64,000 nucleotides of DNA from Candidatus Viadribacter manganicus. Lineage in GTDB: Bacteria; Pseudomonadota; Alphaproteobacteria; Caulobacterales; Aquidulcibacteraceae. Under the pieces are notes generated by a model. The model ran no database searches. It was given only the letters and a program-made list of their open reading frames with translations, and was not told the origin of the DNA. Each line of letters opens with the position of its first letter. The stretch's first letter is position 1. Of this stretch, positions 1-64,000 are shown piece after piece. The stretch covers positions 1,116,001 to 1,180,000 of the forward strand of contig NZ_CP013244.1 in assembly GCF_001679665.1 (NCBI RefSeq), read 5' to 3'. Made by a program: the position numbers and the translations under genes.

Positions 1-1073
1 CTTGGAAGCAGGTTGCGACCCAAGAACGTCACGTCCCCCGCATTGCGCGGCAGCAATTGCACAACGGCGCGCGCCAGCGTGGACTTGCCGCAACCGCTTT
101 CACCCACAATCCCAAGCGTCTCGCCGGCATTGAGCTTGAAGCTCACACCATCGACAGCACGCAGCGGCTTGTTGGCCCCAAACAGCGAACTGGATTTGAC
201 CTTCACCGGGAAGGTCACCCGCACATCTTCCACTTTCAGAATTGGCGCGCCCGCCTCAGGCGGATCAAGCGGCACATACCGCTCACCGTCGATACGCGGC
301 ACCGCCTTCAACAACATCTTCGTGTAGTCAGCCTTAGGCGCTGAAAATATCTCCTGGACCGTTCCGGTCTCCACCACTTCCCCGCGCCGCATCACGGCGA
401 CACGCTGCGCCATCCGCGCGATGACGCCCATATCGTGCGTGATCAGCGCCACGGCGGCGTTCGTGTCTTTCTGTAAGTCCTCGATTAAATCGAGCACCTG
501 CGCCTGCACCGTGGCGTCCAGCGCAGTCGTCGGCTCGTCGGCGATCAACAGGGCCGGTTCAGCCATCATCGCCATGCCGATCATGACGCGCTGGCGCATG
601 CCGCCGGAGAGTTCGTGCGGGTACTGAGTAAGGCGACGCGCCGCCTCTGGAATGCGCACGCGCTCAAGCCACTCAATGCAACGCTCGCGCGCCGCCTCGC
701 CGGTGACCTTGAAGTGATGCTCCAGCACCTCGCCCATTTGCGTCTCGATTGTGAGATGCGGCGTCAACGCCGTGAGCGGGTCTTGGAACACGAAGGCGAC
801 ATGGCGGCCCCGCACCTGATCGAGTTCGCGCCGCGGCAGGCCCAGAACCTCGCGGCCCTGAAACTTCACCGAACCGGAAACGCGGGCGTTGGCGGAAGTC
901 AGTCCGAATGCCGCCAGGAAGGTCTGGCTTTTTCCCGAACCGCTTTCCCCAACGATGCCCAGGCATTCGCCCTGTTTGATCTGGAAAGAAACGCCCTTCA
1001 CCGCCTCCACATCGCCGTCAGGCGTGTCGAAGGTGACGGCAAGATTGGAAATTTCGAGAACGGTTTCAGTCAT
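1..1073 (-). CDS. Dual-domain peptide/oligopeptide ABC transporter ATP-binding protein (partial, C-terminus outside window)
   Basis: This is the energy-coupling ATPase of a peptide-family (Dpp/Opp/Yej-type) importer. About 357 residues are visible, reading off the left edge. The first nucleotide-binding domain has Walker A GESGSGKS (about residues 42-49), the signature LSGGMRQR (155-162), Walker B LLIADEP (174-180) and an H-loop ITHD. A second domain starts near residue 278 with its own Walker A GESGCGKS (324-331). Two fused NBDs in one chain are typical of YejF-like proteins, whereas DppD and DppF are separate. The start at 1073 gives MTETVLEIS, as expected for the family. The permease and binding-protein genes are not in view, so the substrate is unknown. 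The gene is divergent from the alcohol dehydrogenase, with 90 bp between them. Confidence 0.9.
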   Translation of the reverse strand, partial: MTETVLEISNLAVTFDTPDGDVEAVKGVSFQIKQGECLGIVGESGSGKSQTFLAAFGLTSANARVSGSVKFQGREVLGLPRRELDQVRGRHVAFVFQDPLTALTPHLTIETQMGEVLEHHFKVTGEAARERCIEWLERVRIPEAARRLTQYPHELSGGMRQRVMIGMAMMAEPALLIADEPTTALDATVQAQVLDLIEDLQKDTNAAVALITHDMGVIARMAQRVAVMRRGEVVETGTVQEIFSAPKADYTKMLLKAVPRIDGERYVPLDPPEAGAPILKVEDVRVTFPVKVKSSSLFGANKPLRAVDGVSFKLNAGETLGIVGESGCGKSTLARAVVQLLPRNAGDVTFLGRNLLP

Positions 1074-1163
1074 GGCGGCGAAGACTAGCTGCGGCGCCGA
1101 AGATGTCCAATGCCGGTGGCGGTTCCGTTCCGGCTATGGGACAAGTGCGCGACGGAGCGACCA

Positions 1164-2288
1164 ATGGCGCAGATGAACTTCCTTACCCAGTGCACATTCG
1201 ATTTCGGCGCACTGGCGCAAATATCAAGAATCCTGAAGACAAACGGCGTCAGCCGGCCTTTCGTGGTCACCGACCCTGGGCTGAAGAGCAACGGCCTCTT
1301 GGACATCCTGCTCTCGGCGCTCGGCGAACCGCCGGCCGGCGTTTTCACCGACACGCCCCCAAACCCAACCGAGTCTGCCTCGCGCGCTGCCGCTGATGCT
1401 TATCGCGCGTCCGGCGCTGACGGGATCATTGCCTTCGGCGGCGGCTCATCCATGGACCTCGCGAAAGCGATGGGCCTGATGGTGACGCACGAAGGTCCGT
1501 TCGAGCGCCTGGGCGGTTCGAAGCGCGGCATGAAATTCATCACCAAGATTCCGCCGCTGATCGCTGTGCCGACAACAGCCGGAACTGGCAGCGAAGTGTC
1601 ACCCGGCGCCGTCGTCATTCTCGACAACGGGATGAAGGAAACTTTCGTCTCCGCGTTTCTCGTCCCGACCGCCGCCGTTTGCGATCCTGAACTCACGCTC
1701 GGTCTGCCCGCATCGCTCACCGCCGCCACAGGCATGGACGCGATGACTCACTGCATTGAAGCCGTCCTGACACCGGTCGTGCATCCGCCCGCGGAAGCAA
1801 TCGGCATTGACGGGGCTGAACGCATCTCCAAATGGCTCGAGCGCGCCGTGAAAGACGGCAGCGATCGCGACGCGCGCTGGCACATGATGATGGGCTCGTT
1901 TGAGGGCGCATTGGCATTCGCGAAGGGCCTCGGCGCCGTTCACGGCCTCAGTCACGCCTTGGGCCGCATCCATGAGCTCAAACTGCACCACGGCACGCTC
2001 AACGCAGTGATCCTGCCGCACTCACTCGCCATGATTGGCAACAGCGCAGAAGAGAAATTCGCGCGCCTGCGCCGCGCGCTTGGTCTCGCGCCAAACGCTG
2101 ACCTCCCCCAATATATCGCCGATCTCAACGCACGCATCGGCTTGCCGTCAGGCCTTGGCGCAATGGGCGTGAAGGTCGAGCATGGCGAAGGTGCGATCGA
2201 CTACGCGGTCGCCGATCTCGCGACGCTCTCCAACGCCGTACCGTTCGATGGCGACAAGTACCGCGAGTTGTTCAAGCGCGCGCTATAA
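1164..2288 (+). CDS. Iron-containing (group III) alcohol dehydrogenase
   Basis: A cytoplasmic NAD(P)-dependent alcohol/aldehyde oxidoreductase of the Fe-ADH family, 374 residues, which is the usual length. The N-terminal Rossmann part carries GGGSSMDLAKA (about 92-102) and the PTTAGTGSE signature (137-144). The all-helical metal-binding half shows D192 and H196 in GMDAMTHCIEA, H264 in HGLSHALG and H276 in HHGTLNAV, matching the four metal ligands of this family. A longer reading frame from 1110 exists. The ATG at 1164 was chosen because GGAG lies just upstream and MAQMNFLTQ begins the conserved part. The substrate cannot be read from sequence; butanol, lactaldehyde, 4-hydroxybutyrate and maleylacetate enzymes share these motifs. 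It is followed 4 bases later by a small gene. Confidence 0.9.
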   Translation: MAQMNFLTQCTFDFGALAQISRILKTNGVSRPFVVTDPGLKSNGLLDILLSALGEPPAGVFTDTPPNPTESASRAAADAYRASGADGIIAFGGGSSMDLAKAMGLMVTHEGPFERLGGSKRGMKFITKIPPLIAVPTTAGTGSEVSPGAVVILDNGMKETFVSAFLVPTAAVCDPELTLGLPASLTAATGMDAMTHCIEAVLTPVVHPPAEAIGIDGAERISKWLERAVKDGSDRDARWHMMMGSFEGALAFAKGLGAVHGLSHALGRIHELKLHHGTLNAVILPHSLAMIGNSAEEKFARLRRALGLAPNADLPQYIADLNARIGLPSGLGAMGVKVEHGEGAIDYAVADLATLSNAVPFDGDKYRELFKRAL

Positions 2289-2292
2289 CCTC

Positions 2293-2583
2293 GTGAGCGA
2301 TGTCTTGGCCCTGCTCGACGTCTTTCATAGGGCGCGCGACCTCGTGGCGCGCCCAGGCAACGACTTCGCCTGGTCGAGCTGGCGCGACGGCGATCACGCG
2401 CTAGAAGAAATCGACGCCATCATTTTGCGTCTTCAGCGCGGTGAAATCCCCGCACGACAGGCGATGTCGATCCTCTTTGCGCCAACTGGGCCGATGCAGG
2501 AGCTCAGCCTCTCCAGCGGCTGGGGCAATCGCTTCCTCGGCTTGGCCGAAGAGTTCGATGCGGCAATTGGGGACGCGCCCTAA
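2293..2583 (+). CDS. Small conserved-looking protein of unknown function
   Basis: A 96-residue acidic soluble protein read from a GTG start 4 bases after the dehydrogenase stop, so probably translationally coupled to it. An alternative upstream ATG at 2182 lies wholly inside the dehydrogenase and is rejected. The visible pattern is FAWSSWRDGDHALEEID, then a helix and a C-terminal SSGWGNRFLGLAEEFD segment. The tryptophan-rich spacing suggests a small folded domain rather than a random frame. There is no signal peptide or membrane segment. I do not recognise a family with known function. A role tied to the dehydrogenase is only suggested by adjacency. Confidence 0.6.
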   Translation: MSDVLALLDVFHRARDLVARPGNDFAWSSWRDGDHALEEIDAIILRLQRGEIPARQAMSILFAPTGPMQELSLSSGWGNRFLGLAEEFDAAIGDAP

Positions 2584-2651
2584 CAGGGAAGTGATGTGCG
2601 CTCGTCGCGCGCCCGCTTGCTCACTGTGCGGCGCGCGCGCAACCTCGGCGA

Positions 2652-3479
2652 ATGTCTATCGAAGCCATAAATTCCGCTTGGCCGCCGAGCCGCGCCGACC
2701 GCGCGCGTCCGGTCAACGAGGATAGCTGCGCCGCAGATCCAAGCGGCCCCGCCGCGGAGTGGACGTATGAGGACGCCGCAATCGGCTTTGTCATGTCGGG
2801 CTGGTTTGAATACGCCAGCGAAGATCAAACAACCCTCGCCGCACCCGGCTCGATTATTCTTGGCAACGCCGGTGAAGCCTTCAGCGTTCGCCACATCGAC
2901 ACGCAGGGCAATCGCCGCCTCGTCGTCACCTTCGAGCGCGATCTTCTGGAAGAAGTCGCCCACGAAGCCGGCGTCAGCCCGCGCTTCGACACCATCGCAC
3001 TGCCACCAAGCCAAACCGCCACGCGCATGTTCGGCCACATTCGCGCGCTCGCCAAACCTGGCGGCGAAGACATGCGCTATCAACTTGCACATGCCGCGCT
3101 CACGGCACAGCAGCCACGCCCACTTGAAGCAATTTCTACGCGCGACCGCACTCGCGTTCAGCGCGCCGTCAGCCATATCGCCGAGAATTTCGGTGAGTCC
3201 TGCTCACTCCAAACACTTGCCGACATCGCCGGCCTCAGCCGCTTTCACTTCGTCCGTATGTTCGGCGCCGTCGTTGGCCAAACGCCGAACCAGTACCTCA
3301 TCAATACGCGCATGCGCGCTGCTTCCGATCGGCTGATGACGACGCGCACCCCCATCACTCAGATCGCCTTCGAAGTCGGCTTCAACGACATCTCGCATTT
3401 CTATGCCTGCTTCCGTGACGCGTTTGGCTGCACCCCGCGCCAATGGCGTTTGCGCGCCTGGGCAACATCACCCAACTGA
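2652..3479 (+). CDS. AraC-family transcriptional regulator
   Basis: A 275-residue DNA-binding regulator. The N-terminal part (about 25-150) looks like a cupin-type sensor domain (SGWFEYASEDQTTLAAPGS). The C-terminal 100 residues are a typical AraC double helix-turn-helix: SLQTLADIAGLSRFHFVRMF for the first HTH, then ITQIAFEVGFNDISHFYACF and the closing GCTPRQWR motif. These match the family consensus very well. It stands 68 bases after the small gene on the same strand, so it may be co-transcribed with the alcohol dehydrogenase and control it or the nearby hydrolase. The ligand is unknown. Confidence 0.9.
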   Translation: MSIEAINSAWPPSRADRARPVNEDSCAADPSGPAAEWTYEDAAIGFVMSGWFEYASEDQTTLAAPGSIILGNAGEAFSVRHIDTQGNRRLVVTFERDLLEEVAHEAGVSPRFDTIALPPSQTATRMFGHIRALAKPGGEDMRYQLAHAALTAQQPRPLEAISTRDRTRVQRAVSHIAENFGESCSLQTLADIAGLSRFHFVRMFGAVVGQTPNQYLINTRMRAASDRLMTTRTPITQIAFEVGFNDISHFYACFRDAFGCTPRQWRLRAWATSPN

Positions 3480-3693
3480 ACGCGCAGTACGGGCCAACAG
3501 CGCGCCCATCCCGGCGCGCTTACGACCCGGTCTCGTTGCGTTGGCCTTAGGCGAGCGCGAGACTGCAACCGAACAGCAATCCGCCCGGCAACGCGCCGTC
3601 AGCGCTTGTGACGCAAGCTGCGGCGATGTCCGACGCGGACAAATACAATCATCCTTAGATCAGCTGACACGCGCGCTTGCGACGCCCGAAGCG
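3480..3693. other. Intergenic region between convergent genes
   Basis: A 214-base gap between the AraC gene and the convergent alpha/beta hydrolase. It contains a short inverted repeat GACGC...GCGTC at 3681-3695 that overlaps the hydrolase stop and may help end its transcript. No convincing open frame, RNA or repeat family was seen. Confidence 0.5.
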
Positions 3694-4593
3694 TCACTCG
3701 ACCTTAGCCAGAAAGTCCAGAACCGCGTCCCATGCGTCGGGCTCATCGAGCATCGGCGCATGGCCGATTCCCTCGATCGTGACGGCGTCGACCCGATCAT
3801 TGACGGCGCGCATGCGTTCGGCCGCTTCTTGGCTCAAAATGTCGGAAAGGCCGCCGCGAACGCTCAGCACCGGCGCCTTCGCCAGCGCCTCGAAATACGG
3901 CGTCAGATCCGCGGGCGGCGCATCAGCGTCAAAGTCCGCGAACGCCAGAGCGATATGCGGATCGTAGTCCAATTCGATTTGGCCGTCGTCGCGCGCGCGG
4001 AATGTCCGATGCGCAAACGCCAACCAGAACGCATCATCATCGAGGCGATCTGGAAATGCCGCGCCGTTGGTTGACCGCGCAGCTACCGCCGCGTCCTGCC
4101 AAGAGGCTACCGGCTGCACATGACCGACATAGTTGGCGATCCGCGCGAGCCCGGACGTGTTGAGCTGCGGCCCAACATCATTAAGCACTGATGCGGCAAT
4201 CCGATCAGGATTGGTCGCCGCGATCACCATCGTGATCAAGCCGCCCATCGATGTGCCAAGAAAGACGGCCCGTCCGATGCCCAGCGAGTCCAAAAGCTTC
4301 AACACGTCTTGCGCGTAGACTGCAGGCACATAGTGCGCGGGGTCAGGATCGTTCGCGCTTTTGCCGCGCCCACGCATGTCAGGAACGATAACACGACGGC
4401 CAAGCGCGGCGATGCGAGGTGCGATCACTTCGAAGTCGCGTGAATTGCGCGTGAGCCCGTGAAGACAAACAACCGGCGCACCCGTCTCGGGCGCCAAAGG
4501 CGGATAGTCTCGCGCATAAATCGCAAGCCCATCCAAGGTGGCGATCACGCGTTCTTCGTAACCGCCGATGCCGATTGGCGCGCCAGCGTCCAT
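3694..4593 (-). CDS. Alpha/beta hydrolase
   Basis: A 299-residue cytoplasmic hydrolase of the alpha/beta fold. It shows the oxyanion-hole strand VVCLHGLTRN (41-50), the PDMRGRGKS motif (71-79), the nucleophile elbow GTSMGG with Ser115, and a late catalytic histidine in GIGHAPMLDEP. A cap region lies between about 150 and 235. No signal peptide is present. It is the last gene of a probable operon with the exported small protein (4605-5096) and the subtilase (5115-7118); the gaps are 11 and 18 bases. The substrate is not inferable; many such proteins are esterases or C-C hydrolases. Confidence 0.88.
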   Translation of the reverse strand: MDAGAPIGIGGYEERVIATLDGLAIYARDYPPLAPETGAPVVCLHGLTRNSRDFEVIAPRIAALGRRVIVPDMRGRGKSANDPDPAHYVPAVYAQDVLKLLDSLGIGRAVFLGTSMGGLITMVIAATNPDRIAASVLNDVGPQLNTSGLARIANYVGHVQPVASWQDAAVAARSTNGAAFPDRLDDDAFWLAFAHRTFRARDDGQIELDYDPHIALAFADFDADAPPADLTPYFEALAKAPVLSVRGGLSDILSQEAAERMRAVNDRVDAVTIEGIGHAPMLDEPDAWDAVLDFLAKVE

Positions 4594-4604
4594 GCTCTTC
4601 TCCG

Positions 4605-5096
4605 TCAGCCCGGCGCGCGCTGCGGCGTGACCGTTGCATTGGCGTCGACATACTCAACCGCGCGCATGGCCCGCAACCGCGCGCCCCAGCTTTGTTGCAC
4701 AGCGCTACGTTCACTCACCGCAACGGTTTGGCAGGTTCGCAGCACGATTTCCGCGCCGCCCACAGTGAAGCGATCGAAGCACAACCCAGCGAACCAAGCC
4801 TGCCGCGTAAGTTGAACTTCGACTTGACGCTGCGCCCGCACGAGCTCGCCGCGCGCAGCGAGCGCCTGCGCCCGCGCGATCGGCCCGCTGCCACGGAACT
4901 TTACGATAAAACCCACGTGCGCCGCGAGGTCTTGCGCCTGCGCAATCTGCGCCGCTGCTTGCGGCTGCGCATGAGCACGAGTCTCGGGCTGAAACGCGAT
5001 CATGAGCGCGCCAGCCATCAACACGCCTGTTACGGCAATGCCCCAAGTACGGTGCGCGTTCACATCCATAGGCTGACCTTGGCCCTGCTCTCGCAT
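4605..5096 (-). CDS. Exported protein resembling a stand-alone subtilisin propeptide (I9-like)
   Basis: A 163-residue protein with an N-terminal hydrophobic segment (about 17-35) followed by AHAQ, consistent with export by Sec. The mature part contains GFIVKFRGSGPIARAQALAA and ends in AVEYVDANATVTPQ. Together these resemble the first strand/helix and the last strand of I9-type propeptides, whose closing motif is like VEYVEPN. The neighbouring subtilase has exactly such a motif (FEYVEPNF) at its own propeptide end. Two cysteines lie in the middle. The gene is 18 bases downstream of the subtilase, so the two are likely co-expressed. The inferred role is a chaperone or inhibitor of that protease. 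This is inference from pattern and context only; it could also be an unrelated small periplasmic protein. Confidence 0.6.
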   Translation of the reverse strand: MREQGQGQPMDVNAHRTWGIAVTGVLMAGALMIAFQPETRAHAQPQAAAQIAQAQDLAAHVGFIVKFRGSGPIARAQALAARGELVRAQRQVEVQLTRQAWFAGLCFDRFTVGGAEIVLRTCQTVAVSERSAVQQSWGARLRAMRAVEYVDANATVTPQRAPG

Positions 5097-5114
5097 ACGG
5101 TAAAGCCCAATCGC

Positions 5115-7118
5115 CTACGGCGTCCGCGCAGCCAGTGCGAGGTCAAGCCTGCCGCGCCCGCTTGGACGGGCACATGTCGCTGAACCGGCGCTAATCGGCG
5201 TCGCATTGGCCGAACGCGCGCATTCGATCTCTGCAAAATTCGCCGGAAACGAAGAGATGGCCCGCGTAAAGAGTGCGTTCTCCAACTCGCGCCCTCTCAG
5301 CCCAGATTGAGCCGCCAGCAACGCCAACGCAGCGGAAACGTGCGGCGCAGCCATCGATGTCCCTTGCAGGAACGAATAATAGCAACGCTCGGTCGAGTTG
5401 GAATTCAGCGGATCATAGCAGCCACTCTGGGTAGAGCGTGTCGAGAGCACACCGTCCGGACGCCCGTCATTGTCGCTGTCGGCAAACACATCACCGCCTG
5501 GCGCCAGCAAATCCACTTCCGGGCCAAAGTTAGAGTAGAACGCCAAACCACCGCCCGCGTCGTTCGCGCCAACGACAATTACATTGTTGCAGTTAGCAGG
5601 CGCGTAGAGCGAGGCGCGATTGGCTTTGTTGCCAGCCGCGACCACTACAACGACATTGCGCGCCACCGCGGCATCGATCGCAGCCTGCATCGAAGCTGGG
5701 CACGGCGCCTGAATTGTGAGGCTCATATTGATGATGTCAGCCTGCGTCGTGCTGGCGATCTGCTGATTGCCGGCGGTGATCGCCGGCGCGATGCCAGCAG
5801 CCCAGCGGATGCCAGACACGATGTCAGCAAGCTCGCCGCCGCAGCGTCCAATCACCCGCACCGGAATCACGGTCACGTCCCAGGCCCCGCCCGCGACGCC
5901 CACCCGATCATTTGTCGCCGCCGCACCAATCGTGCCCGCGACGTGGGTGCCGTGATAGGAATTTTCCGCGCTGGCGCCGCACCGATCGCCGGCATCATTG
6001 GCGTCCGCATCGACGCCATCGCCGTCACCGCCGCGCTCGGGATTGTTGATGAGATCAACACCAGAGCTGACATTCGCAGCATTGCGAATATCCGGATGCG
6101 AAAGATCCAATCCCGTATCGAGCACGGCCACGCGAACGGTCCGCGCGCCAACCTGATGCGACTCCCAGAAAGCCACAAAACCCGCGCCACCAGGCGAAGC
6201 ATTCGGCCCCGTGCTGGCGCGATAGTGCCATTGCAAAGCGTACAACGGATCGTTGGGCACGCCTCCAATCGGTTGCGGCGCGGGCATCGTCGTTGCCGGC
6301 GCCGATGGAGACGGATTTTGCGTCGTCGGCTGTGATGGCGAAGGCTGCGTCGGCTGATCTCGGCGAGGCGGACGCGTAAAGCCACTGTCCGCAATAAAGT
6401 TAGGTTCGACGTATTCGAACTGACCAGACTGGGCGAGCCTCTGAATTGCACAGCGTGTCGCCAAAGCAATATCACCCTCGAGCTGCGCTTGGCTCACGAT
6501 CCGTGGACACCGATCCGCCGGACTCCACTCGATCGCATCCGGGACATCATCTCCTGTGGTCTCATTGTTTTGTTTCGCGCCGCGATACGCCGTTGGGCTC
6601 ACACCGGAGGACAGATCGACAGTCACCACGCCGCCCGGGCGCACGCGAATTTCGCCGTTCACACCTAAACGCCGCAACGTGTCCTGTGCGGCGCTGCTCG
6701 CGGCGGCCGAGGCCTGCGTCTCAGCGCGCGTGCGCAACTGCTCCGCGACATTGTCCGGCAATTGCTCCAATGCCTCGACACCCTCGCTGCGCACAGCGCG
6801 CGCAAAGTTCGACGCAAGGCCCATGTCGGTTGCGGCCTCTGAAAGCTCGCGTTCAACTTGGGCCCCGACCAAGATCTGCCCCGGCGCGATCAAAACCGGA
6901 TCAGGAGCCAGGATCGCCGCCATCTCGGCCTGGGGCTGCACCGCCCCGGAGAGCGCCCGCGCATCAAGCGGCACATCATCCAAAGGCGTCGGCCCCGGTG
7001 CTTCCACGCTCGCGCCGCCAGTCATGCGTTCCCAGACGTCGCCGAGCTGGTCGCACGCACCCAGCGCCAAGATCGGCGCGAGCGCAAGAGCGGCCAGACT
7101 CCACCGGCGTTGCGACAT
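5115..7118 (-). CDS. S8 (subtilisin-like) serine peptidase, lipoprotein
   Basis: A 667-residue secreted protease. The N-terminus is a lipoprotein signal with lipobox LGAC (Cys22), so the enzyme is probably membrane-anchored. A propeptide region ends near FEYVEPNF (234-241). Next comes a Pro/Gln/Ser/Thr-rich linker (250-285). The catalytic domain has Asp334 in AVLDTGLDLSHPD, His389 in SYHGTHVAGTIG, oxyanion Asn497 in VAAGN and Ser588 in GTSMAAPHVSA. All triad residues are present. The start at 7118 has a strong ribosome site (GGTGGGGAG). It leads an operon with the propeptide-like protein and an alpha/beta hydrolase. The long disordered linker between propeptide and catalytic domain is unusual for simple subtilases. 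Confidence 0.92.
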   Translation of the reverse strand: MSQRRWSLAALALAPILALGACDQLGDVWERMTGGASVEAPGPTPLDDVPLDARALSGAVQPQAEMAAILAPDPVLIAPGQILVGAQVERELSEAATDMGLASNFARAVRSEGVEALEQLPDNVAEQLRTRAETQASAAASSAAQDTLRRLGVNGEIRVRPGGVVTVDLSSGVSPTAYRGAKQNNETTGDDVPDAIEWSPADRCPRIVSQAQLEGDIALATRCAIQRLAQSGQFEYVEPNFIADSGFTRPPRRDQPTQPSPSQPTTQNPSPSAPATTMPAPQPIGGVPNDPLYALQWHYRASTGPNASPGGAGFVAFWESHQVGARTVRVAVLDTGLDLSHPDIRNAANVSSGVDLINNPERGGDGDGVDADANDAGDRCGASAENSYHGTHVAGTIGAAATNDRVGVAGGAWDVTVIPVRVIGRCGGELADIVSGIRWAAGIAPAITAGNQQIASTTQADIINMSLTIQAPCPASMQAAIDAAVARNVVVVVAAGNKANRASLYAPANCNNVIVVGANDAGGGLAFYSNFGPEVDLLAPGGDVFADSDNDGRPDGVLSTRSTQSGCYDPLNSNSTERCYYSFLQGTSMAAPHVSAALALLAAQSGLRGRELENALFTRAISSFPANFAEIECARSANATPISAGSATCARPSGRGRLDLALAARTP

Positions 7119-7186
7119 CGCTTGAACTCCCCACCTAAATTCTAGGACACTGGAACGTTAGCTTGGCGGCCCCCGATGACAAGGCG

Positions 7187-7924
7187 ATGTCGGAGGACGA
7201 CCGTGGAGAAGGGCCGGTAGCGGCGCAAATGAGCATTTTCCCCTTAGCGGCGAATCTGGCCGCGGCGCGCCAACCGGATGCGCCGCGCGCGCGGACAGAA
7301 GACGAGGCCACCACTTTGGCGGGTGGGCCTGTGTTCCTGGCCGTCGAGGAACTTCCCGATCAGTTCGAAACGCCAGCCGCCGCCGAACAAGCGGTGCCGG
7401 ATCTTTACGGTACGGGGCTCTATGAACTCACGTGGCGCGAAGGCGCTTGGCGCGTGATCATGCGCTACTGGCGCCCGGCGCCTCCCGCACCGGTCGCACG
7501 TACCGGCGATGCGGCCGCCAAAAAACCGCTCGGCCATGCCCGCACACCCGAGCAAGCGCGTGTGTTGCTGGGCGCTCCGGCTGAACTCGCAAGTGAAGTG
7601 CTGGCGAAACTCTATCTCGATCACAAAGCGCTACTGAAACGCTGGAGCGCGTTGGTAAAAAACGGCCTCGCCGAAATCGTTGAGCGTGATGGCAAGTTCG
7701 CGGTGTCGCTCACCTATTGGCGGCCGATGCACGCGCCCGGCATCGCAGCGCCTCTTGCGCCGGTCGAACGGATCGAGCTTGCCGAACGCGTTGCCGCACC
7801 AATGCGTGGCCCAACACCGCAAGCCGATCTCGATATCGGCCTTTTTGAAAACCAGGCGCCGGAAAATCCTAACGTGTTGCTCGTCACCGAAGAAGGAGAC
7901 GGCCGTTTCCGGGGAAGCGAATGA
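7187..7924 (+). CDS. Unknown protein with two WRP-type internal repeats
   Basis: A 245-residue soluble protein with no signal peptide. A TTG at 7163 would add eight residues; the in-frame ATG at 7187 was preferred, but the ribosome site is weak for both. Two related segments are visible. One is ELTWREGAWRVIMRYWRPAP (about 86-105) and the other is EIVERDGKFAVSLTYWRPMH (about 167-186). Each is a beta-hairpin-like stretch ending in YWRP. The region between them is a helix-rich linker. I do not recognise the family. It is convergent with the TonB receptor gene, and a strong GC hairpin separates the two ends. Confidence 0.6.
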   Translation: MSEDDRGEGPVAAQMSIFPLAANLAAARQPDAPRARTEDEATTLAGGPVFLAVEELPDQFETPAAAEQAVPDLYGTGLYELTWREGAWRVIMRYWRPAPPAPVARTGDAAAKKPLGHARTPEQARVLLGAPAELASEVLAKLYLDHKALLKRWSALVKNGLAEIVERDGKFAVSLTYWRPMHAPGIAAPLAPVERIELAERVAAPMRGPTPQADLDIGLFENQAPENPNVLLVTEEGDGRFRGSE

Positions 7925-7929
7925 CGAAA

Positions 7930-7957
7930 CGGCGCCGGTGGTGGCCCACCGGCGCCG
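7930..7957. terminator. GC-rich hairpin between convergent genes
   Basis: A 12-bp perfect stem (CGGCGCCGGTGG paired with CCACCGGCGCCG) with a 4-base loop, placed between the stops at 7924 and 7982. It has no clear U-tract on either strand, so it is best called a bidirectional terminator-like element. Confidence 0.55.
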
Positions 7958-7981
7958 CGTCACTCGAACCCTACCCCGCTC

Positions 7982-10837
7982 TTATTGGCGATAGCTGATC
8001 CGGAAATAGCCGAAGCGTCCCGGAGCATCGTAGGTCGTCGGATCGAAGTTGTTCAGACCGCACGTGACGCACCCTGGCGGATCTTCGTCCGTAATGTTGT
8101 TGATGCCGAGGGCCAGCGTAACGCGATCCTCGAGCACTGCTGGCGTCCAGCGCGCCTGCATGTCCCAGTAAGTCACCGCGTCCAGCGAGTTGGCGGCGCC
8201 AGATTCGTCCACATCCGAGATGTAACGAGCCGTGGCCGTCGCGCCGAACTGACGCCAATCCCAATCAACCGAAAGGGTCGATTTCACTTCTGGATAAGCT
8301 TGGTCAGGGCTGCCGCGTTCGGTGCCTTCGCGCGGGATCGAGATGATGCCCGTCGCGGTCGGAACCAGTTCGTTATATTCGAGCAGGAAGTTCGTCGATG
8401 AGCGCACCTGGAAGACGCCCATCGACGTTTCCGGCGACGTCCAATTGACCGTGAAGTCGATCGCTTGGGTCTCGATGCCGCCGATATTGATCAGCGGGTT
8501 AGAGATCGCCGAGACCGTACCCGTCGGCGTGCGTGTGATGGTGCCGCACGCGAGCGCGTCGCCAGTCTGCGCGCAACGATCAAGCAGCGCTTGACCGTCT
8601 TGTGCTTTGATCGCGCCATCCAGTGTGATGTCTGAATAGTTGATCTCGAACGAAATACGGTCAGACCATGCGGTGTCCGCCCAGAAGGACGGCTGCCACA
8701 CGACGCCGACATTGAAGCCTTCACTGGTTTCAGGTTGCAGCGCCGGATTGCCGCTGGTGATCACCGGCAGTTGCGGATTGAGCTGCGTGTACGAACCATT
8801 CGACGGCACGCCATTGTTCACGCAGTTGGTCTGCACATTCGCCGGTTGCGCCAAAAGGTTCGAGCACGGATCGGTGACTTCTTGGTCGAAGCGCGAGGCC
8901 GTTCCGTAAAGTTCGCCGATCGACGGCGCCCGGAAGCCCTCACCCCAATTGAAGCGCACGAGCACGTCCTCAACCGGCCGCCAGTTCAGACCCGCCTGGA
9001 AGGTCGAGTCTTGACCAGACGTCGAGTAGTCGAAGAGGCGTGCGGCTACAGATGCCGTCAGTTCATGCGCGAACGACGCATCGCTCAGCAGCGGAATGCG
9101 GAATTCGGCATAAGCTTCGCGCACCTCGATCTCGCCGCTCGCCGGTTGCGCCGGAATATCCGACGAGAAACCAGCAGCCACGATCGGGTCTGGATCGAAA
9201 CGGCCGTCAGTGTGACGGTTCTCGATACCGAACGCAGCGCTCAACGGACCGGCCGGCAAGCTCAGCAGATCGCCGGTGATGTTGTAACTGAAGTCGAGCA
9301 AGTTCTGCTCTGACGAGTCGTGCTGCGTGAAGCCGATATAGTTCAACATCTCGGGCGTGATCGAACCAGCGCCACCGAAGATGTTCAACGGCACGCACGG
9401 ATTGGTGCAACCGGCCAACGGACCAAGCGCCTGCACAACCCGCTGTGCGTTCACATTGCCTGTAAATGTCTGCTCGGCGTTGTTTTCCGACCAGACAACG
9501 TTGAAGTCCCAATCCCATGGATTGCCGAACAATTGCGCAGCGCCGCGCAACGTCGCCGTAAGATTGAACGTATCGACGTTCTGTTCGTAGTGGCGCGGCC
9601 CAGCTTCCACGAGGCGGCGGCCAACGAACACGAGCGTGCCGGCGCCCAGCTCGAAGCCAAACGGGTTGTAGGGATTGTCCGCCCCGATCACGACCGTATC
9701 TAGCAAATTGCCGTTGCCGGCATCTGGACCGACGAACAACGGCAGAGGCGCGGCTTGGTTGGCGGACTGACGTTCAACATACGAAGCGCGCAAGCGCAGC
9801 TCCATGCCGTTTGGCAAATCCTGGACCAGTTGGCCAAATACGCTCGTCCGCTCCGATGGCGTGAGCACGTAGTTGAAAGGTTGGAAGTTGAACCGCGCGT
9901 CCGTGGTGAAGCCCACGAAGTCGGGGCCGCCGTTTAGGAGCGCGGGATTGTAGGCCGGGAATCCACCCGGCGGGAACGCATGCGCCAGCGTGACGTCGAG
10001 ATCCTGCAACGTATTGGGATCTGTCAAAATGAAGCGACCGAGCGGCGTGCCTGAGCTGCAACCGCCAGCCAAGCACGATGTCGCACCTGGTTGGGGGAAT
10101 TGCGAAACGTCACGATCCGCGGCGAGAACATCGCCCTGGTCCACATAGCCGAAGCCGACGATCACGTGCGTGCTCGGCGAATTGATGCCGAACGACACGT
10201 TGTATTCTTGCGTCGCGCCATCGCCGTAATCGTAATAGCCGCCATATTGAGCCGAGGCGATCAAGCCATCTTGCTCATCGCGCGTGATGATGTTCACAAC
10301 GCCGGCGATTGCGTCCGAGCCGTAAATCGACGAAGCGCCTTGTTGCAGCACTTCGATGCGATCGATCATCCCAGGGGGAATGGTATTCAGGTCGACCGAG
10401 CCTGGCACACCCGAAGCGGAGGCGCCGTTCACCCAGCGCAGGCCATCGACCAGCACCAGCGTGCGCGCGCCACCGAGGTAACGCAGGTCGACTTCGGCCG
10501 CGCCCGCGCCAACGCCGCCGCCATCCGGCGGGTTGCCGAAGTTGCCCGATGAATTAAAGCGTGTGTTCAGTCCGCCGCCTGAAATCGGCGTGCGCTGCAG
10601 AATGTCGGCCGTCGAAGAAAGACCCGTTCGCGCGATGTCTTCCTGACCAATATTGACGATCGGCTCGTTCTGCGACAGCGGCGATCTGATCCGCGTGCCA
10701 GTAACAACGATCGTGTCCTCGTCAACGTCCTGCGCAAAGGCCGGCGCGGCGCTCAGCGCCACGACGCCAAGGACGAACGCCGACATGATCGGACGCAAAA
10801 TGGATGTGCTCAATAAACGCTTGCGGCTAGGCGACAT
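7982..10837 (-). CDS. TonB-dependent outer-membrane receptor
   Basis: A 951-residue outer-membrane receptor for TonB-driven uptake. The signal peptide ends at APAFAQ, followed closely by the TonB-box-like DTIVVTG. The plug domain has [29 protein letters not shown] and [15 protein letters not shown]. The rest is a long beta barrel with the usual [11 protein letters not shown] segment and a C-terminal aromatic strand ending [11 protein letters not shown] longer frame from 10867 exists, but the ATG at 10837 has an ideal GGGAGG upstream, so it was chosen. The sequence is of the large (over 900 aa) Caulobacter/Sphingomonas type, often used for carbohydrates or peptides; the ligand is not known. 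Confidence 0.93.
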
Positions 10838-10968
10838 GCGACCCTCCCAACCGGCGGATGTCAGCACCGGCTTGGGGTGAGCCTAGGCTTGGTTAATCTT
10901 GCCGCATCCGCCCGCGTCCGGCGCGTGTGTCGTGAGCGCTTCGCTCGCGCGCCGGGCGAAACCCGTGT
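10838..10968. promoter_or_regulatory. Upstream region of the TonB receptor, with an inverted repeat
   Basis: A 131-base gap between the histidine kinase stop and the receptor start, both on the minus strand. It contains an interrupted inverted repeat (CCGGCGCG...CGCGCCGG, roughly 10917-10956) that may end the kinase transcript. The receptor promoter is expected here, but no clear -35/-10 pair can be assigned. Confidence 0.4.
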
Positions 10969-12843
10969 TTAGGCCGGCAGCGTAACCCGCAACAGCGCAC
11001 CCTGTTCGGCATCGAGAATGACGATATCGCCCCCGTGCGCGCGTGCGATCGAACGTGCAGCGGCAAGTCCAAGCCCCGCGCCGCGGGCGCCTTGCTCGTT
11101 CAACCGCACAAAGGGCTCAAACACGCTCTCGCGCTGCTCACCCGGAATACCCGGACCATCGTCTTCGACGTCGATGACGACAGCCCCAACTTCGCTACGC
11201 AGCTTGATCCGCGCCGAGTCGCCATACTTCAGCGCATTCTCCACGAGATTTGCGAACAAGCGCTTCAGCCCAAGCGACTGTCCTGTGATGATGAGGCGCT
11301 CATCGCCCTCAAACGTGACGCTGCGATGCTGATCGGCGTGATCGTCTGCGATACTTTGCAATAGCGCGGCCACATCGAGCCGAACGCGGGCCTCTTCCGC
11401 CGGATCATCGCGCGCGAACGCGATAAAGCTGGCCACCAGCGCTTCGACCTCGCCAATTTCCTTGGCCATCCGCTCACGATGCTCGGGCTCCGCATGCTCG
11501 GCCGCAAGACGCAAACGCATCAGCGGGGTTCGCATATCATGCGCCACGGCGGCTAATGTCTTGGTACGATCGGCGATCAACGCTCGCAAACGCGCCTGCA
11601 TCGTATTCACCGCCCGCGCCGCGCCGCGCAACTCACGCGGCCCCTCTTCGACGACCGGCTCACTCTGCGGGTTAACACCCACCGCCTGCACCGCTTCTGA
11701 GAAGCTTCGGATCGGACGGGTCAAGTATCGCGCAAACCAAAGCGCCAAGATTGAGAGCAACAGAAGCGTGCCGCCGATAATTCCGGCAGCCCGCGCGATC
11801 CAGCCTAACTCCGCCCAATTGCGGCCCTGGCGCATGACGAGCCAACGGCCATCCGGCAATTGGGCGCCAACCTCAAAGCCGGAGATCAGCACCACGCCTT
11901 CGGGCGCGGGCGCAAATGTCGGCGGTGTCGGCGCCATTGGAGGCGCAAGGACGGCGCGCGGGGCCGGCGCAGGCGCCGCTGGGGTTGCGCGCGGCGTTGG
12001 CGTTTGGACTTCCGGCGCACGTGGCGCAATTGGAGGCGGCGGAACCACCGGCCCGTGCACATTCACTTCAACGTCCGGAACATTGTATTGAGCGTGATAC
12101 TCGGTGCTGCCATCGGCGCCATGCACTTCGACGGTTTGGGTATGTCCGTCGCGCCGGTGAATGATCACGCGCCCATTCTCAATCTGAACGCGCTGCTCCA
12201 TCCGCTCGGCAAGGCGCTCCGCAGCCGCCGCTTGGCGCTCAGCAACGGCCTCTGCGCGCGCTTCGGCGCGCGCAACCTCACGCTCGCGCGCAATCTCGAT
12301 CGCATGCTGGCGCGCATCGAAAGATTCTCGGTCTTGTTCGAGGTCCTGAATGCGCTCTTCCGCCGCCTGAAGGCGCTCAGTCGCTTCTTCGTGCGCGCGC
12401 TGCGCCTCTTCGGCGGCGCGCCAAGCATCTTCCGCAGCTTGCTGGGACTGGTCCGTCCATTCCTCGAGACCGGCAACGCGGAAAACGAACGTGTCACTTT
12501 GCACGACGTTCGACGCCTGAATGCGAATCTGGTCTGGCCGCAGGTCAATCGCTTCAGCCAACTGAATCCGCGCGCCCGCCATCGCCGGCGAGTCAACGTC
12601 CTCAGGCGCTTCACCGCGCACGTCCCAAACCATGCCGCGCTCATTCATCGGCCGGTTGAGTGCAATCATGTGATCGTAGCCAGCCTGGAAATTGTCGGCG
12701 ACCACGTCCGCGCGCATCACGTCCGGCGGACGCGGCGGCAGAAAGATCACGATAGCCAAGGTCGCGACGAATGCCGCCGCCAGGGCAATCGCCACCAGCA
12801 CGCCAAGATAGGCTGCAACCGGAATGCCTCGGGTTTCACGCAT
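10969..12843 (-). CDS. Sensor histidine kinase with long periplasmic coiled-coil and Pro-rich sensor region
   Basis: A 624-residue membrane kinase. Domains in order: TM1 (about 8-34); a periplasmic region of about 310 residues holding a Glu/Ala/Arg coiled coil (133-222), a short beta part (IENGRVIIHRRDGH) and a Pro/Ala-rich stretch (262-315); TM2 (351-373); HAMP; HisKA with His435 in AHDMRTP; and HATPase_c with NLVENALKYG, DDGPGIPG and GAGLGLAAARSIA. Its start overlaps the regulator stop (TGATG), so the two are translationally coupled. Most EnvZ-type kinases lack such a coiled-coil/Pro-rich sensor, so the sensing mode is unusual. The stimulus is unknown. Confidence 0.92.
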   Translation of the reverse strand: MRETRGIPVAAYLGVLVAIALAAAFVATLAIVIFLPPRPPDVMRADVVADNFQAGYDHMIALNRPMNERGMVWDVRGEAPEDVDSPAMAGARIQLAEAIDLRPDQIRIQASNVVQSDTFVFRVAGLEEWTDQSQQAAEDAWRAAEEAQRAHEEATERLQAAEERIQDLEQDRESFDARQHAIEIAREREVARAEARAEAVAERQAAAAERLAERMEQRVQIENGRVIIHRRDGHTQTVEVHGADGSTEYHAQYNVPDVEVNVHGPVVPPPPIAPRAPEVQTPTPRATPAAPAPAPRAVLAPPMAPTPPTFAPAPEGVVLISGFEVGAQLPDGRWLVMRQGRNWAELGWIARAAGIIGGTLLLLSILALWFARYLTRPIRSFSEAVQAVGVNPQSEPVVEEGPRELRGAARAVNTMQARLRALIADRTKTLAAVAHDMRTPLMRLRLAAEHAEPEHRERMAKEIGEVEALVASFIAFARDDPAEEARVRLDVAALLQSIADDHADQHRSVTFEGDERLIITGQSLGLKRLFANLVENALKYGDSARIKLRSEVGAVVIDVEDDGPGIPGEQRESVFEPFVRLNEQGARGAGLGLAAARSIARAHGGDIVILDAEQGALLRVTLPA

Positions 12844-13562
12844 CAGGAGGTCGGCTTCACCGCAAAGAGATAGCCCTCGCCCCGCACTGTGCGAATGATT
12901 TCGATGCCGCCGGGACGCTCCAGCTTGCGGCGCAAGCGCGAAACCTGAACATCGACGGCGCGATCAAACACGTCGCTGTCATTGTCGAACGCAAAGTCCA
13001 GCAATTGCTCACGTGAGAGCACGCGCTGGGGCCGCTCCACGAAAGCCCGCAACAAACGAAATTCACCGGCCGAAAGCGGGATCACCACGTCATCGGGATC
13101 AATCAGTTCACGTCGCGCGATGTCGATACGAAATCCGGCGAACCGCACGCTCTCACCAGGAGCTGCGCTGTCATTGTCCCTGCGGCGCAGCACGGCCTTG
13201 ACGCGCGCAACCAGTTCACGCGGGTTACACGGCTTCGACATGTAGTCGTCTGCGCCGATCTCAAGCCCAACGATCCGGTCAGCGTCATCACCAAGCGCCG
13301 AGAGCATAATGATGGCCGGGCGTCCTTTCCCCGAAAGCCGCTTGCACGCAGAGAGCCCATCTTCGCCAGGCATCATCACATCGAGCACGATCACGTCGGC
13401 GCCTTTGGTGTTCAACACCTTCTCCAAACCCGGCACATCGCCAGCCGAAGACGCCGCAAAGCCCGCGCGCTGAAACACCTCCACCAAACCCTCGCGAATG
13501 GCGGAATCGTCATCGACGATGAGGACACGCGGCGGTTGGGCGATCTCGTTCATAAGCGCCAT
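12843..13562 (-). CDS. OmpR-family response regulator
   Basis: A 239-residue regulator. The receiver domain carries the acidic pair VDDDS, phospho-acceptor Asp61 in VLDVMMPG, Ser/Thr in IMLSAL and Lys in YMSKPCNP. The winged-helix effector domain shows SAGEFRLLRAFVERP and VDVQVSRLRRKLE, ending IRTVRGEGYLF. The frame is open to 13595, but the ATG at 13562 lies one base after the stop of the upstream serine hydrolase (TAATATG), suggesting coupled translation. It is the cognate partner of the kinase immediately downstream. Confidence 0.92.
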   Translation of the reverse strand: MALMNEIAQPPRVLIVDDDSAIREGLVEVFQRAGFAASSAGDVPGLEKVLNTKGADVIVLDVMMPGEDGLSACKRLSGKGRPAIIMLSALGDDADRIVGLEIGADDYMSKPCNPRELVARVKAVLRRRDNDSAAPGESVRFAGFRIDIARRELIDPDDVVIPLSAGEFRLLRAFVERPQRVLSREQLLDFAFDNDSDVFDRAVDVQVSRLRRKLERPGGIEIIRTVRGEGYLFAVKPTS

Positions 13563-13563
13563 A

Positions 13564-14661
13564 TTATTGCGGCCTCGGCCCGGCCAACAGAGCAAACACT
13601 GTAGAGCCTATTGTCTCGCCGGCAGGTGGTTCACGATTGGTGAGCACGACAACGGTCCAGGCGCCATTGCCCATCGCCAGCGTGTTCACGCCCGGCGCGC
13701 CGCCGGCAAACCCGATCCACGCCGTCGCCCGTCCCGTCTGTGGCTGCCCACGCAGTACTTGCGCCGTGAGTTCCGCATTGACCAACCGATGCGCGCGTAG
13801 CGCGTTATCGAACGCCAGCATGTCGCGAACCGTGGAGTAAGCATTGCCCGCAGCGCTGCCGGAAACACCGTGGAAGCGCGTCACGTCTTCTGCGGGGCCC
13901 TCAGGGCCACGCGGATGTCCGGTGAAGCGCGCGGCATCCACCGGCAATTGATCATTCCGCAGAAAGCCGCTGTGCGTCATTCCAGCAGGCGCGAGCACAT
14001 GCTCGGCGATATATTGCTCGTAGGGCTGCCCGGTCACGCGCTCGATGATCTCGCCCAGCACCACATAGCAACCGTTGCAGTATTCATTGCCCGCACCCGG
14101 CGCAAACATCGGCGGCTGTTGCGCGACAAATGCGTAATAGGCGTGATTGCTGGTCAACTGCTCTTTCGGCAAGGCGCGAAACGCTGGACCAAAAATATCC
14201 GCGATCCCACCCTCATGTCCGATCAATTGCTGCACGGTCGCGGTTCGGGACACCGCATTCGGATAATCGGAAATGATCTCGGCGATCGTCGTTTGCGGTG
14301 TGATCCTGCCTTGCTGGATAAGCTGCGCGATCGCAACGTGCGTGAATACTTTGCCGATGGAAGCGATCGGAAAGCGGTCATCGACGCCAAGCGCCGTGTT
14401 CGTCGCCACATCGCGGCCGCCATAAGCGCGCGCGAAGATCTCGCGGCCATCGCGCGCCACCAGAACCGCGCCATTGAACACATCCGCGCGCTGCAAGCCC
14501 GCAAGCCACGGATCCAGGGCCGCCCCGATCTGGGGGTCGGTCATTTGGGAATTTACCGCCAAGGGCGGAAGCTGCGGGCGCGGCGGGCCATCGTCCTGCG
14601 CCAGCGCTGGCCCGGCAGCGAGCACCAATCCCAGGGCCAAAGCCGCGAATCTATTAGCCAT
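13564..14661 (-). CDS. Exported serine hydrolase of the class C beta-lactamase/esterase family
   Basis: A 365-residue periplasmic enzyme. The signal peptide (1-21) ends at ALAQ. The active-site motifs are S101-I-G-K104 (in PIASIGKVFTH) and Y194-C-N in NEYCNGCYVVLGEII; a glycine-rich late strand (TAWIGFAGGAPG) replaces the KTG box. This is the pattern of D-alanyl-aminopeptidase, EstB or beta-lactamase-like proteins rather than a true AmpC. The frame opens at 14721, but the ATG at 14661 has GGGAG upstream and starts the signal peptide. As first gene of an operon with the response regulator and kinase, it may act on the cell wall or be part of what the system controls. Confidence 0.88.
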   Translation of the reverse strand: MANRFAALALGLVLAAGPALAQDDGPPRPQLPPLAVNSQMTDPQIGAALDPWLAGLQRADVFNGAVLVARDGREIFARAYGGRDVATNTALGVDDRFPIASIGKVFTHVAIAQLIQQGRITPQTTIAEIISDYPNAVSRTATVQQLIGHEGGIADIFGPAFRALPKEQLTSNHAYYAFVAQQPPMFAPGAGNEYCNGCYVVLGEIIERVTGQPYEQYIAEHVLAPAGMTHSGFLRNDQLPVDAARFTGHPRGPEGPAEDVTRFHGVSGSAAGNAYSTVRDMLAFDNALRAHRLVNAELTAQVLRGQPQTGRATAWIGFAGGAPGVNTLAMGNGAWTVVVLTNREPPAGETIGSTVFALLAGPRPQ

Positions 14662-14810
14662 TTGCCTGCTCTCCCGACCCAAATCCAAAGCGCGACAGAT
14701 ACGCGGCGTCTGTTTCGGCAATGTTTCAGCGCTGACGTACTGGGGAAACGTGCCAGCCCCATGGTCCGCCTCGTCATTAGCCCGCCAACCCGGGCAGAGA
14801 GGGGAAGTAG
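14662..14810. promoter_or_regulatory. Divergent promoter region
   Basis: A 149-base region between the divergently read serine hydrolase operon and the EF-hand gene. It must hold promoters for both. The EF-hand gene has GGGGAAGT as ribosome site just before its ATG. No operator could be assigned with confidence. Confidence 0.45.
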
Positions 14811-15662
14811 ATGAAACTCACCATGGCCCTGGGCGTCGCACTCGCCGCCCTTACAGTGGCGGGCGCCAGCGCTCAATCGAGCACCCGCCACGTCGTGGTT
14901 CGCCACAGCGGCGCCAGCGACGTTAACTTCGACGCCAACAGCGATGGCTGGATCTCACGGGCGGAAGCCTCGGCCGCCTACGAGCGCGTCTTCGCTGATC
15001 TCGACACCAACGACGATGGCAAACTCGACGATGCCGATCACACGCGCATCCACGTCTCGGGCGACGCGCCTGCGGTTCATGTATTCAGAAGCGGCGACGG
15101 CGACCGACGCGAAGTTCGCGTCGTCACCGGCGATCTGAGTGAGGAAGACCAAGCGCGCATCGAGGCGCAAGTCGCCGAAGCCATGGCGCGCGCTGAAGTT
15201 CACGTCGAGCGCGCCGAGCGCGACGCCGAACGCGCCGAACGAGATGCTGAACGAGCCGAGCGCCAGGCCGAACGTATTGAACGCGAAGTGGAACGGGCTG
15301 TGGACCGCGCTGAACGCCAAGCGCACCGAGACGGCGCTCGCGAAGTCGTCGTCGTCCGCGTCGATGGCGACGGCGGCTCATGGACATCGCTTGAAGGCGA
15401 CATGATCGCCCCAATGGCGCCCGTCCCGCCTGCACCACCCGTACCGCCGATCGGGCCGTTCATGATGTTGATCGCGAACTCCGAAGAGGCCGACCTGAAC
15501 GGCGACGGCGCTCTTAGTCTCGAAGAATTCCGCAATCAGCACCTGCGCTTCTTCGACGCCAGCGACGCCAATGGCGATGGCCGGGTTCGCTTTGAAGAGC
15601 CGCCGGCGCCGCCAGAGCCGCCGGCGCCACCTGCTCCGCCCGAGCCTCCGCGTCGCCGCTGA
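14811..15662 (+). CDS. Exported EF-hand calcium-binding protein with central coiled coil and Pro-rich tail
   Basis: A 283-residue exported protein. The signal peptide ends at ASAQ (about 22). Four EF-hand loops are visible: DANSDGWISRAE (41-52), DTNDDGKLDDAD (65-76), DLNGDGALSLEE (228-239) and DANGDGRVRFEE (252-263). Between the pairs lies a charged heptad-like coiled coil (about 110-172) made of repeated ERAERDA units, then a VVVVRVDGDG strand. The tail is a PPAPPEP repeat. The layout coiled coil, short beta strand, Pro-rich stretch is also seen in the periplasmic part of the nearby histidine kinase. It is divergent from the kinase operon. A periplasmic calcium sensor or scaffold is plausible but not shown. 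Confidence 0.85.
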   Translation: MKLTMALGVALAALTVAGASAQSSTRHVVVRHSGASDVNFDANSDGWISRAEASAAYERVFADLDTNDDGKLDDADHTRIHVSGDAPAVHVFRSGDGDRREVRVVTGDLSEEDQARIEAQVAEAMARAEVHVERAERDAERAERDAERAERQAERIEREVERAVDRAERQAHRDGAREVVVVRVDGDGGSWTSLEGDMIAPMAPVPPAPPVPPIGPFMMLIANSEEADLNGDGALSLEEFRNQHLRFFDASDANGDGRVRFEEPPAPPEPPAPPAPPEPPRRR

Positions 15663-15671
15663 GGAACGGGT

Positions 15672-15699
15672 CCGGCCGGGGCCCATCCACCCCGGCCGG
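15672..15699 (+). terminator. Strong hairpin after the EF-hand gene
   Basis: A 10-bp perfect stem CCGGCCGGGG/CCCCGGCCGG with an 8-base loop, ten bases after the stop at 15662. The following AAGCCTTAAC is poor in U, so termination may be partial or Rho-assisted. Confidence 0.55.
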
Positions 15700-15811
15700 A
15701 AGCCTTAACACTTAAACCGTGACCAGAGTCACAGCGTCCGGCGCATCCAAACACTATCTTGGCTGCATCAAAGGTTCAGACGAACCGCAACGCCAATAAG
15801 GGAGCTAGCAA
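15700..15811 (+). promoter_or_regulatory. Leader/promoter region of the first 30-residue peptide gene
   Basis: 112 bases carrying the signals for the first peptide gene. They include a 5-4-5 inverted repeat GTGAC-CAGA-GTCAC at 15719-15732 that could be an operator, and the ribosome site AAGGGAG, spaced 7 bases from the ATG. A -10-like TATCTT lies near 15755 but the -35 is not clear. Confidence 0.4.
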
Positions 15812-15904
15812 ATGTCCAAGTTTTTCTGCCTCGCCGCCGCGCTGGCCTTCTTCACACCGATGGCGTTGGCCACTCTTAATCAAGCTGCTCTGATCGTCGC
15901 CTGA
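15812..15904 (+). CDS. 30-residue exported hydrophobic peptide, copy 1 of 3
   Basis: A very short gene with a good ribosome site. Residues 1-20, MSKFFCLAAALAFFTPMALA, look like a complete Sec signal peptide: Lys near the start, a hydrophobic core, a Pro and an A-L-A end. Cleavage would leave the decapeptide TLNQAALIVA. The same length, the Pro before the cleavage site, and a tail of form QAA..VA recur in two further genes just downstream. The conservation of length, layout and tail across copies, and a separate terminator behind each, are the reasons for calling this a real gene. Function is unknown. It could be a secreted peptide signal, or a small membrane-active peptide of the type I toxin kind if the signal is not cleaved. 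Confidence 0.75.
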   Translation: MSKFFCLAAALAFFTPMALATLNQAALIVA

Positions 15905-15938
15905 TCCCCCAAACCCGCCTGCGACGGTCATAACGGAA

Positions 15939-15970
15939 GGCGCGAACCGCCCTAGGGTTCGCGCCTTTTC
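15939..15970 (+). terminator. Intrinsic terminator of peptide gene 1
   Basis: Perfect 10-bp stem GGCGCGAACC/GGTTCGCGCC with a 7-base loop followed by TTTTC. The stem sequence is nearly repeated behind peptide genes 2 and 3. Confidence 0.85.
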
Positions 15971-15988
15971 CATTTCAAGGATCACAAG

Positions 15989-16015
15989 GCGCGGCGCTTT
16001 TGCTCCGCGCTTTTT
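15989..16015 (+). terminator. Second hairpin with T-run behind peptide gene 1
   Basis: Stem GCGCGG/CCGCGC with a 10-base loop and TTTTT (16011-16015). It follows the first terminator by 20 bases, giving a double stop, or it marks the end of a short non-coding transcript. Confidence 0.6.
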
Positions 16016-16140
16016 GTCTGCACGTTTGCAGCGGCTGCGCTGCGCAAATGCATCGAAGAAAAAATCCATCGCATCGCATCCAAGCGCGCCGCCCTCGGCA
16101 TCTCATAGTCAACAGACACTGAAACACGAGGGAAATTCAC
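16016..16140 (+). promoter_or_regulatory. Leader/promoter region of peptide gene 2
   Basis: Contains GCATCTCATAGTCAACAG at 16098-16115, a motif that returns almost unchanged (GCATCTCTTAGTCAACAG) before peptide gene 3. Ribosome site GAGGGA lies 7 bases before the ATG. The stretch TTTGCAGCG near 16025 also matches the start of the next leader, so the whole module seems duplicated. Confidence 0.5.
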
Positions 16141-16233
16141 ATGACCAAGATTGCCAGTATCGCCGCCGCCTTCGCCCTGTTTGCTCCGGTCGCCGTCGCG
16201 ATCATCGCGCAAGCTGCCCAGATCGTCGCTTAA
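16141..16233 (+). CDS. 30-residue exported hydrophobic peptide, copy 2 of 3
   Basis: Second copy, exactly the same length as copy 1. Residues 1-20 are MTKIASIAAAFALFAPVAVA, a signal-peptide-like stretch ending A-V-A. The remaining ten are IIAQAAQIVA. Compared with the other copies, positions Q24, A25, A26, V29 and A30 are unchanged, while the bases differ at many codon third positions; that fits selection on the peptide. It has its own ribosome site and terminator, so it is probably a separate transcript. Function unknown; see copy 1. Confidence 0.78.
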   Translation: MTKIASIAAAFALFAPVAVAIIAQAAQIVA

Positions 16234-16267
16234 TCCTGCCCACCCTGCAGTGACGATCGCAAACGAA

Positions 16268-16299
16268 GGCGCGGACCCCAAGGTTCGCGCCTTTTGTTT
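16268..16299 (+). terminator. Intrinsic terminator of peptide gene 2
   Basis: 10-bp stem GGCGCGGACC/GGTTCGCGCC (one G-U pair), CCAA loop, followed by TTTTGTTTG. Confidence 0.85.
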
Positions 16300-16406
16300 G
16301 CAACGCTTGCAGCGAAGAAATGCGCGCCCGACGCATCCGCCGAGAGCTTTAACAGCATCTCTTAGTCAACAGGAAAACAACCCGTTCAAATTCGGAAAGT
16401 ACGACA
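16300..16406 (+). promoter_or_regulatory. Leader/promoter region of peptide gene 3
   Basis: Carries GCATCTCTTAGTCAACAG at 16355-16372, matching the motif before peptide gene 2 at 17 of 18 positions. The distance from the motif to the ATG is 34 bases here against 25 in copy 2. The ribosome site is a weaker GGAAAG. Confidence 0.5.
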
Positions 16407-16499
16407 ATGAAAAAGTTTGCCTTTGTCCTTGCAGCCTTCGTGCTCTTCGCGCCGGTCGCGTATGCAGCGCTTTATCAAGCTGCATTGATGGTCGCATAA
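16407..16499 (+). CDS. 30-residue exported hydrophobic peptide, copy 3 of 3
   Basis: Third copy, again 30 residues. Residues 1-20 are MKKFAFVLAAFVLFAPVAYA, the most classical signal peptide of the three (two Lys, hydrophobic core, A-Y-A). The last ten are ALYQAALMVA. LFAPVA before the cut site is shared with copy 2, and LxQAALxVA with copy 1. The following strong terminator also faces the convergent pbpC gene. Function unknown; see copy 1. Confidence 0.78.
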   Translation: MKKFAFVLAAFVLFAPVAYAALYQAALMVA

Positions 16500-16532
16500 T
16501 CCCTCCCCCCCGAGATTGCGACATCAGCTCCA

Positions 16533-16574
16533 GGCGCGGATCGTCCTCGGACGATCCGCGCCTTTCTTTTTTTG
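16533..16574 (+). terminator. Intrinsic terminator of peptide gene 3
   Basis: Long stem starting GGCGCGGATCGTCC and closed by its complement at 16549-16562, followed by TTTCTTTTTTTG. It is the strongest of the set. It abuts the end of convergent pbpC. Confidence 0.9.
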
Positions 16575-16575
16575 C

Positions 16576-18690
16576 TCACCCGCTATCTCGTATGCGGACG
16601 CGCACGTGCGCGCTTTGTCCGTCGGCATCCACCACGGTAACATTGTAGAAACCCGGCGCTGCTGGCCGCCAAATCGTTCGGCCGCTCGTGCTTTCCGCAC
16701 CGACGCGCGCACCCTCGGCATACCAAGTCAGCGGCGCACGTCCCCCGCGCGCCGAAAGCGAAAGCCCGCGCGCATCTGCGCCATAATCCAGCACCAACAC
16801 TTCGGCGCCCGACGGGGGAAACAGGATCGACAAATCCTCGCGTTCACCGCCCTCGAACCGCGCCAGGGCCGGTGCAACTGGATCGTGCTGCTCGCGCTCA
16901 TGTTCAGGCGGCGCCGGTGCACCGATGAGATCGAACGCGTCAAACAAGATCGGCAGCGCCTCGCTGCGGCCTGTTGCACCAGGACGCGGCGCACCATCTG
17001 GACGCCCCACCCAAACGCCGATGGCGTATCCATTCGAAACGCCCAACGCCCACGCGTCGCGAAAACCGTAGGAGGTCCCGGTTTTGAATGCGACCTGCGG
17101 CGCGCCTTGCGCCACCGCCGCCGGCACACGTCCGGCCGGATGGGGAGAGCTCGCCAAGATTTCCAGCACGCGCTCTGCTGTCTGAGGACGAACAAAGCGG
17201 CGGCTGAACGAAAGCCCAGCAGCGTCTTCTGTCACCAACGGCCGCGCATCGCCCTCATCACCGAGCGCCGCGTATAATTGCACCAGATCTTCCAGCGTCA
17301 TGCCGACGCCTCCGAGCGCCAGCGCCAGCCCCGGTTCGGAAATAGCACGCCTCGGCATCCGCACCTGCGCGCCCGCACGCGACAATGCCGCCTGAAAGCG
17401 CCCAGCGCCGATCCGCTCCAAAGTCGCCACCGCCGGCAAATTCAACGAATGCCGCAACGCGTCTTCAAGCGTCACATCACCGTGGAAGCGCCGGTCGAAA
17501 TTCTCAGGCAAATACCCACCGAACCGCCTAGGCGCATCGCGCACCAGGGTTTCCGGCGCCGCGATGTTTTCGTCGAACGCAATCGCATACAAGAACGGCT
17601 TCAACGCGGAACCCGGCGAGCGCACAGCGCGGGTCATGTCGATATAGCCGCCCGCCCGCTCACGCCCCGCGCCGCCGACACGTCCGCGCACGGCGCGCCC
17701 ATCGATCTGCACCGCTAGAATAGAGATCTGCGCATCACGCTCCAGCGCGCCGGCGCTCCGCCGCACCAGCGCCTCCAGATCGCGTTGCAACGTTGCATCA
17801 AGCGACGAGCGAACAACGCCGTCACCAAGATTGCGTTGCACCAATTCATAAGCCGCATGCGGGGCAGAATAGGGAAACGGCGATCGCGCCGGAATCGCGC
17901 CTTCCTTGCCCTCTTCAGCGCGGCGGCGATTAATCAGATGCGCGCTTACGAACATGTCGAGCACACGATCGCGCGATGCTCGCGCTGCTTGCGGGTGGCG
18001 GTCCGGCCGCCTCGCTTCAGGCGCCTGCGGCAACGCGATCAATAGCGCCATCTCGGCATCATCCAGCCACTCAGGATCGCGCTGGAAGTACGCCCGCGAA
18101 GCCGCCCGGACACCCTGAAGATTGCCGCCGTAGGGCGCCATGGTCAGATAAGCCGCGAGAATCTCGCGTTTGGACATGCGTGCTTCAATTTGGATCGCAC
18201 GCAATATCTCGATCAGCTTCGATCCAATCGTGCGCGGGCGCGGCTCCAGCAAACGCGCCAACTGCATCGTGATCGTCGAACCGCCCTGCGTCACGCGCCC
18301 GGCGCGTAGGTAAGAAACGCTGGCGCGCGTGAGGGCGATCGGATCGAACCCTGGATGAAACCAAAAGCGTTCATCTTCGATCGCAATCAGGCGCCTTTGA
18401 AACTCCGGATCAATCTCACCCAGCCGTGCCTCAAGCCGCCAGGCGCCATCGCCGGTCGTGAACGCCATCAGCCATTCGCCGTTGTGATCCAGCACAACCG
18501 GCGAGACCTCCCGCACACGCCGCAAAGGCGGCGCAAAGAGGGCGTCGAGTGTGAACAATGTAAGCACCAGCGCGCCAAACATGCTCGCCCACCGTTTGCC
18601 GGCTTTCGAGAGCGGCAACCCAAGCGTCCGCCCCCTCCTCTTGGGAGGAGGGGGTTGGGGGTTAAGGTGAGGCTCGACGGTCAACGTCAT
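16576..18690 (-). CDS. pbpC: Penicillin-binding protein 1C (glycosyltransferase/transpeptidase)
   Basis: A 704-residue bifunctional peptidoglycan synthase. One N-terminal membrane anchor lies at about 35-55. The GT51 domain has [15 protein letters not shown] and [14 protein letters not shown]. The transpeptidase domain has the SxxK motif in [12 protein letters not shown] in RHSLNLPA and KTG in [13 protein letters not shown]. The C-terminal 90 residues form the BiPBP_C beta domain found in PBP1C. The neighbour is the alpha-2-macroglobulin gene, the standard partner of pbpC in many Gram-negatives. The first 25 codons contain a palindromic GA-rich element also found just outside the gene; the true start might be further downstream (for example the Met at residue 37), though that would shorten the anchor. 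Confidence 0.94.
18631..18654. repeat. GA-rich palindromic element, copy within pbpC 5' end
   Basis: CCCCCTCCTC/GAGGAGGGGG with a 4-base loop. A sister copy is at 18737-18758. Such elements are usually intergenic; here it encodes a PPPPKRRGR stretch near the N-terminus of PBP1C. Confidence 0.65.
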
Positions 18691-18736
18691 GGCTGTTTGA
18701 AACTTGCAGAGAACGGGGCTTCACCCCGCCCTCTGC

Positions 18737-18758
18737 CCCCTCCTCTCAAGAGGAGGGG
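18737..18758. repeat. GA-rich palindromic element, intergenic copy
   Basis: CCCCTCCTCT/AGAGGAGGGG with a 2-base spacer, between the alpha-2-macroglobulin stop (18766) and pbpC start (18690). Nearly the same as the element at 18631-18654. Confidence 0.65.
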
Positions 18759-18765
18759 AATTTGA

Positions 18766-21700
18766 TCAACTCCGCGGCGCGATTACGATGGCGCCAGTGC
18801 TGGTCCGCGCCATGACGCCTGGGCGATACATGTCCTCGACCTGCGCCGCCGGCATTGTATAGCGGCCCGGCGTCACCGCGCGCGCAATGTAAGCGTAGCG
18901 GAACTGGCCACGCAGATTGGCCGAAGCAACGAAACGATCGTCACGCATCTCTTGCACTTGCGTGTAGGTGATCGAACCAATCCAAGAGAATGGCCCGCTG
19001 CGCACTGTGCCGTCATAGTTCGTACCGCCCGCGCCATCGCTGGGATTGAGCAGCGTCTCAATCTCAAGTCCGGCCGGCAACAGATCGACGACGACAGTCG
19101 GGAAGTTGCGCGCACCTTCTGGCTGCCCCGAAAGCACAACCACAACCCGATCGCCCTGACGGATCGAGTCCAGATCGGCGAGCGACCCATCGAGACGATA
19201 GATCGTCTTACTCACCTGGTAACCCGCCTGCATCGAAGGGGGCGCTTCGCGTGGAGCGCCCGAAAGCGCCATCGTTCGCCACACCGGTCCGCGCGCCGCA
19301 TTGCGGAACACGAGACCTGCCGCGAGTTGCTGCGCGGACGCCATCGTGCGGCGCGTCGCCAACGCCTCGCCATTCAGCGTCACGTTCACCGGACCCGCGC
19401 GCTCCTGCAGCGAGTTTGCCGCGAGCAGCAGCTGCACTTGCTCTTGAGTCATCAGTTCGCCCGCATCCGGCGCATCACGCTCAAGGCGCCGCCGCAAGCG
19501 ATCGACCAGCTCGGTCTCACCCGCTTCCCCAGCCAATGCCAGCACACCAGCCAAATCGCGCAATGGCGTTTGATACCAGTCACCAGTGTTGCGATAGCCA
19601 AGCGCCTGCTCGGCCAACCGGAATGCATTACGCGAGCGCGCCCGATCGCCCATATGCGCCAGCGCCGCCGCGATCTGCGCCCGCGCCAGAGGCGAAGGCT
19701 CGTTTGCGAGGCGGTTATCGTGGAAGTAGCGGAGCTGACCGATATCGGCCTCACCCGCCTTCGCCAGCACATAGAGCGCATAAGCGGCGGCGCGTGAACG
19801 CAACAACTCGGTTGTGTCGTTCGAGCCCGGCCAACGATAGACCTCGAACTCATAACGCACTGAGCCGAAATCGTTCAGCCGCGCCACACGCCGCAACGCG
19901 CCATAGGCTTGCTGCATGGGTTGACGCGGCACCGCATAGCCCGCCCGTTGCGCACGCAACAGGAAGTCTGTCGCGTATGCACCGAGCCATGGCGAAGCGT
20001 TGCCGTCACCGGAACTCCAGAGTCCGAACGAACCATCCGGGGCCTGGCGATCGAGCAATTGCGTCGCCGCTTCCTGGATGCGGCGACGAATGCGCGGGTC
20101 GGCCGCGCGGTTCGTCTCCGCCGCCAGCGAGTTATAGTAGAGCAGCGGCATCGCCACCGAGGTCAGCTGCTCGGTGCAGCCGTATGGGTAACGATAAAGC
20201 GAATCCAGCAGCGGCGCCGGATCAATGCCGGCCAGGTTCGAGAACGAGATCAACGCCTGTGCGCTGGGCTGGAAGCCAGCCAACGCATCGGACGGCGCCC
20301 GCCACTGCGCACCCGCCACTTGCGGCTCGGTTCGTGTGACCGTGATCGGCAAGAACGGCGCACGCGATTGAATGTTGTAGGTGCGATCAACCGGCGTGAA
20401 GCCTTGGGGGCCTTCAAGACGCAGTCTGATTTCGCCAACACCCAAGCCGCCACCCGTAATCGGGATCAGCGCCGTTTGCCGGTTGCCACGCGTTAGGTTG
20501 AAGCGTCGCGGCGCGCTTTGGATCTGCGCCGTCTGCGAACCGCTCACCGTCACCGTATAGGCGCCGTTCGGCCCCTCAACGTTGTCGATGTTCAACGCAC
20601 CCTGCGCCTGATCCCCCGGCGCAAGGAAGCGCGGCAAGATCAGTTCAGCCACCACCGGATCGCGCACGAGGACCTGTTCGGCATCCTGACCCAGCGCGTT
20701 CTCGCTCCAGGCCACCGCCATCAAGCGCAGCGTGCCGTTAAAGTCCGGAATGTCGATCGGGATCATGGCCCGCCCGCCACGCACTTCGACGATGTCGGAA
20801 TAGAGCGAAACTGTTCGCGTCGGCACGACCGTGAGGCCTTCGCCGCCAAGAGAGTCACCACCCTGGCGCGGCGTTGCCGGCGCGCCGAGGTTCGGATTGA
20901 GCAAGCGCCCGTAGTCGTCGCGGAGCTGAACACCTAGCGCACGCCGGCCGAAGAAGTAGTCGACCGGGTTCGGGCTATCGTACTTAGTGATGTTGAGAAT
21001 GCCCTCATCCACCAACGCGATTGCAACCCGCACGCGTTCGCCGGCGCCGCCGCCACGCACGCGCACCGGCACTTCGATATGCGTCCGTGGCCGAACGTTC
21101 TGCAGGCCTTCGCCCGCTTCGACCGTGAGCGTGCGGCCACCCATATCGACCGGCACATACGCAACGCCGATTGCGCGGCGCGGCACAGGCAGGTTCACAG
21201 GGTCGCGCGGCGTCATCACGGTCACGAGCACGTATGCGCCCGAGCCCCAATCGGCCGTAACCGGCAGGTCAATTGTCGCGCCGTCGGTTCCAACGCGAAC
21301 CGTCCGCGTCTCGATGACACGATCCGTCGCAACAACGATTTGCGCCTCGCCAGCGTATGGCGGGCGGATTTGCACGCGAGCACGCGCGCCAGGACGCGTC
21401 GGATCAGTCGGCGCAACAACGCTGACCATGTCCGGCGTAGAATCATCGTCAGCGGGGCCACCCCAACCAACGCCGAAGCGCTGCGCGGCGACGATATCGT
21501 CGCCACGACGCAAGATCAGACGATACGAGCCCGAACGCAGACCTTCTTCGGAAATCCGCAACGGCTGGTTGGCGCCAACATCGGCCGTCGCGCCATCAAC
21601 CGGAATATCCCGACCCGTACGGCGCCAGCGCCATTGGCCGCCATCTAGATACCAATCGTAGTTCCAGTCTTCTCGAACAATCTGCCACTGCACGCCGCGC

Positions 21701-23796
21701 ACAGCCACGCGTTGGCCGTTCGCATTGAGTGCAATCACATCATAACCGACCACCTCGCCTGCTCCGGCGCGCCGGTTCTCGAACGTCGGCTTCATGCCGA
21801 GATAGATGTCATTCAAACGCACCGGCACGGTGAAGCTCTCACGCACGACACGCCCGCCCGGATCCGCAACGCTCGCAATCATACGCGCGCGCAGCGGCAA
21901 AGTTGTCTGCGGTTCGTCCGGCAGCTGGAAGGAAAGCTGCGCAGCGCCGGTTCCGTCCGTCACTGTCCCTGGGAGCTGGAAGAAGCGCTCGTCAAAGCTC
22001 TCATCCGCAACGCCGAACGCGTACCCTGCTTGCTCTGGGAACGGCGTTGGATCGATCATCAGCCGGCCTTCGGATTCCACGGCAAGCCCCGAGCCCGGTG
22101 CGCCGTAGAGGAAATCAGCCTGCACGTTGATCGGACGCGATTGCCCGCGACGCAGCACGTCTTCACTGGCTTCGATCCGCACGCGCAGCCGTTCCGGCAC
22201 AAAATCTTCAACCGACCAGCTCACGCTGCCGGCCATTTCCTCTTGGCCGTCCACAAGGAGCTGCGCGCTCCAGACGCCGCGCGGCGACGAACGATCAAGG
22301 TCGATGTTCTTGGCGATCGCACCCGCATCGACCGCCTCCGTCATCCGGATACGGCGCGCTTCAGTGCCGTTCGGACGATAGACCACCAGCGTCGATTGGC
22401 GGTTTGAAATGGCGCGTCCAACTTGGTCGCGGATCAGGCCGATCAAACGCACCCGCTCGCCCGGTCGATAGATACCGCGCTCCGTATAAAGATACGCGTC
22501 GACATCACCAGGCGTTGCGCGCCCATCCACACCGCGATCGGAAAGATCGAGGCTCGGGCGTTGTAGGTCGAGCGCCGCGAAGTCACCCTCTGCGCCATAC
22601 GCCATCACGTAACGCGCGCGCGCCGGGCCGTCGCCGTTCACCAGCGCATCGTTGAAATGCACACGTCCGTCGCGATCAGTGCGCGTGCGCGCCAGTTCTT
22701 CGTTGTTCTCCGCGATAAGCGTCAGCGTCACGTTGCTCATCGGCCGCGCCGTGCGCAAAGAGCGCACGACAACGTCAAGACCAGTCGCGCCCGAGAAGCT
22801 CTGCAGAGCCATGTCAGTGTAGAGGATCCAGCGATATGACGAGGCGACGGACTCGTTGTCGCCATCGCCGCGCTGACCAGCGCTTGGCGAAACGTCGCGA
22901 ACCTTCACGACGTACGCGCCGGGCCGAAGCTCGCGCAGGGCGCCCGCCAGCGAAAATACGGTCGTCACCGCGTCATTGCGCACGCGCGTATCGACGTCGA
23001 TTTCGCCCTTATAAACGGAAACGCCTACGTTTTCGCCGGCGCCGTTGAAGCTCCAATAGTTCCAGCCACCCTCTTCGTTGTTTTCACCTTGCTCCAATTG
23101 ATACTGGGACAAAATGCGATCAGGGACACGCAGCACTTCAACTTCCAGGCGCGAGACGTTGACGGTTTCGATCGCAATGCCGTCAGCTTCCGAACGTGGC
23201 AGGATCACGCCGCCGCCCGCAAAGCCGACGTAAGCTGGGCGATCGCCGAAGGTCAGCGTGAAGTTTTCGTCGTACTCAGTGCGCTCGCCAGTCTGCGAGG
23301 GCAGGCCTTGGCGGATCGTAACTTGCCGTTCCGGCTCAAGCGGCAATCCGCCCAAGCACAAAAGATTGCCGGACACATCGACTTGGAACGGCGCAACCGG
23401 ATCGAGAGAAATATAGTCAGCAAAGTTGACCGACGGATCGGTCGAGAGATTTTGTGAAAACTCCAAGCACGCGCGCGGCTCGGGTCTGTTCATCTCCGCC
23501 CGCAAGCGTACGAATGCCATGCCATCGACTTGCGGCAGACCCGCGCGTGGCGCGTTACCACCGCGCGCCGTCCCGCCAGCGCCAATCGAGCCGAGTTGTG
23601 CAAACTCAAACGCAGGCGCACCAAGCGAAACACGCCCGAGCACAGCGCCACCCCAAAGGCCGACAAGCAACGCCATTGACGTTGCGAGCACAGTGGTGCG
23701 GTGCGTAACCGCCCAATCGCGCGCCGGCGCAACCCAAGACCAATTCCACTTCCGCGGATCGACACGCTCCGCGAGCGATTTCCAATCGAAGGCCAT
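18766..23796 (-). CDS. Bacterial alpha-2-macroglobulin (thioester-containing protease inhibitor)
   Basis: A 1676-residue envelope protein that traps proteases in the periplasm. An N-terminal membrane anchor lies at about 35-55 (TTVLATSMALLVGLWGG); no lipobox is seen, unlike E. coli YfhM. The body is a series of MG beta domains, including RPGERVRLIGLIRDQVGR. The thioester motif CTEQ is present in YPYGCTEQLTSVAMPLLYY, so it is a thioester-type (not thioester-less) member. It is followed by the alpha/alpha toroid (thioester domain) and a C-terminal receptor-like domain. It lies upstream of pbpC with a 75-base gap, the usual pairing, in which PBP1C is thought to repair a wall damaged by invading enzymes. 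Confidence 0.93.
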   Translation of the reverse strand: MAFDWKSLAERVDPRKWNWSWVAPARDWAVTHRTTVLATSMALLVGLWGGAVLGRVSLGAPAFEFAQLGSIGAGGTARGGNAPRAGLPQVDGMAFVRLRAEMNRPEPRACLEFSQNLSTDPSVNFADYISLDPVAPFQVDVSGNLLCLGGLPLEPERQVTIRQGLPSQTGERTEYDENFTLTFGDRPAYVGFAGGGVILPRSEADGIAIETVNVSRLEVEVLRVPDRILSQYQLEQGENNEEGGWNYWSFNGAGENVGVSVYKGEIDVDTRVRNDAVTTVFSLAGALRELRPGAYVVKVRDVSPSAGQRGDGDNESVASSYRWILYTDMALQSFSGATGLDVVVRSLRTARPMSNVTLTLIAENNEELARTRTDRDGRVHFNDALVNGDGPARARYVMAYGAEGDFAALDLQRPSLDLSDRGVDGRATPGDVDAYLYTERGIYRPGERVRLIGLIRDQVGRAISNRQSTLVVYRPNGTEARRIRMTEAVDAGAIAKNIDLDRSSPRGVWSAQLLVDGQEEMAGSVSWSVEDFVPERLRVRIEASEDVLRRGQSRPINVQADFLYGAPGSGLAVESEGRLMIDPTPFPEQAGYAFGVADESFDERFFQLPGTVTDGTGAAQLSFQLPDEPQTTLPLRARMIASVADPGGRVVRESFTVPVRLNDIYLGMKPTFENRRAGAGEVVGYDVIALNANGQRVAVRGVQWQIVREDWNYDWYLDGGQWRWRRTGRDIPVDGATADVGANQPLRISEEGLRSGSYRLILRRGDDIVAAQRFGVGWGGPADDDSTPDMVSVVAPTDPTRPGARARVQIRPPYAGEAQIVVATDRVIETRTVRVGTDGATIDLPVTADWGSGAYVLVTVMTPRDPVNLPVPRRAIGVAYVPVDMGGRTLTVEAGEGLQNVRPRTHIEVPVRVRGGGAGERVRVAIALVDEGILNITKYDSPNPVDYFFGRRALGVQLRDDYGRLLNPNLGAPATPRQGGDSLGGEGLTVVPTRTVSLYSDIVEVRGGRAMIPIDIPDFNGTLRLMAVAWSENALGQDAEQVLVRDPVVAELILPRFLAPGDQAQGALNIDNVEGPNGAYTVTVSGSQTAQIQSAPRRFNLTRGNRQTALIPITGGGLGVGEIRLRLEGPQGFTPVDRTYNIQSRAPFLPITVTRTEPQVAGAQWRAPSDALAGFQPSAQALISFSNLAGIDPAPLLDSLYRYPYGCTEQLTSVAMPLLYYNSLAAETNRAADPRIRRRIQEAATQLLDRQAPDGSFGLWSSGDGNASPWLGAYATDFLLRAQRAGYAVPRQPMQQAYGALRRVARLNDFGSVRYEFEVYRWPGSNDTTELLRSRAAAYALYVLAKAGEADIGQLRYFHDNRLANEPSPLARAQIAAALAHMGDRARSRNAFRLAEQALGYRNTGDWYQTPLRDLAGVLALAGEAGETELVDRLRRRLERDAPDAGELMTQEQVQLLLAANSLQERAGPVNVTLNGEALATRRTMASAQQLAAGLVFRNAARGPVWRTMALSGAPREAPPSMQAGYQVSKTIYRLDGSLADLDSIRQGDRVVVVLSGQPEGARNFPTVVVDLLPAGLEIETLLNPSDGAGGTNYDGTVRSGPFSWIGSITYTQVQEMRDDRFVASANLRGQFRYAYIARAVTPGRYTMPAAQVEDMYRPGVMARTSTGAIVIAPRS

Positions 23797-23988
23797 GTCG
23801 CGCGTCTCCCGTCCCGGCTGGGGTCAGCATCATGCTTGCCCGAGGCTCGCGCACCCAGCAAGTGACCATTAAATTCCGGCAAAGTTTAGTTCGGCGCTGC
23901 TGTTGCTCACCGCGAGGCGACGTGTTTCAACACTCGCAATCAAAAATGACGCTGGCGGCGCCTTTGCAGCCAAGCGCGGGAGGAACTG
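23797..23988. promoter_or_regulatory. Divergent intergenic region
   Basis: 192 bases between the alpha-2-macroglobulin and acyl-CoA synthetase genes. Promoters for both should lie here. No repeat, RNA or small gene could be supported. Confidence 0.4.
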
Positions 23989-25734
23989 ATGACCGACGGC
24001 GCAAAGCCCGCCTTTCCAGCGATGTCTATTGAGCAGGCGCACGCGCTTTTAACTGCGCCCGGCTCGCCGCTTGAGGTTGGCGAAGAGGAAGTGCGCGGCA
24101 TCCGTATGAAAGTATGGAAGAACGCCCCTCCGACGCTGCGGGAAATTTATGCCGCCGGCGCCGCCTTCGGCGCGCGCGATCACCTCGTTTTTGAAAACGA
24201 GCGCGCAACTGTCGCCGCCTTTCAGGCCGCCGCGAACAAATTCGCCCACCAACTCATCGCCGATGGCGTAAAGCCCGGTGATCGCGTGGCCCTCATCATG
24301 CGCAACTTGCCAGAATGGCCGGTGGCGTTTTGGGGCGCGGTTCTCGCTGGGGCAATCGTCACCCCCCTAAACGCGTGGTGGACAGGACCCGAGCTTGAGT
24401 ACGGCCTCAAGAACTCCGGCTCATCCCTCGCGATCATGGATGTCGAACGTTATGAGCGCGTCCGCGAGCATCTCGATAACTGCCCTGATCTCAAAAAAAT
24501 CTACGTCTCGCGGTCTAAGGAAGAAATCGCCGACCCACGCATCGAACGACTTGAGACCATTGTCGGCACAACAGCCGACTGGGCCTCGATCCCCGCCAAC
24601 GCTCCACCGGCCATCGCGACCAAGGCCGATGACGATGTCGCCATCTTCTACACCTCAGGCACGACGGGAAACCCAAAAGGCGCGGTGATTTCTCATCGCA
24701 ACATCATCTCCAACATGCTGAACGCCATGTCGGCGCAAGCGCGCGCATTCCTGCGCCGCGGCGAAGCTCCGCCTGCGCCGGATCCAAACGGTCCGCAGCG
24801 CTCGTTCCTGATCTCGGTGCCATTTTTTCACGCCACCGGCTGCTTCGCGATCATGATCCCGGCCATGTTGACGGGAAATAAGATCGTCATGCAGCGCCGT
24901 TGGGATGTCGATCAAGCGCTACCGCTCATGGAGAAGGAGCGCATCACGCACTTCGGCGGCGTGCCAACGATCGCGTGGCAAGTGCTCGAACACCCGAAGA
25001 TCAATGACTACGACCTCTCATCCATCGAAGGCGTTTCCTATGGCGGCGCACCCGCCGCGCCGGAACTCGTGAACCGCATCAAAGCACGCTTCCCAAGCGC
25101 TCAACCCGGCCAAGGCTGGGGCATGACCGAAACCTCCGCGACTGCGGTCTCAAACGGCTCGGAAGACTACATGCGTAAGCCCGCCTCTACCGGCGTGCCA
25201 TCAGCGACAGGCGAAGCAAAGATCGTCTCGCTTGAAGGCCAAGAGCTGCCACGCGGCGAAGTCGGTGAGCTTTGGTACAAGGGCCCGATTGTCGTGCGCG
25301 GTTATTGGCAAAACGAAAAAGCCACCAAAGAAACTTTCATCGACGGCTGGATCAAAACCGGCGACCTCGCGAAGATCGACGACGAGGGCTTCATCTATAT
25401 CGTCGACCGCGCCAAGGACATGCTGATCCGCGGCGGCGAGAACATCTACTGCGTCGAAGTCGAGAACGCGCTTTACGATCACCCAGCAGTCATGGACGCG
25501 GCGGTCGTCGGCAAGCCGCACATGCAGCTCGGCGAAGAGCCGCTCGCCGTTGTGCACTTGAAGCCAGGCACGTCAGCGACAAGCGAAGAGCTGCGTCATC
25601 ACTGCGCGCAGAAGATCGCCGCCTTCAAGGTGCCGGTCGAAGTTCTGTTCTGGCCCGAGACGTTGCCGCGCAACGCCAACGGCAAGATCATGAAGAGCGA
25701 ACTGAAAAAGCAGATCGAGAACCCGCAGTTCTGA
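23989..25734 (+). CDS. Acyl-CoA synthetase (class I adenylate-forming enzyme)
   Basis: A 581-residue cytoplasmic ligase that activates a carboxylic acid with ATP and CoA. Motifs are complete: YTSGTTGNPKGA (P-loop-like A3), GWGMTETSA (A5), TGDLAKIDDEGFIYIVDRAKD (A7/A8 hinge, read in two parts) and the catalytic Lys in PRNANGKIMKSEL (A10). The start has a clean GGGAGGAAC ribosome site. Long or medium-chain fatty acids are likely substrates given the length and the RGGENIYCVEVE segment, but this is not certain. Downstream genes lie on the same strand. Confidence 0.92.
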   Translation: MTDGAKPAFPAMSIEQAHALLTAPGSPLEVGEEEVRGIRMKVWKNAPPTLREIYAAGAAFGARDHLVFENERATVAAFQAAANKFAHQLIADGVKPGDRVALIMRNLPEWPVAFWGAVLAGAIVTPLNAWWTGPELEYGLKNSGSSLAIMDVERYERVREHLDNCPDLKKIYVSRSKEEIADPRIERLETIVGTTADWASIPANAPPAIATKADDDVAIFYTSGTTGNPKGAVISHRNIISNMLNAMSAQARAFLRRGEAPPAPDPNGPQRSFLISVPFFHATGCFAIMIPAMLTGNKIVMQRRWDVDQALPLMEKERITHFGGVPTIAWQVLEHPKINDYDLSSIEGVSYGGAPAAPELVNRIKARFPSAQPGQGWGMTETSATAVSNGSEDYMRKPASTGVPSATGEAKIVSLEGQELPRGEVGELWYKGPIVVRGYWQNEKATKETFIDGWIKTGDLAKIDDEGFIYIVDRAKDMLIRGGENIYCVEVENALYDHPAVMDAAVVGKPHMQLGEEPLAVVHLKPGTSATSEELRHHCAQKIAAFKVPVEVLFWPETLPRNANGKIMKSELKKQIENPQF

Positions 25735-25789
25735 TTGGCCTTGAAATACCCCCCGCAAAGCGCAAGTTGAGCGGGAGGAGACCTCGCCC

Positions 25790-26035
25790 ATGACCAAGAT
25801 TATCTATGAGATCGTCCGCCACGATGGCGGCTGGGCGTTCAAGCTCGACGGCACACTATCGAACACCTACGCGACGCACGACGCCGCCTACAACGCCGCC
25901 AAGCGCGTCGCCATCGAGCAGATGCGACCCGGCGAAACCGCGGGGATTTCGTGGGAAGACGAACGCGGCCGTTGGCACGACGAAATCTCTCCCGGCGATG
26001 ACCGTCCTGAAATCGGCATCGTCGACAACACCTGA
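25790..26035 (+). CDS. Small DUF2188-like protein
   Basis: An 81-residue soluble protein: IVRHDGGWAFKLDG, then THDAAYNAAKRVA and GISWEDERGRWHDE. This is the strand-strand-helix layout of DUF2188, where a residue reading like HP.GGWAV and a helix with A..AA recur. GGGAGGAG lies at an ideal distance upstream. It may be a member of a general stress set; no function is known. Confidence 0.7.
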   Translation: MTKIIYEIVRHDGGWAFKLDGTLSNTYATHDAAYNAAKRVAIEQMRPGETAGISWEDERGRWHDEISPGDDRPEIGIVDNT

Positions 26036-26074
26036 GGCTAACGCCTTTTCGGACACCTGCGCAGGACTAGCGTC

Positions 26075-27526
26075 ATGCTTGGCCTGTCGAAGCAGACGCG
26101 GGCCACGCAAATGGAAGATTTTCGAAAGTGGGCGGTGCGCGCCGCAGAATGGGGCGTGGATTATCGCGCGCACCTGCGCAACATGCCGGTGCGCCCGCCA
26201 GTGCGCCCGGGCGACATCGCAGCGAAGATCGCACCTTCACCGCCGGAAACGCCCGAGCCGTTCGACAAAGTCTTCGCCGATTTCGAACGCGACATCGCGC
26301 CAGGCATGACACATTGGCAGCATCCGCGCTTCTTTGCCTACTTCCCCGCAAACTCCGCGCCCGCTTCCCTCATCGCCGAGCATCTCGTCAACGCCATCGG
26401 CGCGGTGTGCATGCTCTGGCAAACATCTCCTGCCGCCACCGAACTCGAAACCCGCGCCGTCGACTGGCTGCGACAAGCATTCGGCCTACCGGATGCATTC
26501 CAAGGCTGCATCCAAGACACCGCCTCAACGGCAACATTGGCCGCCGTATTGGTCATGCGCGAACGCGCCTTGAACTTCACAGGCAATCAACGCGGCCTCA
26601 CCAACACGCCGCGACTGCGCGTCTATTGCTCTGCTGAAGCGCACTCCTCGATCGATCGCGCAATCTGGTTTTCCGGCATCGGCGCCGACAATCTCGTTCG
26701 CATCCCGATCAAGGGCCCACAAAGGGGCGCTGATCCCGAGGCGCTTTGCGCCCTCATCGCCGCAGACATTTCCGCCGGCTACAAGCCCGCAGGCATCATC
26801 GCCAATGTCGGCGCCACCGGCGTGGGCGCAACCGATCCGGTCGCCGACCTCGCGGTCATCGCCCACGAACACGATCTCTACCTCCACGTCGACGCCGCAT
26901 GGGCAGGCGCCGCGATGATTTGCCCGGAACTGCGCCCGCTTTGGGCCGGCGCCGAGCAAGCCGACTCCATCGTCGTCAACGCACACAAATGGCTGGGCGC
27001 TCAAGCCCACTGCAGCATTCACTTTGTCCGCGATCCAGCTAGCCTAACACGCACCCTCGCCGCGAAGCCGGACTACCTCAAGACATTGGGACTTAGCGAA
27101 GTCGTGAACTACAGCGAATGGGGCGTTCCGCTCGGCCGCCAGTTTCGCGCCCTCAAACTCTGGTTCGTATTGCGCGCTTACGGCCTCGAAGGCCTACGCA
27201 ACATGATCCGCAACCACATCACGTGGTCGCGCGCCCTCTGCGAGAAGCTCCGCGGCACGCCGCATTTCGAAATCGCCACCGAGCCGGCTTATTCGCTCTT
27301 TTCATTCCGCTACACCAAAGGCGGCAATCTCGATGAACTGAACCTAGCGCTGGTCGAAGCGATCAATGCCGACGGCCGCATCTATCTCACGCAAACACGT
27401 GTTGACGGCGACGTTGTCATCCGTTTCCAGGTCGGTCAATTCGAATGTACTGAAGCCGACGTGACGAGCGCCTACGAGGTCATCACGGAGATTGCCAAGC
27501 GTATTACTGCAGATGCGCCTCGATGA
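26075..27526 (+). CDS. PLP-dependent decarboxylase (aromatic-L-amino-acid decarboxylase family)
   Basis: A 483-residue group II decarboxylase. Family motifs: HWQHPRFFAYFPAN near the N-terminus (substrate loop), QDTASTATLAAV, the cofactor-contact Asp in HVDAAWAGA and the PLP lysine in NAHKWLGAQ. The start at 26075 has AGGA eight bases before it; a second Met at residue 13 is possible. Substrates in this family are tyrosine, tryptophan, DOPA, phenylalanine or sometimes glutamate; none can be chosen. Its last 23 bases overlap the 3' end of a broken dps gene on the other strand. Confidence 0.9.
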   Translation: MLGLSKQTRATQMEDFRKWAVRAAEWGVDYRAHLRNMPVRPPVRPGDIAAKIAPSPPETPEPFDKVFADFERDIAPGMTHWQHPRFFAYFPANSAPASLIAEHLVNAIGAVCMLWQTSPAATELETRAVDWLRQAFGLPDAFQGCIQDTASTATLAAVLVMRERALNFTGNQRGLTNTPRLRVYCSAEAHSSIDRAIWFSGIGADNLVRIPIKGPQRGADPEALCALIAADISAGYKPAGIIANVGATGVGATDPVADLAVIAHEHDLYLHVDAAWAGAAMICPELRPLWAGAEQADSIVVNAHKWLGAQAHCSIHFVRDPASLTRTLAAKPDYLKTLGLSEVVNYSEWGVPLGRQFRALKLWFVLRAYGLEGLRNMIRNHITWSRALCEKLRGTPHFEIATEPAYSLFSFRYTKGGNLDELNLALVEAINADGRIYLTQTRVDGDVVIRFQVGQFECTEADVTSAYEVITEIAKRITADAPR

Positions 27527-27698
27527 ACCAAAGGTCCTTATCGATCTGACGCGATACACCGGTGAACAAGACCTTTCACGTTCCAGTGCGCCTGCTTCAC
27601 AGCGAGCCGCAGATCGATCGTGTCCACCAAGCGCCCATTCAAGAGCGCGATCATCGCCTTATGCGTATTGTCCGCGAGATCGTTGCGGTTGTCGGCAT
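27504..27698 (-). pseudogene. dps: dps remnant (internal deletion plus early frameshift)
   Basis: A broken gene for the ferritin-like DNA-binding protein Dps. A GAGGAGG ribosome site and ATG (27698) lie before a Dps N-terminus, NDLADNTHKAMIALLNGRL then VDTIDLRLAVKQAHWNVKG, but this lies in another frame than the ATG; one base lost after ACAAC would explain it. Right after WNVKG comes, in a third reading step, the Dps C-terminus LFTGVSRQIDKDLWFIEAHL followed by Q and TAA. About 100 middle residues, including most of the ferroxidase ligands, are missing. So the gene carries a deletion and a frameshift and cannot make a Dps cage. Its end runs into the convergent decarboxylase. Confidence 0.85.
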
Positions 27699-27799
27699 TA
27701 CCGCGCCTCCTCAGGCACACGATATGGGTTCGCGCGCGCCGTAGGACAACGCAATCATCCATAGGGTTGATCGCTGTCGTGGATCGATTTTGCCTGTAG

Positions 27800-28774
27800 T
27801 CAGAGCGTCGCGAGCCAGTCGATCAGCAACCCTGTCGTCTCTTTCGGCGCTTCCTGCTGGGTCCAATGGCCGATGCGGGGGATCATATGCGATCCGCGAT
27901 GGTCGGACGTGTTGGCAGCCATCCGCTCAAACGCGGCCTCGGCGCTGGCGCCGAACATCTTCAGCACGAGATCGTTCTCACCAACGATGAACAGCGATGG
28001 TTGGTGAACGACACGATCATGGATCGTGCTCATATACTCAAAATCACGCGTGTGATTGCGATAGCGATTGATCGGACCTCGAAAGCCGGAATTCGTAAAT
28101 TCAGCCGTGAAGTAATCGATGTCTTCCGGCGTCATCCACCAGGGAAAAGGTTCCGGGTCGGGCAAGCCGTCCAACAGGTGGTCACCGTGCTTCTTATCTG
28201 GACCGCCCCAATAGCCTTGCGAGTCCCCGCTTCCCGCATAATAGAGCTTGCGAAGACCGCCGCGCACATCCGCTTCGAACGCCGCTTCCGCAACGCCTTC
28301 ATCCTTGAAGTAGGCTTGATAGAAAAACTTGCCCTGGTCGATGTACATCGCCTTGATCAGCGCATCGAGCGACATCGGCGGCAATCCGAACCACGGCACG
28401 CTCAAACCCGCCACAGCGCGCACTTTGTCGGGATGCAGGACCGCCGTGTGCCAAACGATCGGGGCGCCCCAATCGTGGCCAATCAGAACTGCTGGCTTGC
28501 CGGGTGACAATGCTTCGATGACGCCCGCGACATCAGCGGCAATTTCTTTTATCGCGTAAGCTTCAACCGCGTGCGGTTTATCGGAACCGCCATAGCCACG
28601 CACATCGATCGCGCATGCAGTGAAGCCCGCCGCCGCCAGCGGCGCCATTTGATGGCGCCAGGAATACCAGCTCTCTGGAAATCCGTGGACCATCACCACC
28701 AACGGCCCCTCACCCTGGATCGCGGCGCGAACCTTGATGCCATTGGTGTCGATCATGCGGAATTCGGGTTTCAT
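27800..28774 (-). CDS. Alpha/beta hydrolase, epoxide hydrolase-like
   Basis: A 324-residue hydrolase. MVHGFPESWYSWRHQ gives the HGxP oxyanion motif, GHDWGAPIVWH has Asp as nucleophile instead of Ser, and the closing histidine lies in IPRIGHWTQQE. Asp nucleophile plus HGFPESW is the mark of soluble epoxide hydrolases and haloalkane dehalogenases; the epoxide hydrolase is the better match. Two tyrosines that would polarise the epoxide are expected in the cap but were not located with certainty. No signal peptide. No operon partner. Confidence 0.85.
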   Translation of the reverse strand: MKPEFRMIDTNGIKVRAAIQGEGPLVVMVHGFPESWYSWRHQMAPLAAAGFTACAIDVRGYGGSDKPHAVEAYAIKEIAADVAGVIEALSPGKPAVLIGHDWGAPIVWHTAVLHPDKVRAVAGLSVPWFGLPPMSLDALIKAMYIDQGKFFYQAYFKDEGVAEAAFEADVRGGLRKLYYAGSGDSQGYWGGPDKKHGDHLLDGLPDPEPFPWWMTPEDIDYFTAEFTNSGFRGPINRYRNHTRDFEYMSTIHDRVVHQPSLFIVGENDLVLKMFGASAEAAFERMAANTSDHRGSHMIPRIGHWTQQEAPKETTGLLIDWLATL

Positions 28775-28886
28775 GGCGTCTATCTCCCGGCAGCATCACG
28801 CGGCGGTGAGAGACGAGCGTCTCTCTCTCCGGCGCCAGCTTAGCAGCAAATCTGAAAGCGCACGCCGCTTACGTTGCGAGAGCCTC
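28775..28886. other. Short intergenic gap
   Basis: A 112-base gap between the antiporter stop (28887) and the hydrolase start, on the same strand. A small inverted repeat GAGAGAC/GTCTCTC at 28808-28825 (GAGAGACGAGCGTCTCTCTC) may act as a terminator stem or operator. Confidence 0.45.
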
Positions 28887-30737
28887 TCAGTTCGCTTCGT
28901 CGGCCTCTTCCAACACCTCCGCCGCCTCTTCGTTGAGAGCACGCCCCTCCTGACGCGGCTTTGTGAATGGCGTCGGTTGAGGCGTTGTTGTGTTGTTGCG
29001 CCAAAGCCCGCGCCCTGCCTCGATGCCGCCGGCAAGCTGCATCTCGAAGCGCTCCGCATCACGTTCACGCACATCTTCGATGGTCTCGGCAATTTCGAGA
29101 TCGGAAAAGCCAAGGTCGCGTAGCACAGCACCGCTGAACGTCAGCGAGGACTCAAACAATTCGCGCAACTGATACTCAACGCCAGCCTTCACCAAGCGCA
29201 TCGAATGGCCCCGATCGTAGGACCGCGCGAAAATCTTGGCGTGCGGGAATTCCGATTTTACCAAAGAGACAATGTGATCGGTCGTCTCCGGCTTATCGAC
29301 GCAGATCAAAATAGCCTCCGCCGTCCCGGCGCCCGATGCGCGCAACACATCAAGGCGCGTGCCATCGCCGTAATAGACTTTGAATCCGAAATTCGCGGCA
29401 ACGCGGATCATCTCAACATCGGTCTCGATCAACGAAATATCGACACCCCGCGCCAACAATGATTGGCTGACAACTTGAGCGAAGCGTCCAAAGCCGATGA
29501 ACAGAACTTGGCCGCGCAGGTCACGCGCCTTTTCAACGCCATCGAGAGACACCTTCTGCGGCGGCGTCAAGCGATTGAGCGCAAGCACGACAAGCGGCGT
29601 CAACGCCATCGAGATGATGACAATCGCTGTCATCACCGCCGCAATCCGCGCGTCCATCACGCCAGCGGAAAGCGCTGCGGCATAAAGAACGAACGCAAAC
29701 TCGCCCCCTTGCGCGAACAATGCCGCCCGCCGCACCGCTTCGCGTTGATCAGCTTTGAACACACGCGCGACGCCATAAATCCCCAGCGCTTTGACCGCCA
29801 TGAACGCAACAACGCCCGCGGCGATCAGCTGCCAATCGGCAAGGACGACAGTGACGTTGAGCGACATGCCAACACTGATGAAAAACAACGCCAGCAAGAT
29901 CCCCCGGAACGGTTCAACGTCGGCTTCGAGCTGATGCCTGAACACTGAGTCCGACAACAACACGCCGGCGAGAAACGCGCCCATCGCCATTGAGAGGCCG
30001 CCAATGTCCATCAGCAATGCCGAACCCAGCACGACTAGAAGCGCCGCTGCCGTCATGACTTCGCGCGCACCCGAGCGCGCCAGCACGCCGAACAGTGGAT
30101 TGAGCACGAAGCGCCCAGCGAGAAACACGAGCGCGATCGCGCCAACACCCAATGCAATCGTCTGCCACAGTGGCGGCGCATCCGCCTGAACACCGATTGT
30201 CACCCCGGCGATGATCGCGACGGCCGCAAGCAGCGGCACGATCATCAGATCCTCGAACAACAAGATCGAGACGTTGCGTTGGCCCGCCTCGCTCGAAGTC
30301 TCGCCCGCCTCGTCCATCATCTTCATGATGACGGCGGTAGATGACAGCACAAAACCCGACGCACCAATCGCCGCCGCCGCCCATGGCAAGCCTGCAGCGA
30401 TGCCGACGAACGACAACAGCACGATGGCTGTTGTCGCCTGCGCGGCGCCCAGGCCGAATATTTCCTTTCGCAGCGCCCACAGCTTAGCCGGACGCATTTC
30501 AAGGCCGATGATGAACAAGAACATCACGACACCGAACTCGGCGACATGGAGGATGTTTTCCGGATCACGGAATATCCCCAACCCGAACGGTCCGATCACC
30601 AGACCCGCGGCGAGGTAACCAAGCACCGAGCCCAGCCCCAAACGCCGAAACAGCGGCGCCGCCACGACCGCCGTCGCCAGCAAAGCCACCGCGTGCTCAA
30701 GGCCCAATCCACCGACCGCCACAGCCTCAGCCGCCAT
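28887..30737 (-). CDS. Kef-type monovalent cation:proton antiporter (CPA2) with RCK domain
   Basis: A 616-residue inner-membrane transporter. About 12 membrane segments (1-390) form the Na+/H+ exchanger domain, with LGYLAAGLVIGPFGLG and FLAGVLLSDSVF as recognisable CPA2 motifs. The cytosolic TrkA-N/RCK domain follows (about 405-530): VLFIGFGRFAQVVSQSL carries a G.G...Q nucleotide-binding pattern and ends with the acidic ETDVEM. The family exports K+ (or Na+) in exchange for H+ and is gated by nucleotides or glutathione adducts. The gene is divergent from chpT. Confidence 0.92.
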   Translation of the reverse strand: MAAEAVAVGGLGLEHAVALLATAVVAAPLFRRLGLGSVLGYLAAGLVIGPFGLGIFRDPENILHVAEFGVVMFLFIIGLEMRPAKLWALRKEIFGLGAAQATTAIVLLSFVGIAAGLPWAAAAIGASGFVLSSTAVIMKMMDEAGETSSEAGQRNVSILLFEDLMIVPLLAAVAIIAGVTIGVQADAPPLWQTIALGVGAIALVFLAGRFVLNPLFGVLARSGAREVMTAAALLVVLGSALLMDIGGLSMAMGAFLAGVLLSDSVFRHQLEADVEPFRGILLALFFISVGMSLNVTVVLADWQLIAAGVVAFMAVKALGIYGVARVFKADQREAVRRAALFAQGGEFAFVLYAAALSAGVMDARIAAVMTAIVIISMALTPLVVLALNRLTPPQKVSLDGVEKARDLRGQVLFIGFGRFAQVVSQSLLARGVDISLIETDVEMIRVAANFGFKVYYGDGTRLDVLRASGAGTAEAILICVDKPETTDHIVSLVKSEFPHAKIFARSYDRGHSMRLVKAGVEYQLRELFESSLTFSGAVLRDLGFSDLEIAETIEDVRERDAERFEMQLAGGIEAGRGLWRNNTTTPQPTPFTKPRQEGRALNEEAAEVLEEADEAN

Positions 30738-30853
30738 CAGCGCAACCTTTTCAAAGAGAAGGCTCCCATGTGGCGCCCTTTAAGCCACCTTTGAACCCCT
30801 TCCTCGGGGCTCGAATCATTTATGTTGGGCGCTTCCCCGATTCGGAGCGCGAT

Positions 30854-31495
30854 ATGATCGAGAACACGAAGCTGACCGCGCTTGTCGCATCGCGCATCTG
30901 CCACGACATGGTCGAGCCGATGAGCGCGATCATCCAAGGTCTCGAAATGATCAAGGATGGCGACGGCAAGCCCGATCCTGATGCGCTTTCGTTGCTTGAT
31001 CACGGCGTTGGCAAGGCCTGGGCGAAACTAGAGTTCTTCCGCTTCGCCATGGCCGGTGCGATGGCCGAAGGCGACAGCGAGCTTGAAGAAGGCCATGCCG
31101 TCGCGACCAAGCTCTATAGCGTGCTGAAATCGGAGCTGATCTGGTCGGCGCCTGCCGTAAAGATGCCGCGCCCGGCCGTGCGCGTGATCGTCAATTTGTT
31201 GCTGATCGCTAACGAGTGTTTGCCCCGCGGCGGCACGGTCGAAATTACGGCATCGAAACAAGGAGACGTTGGCGAGGTCATCGTCACCGCCACGGGCCCA
31301 CGCGGCAAACTGAAGGACGCGACCTTCGCGGCGCTTAAGGGCGAAGGTGACGATCTCAACGGCCACACCATCCAGCCGACCTTGACCGGCCTCCTCGCCC
31401 GCCAAGGCGGCGTCGAACTCTCAGCCCGCGAAACCGCTGGCGAAGCGGCCAACAAGATTGAGCTTATCGCGCGCTCGGCCTCGTTCCAGCTCTGA
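30854..31495 (+). CDS. chpT: Histidine phosphotransferase ChpT
   Basis: A 213-residue dimeric phosphotransferase. In Alphaproteobacteria it passes phosphate from CckA to CtrA and CpdR. The signature SRICHDMVEPMSAIIQGLEM has the phosphorylated His in RICHD, as in Caulobacter ChpT. The second half looks like a degenerate ATPase fold with no nucleotide motifs, as known for this family. The frame opens at 30770, but the ATG at 30854 has GGAG nine bases before it and begins at the conserved region. It is followed by a CheY-like protein and CheR. Confidence 0.93.
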   Translation: MIENTKLTALVASRICHDMVEPMSAIIQGLEMIKDGDGKPDPDALSLLDHGVGKAWAKLEFFRFAMAGAMAEGDSELEEGHAVATKLYSVLKSELIWSAPAVKMPRPAVRVIVNLLLIANECLPRGGTVEITASKQGDVGEVIVTATGPRGKLKDATFAALKGEGDDLNGHTIQPTLTGLLARQGGVELSARETAGEAANKIELIARSASFQL

Positions 31496-31501
31496 GAACC
31501 T

Positions 31502-31515
31502 TTAAGCTCCATTAA
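31502..31515 (+). promoter_or_regulatory. TTAA-N6-TTAA motif before the CheY-like gene (possible CtrA-type site)
   Basis: Two TTAA half-sites six bases apart, 46 bases before the receiver gene. The classical CtrA box has N7, so this is one base short. Only a weak candidate. Confidence 0.3.
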
Positions 31516-31560
31516 CCGGCGCACCCGAAGAGTTGGGGCGAATCCGACGGAGTTCGCCAT

Positions 31561-31926
31561 ATGAGACGCTGCCTTGTCGTTGACGACAGCCGCGTGATCC
31601 GAAAAGTCGCGCGCCGCATCTTGGAAGATATGCGGTTTGAGATCGAGGAGGCCGCAGACGGCCTTGAAGCGCTGCAGGCGTGCCGGCGACGGATGCCCGA
31701 GGCAATTCTGCTCGACTGGACCATGCCGGTGATGAGCGGCATCGATTTTCTGAAGCAACTTCGCCAAGAGCCGGGCGGCGACAAGCCGACGGTTGTGTTC
31801 TGCACAACAGAGAACGACGTCGAACGCATCACTGAAGCGCTGAAGGCCGGCGCCGACGAATACATGATGAAGCCGTTCGACGGTGACATTCTGCACTCCA
31901 AATTTGCCGAGGCGGGCCTCATCTGA
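31561..31926 (+). CDS. Single-domain CheY-like response regulator
   Basis: A 121-residue receiver with no output domain. The acidic pair VVDDS, acceptor Asp52 in LLDWTMPVMSG, Thr in VVFCTTEND and Lys in MKPFDG are all present. The short loop and lack of an output suggest it works by protein binding, like CheY, Cle or CpdR proteins. Its TGA shares bases with the ATG of cheR (TGATG). The chpT-receiver-cheR order suggests a link between cell-cycle phosphorelay and motility. Confidence 0.9.
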   Translation: MRRCLVVDDSRVIRKVARRILEDMRFEIEEAADGLEALQACRRRMPEAILLDWTMPVMSGIDFLKQLRQEPGGDKPTVVFCTTENDVERITEALKAGADEYMMKPFDGDILHSKFAEAGLI

Positions 31927-32750
31927 TGTTGAACGACGCCGAGGTCACGCTGGTCGCGCGGGAAGTTAAATCACGCTCCGGCGCGGTGCTGACCAAAGAT
32001 ATGGCCGGCGCGATTTCCATTCGCCTGCAGCCCTTGGCGCGGCGCGAAGGCTTTGCCAGCGTGCCTGAATTGATCGGCGCGGCGCGCAATCGCGCCGACG
32101 GGGCGCTTTGGAGCGCAATCGCCGATAACCTGGCGCAAAGCGACACGCGCTTCTTCCGCGATCGCTCGCAATTTGAGCGCTTGCGTACGCAACTCCTGCC
32201 CGAAGCCCTGAAGCGCCGCGGCCATGAGCGGGTGCGGATATGGTCGGCGGGCTGCGCTAGCGGGCAAGAAGCCTATTCCATTGCGATGATCATCGAAGAG
32301 ATGCGCAATGAAGGCTTAAACCCAGCGGTGGAGGTAGTTGCCACCGATCTTTCAGAGCGCCTTCTCGATAAGGCCCGCGCCGGGCTTTACACGCAGTTTG
32401 AAATTCAGCGCGGACTGCCGATCCGCAAGCTCATCGCCTATTTCGAAAAAGCTGGCGATCTTTGGCGCATTTCAGATCGCTTGCGCGCGGGCGTGCGCTT
32501 CGAGCAGCACAACCTCATGAAGCATCCGGGCGAACTTGGTCAGTTCGATGTCATCATTCTCGCGCACGTCCTGCCCTCGTTCGACCAGGAGACACGCATT
32601 GACGTCCTGCGCCGCGTCTCCGATGCGTTGACGCCGAACGGCGTCCTGATGCTTGGCGCCGGCGAGACGCTGCCCGAAGGCTGCGAGAACCTGAAGCTCG
32701 AAAACGGCGTGGTGCGCAAGCACACTGCGGTGCGCATCGCCGCCGCCTAG
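31926..32750 (+). CDS. cheR: CheR-type protein-glutamate methyltransferase
   Basis: A 274-residue enzyme that methylates chemoreceptors with S-adenosylmethionine. The N-terminal helical domain includes DTRFFRDRSQFERLR. The SAM-binding part has RIWSAGCASGQEAYSIAM and VVATDLSERLLDKARAGLY, both very typical. It is coupled to the receiver gene. No receptor or cheA gene is in the window, so it may serve receptors elsewhere. Its stop overlaps that of the convergent hybrid kinase (CTAG). Confidence 0.92.
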   Translation: MLNDAEVTLVAREVKSRSGAVLTKDMAGAISIRLQPLARREGFASVPELIGAARNRADGALWSAIADNLAQSDTRFFRDRSQFERLRTQLLPEALKRRGHERVRIWSAGCASGQEAYSIAMIIEEMRNEGLNPAVEVVATDLSERLLDKARAGLYTQFEIQRGLPIRKLIAYFEKAGDLWRISDRLRAGVRFEQHNLMKHPGELGQFDVIILAHVLPSFDQETRIDVLRRVSDALTPNGVLMLGAGETLPEGCENLKLENGVVRKHTAVRIAAA

Positions 32751-34852
32751 CCTGTCGCTCTTGAGGCTTGCGAACCAACCTGCAAACTCGCCAGATGCGC
32801 CGTCAACGCATCGATCGAAAATGGCTTTTGCAAGAACGACACGCCGGGTGCCAACCTGCCTGTGCCGGTGAGTTTATCGTGTGTGTAGCCCGACACCAGC
32901 ACGGTGTTGAGGCGCGGATTGCGCTCTTGTAAAACTTCTGCCAATTGCGGACCGGACATTTGCGCGGTGAGCACGACATCGGCGATGACGACGTCAAACA
33001 CTCCCTCATCGTACAATTGAAGCGCGCGCGGACCGTCAGGCGCTGTCACCACGATGTGACCTTTATCGCGCAGCGAAAGCGCCAGAGCATCGCGGATCAA
33101 TTCGTCGTCATCGACGAGCAGAATGCTCAATCCCACAGATGCGCCGTTCTTTCCCCCGACTGGCTTGGATGAAGCAGGCGCTTCTTTGTGCTCGCGCATG
33201 AGTGGGAAGGTCAACGTAAAGGTCGTGCCGGCCCCGGGCGAGCTTTGCACGGCAACCTCACCGCCTGATTGGGTGACAAAACCATGCACCATGGAGAGGC
33301 CGAGGCCGGTTCCGCCGTCACCGCTTTTGGTTGTGAAAAAGGGCTCAAAAACCTGGCTGAGATGCGCAGGGTCGATGCCGGCCCCTGTGTCACTGACCGT
33401 GATCACGCCGAACTCAGCGCCAGCACGGCTCTCTACTTTCGTGCTTAGGCGAAGTATTCCGCCAGCAGGCATCGCGTCTTTGGCGTTCACGGCGAGATTT
33501 ATGAGCGCGCTATTCAACTGATTGGGATCGAGGAGCGCCGTTACTTCCGAGCTGTGAAAATCCAGCATCAAACGAATGTCGCTCGGAATGAGCGCGGACA
33601 CGAGATTGGCCGCCTCAGCTATGGCCTTATTCAAGTCAGTCGGACGCGGGGTCAGCAATTGCTGGCGTGAAAACGCAAGCAATCCACGTGTTAGGCTGGA
33701 CGCGCGTTCGGTCGCCTTCAAAATTGTATCGACGAGCTTGTTGTACCTTGGATCGTCTTGTTTCGTCGTCTGCAACAGGTCGGCGGAATTGAGCACGGCG
33801 GTTAGGACGTTGTTGAAGTCGTGCGCGATGCCGCCTGCCAGGCGGCCAACCGATTCAAGGCGTTGCGCTTGGCGCAATCCCTCTTCCAGCTGCACGCGCG
33901 AAGTGATGTCGGCAAAAACACCGTGGAGATTGATGGCGACGCCATCGACGATCGTCGCCCGCCCGACGGCGCGCACCCATCTTTCATTGCCGCGAGCAGT
34001 TCGGATTTGGAGCTCCATATCCCAGGCCTGCCCGGTCTCACCTGCCAGGGCGACGGCGGCTTCGAACTTTGGCCGCGACTCCGCCGTGTAGAAATCGAGA
34101 GCGTTTTCGAGCGTTGGGACGAAACGCTCATCCACCTCATGAATCTGCCTCGTTTGAGCGGTCCATTCGAGCTGGTTGGTGCGCAGATCCAACCTCCAGC
34201 CGCCTACCTCGGCGAGTGATGAGGTTTCCTCCAGGAGATCCATGCTGTCCGCCAGCCTGGCGCTGATCTGCTCCAGCGAACGGTTAGCACGAGCCAGCGT
34301 AGCGTCGGATTGATTGAGCGCCCTTGCCGCCGCCAGCACCGACACGCACGCTCCGAAAGTGGCGAGCGTACTGACGAGCGCTTCAAACACAGACCAATGT
34401 GACCAAGCGTGCCAGGAAACCAGCGCGAACAATGCGATGAGCGGCGGCGTTGTTAAAATCGCGCCGGCGCGCCAATCCTTTTGCCCACCGAGCGCGCCGT
34501 AAAGCGCCGTCGTCAGCAATCCGATCGTCGCGGCGGTGCGGCCGAGTTCGGTATCCGAACGCCACAGCAACAGGCCGAAGCAAACCCAAAGCGCCGACAT
34601 CGCCGTGAGCGACATCAAATGCGCCAGCGCGTATTGCATCGCGCCTTTGGACAAGCGTTCCCGAAGCAGTGTTGCGGCCCGCTCCACCAACAACATCGCC
34701 ACGAACCAGATTAGCGCAACCACAGGCGAACTGAGTTGCCAGAGAAAACCTGAAACGACGGTCACGATCGGCAGGCGCACGCCGCCGAAACGGCCATTGT
34801 GGCGAGCATTGCGCACCAGAGCTTCGGCATTCTCAAGCTGTGGCCACGCCAT
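32747..34852 (-). CDS. Membrane hybrid histidine kinase (PAS, HisKA, HATPase, receiver)
   Basis: A 701-residue sensor kinase. Six or so membrane helices (about 25-185) come first, then a coiled linker and a PAS domain (about 210-340, with EVGGWRLDLRTNQLEWT). The HisKA motif is LAGGIAHDFNNVLTAVLN with the phospho-His. The ATPase domain shows ALINLAVNAKDAM, VSDTGAGID and GGTGLGLSMVHGF. The C-terminal receiver has LLVDDDELI, acceptor Asp in VVIADVVL and the Lys in FLQKPF. HDFNN is shared with CckA-type kinases, but the window gives no proof that this is CckA. Its neighbour is the chpT-cheR unit, convergent. Confidence 0.92.
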   Translation of the reverse strand: MAWPQLENAEALVRNARHNGRFGGVRLPIVTVVSGFLWQLSSPVVALIWFVAMLLVERAATLLRERLSKGAMQYALAHLMSLTAMSALWVCFGLLLWRSDTELGRTAATIGLLTTALYGALGGQKDWRAGAILTTPPLIALFALVSWHAWSHWSVFEALVSTLATFGACVSVLAAARALNQSDATLARANRSLEQISARLADSMDLLEETSSLAEVGGWRLDLRTNQLEWTAQTRQIHEVDERFVPTLENALDFYTAESRPKFEAAVALAGETGQAWDMELQIRTARGNERWVRAVGRATIVDGVAINLHGVFADITSRVQLEEGLRQAQRLESVGRLAGGIAHDFNNVLTAVLNSADLLQTTKQDDPRYNKLVDTILKATERASSLTRGLLAFSRQQLLTPRPTDLNKAIAEAANLVSALIPSDIRLMLDFHSSEVTALLDPNQLNSALINLAVNAKDAMPAGGILRLSTKVESRAGAEFGVITVSDTGAGIDPAHLSQVFEPFFTTKSGDGGTGLGLSMVHGFVTQSGGEVAVQSSPGAGTTFTLTFPLMREHKEAPASSKPVGGKNGASVGLSILLVDDDELIRDALALSLRDKGHIVVTAPDGPRALQLYDEGVFDVVIADVVLTAQMSGPQLAEVLQERNPRLNTVLVSGYTHDKLTGTGRLAPGVSFLQKPFSIDALTAHLASLQVGSQASRATG

Positions 34853-35079
34853 GCACAGATCCCGTGAGATTCACATTTGTGACAGGCTAGCTCTGTTGGC
34901 CTTGATTGCACGCAACGGATTGAGGCGCGGGCCGATTTTTGTGAACTGGCGATTACAAGCTTCCCCTTTCCGTGCGTTCCCCACCAAAATGAGGGGGAAT
35001 GCGATGTGACGTTCGACATCGATGACGGGCGTCATCGGCTTTGCTTGACGGCGCGCGGCGTTGACCCCCTGCTATCGCA
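34853..35079. promoter_or_regulatory. Divergent region between hybrid kinase and MFS transporter
   Basis: 227 bases. GTGAGATTCACATTTGTGAC near 34863-34882 looks like a loose inverted repeat. No gene or RNA could be supported. Confidence 0.35.
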
Positions 35080-36357
35080 ATGACCGACACGCCCCCAGCG
35101 CCAGGCGCGATGACGCAAGCTGACATCGCAGAATGGCGCGGCGGCTGGCGCACGGTGCTTGGCGCCGGCATCGGCATGGGCTCGGGCGTTGCGCTCTACC
35201 TCTACGTGGCCAGCATTTTCATCGAGCCGATCTCGGCCGAGTTTGGATGGTCGCGCGGCGACCTCGCCCTGGGCGGCATGATCTCGTTCATGAGCGGCGC
35301 GGTGACATTGCCGCTGATCGGCCGCTACATCGACCGCATTGGCTTTCGCCCCGTCGCCATCGTCGGCTCAATTGGCTTGGCGAGCGTGTATACGCTGACG
35401 GCGCTGCAGCCGGGCCTCTACGCGGCCTATCTCGCATTAATGATTGCCGGGGGCATTTTCGGCGGCGGCGCCTCCTCTATCGCGTATACGCGGCCCGTGA
35501 TCGCGGCGTTCGCGGGCCAACGCGGCCTGGCGCTCGGCCTTGCGACGGCCGGCACTTCGATAGCGGCGATGATCGCGCCGCCGCTGCTGGCGTACATGAT
35601 CGGCGAATATGGCTGGCGCGTCGGCTTCTTCACGCTTGCCGGTTTGACTGGGATCATCGGCATGCCGCTGGCGCTGCTGCTGATCGGACGCGCGCGCGAG
35701 GCGCATGCATCGGCCTCCGACGAGATCGACACTCACGCGCCGCGTGTGGCGGACGTATCGTTCCGCGACGCCATTCGCACCCGGCGCTTCTGGCTGCTGA
35801 TCGCCGCGATCGCGTGCATCAACATTCCAGGCTCCGGCGTGCTCGGCCAATTGGCGCCGCTGGTGAGCGACACCGGCTTGAGCGATGGCGCAGTGGCGAT
35901 CGTGATGTCGATATACGCGGCTGGGCTGCTCATTGGCCGCTTGGTCACCGGCTTTGCGCTCGATCGTTTTCCCGCCCCTTGGGTGGGCGCGATCACGACT
36001 TTGGTGCCGGCGATCGGCATCGGCCTGCTGATGTGGCCGGCGCCCTCCTTCGCGCTCGCCGCGATCGCCGTTGCGATGATCGGCGCGCAACAAGGCGCGG
36101 AAACCGATCTTTTTGCGTATTTCATCAGCCGCAGCTTCGGCATCAAGAATTTCAGCTCGATCTATGGCGTCATCGCCATGGCGGGCGCGCTCTCGACGGC
36201 GGTCGCGCTCATCTCGTTCGGCAAAATCCATGACGCGACCGGCTCGTACGACATTGCGCTGACGATTGGCGCGGTGCTGTTCTGCCTTGGCGCTGTGGCG
36301 TTCGGCTTGATCGGGCGAAAGCCGACGAAAGCGGCTATGGCAGCGCCGGTCAGTTAG
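35080..36357 (+). CDS. Major facilitator superfamily transporter
   Basis: A 425-residue inner-membrane protein with about 12 hydrophobic helices. GRYIDRIGFRPVAIVGS matches the loop 2-3 motif of MFS proteins (D-R-x-G-[RF]-[RK]), and the second half has GRLVTGFALDRFP at the equivalent place. The N-terminal 25 residues are cytosolic. It resembles the oxalate/formate or monocarboxylate antiporter group. A second possible start is the Met at residue 11, which has a slightly better CAGG site. No operon partner. Confidence 0.85.
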   Translation: MTDTPPAPGAMTQADIAEWRGGWRTVLGAGIGMGSGVALYLYVASIFIEPISAEFGWSRGDLALGGMISFMSGAVTLPLIGRYIDRIGFRPVAIVGSIGLASVYTLTALQPGLYAAYLALMIAGGIFGGGASSIAYTRPVIAAFAGQRGLALGLATAGTSIAAMIAPPLLAYMIGEYGWRVGFFTLAGLTGIIGMPLALLLIGRAREAHASASDEIDTHAPRVADVSFRDAIRTRRFWLLIAAIACINIPGSGVLGQLAPLVSDTGLSDGAVAIVMSIYAAGLLIGRLVTGFALDRFPAPWVGAITTLVPAIGIGLLMWPAPSFALAAIAVAMIGAQQGAETDLFAYFISRSFGIKNFSSIYGVIAMAGALSTAVALISFGKIHDATGSYDIALTIGAVLFCLGAVAFGLIGRKPTKAAMAAPVS

Positions 36358-36564
36358 GGTTGCGCCCGCGGGCGCTGTTTATCGCGCCCCATATCGACCA
36401 GAAATTCCGCCATCGCCACAGCGCGCGTTGCAACGCGAAACCAGCGTTCGGCGCCATCGAGATCGCCGCGGCGAATGGCGCTCCTTTGTCTGCTCGGCAG
36501 CTTTCATCACATCGACCGCCCCCATTTTGCAGCACATCGAAGCGTTCGTCAGATTGTCATTTCC
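36358..36564. other. Intergenic region with a possible frameshifted small gene remnant
   Basis: 207 bases. At 36362-36375 lies the palindrome GCGCCCGCGGGCGC, maybe the end signal of the MFS gene. On the minus strand, GAVDVMKAAEQTKER in one frame and AIRRGDLDGAERWFRVATRA followed by VAMAEFLVDMGRD in the next read like one helical protein split by a frameshift. The evidence is only this reading, so confidence is low. Confidence 0.3.
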
Positions 36565-37851
36565 CTAGCCTCCCTCCATCCCCTCTTCCACCTCTCGCTC
36601 AACCCTGAGCGCCGTCAGCTGATTGCGCTGTCGGCGCAGCACTTGAAAACGATAGCCGTGGAAGGCGAAGCGTTGGCCGGGTTCAGGGATGGCTTGGGCT
36701 TCGTGGATGACGAGACCGGCGATGGTGACGGCTTCTTCGTCGGGCAGATCCCAGTTCATAGCGCGGTTCAAATCGCGGATCGGCACTGAGCCATCGACAT
36801 TGACACTGCCATCGGGCTGCTGGCGCACGCCTTGAACGGCGATGTCGTGCTCGTCTTTGATGTCGCCGACGATCTCTTCCAAGATGTCTTCGAGCGTCAC
36901 GAGGCCCATCAGCGCGCCGTATTCATCGACGACGATGGCGAAATGCTCGCGGCGGCGCAGGAATTCGGCGAGCTGATCTTCGGCGCTGGTTTGCATCGGC
37001 GTGAACCAGGCGTCGCGCTTGACTTCATGCACATCGAAGCCATCACGGCCGTGCTCGGATATGGCGCGCAGGAGATCGCGCGCGTGCAGGATGCCCACGA
37101 TGTTGTCCGGCTCGTCCTTATAGAGCGGCATGCGCGTGTGCGGGCTCGACATGGCCTGGGCGATGATTTCGCGCGGCGGCAGATCGATATCGAGCGAGCG
37201 GATGGCTTTGCGGTGGATCATCACGTCGGCGATGGTGAGCTCTGAAAGGTCGAGCGCGCCGATGAGGCGGTGACGGGTCTCGGCTTCAACGCCGCCCTCT
37301 TCCGCGTGCAGCTCAACCGCGCCGGCGATCTCAGCGCGGGCGGCGGAGAGCACGTCGATGTTTTCATCGACGCGCACGCCGATGAGCTTAAGCCCCGTGT
37401 TCACGATCCATTGCACGGCGGCGACGATCGGCGCGAGGAAGCGCACCATCCATTGCACCGGCAGCGCCACGACGCGGGCGATGTTGTCGGCGGAGGTGAT
37501 GGCGAGCGTCTTGGGGCCTACCTCGCCGAAGATGAGCAGCAGCGGCGTCAGCACCACGGTGGTGATCAGCGGAGCGAGATTGCCGTAGAGCGTGCCGAAA
37601 ATACTGGAACTGATGGCGGAGGCCGCAACCTGCACCAGGTTCGCACCGAGCAGCACGGCGCCGATCATGCGCTCGCGGTTTTCGTTGAGCTTATTGACGC
37701 GGGCGGCTTGGCGATCGCCTTCGCGCTCTAGCGTCGTCATGCGCGCGCGGCTGGCGCCGGTGAGCGCGGTTTCGGCGGCGGAGAAGAACGCGTTGAGCGC
37801 GATGAGCGCGGCAATCACGAGCGCCGCGATCAGAAGTGAGGTGGTCATCAT
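36565..37851 (-). CDS. CNNM/CBS-pair protein (CorC/HlyC-like)
   Basis: A 428-residue membrane protein. The DUF21 (CNNM) domain has the ALNAFFSAAETALTGASRARM motif, read here in parts FFSAAETALTGA, and three or four membrane helices. Two CBS domains follow (about 195-325, PLYKDEPDNIVGILHARDLL; FAIVVDEYGALMGLVTLEDI). The C-terminal CorC_HlyC domain ends the chain. Homologues take part in Mg2+ or Co2+ efflux; the 'hemolysin' label is historical. Its ATG overlaps the aroB stop by four bases (ATGA), so it is coupled to the aro genes. Confidence 0.92.
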   Translation of the reverse strand: MMTTSLLIAALVIAALIALNAFFSAAETALTGASRARMTTLEREGDRQAARVNKLNENRERMIGAVLLGANLVQVAASAISSSIFGTLYGNLAPLITTVVLTPLLLIFGEVGPKTLAITSADNIARVVALPVQWMVRFLAPIVAAVQWIVNTGLKLIGVRVDENIDVLSAARAEIAGAVELHAEEGGVEAETRHRLIGALDLSELTIADVMIHRKAIRSLDIDLPPREIIAQAMSSPHTRMPLYKDEPDNIVGILHARDLLRAISEHGRDGFDVHEVKRDAWFTPMQTSAEDQLAEFLRRREHFAIVVDEYGALMGLVTLEDILEEIVGDIKDEHDIAVQGVRQQPDGSVNVDGSVPIRDLNRAMNWDLPDEEAVTIAGLVIHEAQAIPEPGQRFAFHGYRFQVLRRQRNQLTALRVEREVEEGMEGG

Positions 37852-38951
37852 TGTGTTTCTTGTTGGAGCAATTCGAGGACGACGTCGGCGGGCGCGTCGC
37901 GGTCGATGAAGGCGCGGCCGACGCCGCGGGCGAGAATGAGGGTGAGAAGCCCGGCTTCGTTTTTCTTGTCGGCGGCCATCAACGCAGTGAGCTTATGGGC
38001 ATCGTACGGCGCGCCGGGGAGTTCGCGAAGATCGGTGATGAAGCCAGCGCGTTCAAGGTGGGCTTTGACGCGCACGGCGTCAGCGGCGCTGCAATGGCCG
38101 AGTTGAGCGCTGAGCTGGAAGGCGAGGTTTGCGCCGGCGGCGACGGCTTCGCCGTGCAGCAATGCGCCGTCGTAGGCGGCGTGCGCTTCGAGCGCGTGCG
38201 CGAAGGTATGGCCGAGATTGAGCAGCGCGCGCACGCCCTGCTCGGTCTCGTCGGATTCGACGATGCGAGCTTTGAAGGCGATGGCGGTGGCGATGGCGTG
38301 TTGTAGCGCGTCAGGCTTGCCGGCGAGGAGATCGGCGAGGTGCGCATCGCACCAGTCGAAGAAGGCGGCGTCGCCGATCAGAGCGGCTTTGACGATCTCG
38401 GCGTAACCGGCGCGCAGCTGGCGATCATCGAGCGTTGTCAGCACGTCGAGATCGGCAATGACGAGCTTGGGCTGATGGATAAGGCCGACGAGGTTCTTGC
38501 CTTCGGGCGTATCGATCGCGGTTTTGCCGCCGACGCTGGAATCGACTTGCGCGAGCAACGTCGTCGGGATTTGCACGAAATCGACGCCGCGTTTGACGAG
38601 GCCCGCGGCAAGGCCGGAAAGATCGCCGATCACGCCGCCGCCAAAAGCAATGACGATATCCTTGCGGCTGACACCGGCTTGCAAGAGATGGCGCGTCACC
38701 ATTTCAAGGCCGGTGAAGCTCTTGGCGCTTTCACCGGGCGGGAGCGTAATGGTCCAGTTCTTGAGGCCGGCGCTATCGAGCGAAGCGGCAAGCGCCGGGC
38801 GATGCAGGCGCGCGACGGTTTCGTCGGCGATGATGAAGACGCGGTTCGACGGCGCGTAGGGCGCAATGAGTTCGCCGGCGCGCGAAAGCAAATTGGCGCC
38901 GGTGAGCACATCATAACTGCGCTCGCCAAGTTTAACGTGGATGGTGTTCAT
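37848..38951 (-). CDS. aroB: 3-dehydroquinate synthase
   Basis: A 367-residue cytoplasmic enzyme, second step of the shikimate pathway, using NAD+ and a divalent metal. Motifs: FAFGGGVIGDLSGL-type stretch seen as AFGGGVIGDLSGLAAG, the metal-binding LLNLGHTFAHALEA with two His, and LLHGEAVAAG. The ORF is open to 39176, but those extra residues are out of family; the ATG at 38951 overlaps the aroK stop (ATGA) and fits the normal length. Part of the aroK-aroB-CNNM operon. Confidence 0.95.
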   Translation of the reverse strand: MNTIHVKLGERSYDVLTGANLLSRAGELIAPYAPSNRVFIIADETVARLHRPALAASLDSAGLKNWTITLPPGESAKSFTGLEMVTRHLLQAGVSRKDIVIAFGGGVIGDLSGLAAGLVKRGVDFVQIPTTLLAQVDSSVGGKTAIDTPEGKNLVGLIHQPKLVIADLDVLTTLDDRQLRAGYAEIVKAALIGDAAFFDWCDAHLADLLAGKPDALQHAIATAIAFKARIVESDETEQGVRALLNLGHTFAHALEAHAAYDGALLHGEAVAAGANLAFQLSAQLGHCSAADAVRVKAHLERAGFITDLRELPGAPYDAHKLTALMAADKKNEAGLLTLILARGVGRAFIDRDAPADVVLELLQQETQ

Positions 38952-39553
38952 GGAGTCTTTGCTGGATGCGCACGCAGCGCGTTGAGGATCGTGACGACGG
39001 CGCTGTTGTGAGGGCCGGTTCCGGTTTCGATGACGAGGTCGGCTTCGGCGTAGATCGGATAGCGTTCGTCCATCAGCCGCTTCATCACGGCGCGCGGATC
39101 GTCTTCTTTCAGAAGCGGCCGATGATCGCGCTTGGCTACCCGCTTCATCAACACATCTAGCGGCGCCTTCAGCCAAATCGAGATGGCGCGCTGCTTCATC
39201 AGCGCGCGGGTGCGCGGATCGATGAAGGCGCCGCCGCCGGTGGCGAGCACGTGGATGTCGCCATCGAGCAGGCGGCCGATGACCTGGCGCTCGCCGCGGC
39301 GGAACTCACACTCGCCGCGCTCGGCGAAGATGTCCTCGATGGATCGGCCCGCAGCCGCAACGATCGCTTCGTCGGCGTCCACGAACGGCAGGGCCAGCGC
39401 GTGCGCCAAGCGGCGGCCGATCGTGGTCTTGCCCGCGCCCATAAGGCCAACCAGCGCTACCGTACGCGCGGGCGCGATGCCCTCGGCCAACCGGCGCAGT
39501 TCGGCAGCGGCGTCCGCGCGCTCACCGACATCACTGCTTTCCGGGCGGGTCAC
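38948..39553 (-). CDS. aroK: Shikimate kinase
   Basis: A 201-residue kinase that phosphorylates shikimate. Walker A is in GLMGAGKTTIGRRLA; the shikimate-binding D in FVDADEAI, R in ECEFRRGE, the GGG of ATGGGAF and the lid region KRDHRPLL are all present. An N-terminal extension of about 30 residues before the core is normal in alphaproteobacteria. First gene of the aroK-aroB-CNNM operon. Confidence 0.95.
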   Translation of the reverse strand: MTRPESSDVGERADAAAELRRLAEGIAPARTVALVGLMGAGKTTIGRRLAHALALPFVDADEAIVAAAGRSIEDIFAERGECEFRRGERQVIGRLLDGDIHVLATGGGAFIDPRTRALMKQRAISIWLKAPLDVLMKRVAKRDHRPLLKEDDPRAVMKRLMDERYPIYAEADLVIETGTGPHNSAVVTILNALRAHPAKTP

Positions 39554-39661
39554 GAATCACCTCAAAAGGTCCGAACAAGGTTAAGCGCGGACCGGGCTAG
39601 AACTTCGCCACATTTTGGGGGCAATCTCGTCCGCTCGCAACGGCAGGGGCCAAACGAGGCG

Positions 39662-39850
39662 ATGTACAGACGCAGACGCAGGCGATCTTCGTTCGGCCGG
39701 CGAGCGCCGCCATGGATCGGCTATGCCGTCATTGGCGTGTGCGCAGCCACGTTTATCGGGCTGTTCGTGTTCTTGATTGGACAATCGGACACGCTTGCCC
39801 CCGCTCCCCAAGAAATTCGTGTCGAAGTGCAGGACGCCTTCAAGGAATGA
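39662..39850 (+). CDS. Small single-span membrane protein
   Basis: A 62-residue protein: an Arg-rich cytosolic N-terminus (MYRRRRRRSSFGRR), one membrane helix (about 18-40) and a short outer tail. GAGG lies before the ATG. Its TGA overlaps the ATG of the next gene (ATGA), so the pair should be made together. A longer frame upstream overlaps aroK on the other strand and is rejected. Function unknown. Confidence 0.65.
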   Translation: MYRRRRRRSSFGRRAPPWIGYAVIGVCAATFIGLFVFLIGQSDTLAPAPQEIRVEVQDAFKE

Positions 39851-41463
39851 CGAACATGGTTACTCGCTCTCTCGCGCTCAGCCTCGCCGCTGGCGTGCTG
39901 CTTCCGGTGTGCGCTTACGCTCAGACGCAGGAACCGGCGCCGATGGAGGTGCAACAGATCAGCGAGCTCAATGCGTGGACCGTCGGTGCGCTCTCGCGTG
40001 CGAACGGCGCGCTGGCAAGCGACATTTGGAGCCGCTCCGATCCGGCGTTCCTGGCGCAAGCGTTCGATCGCTTGCCGGCCAGCTATGATTCACCGGCGAC
40101 GTTGGCGTTGGCGCGGCGCGTTCTGCTCTCCGGCGCCGAAGCGCCGCGCGGCGATGCAGATGCGGCTGCGCGCAGACGTTTCGAAGCGCTCGGCAAGATG
40201 GGCGCAGCGGACGAACTCGCAGTGATGGCCGCCGGCGCAGGCAGCGCCGCGACCGATGTCGCGATCGCGCAATATGCGGCGCAAGCTGAACTCGCGCGCA
40301 ACCAACGCGCTCAAGCGTGCAATCGTGGACGCAATGCGAATGTCGGCGAGCAAGCGCCGCCGTTCCTGTTGCGCTTGCGCGCTTATTGCGCGGCGGTGAC
40401 GGGTGATCGGGCGGCGGCGGACTTGGCGCTTGAACTGGCGCGTGCGCAAAACGCAGCCGATGCCTGGTATTCCGGCGCGGTGGCTGCGGCAGGCGGCGCG
40501 CCGGGCGCGCGCCCACCGGCGGCGCGTTATGATAACTCGCTGGCAGTGCAGCTTTCGATCGCGGGGCAATTGCGCCCAGGTCCGAACCCGCTCGCAAATT
40601 CATCGACGCTGGCGCTGGTGGCGCTGGCGCGCAACGAACAAGCGCCGCAGCCGCAGCGCGCGCAGGCGGCGGCCCTCGCCTTCCGGCGCGGCGTGATCGG
40701 CGGACCGGAAGCGCGCACGATCCTCGCCGCCACGCCGGCCGAGATCACCTCCGCCCTACCGCCGATCGCGACGGCTTTGCGCCAAGTCACGGCCTCACCT
40801 GGATCAATCGAAGCTGCGACCGCGATCGCAAGCGTTCTGCGCTCCGCGACAGCTTATGCCGATTTCGCGGCGGCGGCGCGCTTCTTCAAAAGCGACATCG
40901 CAGCGCTGCAAAGCGCGCCCGATGGCGCATCCGCCTTGTTGTTCGCGCGCGCCGCTTTAGCGGCGGGTGATGTGCAATTGGGTCAACGCCTGGTCGCGAG
41001 CGCGCGCCAGGCGGGCGCGGACGAAGCCGCACTGGCGCCGCTCGATGCCGCTTTGGTAGCATTCACCGGCGCCGGCAACGCTCAAGGTTCGATGGCGGTG
41101 CAACGCCGCATCGATCGCGCCACAGCTCAGCAGGCGCGCGCAGCAGCGCGTGACGTCGCGATCCTCGCAGCGCTCGGCGCGCCGCTCGATGGCAGCACGC
41201 AAGCATTCTTGTTTGCCAACGCCCCACAAGGCGGCGCGCGCGCCGATAGCGGCGCGCTGCTGGCGCTCGCATCGGCGGTCGAGCGCGGCGCTGTGGGCGA
41301 AGGCGCGTTGCTTACGGTGATTGCTGCAGGCGAAGGTGGGCCAGCGCGGCTCGACGCTGAATCGGTCGAGCGGATTATCCGCGCTCTACGCGGATTGCGC
41401 CTGGAAGAAGACGCCCGCCGCTTCGCGGCTGAAGCGATCCTCGCAGGCGCGCCGGCTTCATAA
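39847..41463 (+). CDS. Exported alanine-rich helical protein of unknown function
   Basis: A 538-residue protein with a signal peptide (SLALSLAAGVLLPVCAYAQ). The rest is dominated by Ala/Arg-rich amphipathic helices without motifs, like a TPR/Sel1-type solenoid, but no canonical repeats can be aligned. Two Cys (in QACNRG and AYCAAV) may form a disulfide. The start at 39847 was chosen because it overlaps the stop of the small membrane protein gene; a Met at residue 4 is another option. Both genes probably serve one envelope function. Confidence 0.75.
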   Translation: MTNMVTRSLALSLAAGVLLPVCAYAQTQEPAPMEVQQISELNAWTVGALSRANGALASDIWSRSDPAFLAQAFDRLPASYDSPATLALARRVLLSGAEAPRGDADAAARRRFEALGKMGAADELAVMAAGAGSAATDVAIAQYAAQAELARNQRAQACNRGRNANVGEQAPPFLLRLRAYCAAVTGDRAAADLALELARAQNAADAWYSGAVAAAGGAPGARPPAARYDNSLAVQLSIAGQLRPGPNPLANSSTLALVALARNEQAPQPQRAQAAALAFRRGVIGGPEARTILAATPAEITSALPPIATALRQVTASPGSIEAATAIASVLRSATAYADFAAAARFFKSDIAALQSAPDGASALLFARAALAAGDVQLGQRLVASARQAGADEAALAPLDAALVAFTGAGNAQGSMAVQRRIDRATAQQARAAARDVAILAALGAPLDGSTQAFLFANAPQGGARADSGALLALASAVERGAVGEGALLTVIAAGEGGPARLDAESVERIIRALRGLRLEEDARRFAAEAILAGAPAS

Positions 41464-41468
41464 GCCGG

Positions 41469-42269
41469 TTATTGCGGCGCAATCTCGCAGACGTAACCAT
41501 CGATCCCGCGCTGGCGGGTGAAGACTTCACCGTTGATCCGCGCTTCGGTGACCTGATCGATACCGTAGCTCAGCACCAAGCCGGTCGCTGCATCATGCAC
41601 GACCCGATACTGACTGAGCGCATCGATTGAGAGCGTGCGGCCGCCAATATCGCCTTCACCCGCCAGGCGCAGCGTGCCTTCGAACAAATAGGCGCGACGG
41701 CCATCTTGCTGGATTTCGCCGCGGAACGGCATTTCGATCGATCCGCTCACCGGAAACGGCAGACCAAGCGCCGCCATCATTTGGCTAATCAGCGTCTGGC
41801 GGATGTCTTGCGGATAATAGTCATCGCCGAGCGCAAACGAGCGGCCGACGATCAAACGTTCCGGGATTTCAGACGCGAGCGAATGGGCCAAAGCCGGCAA
41901 ATCCACCGGCGTAGGTGACCCCGCAATTTGCGCCGCTAGCGCGGCGCCTGAAATCACGGCGTTGCTGATTACGCCGTTGGGAGCAACGTCAACATTGAGC
42001 TTGATGTCGCCAAGGTCAGTGATGGCGCCTTGTTCGAACGCGTAACCCGCTCCCGCGGCGGTTGCGAAAAACGTACGGATGCTGCGCTGAACTTGGGGCT
42101 CGTTAAGGCGACTTCTGCCCGATGCATCAAACAGGACGGTTTGCGAAGATTCCGCCCGGCAAGCCCGCTGCATAGTCGTGGAAAGCACCGGCGAGACACG
42201 ATCATCCGCAAATGCCGCCGACGGCGCTAAAACCAAAGCAACGAAGGCGCCCGCCAGCACAAACCGCAT
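41469..42269 (-). CDS. Exported protein of unknown function
   Basis: A 266-residue periplasmic protein. Signal peptide ends at SAAFADD. The body is beta-rich: GDIKLNVDVAPNGVISNAVI, SGSIEMPFRGEIQQDGRRAY and a C-terminal RQRGIDGYVCEI. The ATG at 42269 has AGGGGAGAG and begins the signal peptide, so the extra 16 residues of the longer frame are rejected. Two Cys, one near residue 37 and one in YVCEI, may pair. No family recognised. Convergent with the previous gene, only five bases between stops. Confidence 0.75.
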   Translation of the reverse strand: MRFVLAGAFVALVLAPSAAFADDRVSPVLSTTMQRACRAESSQTVLFDASGRSRLNEPQVQRSIRTFFATAAGAGYAFEQGAITDLGDIKLNVDVAPNGVISNAVISGAALAAQIAGSPTPVDLPALAHSLASEIPERLIVGRSFALGDDYYPQDIRQTLISQMMAALGLPFPVSGSIEMPFRGEIQQDGRRAYLFEGTLRLAGEGDIGGRTLSIDALSQYRVVHDAATGLVLSYGIDQVTEARINGEVFTRQRGIDGYVCEIAPQ

Positions 42270-42367
42270 GATCTCTCCCCTTCGCGCGGAAGGGTAGCCG
42301 CTGGCGCCAGGCTCCACAACGCAGGAGATGCGTGCAACTGATCACAAGCCAAGGCACGATAGAGGCA

Positions 42368-43276
42368 ATGTCCGACTCAGCGCTCTTCGAGTCATTTCTG
42401 GAAATGCTCTCCGCTGAGCGCGGAGCGCGGGCCAATACGTTGGATGCGTACGCGCGAGATCTGGAAGATGCACGCGAGCACATAAAGGACGGCGTAGCCA
42501 ATGCGAGCGCTGAGGTGGTTGAGGCGTACGTTGCGGGGCTGGGCAAACGTGGGCTTTCACCCGCGACGGCCCGGCGGCGAATTTCAGCGCTGCGCCAATT
42601 TTATCGCTTCCTGCTGCAAGACAATGTGCGCGGCGATGATCCGACATCACGGCTAGATGCACCCAAGCGCGGAAGGTCATTGCCGAAGACGTTATCGCTC
42701 GAGGAGGTCGAAGCTCTCATCGGGGCGGCCGAGACTGTCCGCGACCGCGCGCTGATTGAGCTTCTCTACGGCGCAGGGCTGCGCGTGAGCGAACTCGTAT
42801 CGCTGCCCATGCGTGCAGCGCCGCGGCCGGGCCAAGATCACATGATCATCGAAGGCAAAGGCGGCAAGGAAAGACTGGTGGCGCTGGGTGGGCCCGCGCT
42901 TGCGGCTTTGGCGGATCATGTCGCAACGCGAGAAGCTGCGCTGCCGAAGCTCGAGGCGCAGCGCGAGAAGGCGCAGCGTTGGCTGTTTCCTTCAATGAGC
43001 GCAGCAGATGGCAAGCTCACACGGCGGCGCGTCGCACAAATTCTGGAGACGGCGGCGGCGAAAGCCGGCATCGATCCCTCGCGCGTCTCACCGCACGTCT
43101 TGCGCCATGCATTCGCAACCCATCTTGTTGAAGGCGGCGCCGATTTGCGGACGGTGCAGACCCTCCTGGGGCACGCCGACATTGCGACCACCCAAATCTA
43201 CACCCATGTCGCCGAAGGCCGGTTGAAAACGCTGGTCGAGACCATGCACCCTTTGGCAAAGAAGCCGAAAGGTTGA
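42368..43276 (+). CDS. xerD: Tyrosine recombinase XerD
   Basis: A 302-residue site-specific recombinase that, with XerC and FtsK, resolves chromosome dimers at dif. The N-terminal SAM-like domain (EMLSAERGARANTLDAYARD) is standard. The catalytic residues are Arg in YGAGLRVSELVSL, Lys in IEGKGGKERLV, H-x-x-R in SPHVLRHAFATH, His in LLGHADIATTQ and Tyr in IYTHVAEG. ATG 42368 has AGAGGC; a longer start at 42332 is less likely. A stand-alone core-gene context supports XerD rather than an integrase. Confidence 0.94.
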   Translation: MSDSALFESFLEMLSAERGARANTLDAYARDLEDAREHIKDGVANASAEVVEAYVAGLGKRGLSPATARRRISALRQFYRFLLQDNVRGDDPTSRLDAPKRGRSLPKTLSLEEVEALIGAAETVRDRALIELLYGAGLRVSELVSLPMRAAPRPGQDHMIIEGKGGKERLVALGGPALAALADHVATREAALPKLEAQREKAQRWLFPSMSAADGKLTRRRVAQILETAAAKAGIDPSRVSPHVLRHAFATHLVEGGADLRTVQTLLGHADIATTQIYTHVAEGRLKTLVETMHPLAKKPKG

Positions 43277-43292
43277 GCACAGTGAGTATCCG

Positions 43293-43667
43293 ATGAGCAC
43301 AACACCCTCCCCACAATTAGAGCCGGGGCGCACGTCGGCGTTCGTGGTTTACGTGCTGTTTTTGCTGAGCATACCCAGCGCGGCGATCTTTGCTCTGTTC
43401 GGAATCATCCTGGCGCTGGCGGCGCGCGATGGGGCCGGCCCGCTGGCGCGATCGCACTTGGACAATCAGATCCGGATTTGGTTCATCGCCTTCTGGTGGA
43501 CCATCGGATTGGCGGTTCTGGCCATTATTGGCTGGCTGACTTTGGTTATCCTGGTGGGGGCGGTGCTGCTCTGGATCGCGGGCCTGGGGAGCTTGATTCT
43601 GTTCCTCTGGTTCACGGTGAAGAGCCTTTTGGGGCTCCTGGCCCTGATGGATAACCGCCCGAGGTGA
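43293..43667 (+). CDS. Small DUF4870-like membrane protein
   Basis: A 124-residue protein with three or four hydrophobic helices. The pattern GPLARSHLDNQIRIWFIAFW, with a helix break at SHLDNQ, is typical of DUF4870 proteins. It lies 16 bases after xerD and is possibly co-transcribed. Function unknown. Confidence 0.8.
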   Translation: MSTTPSPQLEPGRTSAFVVYVLFLLSIPSAAIFALFGIILALAARDGAGPLARSHLDNQIRIWFIAFWWTIGLAVLAIIGWLTLVILVGAVLLWIAGLGSLILFLWFTVKSLLGLLALMDNRPR

Positions 43668-43770
43668 CGTTCACAGGCGTGTTACAGGCTTGAAAGTGCG
43701 CGCGCCGTAGTGTGTTTTACAAATGAGGGATCAGCGGGAAGTTCCCGCCGAGCAGGCGAGTAAGAGGCAT

Positions 43771-44640
43771 ATGAAGAGACATGTTTTGGCGGCTCTGCTG
43801 TTTGCGGCGGCTGCGACACCCGCGGCTGCGTACACCTCGTATGTGAAGCCGGAAGAGTTCTGGGTGACGGAAGCGTCGGTTGAGGTTGAAGGCTCCTACG
43901 CTACGCAATTCTTCACGCCGTCTATCGCCCTGGGTGACAGTCTGACTGTGCTGAACCCGGAAGGTGAGCGCGTTTCGGCCGACCGCATCGCGGTGACGCC
44001 AAACGGCACGACCGAGCTGCAGGCCGAGCTGGCGCGCGGGGGCACCTATCGCATCAGCACCGGCGAAGTGACCGGCCAAGTCGCGAACCTCGTCGGCGAG
44101 AACGGCCAATGGCGCGTGCTCGGCGCTGGTGAAACGCCGGCTGCAGACGCGCAAACGACGACACTGCAAACGGTTACGGTCGCCGACACGTACGTGACGC
44201 GCGGCACCGCGAACCGCACTGCCGTCGATGAAACGATCGGCCGCCTTGCGATCCACCCAGTGACCCACCCGAACCAAGTGCTCGCCAGCGATGGCTTCCA
44301 AGTGCAACTTCTGTTCGACGGCCAACCGATGGCGAACAGCGCCGTTGTGATCTACGCCGCAGGCGATGCGGAAACGAAGCTTGACCGCTACGTCGTCACC
44401 GACGCGGCCGGCAACGCAACGTTCACGTTCGACGCGCCGGGCCAATACATCATCGCAGCGCGTCACCGCGCCGACATGCCGGCGGGTTCAGCGGCGGCCG
44501 TGGGCAGCTACACCACGACGCTGACGTTCGAAGCGCTGTCGCAGCTTTATGCCGAAACGGAAATCCGCTCGCCGCAAGCCGAGCCGGAACGCCGTTCGCG
44601 CACGTCGGCGCGCCGCCGCGTTGGCCGCCAAGACCGCTAA
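43771..44640 (+). CDS. Exported DUF4198-type protein
   Basis: A 289-residue periplasmic protein, 48 bases shorter at the 5' side than the full open frame. Signal peptide ends at TPAAAYT. The start HxxW-like motif of DUF4198 is seen as YVKPEEFWVTEASVEVEGSY. Two beta domains follow, the second like a carboxypeptidase-regulatory domain (VVTDAAGNATFTFDAPGQY). The C-terminus is Arg-rich. ATG 43771 has AAGAGG upstream. In other bacteria DUF4198 proteins are near nickel/cobalt transporters; no such gene is here. Confidence 0.78.
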   Translation: MKRHVLAALLFAAAATPAAAYTSYVKPEEFWVTEASVEVEGSYATQFFTPSIALGDSLTVLNPEGERVSADRIAVTPNGTTELQAELARGGTYRISTGEVTGQVANLVGENGQWRVLGAGETPAADAQTTTLQTVTVADTYVTRGTANRTAVDETIGRLAIHPVTHPNQVLASDGFQVQLLFDGQPMANSAVVIYAAGDAETKLDRYVVTDAAGNATFTFDAPGQYIIAARHRADMPAGSAAAVGSYTTTLTFEALSQLYAETEIRSPQAEPERRSRTSARRRVGRQDR

Positions 44641-44660
44641 ACTTCGCTAAGCGCGAAACG

Positions 44661-44695
44661 AAACGGCCCCGGTTCGCACCGGGGCCGTTTTTTTT
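44661..44695. terminator. Strong intrinsic terminator
   Basis: 12-bp stem AAACGGCCCCGG/CCGGGGCCGTTT with a 6-base loop and eight T. It ends the DUF4198 gene and on the other strand has a weaker T-run, so it may also serve the convergent lyase gene. Confidence 0.92.
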
Positions 44696-44826
44696 GCGCC
44701 GTTGCGCCGCGATCAATCCAGGCCGAAATCGTAATAAGCGCCGATGACAGGCGCGCCGGCAAACATGCTGGCGCCTTGTCCAACTCACACGAGGTTTGGA
44801 CTTCAACGCATATTCGCCTGCCGCGA
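44696..44826. other. Gap downstream of the lyase, with a 17-residue minus-strand frame
   Basis: 131 bases. The minus strand has a short frame (44713-44766) ending in IGAYYDFGLD, which looks like the last strand of a barrel or a remnant of a lost gene. It has no clear ribosome site. Nothing else seen. Confidence 0.25.
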
Positions 44827-45879
44827 TTAGAGGCCGTACGCGGCCTTCATCTCCGGCTCTTTGCTGGCGACGAGCTTGGCGAGATCGACGATCACTTTCG
44901 CCTGCTTCCACGTTGCATCGTCGAGCATTTTTCCGTCGACGAGCGCAACACCGGTTCCATCGGGCATTGCATCGAGCATGCGCTTAGCGAGCTTCACTTC
45001 CTCGACCTCGGGCGTGAACACGCGCTTGGCGATTGCAACTTGCGACGGGTGCAACGTCCAGGCGCCAACACAACCCATCAGATAGGCGTTGCGGAATTGC
45101 TGTTCGCAGGCGGCTTCATCGGCGAAATCGCCGAACGGGCCGTACATGGGCTTGATGCCATGCATGACACAGGCATCGACCATGCGCGCGAATGTGTAGT
45201 GCCAAAGGTCCTGCTGCGCTGAGGCACGCTGCGCTTCGCCTTCGACCGGGTCGCTGATGACTTTGTAGCCGGGATGACCGCCACCAACACGCGTGGTTTT
45301 CATCTTGCGAGATGCGGCGAGATCGGCCGGGCCCAAACAAATCCCGTGCATACGCGGCGAAGCGCCAGCGATGGCTTCAACATTGGCGACGCCTTGGGCT
45401 GTCTCCAAAATGGCGTGAAGCAGGATCGGCTTTTTCACGTTGTGCTTGGCTTCGAGCAACGCCAGCAGCTGATCCATGTAGTGGATGTCCCACGGGCCTT
45501 CGACCTTCGGCACCATGATGACGTCGAGCTGGTTGCCGATATTGGCGACGAGCTCGGTGACATCATCCAAGTGCCACGGCGAGTTCAGCGCATTGATGCG
45601 CGACCAATAGCCGACGCCGGCGCTCGCGAAGTCAAAGCTCTTTCCCATCTCGATGGCGCCCGCGCGCGCTGCTTCCTTGGCGTCCGCGGCAATAGCGTCT
45701 TCGAGATTGGCGAGGATGACGTCGACCTGTTTGGCCATGTCGCCGACGCGGGCGCGGAGCTTTTCGTTATGCGCCGGGACAAAGTGGATCATCCGCTCCA
45801 GCTTCACCGGCAGCTCGCGGATAGGCTCGGGCGCGCCGCTCGCTAGGGGCGCGAAGAAATGGCGGGGCGGCTTAGTCAC
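44827..45879 (-). CDS. HpcH/HpaI-type CoA ester lyase (malyl-CoA / beta-methylmalyl-CoA lyase)
   Basis: A 350-residue aldolase-type enzyme of the citrate lyase beta/malyl-CoA lyase family. [18 protein letters not shown] matches the metal/substrate motif with the Asp, [17 protein letters not shown] the conserved Pro-Lys, [19 protein letters not shown] the active-site Glu, and [20 protein letters not shown] the last metal Asp. The length and the [13 protein letters not shown] segment are like Rhodobacter Mcl1. Possible roles are the ethylmalonyl-CoA pathway (glyoxylate and acetyl- or propionyl-CoA) or the thioesterase variant. Confidence 0.88.
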
Positions 45880-46023
45880 GGGCTCTGATCCTGTTCTGTT
45901 CGCGTCTGCAGCATGAAGCGAGCCGCAATCGGGTGCAATCCTGGTATCCGGGGTGGGGCTTTACCTTGATGGAAGGCTCTGGGCGGGTATTGTCCGCCCC
46001 TCTTTGGGTCCGGGCATAGACTT
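45880..46023 (+). promoter_or_regulatory. Divergent region and accA leader with a hairpin
   Basis: 144 bases. GGGCGG/CCGCCC at 45981-45999 forms a hairpin 25 bases before the accA start. This could be a leader attenuator or just a stem around the transcript start. Confidence 0.4.
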
Positions 46024-47004
46024 TTGCGCACCTATCTCGATTTCGAAAAATCAGTGGCCGATGTTGAGGCCAAGATTGAAGAGCTGGCGGCTCTCTCTGA
46101 GGCCTCGGGCTCGGAAGCCATGGCCATGGGCTCTGAACTCTCGCGCCTCAAGGTGAAGGCCGAAAAGCAGCTCGCCGACATCTATTCCAAGCTCGACCCC
46201 TGGCAGAAGACGCAAGTTGCCCGGCACGCCGACCGCCCCCGCTTCAACGATTATGTCGCTTCGCTGGTGACGGATTTCGTCGAGCTTTCGGGTGACCGGA
46301 GCTTCGGCGAGGACGCGGCTATTCTCGGCGGCACCGGCAAGTTCTTAGGGCGCCCGGTGTTGGTGATTGGTCACGAAAAGGGCCGCACGACAGCCGATCG
46401 CTTGAAGCACAATTTCGGCATGGCGCGCCCTGAAGGCTATCGCAAAGCCGTGCGGCTCATGAATTTGGCCGACAAGTTTGAGCTTCCGGTGGTGAGCTTT
46501 GTCGATACGGCGGGCGCATATCCGGGCATTGGCGCTGAAGAGCGCGGACAAGCCGAGGCGATTGCGCGCTCGACGGAACGCTGCCTCACGCTCGGCGTGC
46601 CTATGGTTGCGCTGATCGCGGGCGAAGGCGGCTCAGGCGGCGCGATTGCAATCGCGGCGGCCAACAAAGTGCTAATGCTTGAGCACTCAATCTATTCCGT
46701 GATCAGCCCGGAAGGCGCAGCTTCGATCCTTTGGAAGGACGCAGCACGCGCCAAGGACGCGGCGACGGCGATGAAGATCACGGCGCAGGATCTGCTCGAA
46801 CTCAACGTCGTGGATGCGATCATCCAAGAGCCTACGGGCGGCGCGCATCGGGAGCCGGCGGCGGCCATTGCTTCGGTTGGCGCGGCGATCGCGGCGGCTC
46901 TGGATGAACTCACGCCGCTCTCGGGCAACGATTTGCGCAAGCAGCGCCGCGAGCGCTTCTTCGCCATCGGCCGCTTCGAGGAAGGCGCTGGGCTCAGCGC
47001 TTAA
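46024..47004 (+). CDS. accA: Acetyl-CoA carboxylase carboxyltransferase subunit alpha
   Basis: A 326-residue subunit that, with AccD, moves CO2 from biotin to acetyl-CoA to make malonyl-CoA in fatty acid synthesis. The family N-terminus TYLDFEKSVADVEAKIEEL is present; this needs the TTG at 46024 as start, since no ATG precedes it. RKAVRLMNLADKFELPVVSF, SFVDTAGAYPGIGAEERGQ and GEGGSGGAIAIAAANKVLML are typical. Full length. Sits alone with eipA 88 bases downstream on the same strand. Confidence 0.95.
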   Translation: MRTYLDFEKSVADVEAKIEELAALSEASGSEAMAMGSELSRLKVKAEKQLADIYSKLDPWQKTQVARHADRPRFNDYVASLVTDFVELSGDRSFGEDAAILGGTGKFLGRPVLVIGHEKGRTTADRLKHNFGMARPEGYRKAVRLMNLADKFELPVVSFVDTAGAYPGIGAEERGQAEAIARSTERCLTLGVPMVALIAGEGGSGGAIAIAAANKVLMLEHSIYSVISPEGAASILWKDAARAKDAATAMKITAQDLLELNVVDAIIQEPTGGAHREPAAAIASVGAAIAAALDELTPLSGNDLRKQRRERFFAIGRFEEGAGLSA

Positions 47005-47092
47005 GCCCGAAATCCCCATTACGTTCAGCACGCAATCTGGGAACCGCTCTGGGCCACCCTATGTTTATGCTGTCTCCTTGGAGGAACACCCG

Positions 47093-47665
47093 ATGTCTGA
47101 CCACCCCTCCCGCCGCGCCGTCGCGCTTGGCCTTGGCTCAAGCTTGTTGTTGCCGGCGCACGCGCTGGCGCAAGCCGATCAGACATATTCGCAGGACGAA
47201 ATTCTCGGCGCAGCGCAGCGTTTCTTCGGCGCCGGCGCCGAGGGCTTGGCGACCGTGGTCGATCACGTCTTCGAAGAGCTCGGACGCCCGAACGCTTACG
47301 TAGAGGGCAACGAAGGTTCAGGCGCCATCGGCGTCGGCCTGCGTTATGGCAGCGGCTATCTCCATCAAAAAGGACGCAGCGGACGCACGCGAGTTTACTG
47401 GCAGGGCCCCTCGATTGGCTTCGATACCGGCGGCAACGCTTCGCGCGTCTTCACGCTCGCCTATCACCTGCCGGGCGCCAGCAGCATCTTCACACGCTAT
47501 CCCGGCGTTGATGGCTCAGCCTACTTCATTGGCGGCGTTGGCGTGAATTATCAGCGCCGCGACGGGGTGACCCTTGCGCCGATACGCGCCGGTGTCGGCT
47601 TCCGCCTTGGCGCCAATGTCGGCTATCTCCACTACTCGCGGCGCCGGCGCATCAATCCATTCTAA
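47093..47665 (+). CDS. eipA: Envelope integrity protein EipA (DUF1134)
   Basis: A 190-residue periplasmic protein. A signal peptide ends at AHALAQ. The DUF1134 core is plain: AQRFFGAGAEGLATVVDHVF, GRPNAYVEGNEGSGAIGVGL, RVYWQGPSIGFDTGGNASRV and RAGVGFRLGANVGYLHYSRR. EipA folds as a small beta barrel and in Brucella and Caulobacter supports envelope stability. ATG 47093 has an ideal GGAGGAA. It is found only in alphaproteobacteria, which supports the assignment of the organism. Confidence 0.92.
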   Translation: MSDHPSRRAVALGLGSSLLLPAHALAQADQTYSQDEILGAAQRFFGAGAEGLATVVDHVFEELGRPNAYVEGNEGSGAIGVGLRYGSGYLHQKGRSGRTRVYWQGPSIGFDTGGNASRVFTLAYHLPGASSIFTRYPGVDGSAYFIGGVGVNYQRRDGVTLAPIRAGVGFRLGANVGYLHYSRRRRINPF

Positions 47666-47749
47666 TCGCGCGAGCGTGATCGCTGGGTCACGTTTGTATC
47701 GAATCTGCGCCACAATCGTGTAGCGTCCTTCTAGGCGGAGGGTGGTTAC

Positions 47750-49819
47750 ATGAAATGGCGCTTGCTCGCGGCTGCGGCCGCTGTGGTGTTCATCGGCGCG
47801 GCCGGAGAACCGGCGACGACTGCGCGATCTACAAAGACCGAAAATCCGCAACCGCCACTTTGGCATCAGCTCGAACGCTTCAACAACGACGCCGACTTCA
47901 TGGGTTACGTGCGCGCCGTGCAACGCGCCAACGGCGTCCTCGGCCGGTGGGATTACGAAGGCGCCGCACTCACTGACGGCGCCAGCGCCGCGATCCCAGC
48001 GCCGCCTCCACCGCCACCGCCATCGCCACCGCCGCCGCCACCGCCGCCTTCGTTCGCGCCTGGTTCGCCAGCCAATGAGATCGTCGTCACGGCGCAAGAG
48101 CGCGCGAGTGATGGCGCATCGGGCGAACCCTCATCGATCACCAACGTGCAAACCCAAGGCGTCGATGAAGGCGGCATCGTCAAACAGATTGGCCGTTTCT
48201 TGGTCGTGCTTCAGGACGGACGCTTGTTCGTCGTCAACACACGCCCGGAAGATGCGGCGGGCCTGACGCTCGCGAGCCGCACCAACGTTTATCGCAGCCC
48301 GGGACAAGACACTTGGTATGACGAGTTGCTAACCAGCGGTAATCGCATCCTGGTCGCCGGCTATTCGTACGCTGAGCAAGCCTCAGAGATCACGGTGCTC
48401 ACCATCAACGACGCAGGTCAGCTGCAGCGCGAGGCGACATATTACATCTCATCGAACGATTATTATGACATCGAGAATTACGCGACGCGCCTGGTGAACG
48501 GCAATCTCGTCATCTACACGCCGCTTGACATTTCCAACGTCAATCCGCGCCGCGCCATGCGCTGGCCGGTTGTCCGGCGTTGGCTGCGCGATGGCGATCG
48601 CCGCGCGGTGACGAGCGAAGGCCGTTCGCTATTCGATGGTCACGACATCTATCGCCCGGTGCAGCGCACGCTCAATCCGATGGTGCATTCGGTATCGGTG
48701 TGCCCGCTAGGAGACCTCAGCGCCGGTGATGAGCTTGAGTGCCGCACAACCGCTTTCGTCGGCGGGGCCGAGCGCGAATTCTTCGTATCACCGAACGACA
48801 TTTTCTTGTGGGTCACGCCCAGCGAATACGATGGCGTTGTCGCGCGCGATTGCGCGGTTCCGGGCGCCTCGTCCGCCTCTCTTGACGCAATGGTGTATCA
48901 AGTGCCGTTGAACGGCGAGACACCGCGTGCGTTGCGGGCGCGCGGCCGGCCGGAAAACCAACTGGCGCTTGATGCAACGAGGGACGAGTTCCGCGCGCTG
49001 CTGACATGGAACGTGGGTCCATGCGCCGGCGGGCAGGTCGCGCAGGTGCGCTACTTCCATGCGCCGCTCAGCACATTCGGCACAACGCCAATGTCGGCGG
49101 CGCCGAACCGTTACATCGAGGCGCCGTCTCCAGGCACGACCAATTACGAGATCCGCTACACCAGCACGCACGTTGTTTATGGCGGACGCACGGGGTGGAA
49201 TTCATCTCCGCCCGAACCCAACAACACACTTCCCGCATCGCCGGTTATCGCGTTGCCGCTGGCAAACCCATCGGCCGCCACAATAGTGCAGGCGCCGCAC
49301 AACATCATTCGGTTGGAGCGCGCGGGTAACAACGCAATCTTGAGCGGCTATCGCACCGATCGCGGCCTCAGCATCTCTGTGCTCGATCTCGAGGGCACAC
49401 CGCGCATCGTCAACACAACGATACTCGACGGTCGCTACGAGTCCGAAGGGCGCTCGCACGCCTTCAACGCGCTCGTCGGCGCCGATGATGCCGGCGTGAT
49501 GGGCCTGGCGACGGTGACGCGCACCTGGGAAGGCGGGCGCTGGTGGTTCAGAAGCCAAGCTTCCGACATCAGCTATCTGACGTTGGCCGCGAACGGCCGC
49601 CTGGGCTGGGCGGGGCAACTGATGGCGCGCCAGAATGCGCAAGACCCAAGCTATAGGTGCGAAGTGAGTTGCGTGGATTGGTACGGCAATACGCGGGCGC
49701 TGTTTATCGGCAGCCGTGTGTTCGGACTTTCCGGCGCCGAGCTGATCGAAGGCGCGCTGACGAATGGCCGCATTCGCGAAACCCGGCGGCTCAATCTCTC
49801 GGCGCCACCGCCCAGCTAA
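47750..49819 (+). CDS. Exported beta-propeller protein with Pro-rich hinge
   Basis: A 689-residue secreted protein. A signal peptide (1-19) comes first, then about 65 residues and a Pro-rich run (about 84-103). Right after this is NEIVVTAQERASD, which looks like a TonB box although the protein is no receptor. The rest is a beta-propeller of the Beta_propel family: TNVQTQGVDEGGIVKQIGRF is its hallmark start, followed by blades such as FLVVLQDGRLFVVNTR and ILVAGYSYAEQASEITVL. The family is often near the surface and of unknown function. Several Cys (VCPLGDLSAGDELECR, CEVSCVDW) suggest disulfides. Confidence 0.85.
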   Translation: MKWRLLAAAAAVVFIGAAGEPATTARSTKTENPQPPLWHQLERFNNDADFMGYVRAVQRANGVLGRWDYEGAALTDGASAAIPAPPPPPPPSPPPPPPPPSFAPGSPANEIVVTAQERASDGASGEPSSITNVQTQGVDEGGIVKQIGRFLVVLQDGRLFVVNTRPEDAAGLTLASRTNVYRSPGQDTWYDELLTSGNRILVAGYSYAEQASEITVLTINDAGQLQREATYYISSNDYYDIENYATRLVNGNLVIYTPLDISNVNPRRAMRWPVVRRWLRDGDRRAVTSEGRSLFDGHDIYRPVQRTLNPMVHSVSVCPLGDLSAGDELECRTTAFVGGAEREFFVSPNDIFLWVTPSEYDGVVARDCAVPGASSASLDAMVYQVPLNGETPRALRARGRPENQLALDATRDEFRALLTWNVGPCAGGQVAQVRYFHAPLSTFGTTPMSAAPNRYIEAPSPGTTNYEIRYTSTHVVYGGRTGWNSSPPEPNNTLPASPVIALPLANPSAATIVQAPHNIIRLERAGNNAILSGYRTDRGLSISVLDLEGTPRIVNTTILDGRYESEGRSHAFNALVGADDAGVMGLATVTRTWEGGRWWFRSQASDISYLTLAANGRLGWAGQLMARQNAQDPSYRCEVSCVDWYGNTRALFIGSRVFGLSGAELIEGALTNGRIRETRRLNLSAPPPS

Positions 49820-49822
49820 CGT

Positions 49823-50659
49823 TCAGCTTGACGCGGGCGGGTGTTGCTTTGCCTTCTTGGCCACCTGCTCGCGCTCGTGGCGTTCGCGAAATTCCTCCGC
49901 GAACGCTGAAGCGAGGATACCTGTTGGCATCGCGACGATGCCAACGCCTGCGAGCGCGACGAGGCCTGCCGCGATGCGGCCCCACATCGTCTCGGGATAG
50001 ACATCGCCGTATCCAACCGTAGTGAGCGTAACGACAGCCCACCACATGGCGCGCGCAATCGAGCCAAAGGCTTGAGGCTTGGTGTCGCCCTCGATGAGAT
50101 AGAGCATCATCGCGGCGATATAGAGCTGCGCAGCGGCGACGCAGAGCGCCGCCATCAAAGGCGCCCAAGCGCGTTTCACCGCTGCGCCGACAATCGCGAA
50201 CGCCGGCACGTAGCGCGCGAGCTTGAAGAGACGGAAAAGCCGCAGCGCGCGCAGCGCCGGAAACAACGCGACCGAATATTCGGGAAAGAAAAGCATCGCG
50301 ATGAGTTCCGGCGCGAACGCCAGAACATCGGCGATGGTCACCGGCTGCGCAAGAAAACGCAGCCGGCCCGCGACGCCCTTGTGAAGCGGGTTTTCACCTT
50401 CGGACCAGAAGCGCAGCGCAAACTCGGCGGCAAATATCCAAACGACCGCGAGATTGATGAACTGAATTTCCGGAAGCATGGCGCGATCAAGGTGGGTATC
50501 GCTGCGCAGCAATTCCGTTTCGAGCGCCAACGACATCAAGCTCAAGATCACCAGCACGATGATCGAGCCGGAAAAGAAATTAATCGCGCCGTCGTCTGGC
50601 TCAAGCCAATCGTGGACGTAGCCCTTGATCGAACTGTGCTTGCGCCTGATCAGAGCCAT
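49823..50659 (-). CDS. Voltage-gated potassium channel-type ion transporter
   Basis: A 278-residue membrane protein with six helices. The S4 segment is LRALRLFRLFKLARYVP, with an Arg/Lys every third or fourth position. The pore has the K+ selectivity filter in TLTTVGYGDVYPET. The C-terminal 30 residues are a charged helix. This is the KvAP/KCNQ-like bacterial channel layout. Convergent with the beta-propeller gene with three bases between the stops. Confidence 0.92.
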   Translation of the reverse strand: MALIRRKHSSIKGYVHDWLEPDDGAINFFSGSIIVLVILSLMSLALETELLRSDTHLDRAMLPEIQFINLAVVWIFAAEFALRFWSEGENPLHKGVAGRLRFLAQPVTIADVLAFAPELIAMLFFPEYSVALFPALRALRLFRLFKLARYVPAFAIVGAAVKRAWAPLMAALCVAAAQLYIAAMMLYLIEGDTKPQAFGSIARAMWWAVVTLTTVGYGDVYPETMWGRIAAGLVALAGVGIVAMPTGILASAFAEEFRERHEREQVAKKAKQHPPASS

Positions 50660-50712
50660 GCGCCCCTCCTCGCGCGCCGTTTTAATCGGGCGCGCGAGCG
50701 CGGCAAGGCCGT

Positions 50713-51036
50713 TCAGGCGGGCGTTGAAAGCTTAAGCCCAACAATCCCAACGACGATGAGTGCAACGCAGCCCACCCGAACGAGATTTGCGCTTTCCTGG
50801 AACAAGATGATGCCGAGGATCGCGGCCCCCACCGCGCCGATACCGGTCCAGACCGCATAAGCAGTGCCGATCGGCAGATCACGCGCCGCTTGTGCGAGAA
50901 GCCACATTGAAATGACCATAGCCGTGACGGTGATGGCTGTGGGTATCGGCTTGGTGAAGCCATCCGCGTATTTGAGGCCAATGGCCCAGACGATCTCGAA
51001 CAGGCCGGCGGCCCCAAGCATGATCCACGCTTGCAT
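50713..51036 (-). CDS. gdx: SMR-family guanidinium exporter (Gdx/SugE)
   Basis: A 107-residue four-helix membrane protein of the small multidrug resistance family. [20 protein letters not shown] has the Glu that binds substrate and proton (Glu13), and [20 protein letters not shown] the family's second-half signature. The Kxxx[14 protein letters not shown] pattern is that of the Gdx (SugE) branch that exports guanidinium rather than the EmrE branch. A guanidine-II riboswitch lies directly upstream, which strongly supports the function. The start at 51036 has GGAG; longer frames would run through the riboswitch. Confidence 0.93.
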
Positions 51037-51068
51037 GACGACTCCTTCGCGCGTTGGCGCTTCGTATA

Positions 51069-51109
51069 GGGGCCGTCCCCAATGCTGGAAAGCGCGAGGC
51101 CGTCCTCGC
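51069..51109 (-). promoter_or_regulatory. Guanidine-II riboswitch (mini-ykkC)
   Basis: Read on the minus strand: a first hairpin GCGAGG-ACGG-CCTCGC (51109-51094) and a second GGGG-ACGG-CCCC (51080-51069). Two stem-loops with ACGR loops in tandem are the definition of the mini-ykkC motif, which binds guanidinium in the two loops and frees the ribosome site of the gene behind. The second stem ends about 33 bases before the gdx start and about 20 before its GGAG. It is expected to turn gdx on when guanidine is present. Confidence 0.92.
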
Positions 51110-51307
51110 ATTGGCGATATCGGACATCGGATTTCCCGATCAAGACTCCCACCCATTCGAAGATGGCGCGCAGCGCGGGTCCAGGATCCATAAACACGTT
51201 GGCTTGCAGGCGTAGCGTTCGCCGTTAGTGTTTTTCGCTTACACTGTCGCGTTTATGGGTCCCGGGCCCTTCGCGCGCCGCGAAGCCCCGGGAATGGGTG
51301 GACAAGC
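51110..51307. promoter_or_regulatory. Divergent region between gdx riboswitch and patatin gene
   Basis: Contains an imperfect inverted repeat at 51261-51292: CCCGGG..CTTCGCG then a 3-base loop and CGCGAAG.CCCGGG. It is close to the patatin start and could be an operator or leader hairpin. No further gene is seen in this 198-base stretch. Confidence 0.45.
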
Positions 51308-52639
51308 ATGCGAAGTCTGGTTTTCGTTCTCGCGTTGCTCACAACTGCGTGCGCGACGGCGCCAACGGCGCCCATCAACGCCCCCTTGGGTGGATTGCGC
51401 GCCAATGTCGATGGACGCGCGCCGGTTGGTGACGATCTCATCGTGCTCGCACTTTCAGGTGGCGGCGCGCGTGCAGCGTCGTTTCATCTGGGCGTACTGC
51501 AGCAATTGCGCGACACTCACGGACACGATGGCCGGCCACTGAGCGAACACATCGCGCTCATCACGTCCGTTTCTGGCGGGTCAGTACTGGCGGCATATTA
51601 CGGACTGCACGGCGATGCGGGCCTCGACACGTTCGACACCGCCTATCTTTCCCGCTCATGGGACGTGCGCGGACCAAGTTCACCGTTCGGTGTTGCGGGC
51701 GCCTTGCGCGGCGGCATGAACGGCCCGCAGCAATTGACCGAATGGCTAAGCGCCAACGTCTATGGCCAAGCCACTATGGGCGATATGCGACAGGGTCCGC
51801 GCGTCATCTTGAACGCGACCGATCTATACAACTCAACGCCCTTCGCATTCACGCAGTTCTTCTTCGATGGCATTTGCAGCGATCTGCGTCAGGTGCATGT
51901 CGCGGACGCGGTGGCCGCGTCCATGGCCGTGCCGGTCGCGTTTCGTCCGGTGGTGATGGAAAGCTACGCCTCGCGCTGCGCCGGGCCGCCGGCATGGACA
52001 ACCCGCGTGCTTGGGGATCGCGGCGCGGGTGAAAATGTGCATCAGACAGCGCGGGCGTTTCAAAATTATCGCGGCGATACCAGCGCAGCGCAGCGTTACC
52101 TTCACCTCGTTGACGGCGGCGTCGCCGACAATCTCGGCATGCTGAGCTTGCAGGTGTTGCGCGCGGGCGAAGGCGCGCCCTCACCGCTTACCGCGCGCGA
52201 GGCGCTGCAGGCACGGCGGGTTTTGTTTCTGGTTGTGAACGCCGAATACATCCGGCCACGCACCTTTCAACAGCACGGCACGGACGCGATTGGCGCCTAT
52301 GAGATGATGTATTCGCCGGTCGATGTTGCGACGGAAGTTGCAAAGCGTGCGTCAGTCGATACCTGGCGGGCGCAATTGCCGGCCTATCAGCAAGCGCTGC
52401 GCGATTGGAGATGCAGCCAGCCCGTGAACGGGCGCGGTGTCCGCTGCGATGACATCGCGCTCAACATGGACGTGATCACGTTCCGCGACATGGAGCCGAT
52501 GGAGTACGAGGCGCTCTACGACACCGAGACCAACGTTTCGCTACCGCGCGAGACGGTGGACGCGCTGACGCGCGCGGGACGCGGCGTTGCAGCGCGCAAT
52601 GCAGCGCTGGCGGCGTTCCGCGGGCCGATGACAAATTAG
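51308..52639 (+). CDS. Patatin-like phospholipase, lipoprotein
   Basis: A 443-residue hydrolase. The lipoprotein signal is MRSLVFVLALLTTACAT with Cys at residue 15. The patatin core has ALSGGGARAASFHLGVLQQL (oxyanion GGGxR), the nucleophile Ser in TSVSGGSVLAAY and the catalytic Asp in HLVDGGVADNLG. So the Ser-Asp dyad is complete. The large C-terminal third lacks known motifs. Probably acts on lipids of the envelope. Confidence 0.9.
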   Translation: MRSLVFVLALLTTACATAPTAPINAPLGGLRANVDGRAPVGDDLIVLALSGGGARAASFHLGVLQQLRDTHGHDGRPLSEHIALITSVSGGSVLAAYYGLHGDAGLDTFDTAYLSRSWDVRGPSSPFGVAGALRGGMNGPQQLTEWLSANVYGQATMGDMRQGPRVILNATDLYNSTPFAFTQFFFDGICSDLRQVHVADAVAASMAVPVAFRPVVMESYASRCAGPPAWTTRVLGDRGAGENVHQTARAFQNYRGDTSAAQRYLHLVDGGVADNLGMLSLQVLRAGEGAPSPLTAREALQARRVLFLVVNAEYIRPRTFQQHGTDAIGAYEMMYSPVDVATEVAKRASVDTWRAQLPAYQQALRDWRCSQPVNGRGVRCDDIALNMDVITFRDMEPMEYEALYDTETNVSLPRETVDALTRAGRGVAARNAALAAFRGPMTN

Positions 52640-52684
52640 CCCGGCTCTGCAATGCTAGCGCCGCGAGCACAAAGGGCTGACATC

Positions 52685-53020
52685 ATGAAGTTGACGCAAA
52701 CCGCCTCGGTGATAACGCTGCTTCTCTTTACGGTCGCCACGCCTGGCCTCGCACAGCAAGCTCAGCAGCCGACCGATGAGCAAACCGAGCGGGCCCAGCC
52801 CAACACCAGCCGAACCAGCAGGAACTACACTGGCGGTCGGTTTGCAGCAGATATCGCCGGTCAACCGCCTGGGTTCCTCAACCCCGTCGGCGGCAAGGAT
52901 CAAACACCCACCGTTCAAGATCCAAATGCCGCTTCAGCTGCCGCGCCCCGGCCCGTGATCGTCACGCGGCCGGGTGCAGTCGTCATCGCGCCAGCCGCTG
53001 ACGACAAGGACGACGATTAA
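52685..53020 (+). CDS. Small exported protein, probably disordered
   Basis: A 111-residue protein. A signal peptide ends at TPGLAQQ. The rest is rich in Gln, Thr, Pro, Ala and charged residues and ends in an acidic DDKDDD. It has no aromatic core apart from one Tyr and two Phe, so it is likely unfolded. Its TAA overlaps the TAA of the convergent pheT (TTAA at 53017-53020). Function unknown. Confidence 0.6.
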   Translation: MKLTQTASVITLLLFTVATPGLAQQAQQPTDEQTERAQPNTSRTSRNYTGGRFAADIAGQPPGFLNPVGGKDQTPTVQDPNAASAAAPRPVIVTRPGAVVIAPAADDKDDD

Positions 53021-55410
53021 CCCCGCAGCGTTCCTCCAGTTGCCTTCATCACGGCGCTGACGATTTTCGCGCTTGCAGCTTCGATGTCGGCGTCGGTCAA
53101 CGTCTTTTCACGCGGCTGCAACGTGACCTCGATGGCGAGGCTCTTCTTGCCCGGCTGCATGCGTTCGCCGCGATAGACGTCGAATAGGTTCACATCGCTG
53201 ATCAGCGATTTATCGGCGCCGATGGCGGCGCGGACGACGTCGGCGGCAGGCGTGGCGTCATCAACGATGAAGGCGAAGTCGCGGGTCAAGGGTTGCAGAT
53301 CGAGCTTCTCGAGTGGCGGCTTGGTGCGTGAGCCCTTGGCGCGCGGCGCGGGTACGGCGTCGAGGAATATCTCAAATGCCAGCGCGGGCGCTTCGACACC
53401 GATGAGCTTCAGCGTACGCGGGTGAATCTCACCGTAAAACGCGATCACCTTTGGGCCGAGCTTCAGCGTACCGACACGGCCGGGTCGCCAGTGAGCCGGC
53501 GCGTCAGACGAGGTCTGCAACGATGCGACGGGCGCGCCGATGGCCGCGAGGATCATCAGCACATCGCGCTTCACATCGAAGATGTCGGGCTGGGGCGCAG
53601 CGCGCCAATGACGTGGCGCACGCGCGCGCCAGACGGCGGCTAGCGTACGCTGTTGACCCACATCATTGGTGTTCGTGTAAGCGGGACCTGCCTCGAACAA
53701 GCGCGCGTCATCGAAGCCCCGGTCAGCGTTTCGCTGCGCGGCAACGAGAAGCTGCGCCAGCGCCGTCGGACGCATGCAATCGAGATCGGCCGCAATCGGG
53801 TTGGCGACGAGCATTTCGTCACCGCCACCGCCGAAGGCGTGCGCTTGGGCGCGTGAGCAGAAGCTCCAGGTAATGGCTTCGTTATAACCTTGTGCAGCGG
53901 CGGCGCGGCGCGCCAAGCGCGTGCGGCTTTCACCAACACTGGCTGGCGGCGGACGGAAGCCCGCCGCGCGCGGCGGCTCATTCGTCGGCAGCTTGTCGAA
54001 GCCTTCAATGCGCGCGACCTCTTCAACGAGATCGGCGGGCCCCTCGACGTCACGGCGCCACGTCGGCGGTTCAACGATGATGCGCTTGCTGCCCTGCGCT
54101 TCTGCGCTGGTTTCGAAGCCAAGGTCTTTCAGCACGGCGCGGACGCGCGTCGGCTTCACGTCGATGCCAGCGAGCTGACGCACGCGATCGGGATCGAAGA
54201 AGATCGCCTTGGGCGGCGGCGGCAGATCGCCGGCGACCATGATCTCGCTGGGCTCGCCACCGCAAAGATCGAGAATCATGCGGGTTGCGAGTTCGAGGCC
54301 CGGAACAACAAAGCCTGAATCGACCCCGCGCGCGAAGCGATATTGCGCGTCGGTCGTGAGCGTGAGCGCGCGGCCGGCCTGGTGCGTGATCGTGGTGTCG
54401 AAGTACGCGCACTCGACCAGAATGTCGGTCGTGGTTTCGGACACGCCGGAATATTCGCCGCCGATAACGCCGCCGAGTCCGAGTACGCGCTCATCGTCGG
54501 CGATGACACACATTGCAGGTGTGACGTTGTAGACGTTGCCGTTGAGCGCCTTGAAGCTCTCGCCTTCCTTACCCATGCGCGCGCGGACGACGCCATTCAG
54601 CTTCGCTGCATCATAAACGTGCAACGGACGGGCGCGGTCATGCGTGATGAGATTGGTGATGTCGACAAGCGCGCTGATCGGCTTTTGACCGATGGCGCGC
54701 AGGCGTTGCTGCAGCCATGCCGGAGATGGGCCGTTCTTGACGCCGCGAATGAAGCGGCCTGCGAACATCGGGCACGCGTGCGGCGCTTGTGTCGCGACTT
54801 TCTGCGGCGATGGATAGCGCCCCGGCACCGGCAGCACAGGCTTTGTCGTTTGCTTGCCGATGCCGGCGGCGGCGAGATCGCGCGCGATGCCGGCAACGCC
54901 CAGCCAATCGGGGCGGTTCGGCGTGACTTCGATATCGATCACCGGGTCGTTCAAGCCCAACGCTTCCGCGATTGGCGCGCCGACTTTGAGTTCGGAATCG
55001 AGTTCGAGGATGCCGTCTGCGTCGGTGTCGAGTTCAAGTTCGGCGCCTGAACAGAGCATGCCATTCGACACGACGCCGCGCACCGGACGCGCTTCGAGCG
55101 TTACATCGAGCCCCGGCACATAGGCGCCGATCGGCGCGAACGCCGTCACAAGACCCGCGCGCGCATTCGGCGCGCCGCAGACGATTTCAAGGCGCCCTTG
55201 CCCGGTCTCAACTTGGCAGACTTGCAGCTTGTCAGCGTTCGGGTGCTTCGCAGCGCTGATGATGCGCGCGACTGTGAACGCTTTCAGCTTTTCGCCGGCG
55301 TTCTCGACGCCTTCGACTTCAAGACCAGTCATGGTCATGGTTTCGACGATGGCCTCGATGCTCGCGTCAGTCGCGAGGTGCTCTTTAAGCCAGGAAAGCG
55401 TGAATTTCAT
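53017..55410 (-). CDS. pheT: Phenylalanyl-tRNA synthetase beta subunit
   Basis: A 797-residue subunit of the (alpha-beta)2 enzyme that charges tRNA-Phe. Domains: the tRNA-binding OB domain (about 40-150, [20 protein letters not shown]), B3/B4 editing domain ([20 protein letters not shown]), B5 and the core-like domain, and the C-terminal anticodon-binding FDX-ACB domain ([20 protein letters not shown]). ATG 55410 gives the standard [12 protein letters not shown] start and overlaps the pheS stop (ATGA). Confidence 0.96.
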
Positions 55411-56498
55411 GAGCCCACTCCCTGTGCGAGGCCAGGCAGCAGGAATGGACTGAAGCCGTAGTGTTTCAACCAACGCTCGTCGGCCGCGAAGAAGTCGCGG
55501 AGATCAGGCATGCCGTATTTGAGCATGGCGAGGCGATCGATGCCCATGCCGAAGGCGTAGCCTTGGTATTTTTCCGGATCGATGCCGCAGCTCTTGAGCA
55601 CGTTCGGGTGCACCATGCCGGAGCCCAGAATTTCGAGCCAATCATCGCCTTGGCCAATCTTGATCTGGCCACCGGATTTGTCGCAGCCGACATCGACTTC
55701 AGCGCTGGGTTCGGTGAATGGGAAGTGGTGCGGACGGAAACGCAGCTTCACGTCATCGACTTCAAAATACGCCTTGATCGCCGCGATCAACACGCTCTTC
55801 AAATCAGCCATGGTCGAGGTCTCGTCGATGACGAGGCCTTCGATCTGGTGAAACATCGGCGTGTGCGTAGCATCGGAATCTTTGCGGAAGGTGCGCCCCA
55901 TGCAGATCATGCGGATGGGCGGCTTCTGCTTCAGCATTGTACGCACCTGCACCGGCGAGGTGTGCGTGCGCAGCACTTTGCGCGCGCCGTCTTCGCCCTT
56001 GGCATCAAGGAAGAACGTGTCATGCGTTTCGCGCGCCGGATGGTTCGGCGGGAAGTTCAAGGCGGTGAAGTTGTTGAAGTCGGTCTCGATGTCCGGACCT
56101 TCTTCAACGGTGAAACCCATCTCGCCGAAGATGGCGGCGAGTTCTTCCATCACTTGCGACACCGGATGGATCGTGCCGAGGCGCGGGCGCACGGGCGGCA
56201 GCGTGACATCCACGGCTTCGGCCTGCAGCTGACGATCGAGCGCAGCTTCAGCCATCGCCGCCTTCTTGGTGACGATCGCTTCGGTGACTTTGTCCTTCAG
56301 AACGTTGAGGCCGGCGCCGAACGTCTTGCGCTCGTCTGGGCTCATCGCGCCGAGGTTCTTCATCAGCGCAGAGATGCTGCCCTGCTTGCCGAGCGCCTCG
56401 ACGCGCAAAGCTTCAAGCGAGGTTTCATCGTTGGCGGCGTCAACGCGCGCCAGCAAGTCAGCTTCGAGCGCCGCCAAATCAGTGGTTTGACCGTTCAT
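55407..56498 (-). CDS. pheS: Phenylalanyl-tRNA synthetase alpha subunit
   Basis: A 363-residue catalytic subunit. An N-terminal coiled coil leads to the class II core with motif 2 ([20 protein letters not shown]) and motif 3 ([17 protein letters not shown]). Sequence [12 protein letters not shown] is also typical. In an operon with pheT downstream and rpmI-rplT upstream after a terminator. Confidence 0.96.
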
Positions 56499-56580
56499 CG
56501 CCGGTGTTTAGCGGAATGGGTGGGGCCGAAGCAATTTGGCTGCCCCTTCCGCTACCTTCCCTTGTTGCAACATTGCCGAA

Positions 56581-56616
56581 ACGAAAACGGGCGAGAGCAT
56601 CGCTGCCCTCGCCCGT
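56581..56616 (-). terminator. Terminator or attenuator between rplT and pheS
   Basis: Read on the minus strand: ACGGGCGAG, a 12-base loop region, CTCGCCCGT, then TTTCGTTT. It is a clear intrinsic-terminator shape in the 142-base gap before pheS. It may end the rpmI-rplT transcript or attenuate pheST; no Phe-rich leader peptide was found. Confidence 0.8.
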
Positions 56617-56640
56617 TCGATACCGTGGTCAGCTCGCAGC

Positions 56641-56997
56641 TTACTTCAGCGCGCCTTGCGCTTGGGCGATCAGGCCCTTGAAGGCTTCCGGCTCGTGCAT
56701 GGCGATGTCGGCCATAACCTTGCGGTCGAGCGTGATGCCAGCCTTTGCCAGACCCGCGATAAATCGCGAGTAGGTGAGACCCTCTTCGCGCACTGCCGCG
56801 TTGATGCGCACGATCCAGAGCGAACGGAAGCTGCGCTTCTTGGCCTTGCGGTCGCGGTAGGCATAAAGACCAGCCTTCTCGACAGCGGCGTTCGCCGTGC
56901 GGAAGGTGTTCGAGCGACGGCCATAATAGCCTTTCGCCTTCTTCAGAACTTTCTTGTGACGGGCGTGCGCGGTGACGCCCCCTTTTACGCGTGCCAT
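56641..56997 (-). CDS. rplT: 50S ribosomal protein L20
   Basis: A 118-residue ribosomal protein needed early in 50S assembly. The N-terminus [20 protein letters not shown] and the [20 protein letters not shown] stretch are diagnostic. It lies 18 bases after rpmI. In other bacteria L20 represses its own operon by binding the leader; not checked here. Confidence 0.97.
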
Positions 56998-57015
56998 GCT
57001 CAGTGCTCCGTCAGA

Positions 57016-57219
57016 TCAATCGAGGCCGTACGGGATCCAGAGCTTGATGCGCTTTGCATCGGGCTCGGCGATCGTCGACGTTCCGCGGTTTTGACGAATG
57101 TACTTGGCGTTGTGGCTGATCAGGCGGTGGCGCTTACCGGCGGGGCCGGCCTTCACCTTACCTGAGGCCGTGAGCTTGAAGCGCTTTTTCACGCCGCTCT
57201 TAGTCTTCAGTTTCGGCAT
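57016..57219 (-). CDS. rpmI: 50S ribosomal protein L35
   Basis: A 67-residue basic protein. [20 protein letters not shown] is the family start, and the C-terminal part is also typical. The reading frame is open to 57357, but the ATG at 57219 with GAGGA upstream is right by family length. Confidence 0.97.
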
Positions 57220-57431
57220 TTCATCCTCTTTTGGATCGGGCGTGGGCCGAAACCCACGCAAAAAGGGTCGCCACGGCATGCCGTACAGGCCGGGCCACCC
57301 AAGAAGGCGGGGCTGATAGCATGGGGGTCCGAGCGCCGCAATGGGGCCACGGGGCATTGAAAGGCCGACATTTGGGCTCCCAGCCCGGGCCCGACAGGGT
57401 TAAGCTAACCCCCAAGTGGGAGCGGACGGAA
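57220..57431. promoter_or_regulatory. Divergent region upstream of rpmI
   Basis: 212 bases between rpmI and the plus-strand membrane-protein gene. It should hold the rpmI-rplT promoter and leader, where an L20-binding site might be expected. No clear structure can be assigned by eye. Confidence 0.4.
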
Positions 57432-57857
57432 ATGGTGCGGCAACCGACTAGCCTGGCCGAGGCCAAAGAGATCTTCGTCGAGGAAAAGAACAAGGTCACC
57501 GGCTCGCTCCAGGCGCTCGCGGGCTCGCGCTGGCTGATGGCCATCCTGGCGACCCTGGTGATCGCGTTTGGGACGCACTTGGCCTTCGCGCCGTCACGGC
57601 TGCCGGCAGTGGGCGGCGTCAGTTTGGCCGCCGTTGGCTTGCCGCCAAATGTGGATTTCGGCTTCGCCGGCGATCAGGCCAAGCAGGCGGCCGAGGCGGC
57701 GGCGAATTCACAGGCCCGCACACGCGCTGAGGAATTCGTCGCGGCAAACGCCGAGCGGATTCCGATCTTCAACGCCGTAGCGTTCGGCGTCGCGCTGCTG
57801 GCGCTGTTCGGCAACATGTACATCATGACCAAGCGGCGGCCCTACTCGCGCGGTTAA
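57432..57857 (+). CDS. Small two-helix membrane protein of unknown function
   Basis: A 141-residue protein: an N-terminal cytosolic helix (SLAEAKEIFVEEKNKVTGSL), a first membrane helix (about 40-60), a periplasmic Ala-rich helix (QAKQAAEAAANSQARTRAEE) and a second membrane helix (IFNAVAFGVALLALFGNMYI), with a basic end. The start at 57432 was chosen by size and by the codon pattern; the long open frame before it has no protein-like sequence. Its TAA overlaps the TAA of the convergent gene. Confidence 0.68.
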   Translation: MVRQPTSLAEAKEIFVEEKNKVTGSLQALAGSRWLMAILATLVIAFGTHLAFAPSRLPAVGGVSLAAVGLPPNVDFGFAGDQAKQAAEAAANSQARTRAEEFVAANAERIPIFNAVAFGVALLALFGNMYIMTKRRPYSRG

Positions 57858-58288
57858 GCGCGGCGGAAACCGAAGCGGTACAGCGGCTTGGCGCCTTCCG
57901 GCCAATCGGTCCACGGACCAGGCGAAATCGCAACCAGCGATACCGAACCGTGCGGCGTCTGCACCACGCCGCCATCGTCGGTGATCTCGCGCTCGCCCAA
58001 TCCTTCGATGTTCACGCGCAAGCGCAAGCGGCCGGCCCAAACGCAGCGTGCGTTTTGGGGACAGCGGCTATCTTCCCGCACTTCAAGGGGACGAACGCGC
58101 AAACCCTGGCCGAGATCGGCGGTCTGATTGATCGCAGCGATAACCACGCCCTGCTCATGCAGAGCGGCTTCACGCTGAGCGAGATCTTCTTGAATGTGTT
58201 GTGGCAGTGGCGTTTGCGGGCCTGCGCCACCGCCTGCCGGTGAGGCGCAAGCAGCCAAGGCAAACGCCGCAAACAAAATAGCGCGCAT
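57854..58288 (-). CDS. Small lipoprotein of unknown function
   Basis: A 144-residue protein. Lipobox LAAC follows a short hydrophobic stretch (AILFAAFALAACASP). The mature part has SRCPQNARCVWAGRLRLRVN, a Cys-x(6)-Cys-x-W-A-G motif seen in a family of small lipoproteins in Proteobacteria with no known role. GGAG lies ten bases before ATG 58288. It follows infC on the same strand after 59 bases. Confidence 0.75.
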   Translation of the reverse strand: MRAILFAAFALAACASPAGGGAGPQTPLPQHIQEDLAQREAALHEQGVVIAAINQTADLGQGLRVRPLEVREDSRCPQNARCVWAGRLRLRVNIEGLGEREITDDGGVVQTPHGSVSLVAISPGPWTDWPEGAKPLYRFGFRRA

Positions 58289-58347
58289 AGGCACGACACT
58301 CCTTCGATTGCGGCGATCTAAACGCCTTCAGCCTGAACCGCAGCTGA

Positions 58348-58893
58348 TTAAGCGCGCGGCGCCATCACCATGACGACCTGACGGCCCTCAAAGCGCGGCT
58401 CATGCTCAACCTTGGCGATGCCATCGAGTTCCTGGCGCATGCGCTCCAGGAGATCCATGCCGAGATTGGTGTGCTGCATTTCGCGGCCACGGAAGCGCAG
58501 GGTGACCTTCACCTTGTCGCCCTCTTCGAAGAAGCGATGGATGGCCTTCATCTTCACTTCGTAGTCGTGGTCGTCGATGTTCGGGCGAACCTTGATTTCC
58601 TTCAGTTCGACCCGCTTGGCCTTCTTACGCGTTTCGGCCTTCTTCTTCTGCTCCTCGAACCGGAACTTGCCGTAGTCGAGAATCTTGCAGACTGGAGGGA
58701 CGGAATTCGGCGCTACCTCGACAAGGTCGAGGCCTGCTTCACGGGCCGCATCGAGCGCTGCCGAGATCGGCATCTCACCCTGCTTTTCCCCATCTGCATC
58801 GATGAGGAGCACGCGCGGCGTTCCGCGGATATCCTCATTCACCCGCGGCCCGTCCTTCGAGGGGGGCGGCGCGGCATACGGACGTCTGGCTAT
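58348..58893 (-). CDS. infC: Translation initiation factor IF-3, with AUA start codon
   Basis: A 181-residue factor that keeps ribosomal subunits apart and checks the start codon. [20 protein letters not shown] and [19 protein letters not shown] are in the N-domain; [20 protein letters not shown] is the C-domain. A GTG at 58842 begins at VNEDIR, but the frame is open further up with [15 protein letters not shown], common in alphaproteobacterial IF-3. That segment starts at an ATA codon (58893-58891) with AGGAG eight bases before it. A non-standard start (AUU in E. coli) is the known basis of infC self-control. So ATA is the likely true start. Confidence 0.9.
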
Positions 58894-58932
58894 CGGGCAT
58901 TCTCCTGTAGCTGTTGATAAAACGCATGAGCG

Positions 58933-58952
58933 CCGCGCCCTCTCGGGCGCGG
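58933..58952 (-). terminator. GC-rich hairpin between glycosyltransferase gene and infC
   Basis: 8-bp stem CCGCGCCC/GGGCGCGG with a 4-base loop, followed on the minus strand after eleven bases by TTTT. It could end the glycosyltransferase transcript or be an infC leader element. Confidence 0.5.
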
Positions 58953-58989
58953 ACTCAGGCTCTGAATATTGCTTGTCAAAGGCTCCGCA

Positions 58990-60003
58990 TCAAGCGGTAG
59001 CGGCTTGGCGATAGACGCCGCAATTTTTCAATTGGCGGTCAACCTGGTCGACCGGGAGGTCCGCGATCACGGCGGCGGTGAATTCCACCACCCCGCTACG
59101 GCCCCGAGGCGCCGATGGAGCGCCCTTTACCGTCGAGGACAGAAAGACGAGGCATGGCGCGCCGGCGGCGGCCACCACATGCATCAGATCGACGTCATCG
59201 CCCACCGCAAATGAGGCCCGCTCAGCGAGGCCGATGCTCTGGAAGAGATCTGGACGCGTGACGAGGTTCTTGGCGCGCGGTTCCGCCTTGGCAATAGCGG
59301 CGCCGATCGGGCGCTCCTCAATCCCGCCGAGGATCACCGGCGTGACGCCATTGGAGGCGATGCGCTGGGCAAGCTCGATGTATTTGGCTTGCGGCCAGCG
59401 ACGGTGCGGCTCGGCGTCCGAGCCGCGCGGCAGCAGCAGAACGTAACGGCCACGAATGCCGAAAAATTCCGGCTGCAGGCTCGGCGCATCGCGCATCGTG
59501 GCACGCAGCCATCCCAGCTCTGGCATCAGCGGCTCAGCGCCAAGACCAGCGCCAGCGAGCTGCGCGCCGAAGCGATCAAGCGGATGAAGATGAACGCGCT
59601 CTGGATCGAGATACGCGTGGCTCGCGCCTGCGATCGGCCCTGACCATTTCGGCGGCCAAGGACGCAGGCCTTGGAAGTAGTTGTTGGTGCGGCTCGATCC
59701 TTCCAGATCGTAAACCATGTCGTACTTCGCGCCGCGCAGACGCTTGATCAGCGCGGTGATTGCTTGGGGCTCAGTCGGTTTGCCGTCGGCCTCGACCGCA
59801 TCGAAATACGGCGCCTTCTCAGCGAGGTCTTTTGTGGCCTCGGTGGTCAGCAGCGTGATGCGCGCGCCAACGTGTTGCTCGCGAATACGCTTGGCCGCCG
59901 CGAGCGCTTGGATGAACGAGGAGGTGCCGCCGAGCTGGATCACCAGCACGCGCTTGGCGCTTGTATCGCCATCGACCTCAGCAGCTGGCTTGCGCCAGAT
60001 CAT
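58990..60003 (-). CDS. Glycosyltransferase family 9 (heptosyltransferase-like)
   Basis: A 337-residue GT-B enzyme. The N-terminus RVLVIQLGGTSSFIQALAAA is that of ADP-heptose:LPS heptosyltransferases, and the C-domain has LLPRGSDAEPHRRWPQAKYI and FAVGDDVDLMHVVAAAGAPC, as in this family. Works on the inner-membrane side in LPS core synthesis. It lies 10 bases after the family 4 glycosyltransferase, so the two form an operon. Confidence 0.9.
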   Translation of the reverse strand: MIWRKPAAEVDGDTSAKRVLVIQLGGTSSFIQALAAAKRIREQHVGARITLLTTEATKDLAEKAPYFDAVEADGKPTEPQAITALIKRLRGAKYDMVYDLEGSSRTNNYFQGLRPWPPKWSGPIAGASHAYLDPERVHLHPLDRFGAQLAGAGLGAEPLMPELGWLRATMRDAPSLQPEFFGIRGRYVLLLPRGSDAEPHRRWPQAKYIELAQRIASNGVTPVILGGIEERPIGAAIAKAEPRAKNLVTRPDLFQSIGLAERASFAVGDDVDLMHVVAAAGAPCLVFLSSTVKGAPSAPRGRSGVVEFTAAVIADLPVDQVDRQLKNCGVYRQAATA

Positions 60004-60013
60004 TCAACTTCTC

Positions 60014-61294
60014 CTAGAGCACCGGTTGTCCCGGCGACTTCGCCACTTTGCGGGATTCGGCTTGGCGCAAAACCCGTTCGTAAACAGCTAATGTGGCCGA
60101 TTGCAGGGCAAGTTTTGAATAAAGCGCCTTCACGCGCTCCTGCCCGTTTCGTCCCATTTCAGCGCGTTTTTCCGCTCCCGCATCGATCATTCGTTCTATT
60201 GCGCCACAGAGCGGGGCAGCCGCGCCCGCCGGCACCAGAAATCCGGTTTGACCTTCAACGACCGTTTCGGTGTAGCCACCAAGATTGGAGGCAATCACCG
60301 GAACACCCATCGCTTCAGCTTCAACCGCGCCACGTCCGAACGCTTCCGGCTCGATGACGGGAAACACCGCCATATCGCAAGCCGCAAACGCCAAAGGCAT
60401 CTGCCTCAGGTGACCGACCATCGCCACCACGTCTTGCAGTCCGCCGGCTTTAATCGCGGAAAGCATTTCCTGGCTGTAAGCGCGACGCCCCTGATCATCG
60501 CCTGCGATGATGAATTTCACGGCGTTTGGGCGCCGTTCGTTCAGCAGACGCGCAGCCTCGATCAGGATCGTCTGACCTTTCCAGCGCGTAAGACGCGCGG
60601 GAACAAAAACCACGCATTGATCCGGTTTTACGCGCCATTCCGCGCGCAACGCGGCGATGGATTGGGGGGCAATTTTGCCGCTATCAAACACCGCAAGATC
60701 AACACCACGCGGAATTGCGGTGACGCGCTCGGGCATGACATCGTGGTGCGCGAGCACGTGCTCGCGGGTGAATTCAGAGTTGGCGATGATCGCATCGCCC
60801 CGCGCCATCACCGAATTGTAGAAAGCTTTCAGTGGCGACTTGGCGTTGTAAATGCCGTGATAGGTCGTGACGAACGGCACCTTCGCCATGCGCGCCGCGA
60901 ACAATGCGCTCCAGCCCGGCGCGCGCGAACGCGCATGAATGATCTGCACCTTACGTTTGCGCGCGATCTCCGCGAGCTTGAACGCGTTGGCGATCATCGT
61001 GATTGGGTTTTTGGAATGCGCCGGAATGCGGATCAATTCGCCGCCGGCCGTCTTGAGGTCCGGCTCAAGACGACCGCCGGCGGCAGCGACCAAAGCGAGC
61101 CCCCCGGCGCGGCTGATCGCTTCGGCTATTTCAAGCGTAGTCCGTTCGACCCCGCCAGCGTTGAGCTCAGGGGTAACTTGCAGAACCGTCAGGTTGTGAC
61201 CTTCTTGCAATGCTGTCCGTTGCCCGATTTTCCCGCCGGTTTGGCTAAACCGATGTTTGATAACGATTTTGGCTAATAAGGCGCTCAGATTCAT
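60014..61294 (-). CDS. Glycosyltransferase family 4
   Basis: A 426-residue GT-B enzyme. The N-domain has LQVTPELNAGGVERTTLEIA, the usual glycine-rich acceptor loop, and the C-domain has RLTRWKGQTILIEAARLLNE and the E-x7-E motif within EPEAFGRGAVEAEAMGVPVIA. It joins a sugar to LPS core or another glycolipid. The first gene of the GT4-GT9 pair. Donor and acceptor are unknown. Confidence 0.9.
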   Translation of the reverse strand: MNLSALLAKIVIKHRFSQTGGKIGQRTALQEGHNLTVLQVTPELNAGGVERTTLEIAEAISRAGGLALVAAAGGRLEPDLKTAGGELIRIPAHSKNPITMIANAFKLAEIARKRKVQIIHARSRAPGWSALFAARMAKVPFVTTYHGIYNAKSPLKAFYNSVMARGDAIIANSEFTREHVLAHHDVMPERVTAIPRGVDLAVFDSGKIAPQSIAALRAEWRVKPDQCVVFVPARLTRWKGQTILIEAARLLNERRPNAVKFIIAGDDQGRRAYSQEMLSAIKAGGLQDVVAMVGHLRQMPLAFAACDMAVFPVIEPEAFGRGAVEAEAMGVPVIASNLGGYTETVVEGQTGFLVPAGAAAPLCGAIERMIDAGAEKRAEMGRNGQERVKALYSKLALQSATLAVYERVLRQAESRKVAKSPGQPVL

Positions 61295-61350
61295 TAAACG
61301 CGCGTTATTGAGTGAGCTTCGTTCACCCGCGCTTAGCCCGGAGTAGAGCG

Positions 61351-62112
61351 ATGGCCTTCGGCCAAATCGAGGCTCTTGAGCACCTAGGTGTGCAGATCGC
61401 CTTCGAGCGGGTGGAAGGCGCGGCGCCGACCTTCGTCTGGCTCGGCGGCTTCAAGTCCGACATGGCCGGCACAAAGGCGCAGACCTTGGCGGAATGGGCT
61501 CGCGAGCACGGCCAAGCCTTCGTGCGATTTGATTATTCTGGTCATGGCGTGTCGGGCGGCAGGTTCGAAGACGGCACGATATCGCGCTGGCTCAGCGACA
61601 CGCTGGCTGTTCTGGATCAGCGCACATGCGGCCCGCTCGTGCTCGTCGGCTCATCGATGGGCGGGTGGCTGGCGCTGCTTGCCGCGCGCGCCCGGCCAGA
61701 ACGCGTGAAGGGCCTGCTGCTGATCGCCCCTGCCGCAGATTTCACAGAAAAGCTCATCTGGCCGAGCTTTTCGGCCAAGCAACAGCGTCAGCTGTTGGCT
61801 TGCGGGCGGCTCGAATTGCCCTCCCAATACGCGCCCGAGCCCAACGTCATCACCCGCGATCTGATCGAGGACGGCCGCAAACACCTGATCATGGGCGCAC
61901 CGATCTCGTTCGACGGCCCCTGCTACATCTTGCAGGGGCAGGCCGATCCGGATGTCCCCCCCGGCCACGTGCTCGCACTCAATGATCTTATCCGCTCGGA
62001 TAACAAGCGGATCGATCTCATCAAGGACGGCGACCATAGGCTCTCACGTCCCGCCGACCTGGCGCGGCTGGTCGAGCGCGCCTCCATGATCGCCAACCAG
62101 CTCGCGCGCTGA
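61351..62112 (+). CDS. Alpha/beta hydrolase (ABHD10-like)
   Basis: A 253-residue hydrolase. VWLGGFKSDMAGTKAQTLAE is an oxyanion motif, FVRFDYSGHGVSGGRFED the second, and Ser in VLVGSSMGGWLALL is the nucleophile. The last His lies in KDGDHRLSRPADLARL. This pattern matches ABHD10-type esterases/depalmitoylases that are common in alphaproteobacteria. ATG 61351 with GGAG upstream was chosen over a GTG at 61312. Divergent from the glycosyltransferases. Confidence 0.85.
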   Translation: MAFGQIEALEHLGVQIAFERVEGAAPTFVWLGGFKSDMAGTKAQTLAEWAREHGQAFVRFDYSGHGVSGGRFEDGTISRWLSDTLAVLDQRTCGPLVLVGSSMGGWLALLAARARPERVKGLLLIAPAADFTEKLIWPSFSAKQQRQLLACGRLELPSQYAPEPNVITRDLIEDGRKHLIMGAPISFDGPCYILQGQADPDVPPGHVLALNDLIRSDNKRIDLIKDGDHRLSRPADLARLVERASMIANQLAR

Positions 62113-62191
62113 GCGAACGCCTTGGAATTGGCCGCCCTTTGGGGCATCGGTGAAGCGTCCTGAGGGGGACGAGACGGGGAGTTCCTGGTTC

Positions 62192-62863
62192 ATGTCGATT
62201 GTCGCCGCCTTAATCGTGCCTCTCGCCTTGGCGCAGTCCGCCGCCGCACCCACCGGTGCGATCGGCGAACGCTTTGCGCAGTGCCTGGCGCTGATCGAAG
62301 AAAATCCGGTGCGCGCCTACGAAGAAGGCATGGCCTGGGCGGGGGAAGCTCAGTCGGTGCACGCTTATCGCTGCGCGGCCATGGCGCTGATTGCGCAAAA
62401 CCGCTTCGACGAAGGCGCACGGCGTCTGCAATCGCTGGCAAGCGCGGTGAATCCGGAAAACACCGGCCTCCGCGCCGAGCTCTGGTCGCAAGCTGGCAAT
62501 GCTTGGCTGCTTGGCCGCGAGCCAGGCCAGGCACGCAGCAATTTCACCCGCGCGATTACGGCCGTTGGCAACGATCCGGGGCAATTGCCGGACTTGTTGA
62601 TCGACCGCGCGCGCGCCTACGCGATGGAGCGCGACTGGCGCCCCGCAGAGGAAGATCTCTCACGTGCGCTCGATATCCGGCCGAACGATCCGCTGGCGCT
62701 GCGTTTACGCGCGGCGTCACGGATGAACCAGCGTTCGTACGAACTTGCAGAAGCGGACGCGCGCGCAGCGATCCGGATCGAGCCTGGCAACGAAGAGAAC
62801 ACGCTCGTCCTCGGCGATATCCGCGAGAGCATCCGCACCGGCACGCCGTTCGAACGTAATTGA
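62192..62863 (+). CDS. Exported TPR-repeat protein
   Basis: A 223-residue periplasmic protein. The signal peptide is short (MSIVAALIVPLALAQ). Then come three or four TPR units, the clearest being RAYAMERDWRPAEEDLSRAL with DIRPNDPLALRL, and SYELAEADARAAIRIEPGNE. TPR domains bind other proteins. A GTG at 62150 would add 14 non-signal residues; the ATG with GGGGAG upstream is favoured. Follows the hydrolase on the same strand. Confidence 0.8.
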   Translation: MSIVAALIVPLALAQSAAAPTGAIGERFAQCLALIEENPVRAYEEGMAWAGEAQSVHAYRCAAMALIAQNRFDEGARRLQSLASAVNPENTGLRAELWSQAGNAWLLGREPGQARSNFTRAITAVGNDPGQLPDLLIDRARAYAMERDWRPAEEDLSRALDIRPNDPLALRLRAASRMNQRSYELAEADARAAIRIEPGNEENTLVLGDIRESIRTGTPFERN

Positions 62864-62942
62864 CGTTTCGCATTTTCCGCGACGGGAAATGCCCTCACAG
62901 CCGTTAGAGTGGTTGTGAGGGTCCCATCGCTGGGAGGCGAAC

Positions 62943-63323
62943 GTGAATTTGAAAGCTATTCTTGCAGGCGCATTGGTCATGGTGGCGGCATGCGCAACGC
63001 CCGCTGGGGCGTGGACGCAAATCGGCGCCCGCGACGTGCGCGACCGAACCGATCGTGACGTGATCGTCGTCGAGGGTCCGCGCCAATTCGAGCGGATCAA
63101 GCTCTGCGTCTATCGCAACCCAGTGCATTTCTACGATGTCGACGTGTTCTATCGAAACGGCGGCCACCAAGACGTTTCAGTGCGCGCCCGCATAAACCCA
63201 GGCGAATGCACGCGCGTCATCGATCTTAACGGCGACGATCGCAACATCACGCGCGTTGCGCTCGTCTACGAAGAGACCAGCTTCCGCCGCCGTTCGGCGA
63301 CGGTGCGCCTGTTCGCGGAGTAA
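62943..63323 (+). CDS. Small exported DUF2541-like protein
   Basis: A 126-residue periplasmic protein with a signal peptide ending at PAGAWT. The pattern WTQIGARDVRDRTDRDVIVV, then IKLCVYRNPVHFYDVDVFYR and a C-terminal beta stretch resembles DUF2541 proteins such as YaaI of E. coli. A Cys pair (LCVY and GECTR) may form a disulfide. GGGAGGCGA lies before the ATG. Function unknown. Confidence 0.75.
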   Translation: MNLKAILAGALVMVAACATPAGAWTQIGARDVRDRTDRDVIVVEGPRQFERIKLCVYRNPVHFYDVDVFYRNGGHQDVSVRARINPGECTRVIDLNGDDRNITRVALVYEETSFRRRSATVRLFAE

Positions 63324-63329
63324 CCTAGC

Positions 63330-63839
63330 TTAAGGGACGATGGCATCCGCGTTCGGGGCCGCCGCGATCTGGCGCAAATCCCAGCCTTCGCCGCGGATGT
63401 TGTCGACCTTCCAGCGATCATCTTCCCAGATGAGATCGTAGACGATGTCGGTGCGCGCGCCGGCGTTGTTGAAGCTCGCGCGCACGACGGCGTGGCTCCC
63501 TTCGGAAATCGCTTCGTTCTGCACATTGAGATCGCTGAGCTGATAGTCTTGCGCACCGATCACAGGATCGAAGTCGAGGATCGGTTCATTGATCTGTTCG
63601 GAACGCCGCGTCATCGCTTCCAGCAAGGTCCAAAGACTGTTCGACCATGGCGCTTGCTCGCGGAAATCGGGGAACTGCGCATCCGGCGTCATGTAGCGAT
63701 CATAGAGCGGGCGAAGAACGCCTGCCGGATCGGTCACGGCGCGGGCGCGGCCGGCGGTTTCGGTATTTTCGGCTGCGGGCGGCGTGCAAGCGGCCAACGC
63801 GGCCGCGCTCAATGCCAGAACCAATTCACGTCGACGCAT
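63330..63839 (-). CDS. Lipoprotein of unknown function (DUF3828-like)
   Basis: A 169-residue protein with lipobox LAAC (MRRRELVLALSAAALAACTP). The mature part has VLRPLYDRYM, then DPVIGAQDYQLSDLNVQ and a C-terminal DIVYDLIWEDDRWKVDNIRG. That last stretch (V.y.l..ddgrWkIdDI) is like DUF3828 or NTF2-like domains. Convergent with the DUF2541 gene, six bases between stops. Confidence 0.75.
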   Translation of the reverse strand: MRRRELVLALSAAALAACTPPAAENTETAGRARAVTDPAGVLRPLYDRYMTPDAQFPDFREQAPWSNSLWTLLEAMTRRSEQINEPILDFDPVIGAQDYQLSDLNVQNEAISEGSHAVVRASFNNAGARTDIVYDLIWEDDRWKVDNIRGEGWDLRQIAAAPNADAIVP

Positions 63840-63892
63840 CCCCGCCTCCTATTTCGGCGGAACTAAGCGCAAAGCCACGCATGGCGCTAGAA

Positions 63893-64000
63893 CTAACTGC
63901 GCACCCAGCCCACGGCAGGATCGTTGAAGTCAACAACGTCGCCGAGTTCGTAGACGTTGCGATAGCCGTAGCCGTAAAGATTGATGAAGGTCTGAATATT
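63893..64000 (-). CDS. Unidentified protein, C-terminal end only
   Basis: The last 35 codons of a minus-strand gene that starts beyond the window. The end reads NIQTFINLYGYGYRNVYELG followed by DVVDFNDPAVGWVRS and a stop. The codon use is like that of its neighbours. GYRNVYEL has a loose likeness to the end of rhodanese domains, but no call is made. Confidence 0.5.
   Translation of the reverse strand, partial: NIQTFINLYGYGYRNVYELGDVVDFNDPAVGWVRS

Follow-up and report, generated by a model that had tools for sequence, protein, structure and literature searches.

The three successive 30-codon frames examined here, in a window that comprises the whole 64,000-nt stretch of DNA analysed from the genome of 'Candidatus Viadribacter manganicus', are, on the evidence of homology and substitution patterns, real genes and part of an extensive, hitherto unnamed family of very small membrane peptides, which occur in one bacterial family of the Caulobacterales in up to 25 copies per genome. 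It is strongly suggested, moreover, that one promoter class of this peptide family, common to many copies and hereafter class A, is controlled by a co-distributed CRP-type protein. Gene families of 30 codons easily escape annotation, and in the present case a whole micropeptide regulon appears legible from sequence, from its promoter and candidate regulator to its mRNA structures and the selection acting on it.

The first-pass annotation had placed three successive 30-codon frames between an EF-hand gene and pbpC, and both coordinates and flanks agree with this: three plus-strand ORFs, each of 30 codons and a stop (Table 1), follow the EF-hand gene (14811-15662, +) and precede a pbpC-type penicillin-binding protein gene (16576-18690, -). 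The lysine, the proline, the A-x-A site, and the five shared tail positions that it described are present as K3, P16, and A18-x-A20 in all three peptides and as identical residues at positions 24, 25, 26, 29, and 30. Each gene also possesses, as claimed, its own ribosome site, a purine-rich stretch 5' of the ATG (GGGAG in gene 1, GAGGGAA in gene 2, and GGAAAG, a weaker site, in gene 3), and its own intrinsic terminator, a GC-rich hairpin with a T run 3' of the stop. The promoter type differs within the trio, gene 1 having a CRP-type box and genes 2 and 3 a GCATCC-N16-GCATCT promoter-like motif.

Table 1. Positions of the three peptide genes and their signals (window coordinates) and of related loci elsewhere in the same genome (CP013244 coordinates, marked "own genome").
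Feature	Position	Strand	Basis
CRP-type palindrome GTGACCAGAGTCACAGCG, class A box of gene 1	15719..15736	+	exact genome pattern, 68-promoter comparison
-10-like hexamer TATCTT, 22 nt past the 14-nt palindrome	15755..15760	+	fixed spacing of TAnnTT in nearly all class A promoters
5' UTR hairpin GGTTC-AGAC-GAACC, gene 1	15773..15786	+	fold; arm covariation across 58 class A leaders
Gene 1, predicted 30-aa membrane peptide MSKFFCLAAALAFFTPMALATLNQAALIVA	15812..15904	+	ORF, homologues, dN/dS
Stop-codon hairpin TGATCGTCGC...GCGACGGTCA, C-rich loop CTGATCCCCCAAACCCGCCT, gene 1	15891..15930	+	fold, covariation
Terminator hairpin, gene 1	15935..15971	+	fold, direct reading
Promoter-like motif GCATCC-N16-GCATCTC before gene 2	16076..16104	+	class B comparison
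Gene 2, predicted 30-aa membrane peptide MTKIASIAAAFALFAPVAVAIIAQAAQIVA	16141..16233	+	ORF, homologues, dN/dS
Stop-codon hairpin GATCGTCGCT...AGTGACGATC, gene 2	16221..16258	+	fold
Terminator hairpin, gene 2	16265..16296	+	fold, direct reading
Promoter-like motif GCATCC-N16-GCATCTC before gene 3	16333..16361	+	class B comparison
Gene 3, predicted 30-aa membrane peptide MKKFAFVLAAFVLFAPVAYAALYQAALMVA	16407..16499	+	ORF, homologues, dN/dS, AlphaFold2
Stop-codon hairpin GTCGCA...TGCGAC, loop TAATCCCTCCCCCCCGAGAT, gene 3	16491..16522	+	fold
Terminator hairpin with T run, gene 3	16532..16573	+	sequence scan
Own genome, pair of copies	597478, 597607	-	
Own genome, candidate regulator gene (outside the window)	661589-662278		
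Own genome, copy	664714	+	
Own genome, pair of copies	2056057, 2056203	-	
Own genome, copy	2733737	+	
Own genome, copy	2813134	+	

Homologues were sought with one peptide as the query and then with a 41-sequence profile. The own genome, a single contig of 3,732,719 bp (CP013244), contains 10 copies at six loci, and the search of close genomes that the first-pass annotation had proposed yielded homologous frames in 29 of 30 congeneric genomes (1-25 copies each, mostly 5 or more) and in four sister genera, namely g8, with peptides in all four of its genomes, and g14, g15, and g16, where divergent members are present. The nine remaining genera sampled in the bacterial family gave no copies, and a drawn sample of 384 other genomes of the class Alphaproteobacteria gave zero matches at E <= 1e-4. 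Weak matches elsewhere in the order, from genus g5 and a small number of further groups, were set aside, as they sit in much longer frames and resemble signal peptides of larger proteins. Among named records, the exact pattern NQAAQIVA-stop was found almost only in Hyphomonadaceae, Caulobacterales, and unclassified alphaproteobacterial MAGs, with one Terricaulis; matches in a Rhodospirillaceae (L093) and a Lactobacillus (L121) record had no family match and were taken as chance. A mobile or phage origin was rejected likewise, tblastn with one family consensus having given nothing in plasmids or phages and the viral-contig pattern search having given 0. The earlier remark that no described family has such a tail held up, for we found no credible relatives in Pfam, NCBIfam, PHROG, PADLOC, or PDB and no description of the peptides in the papers retrieved, although anonymous small-ORF catalogues may contain them.

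An alignment of 155 homologous copies reveals near-invariant residues at K/R3 (153), A10 (154), P16 (148), and A18 (152), together with a tail of Q24 (153), A25 (154), A26 (150), I/M28 (152), and V29 (144), closed by A30 in 139 of 150. Exactly 30 residues are encoded by 128 of the 157 distinct copies, and since most of the longer ones are extended at the N-terminus, the spacing between helix and C-terminus is fixed. Nei-Gojobori counts, made on sequences that are short and non-independent, gave a dN/dS of 0.17-0.19 among orthologues of genes 1-3 and of 0.186 across 889 related pairs; in the latter set the tail reached 0.12 versus 0.23 for residues 1-20, with the coding part of a stop-codon hairpin (see below) also constraining the last codons. 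Non-synonymous changes are thus far fewer than synonymous ones (about 0.18 in the dN/dS test that had been proposed along with the genome search), which indicates that the peptide family evolves under purifying selection and, with the 155 homologous copies, rules out chance ORFs.

Two readings of the product had been offered at the outset, and they did not fare equally. One of them, tandem copies of a small hydrophobic peptide of the membrane, agrees with the hydrophobic stretch at residues 4-22 of the 30-aa peptide and with the AlphaFold2 prediction for the gene 3 product, one helix from residue 2 to 29 (mean pLDDT 93.5). According to the other, signal peptidase I would cut after A18-x-A20 and release the tail (TLNQAAQIVA and kin) as a signal or pheromone-like product. 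Consistent with such a secreted decapeptide, P16, A18, and A/S/G20 compose a textbook site in 138 of the 155 aligned copies, most congeneric copies retain the A-x-A site, and constraint is strongest in the tail of the peptide; the same residues, however, would also suit the uncleaved helix. The other 17 copies have V, T, I, L, N, or P at this position. In the sister genera it is often P or V, neither of which suits signal peptidase I there, and about half of the peptides read have P20 (e.g., MTRFASLIAASFAFALVALPVMSQAAQIVA) and nevertheless keep the box, the -10 element, the length, and the QA[AS]xIV tail. As signal peptidase I does not accept proline before the cut, cleavage at position 20 is not family-wide, and because many sister-genus members no longer have the A-x-A site but retain the QAAxIVA tail, the evidence favours an uncleaved inner-membrane peptide; release of a decapeptide is unlikely as the general fate of the product, even if congeneric copies may be cleaved.

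Class A promoters are carried by window gene 1 and by all dispersed copies, whether single or paired. In 68 distinct leaders their layout runs from GTG[AC]C-N4-G[TG]CAC[AG][GT]CG, or a near variant, through 22 nt to TAnnTT and then, after about 6 nt, usually to ATCG. The pattern GTGACN4GTCACAKCG has five exact matches in the 3.73-Mb genome, each of them in front of a peptide gene, and its reversed control has none; the bare palindrome occurs at 11 genome sites, six of which are peptide loci. If TAnnTT is the -10 element, the centre of the palindrome would fall near -41.5 relative to a predicted start site, which is where activators of the CRP type sit in the class II arrangement.

This palindrome is missing before window genes 2 and 3 and before their relatives, which have in common GCATCC-N16-GCATCT, with an invariant spacer (class B). 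Allowing at most one mismatch, the own genome contains 29 matches to the motif versus 3 in the control. Since it also precedes many ordinary genes, we rejected it as a peptide-specific signal; class B is probably a wider promoter class at the genus level, perhaps one served by an alternative sigma factor. The unrelated genes with the motif 30-220 nt before their starts encode exported proteins, an ABC ATPase, and others (e.g., L146-L149, L153-L154, L163, L169, L171, and L172).

As for the candidate regulator of class A, a PF13545 search listed the Crp-type HTH genes of seven genomes of the bacterial family that have the peptides and of six that do not, and these genes were placed in a tree. 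In one clade (support 100/99) each of the seven positive genomes is represented by a single member and the six negatives by none, and the other CRP-family clades were dismissed as none of them matches the peptide distribution one to one. Across 60 genomes, an orthologue of this regulator (E about 1e-50 or better) and the peptides occur together in 33 and are both missing from 22, the regulator alone occurring in two and the peptides alone in three, which amounts to agreement in 55 of 60 genomes with a Fisher p of 4e-11 that carries no tree correction and is inflated by kinship. Counting genomes at least 90% complete, the figures are 24 with both, 18 with neither, two with the regulator only, and one with the peptides only; by genus, the regulator occurs in five of five peptide-positive versus one of nine negative genera. 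The three genomes with peptides and no regulator (G058, G012, and G030) are all fragmented and two of them incomplete. Two peptide-negative genomes of genus g19 (G048 and G049; L261 and L262) have a regulator homologue of about 50% identity; no class A box lies near it.

The protein combines a cNMP_binding domain (PF00027, E 5e-18) with an HTH_Crp_2 domain (PF13545, E 8e-15), its pocket GEMAVLDGGVRSAD belongs to the type that binds cyclic nucleotides (PF00027), and its nearest solved relatives are Mycobacterium tuberculosis CRP (PDB 3d0s and 3i54). All seven clade members have SREKVNR as the recognition helix. Residues R180, E181, and R185 of E. coli CRP contact the two G-C pairs of TGTGA (PMC11253593), and SREKVNR fits this R180/E181/R185 pattern, which there reads TGTGA-N6-TCACA; two other CRP-family proteins of the own genome (753087 and 3315423) also have an RE...R helix. 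The candidate resembles M. tuberculosis and E. coli CRP in its domains, its RE...R helix, and a GTGA-N6-TCAC type box, but differs from them in that strong box matches in the own genome stand only before peptide genes, so that it has the look of a paralogue with a specialised task and not of a global regulator.

Regulator and peptide genes are also found side by side. In G052 the order is regulator-box-peptide, as direct neighbours 143 nt apart; in the own genome it is regulator-peptidase-box-peptide, with one gene between; and in G043 it is box-peptide-regulator, an arrangement in which the regulator gene, too, would be driven from the box. Beside the regulator of JAD_PAG50586_4 (G062; L253:5492-5670), the class A box, the -10 element, and the TAGCTCCC-loop terminator are kept while the peptide frame between them has decayed. 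The gene intervening in the own genome (L031:4668-6530) encodes an M1 peptidase with a leukotriene A4 hydrolase C-terminal domain and is missing at that place in G052 and G062.

The short mRNAs appear to be structured at both ends. Class A leaders have a hairpin that begins a few nucleotides from the predicted 5' end and whose arms pair better within the same leader than when permuted (z 8.3, n 58). In terminal genes, another hairpin lies over the stop codon, its 5' arm being the last codons and its loop the stop codon plus a C-rich stretch, e.g., GTCGCG-TAGCTCCC-CGCGAC, with the terminator 3' of it; this structure stands out against shuffled 3' sequence (z 18.7) and permuted partners (z 5.7) and is missing from the first genes of pairs (z -2.2). 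The terminator loop of pair operons usually reads [AT]TGCTCCC and is complementary to the Shine-Dalgarno sequence GGAGCA of the first gene (z 8.8 versus shuffled loops). Covariation within the class is lacking (z 1.2), and we dropped this pairing as a covarying long-range contact; self-pairing of the loop with the first-gene Shine-Dalgarno sequence is a possibility.

Toxins of the Ldr, Ibs, and Hok kind have several chromosomal copies and structured mRNAs, and the first-pass annotation had pointed to Ldr and Ibs as a parallel. Type I toxins are hydrophobic peptides of under 60 aa with one predicted membrane helix (PMC8309996). Membrane peptides of this style, silenced by an antisense or base-pairing RNA, would match the present family in their small, hydrophobic, single-helix product, their tandem and dispersed chromosomal copies, their strong RNA structure at the 5' and 3' ends, and the complementarity of the pair-operon terminator loop to the first-gene Shine-Dalgarno sequence. 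Identity with them nevertheless gains no support: the family has no match to any toxin family (Pfam, NCBIfam, PHROG, PADLOC), no PXXXGC motif, and no positively charged C-terminus; no antitoxin was found in the locus scan; an antitoxin gene would hardly fit into the short spacers of pair operons; and the loop match is the one without covariation. Antisense promoters opposite the frames, for which a check had been proposed, did not appear on the minus strand in 15650-16600 in a consensus scan that takes in sigma-70-like sites only. Each class A unit, by contrast with such toxins, has a CRP-type site at an activating position, and we consider the toxin reading very unlikely.

Alternatively, the mRNA itself could act, its C-rich stop-codon loop or its TGCTCCC terminator loop pairing with the Shine-Dalgarno regions of other mRNAs in the manner of VcdRP, AzuCR, and the alphaR8 sRNAs. 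The stop-codon hairpin of terminal genes and the richness of the loops in UCCC are in keeping with this, and a translated small frame is indicated at the sequence level by the dN/dS of 0.17-0.19; VcdRP and AzuCR are likewise CRP-controlled small RNAs (PMC8672173), with frames of 28-29 aa. VcdRP has a cytosine run near its 3' end besides its small frame (PMC8672173). Both RNAs are CRP-repressed. They are, however, not known as multi-copy, whereas the peptide family has up to 25 copies, a site at an activating position, and a putative base-pairing role. The alphaR8 sRNAs (Caulobacter SisA-D) are dispersed paralogous small RNAs of alphaproteobacteria with an anti-Shine-Dalgarno stretch (PMC12559287), a feature of the same type as the loops described here; they differ in being sRNAs with a single-stranded UUUCCUCCCU and unrelated promoters, where the peptide family consists of coding mRNAs with C-rich hairpin loops and a common promoter. 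The core UUUCCUCCCU was absent from the locus sequence on reading, Rfam gave no match at the peptide locus, and the hairpin over the stop codon may serve only mRNA stability or termination, which leaves a dual-function mRNA improbable. Each of the resemblances to type I toxins, dual-function RNAs, and alphaR8 fails or leaves open a defining feature.

The scenario that we prefer, and to which we give an even chance, is a chromosomal regulon of single-span membrane micropeptides with a CRP-type switch for the class A copies. The CRP-family protein, probably in its cyclic-nucleotide-bound form, would activate these copies together, while genes 2 and 3 would answer to another promoter type. Bounded by the 5' hairpin, the stop-codon hairpin, and the terminator, the short mRNAs would be stable and yield a high peptide dose; the peptide, left uncleaved, would insert in the inner membrane as a single helix with its N-terminus inside, and through its conserved C-terminal QAAxIVA it would act on a partner in the membrane. 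With tandem copies the dose would rise and control would be divided between two inputs, copy number setting the dose. Of these elements, we infer the ligand, the activation, the start site, the topology, the partner, and the dose control by copy number. Such a regulon would be a candidate case of a CRP paralogue devoted to such peptides, and it makes the role of tiny membrane proteins, a common problem, directly testable in a culturable bacterium. A bolder version, in which the specialised paralogue governs a dose-tunable set of up to 25 similar membrane micropeptides whose mRNAs have stop-codon and terminator hairpins that are also anti-Shine-Dalgarno riboregulators, is rather unlikely, though if true it would constitute a dedicated second-messenger-to-membrane switch at both the peptide and the RNA level.

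Elsewhere in the window, a Guanidine-II riboswitch (mini-ykkC) at 51069-51111 (-) scored above the Rfam gathering threshold.
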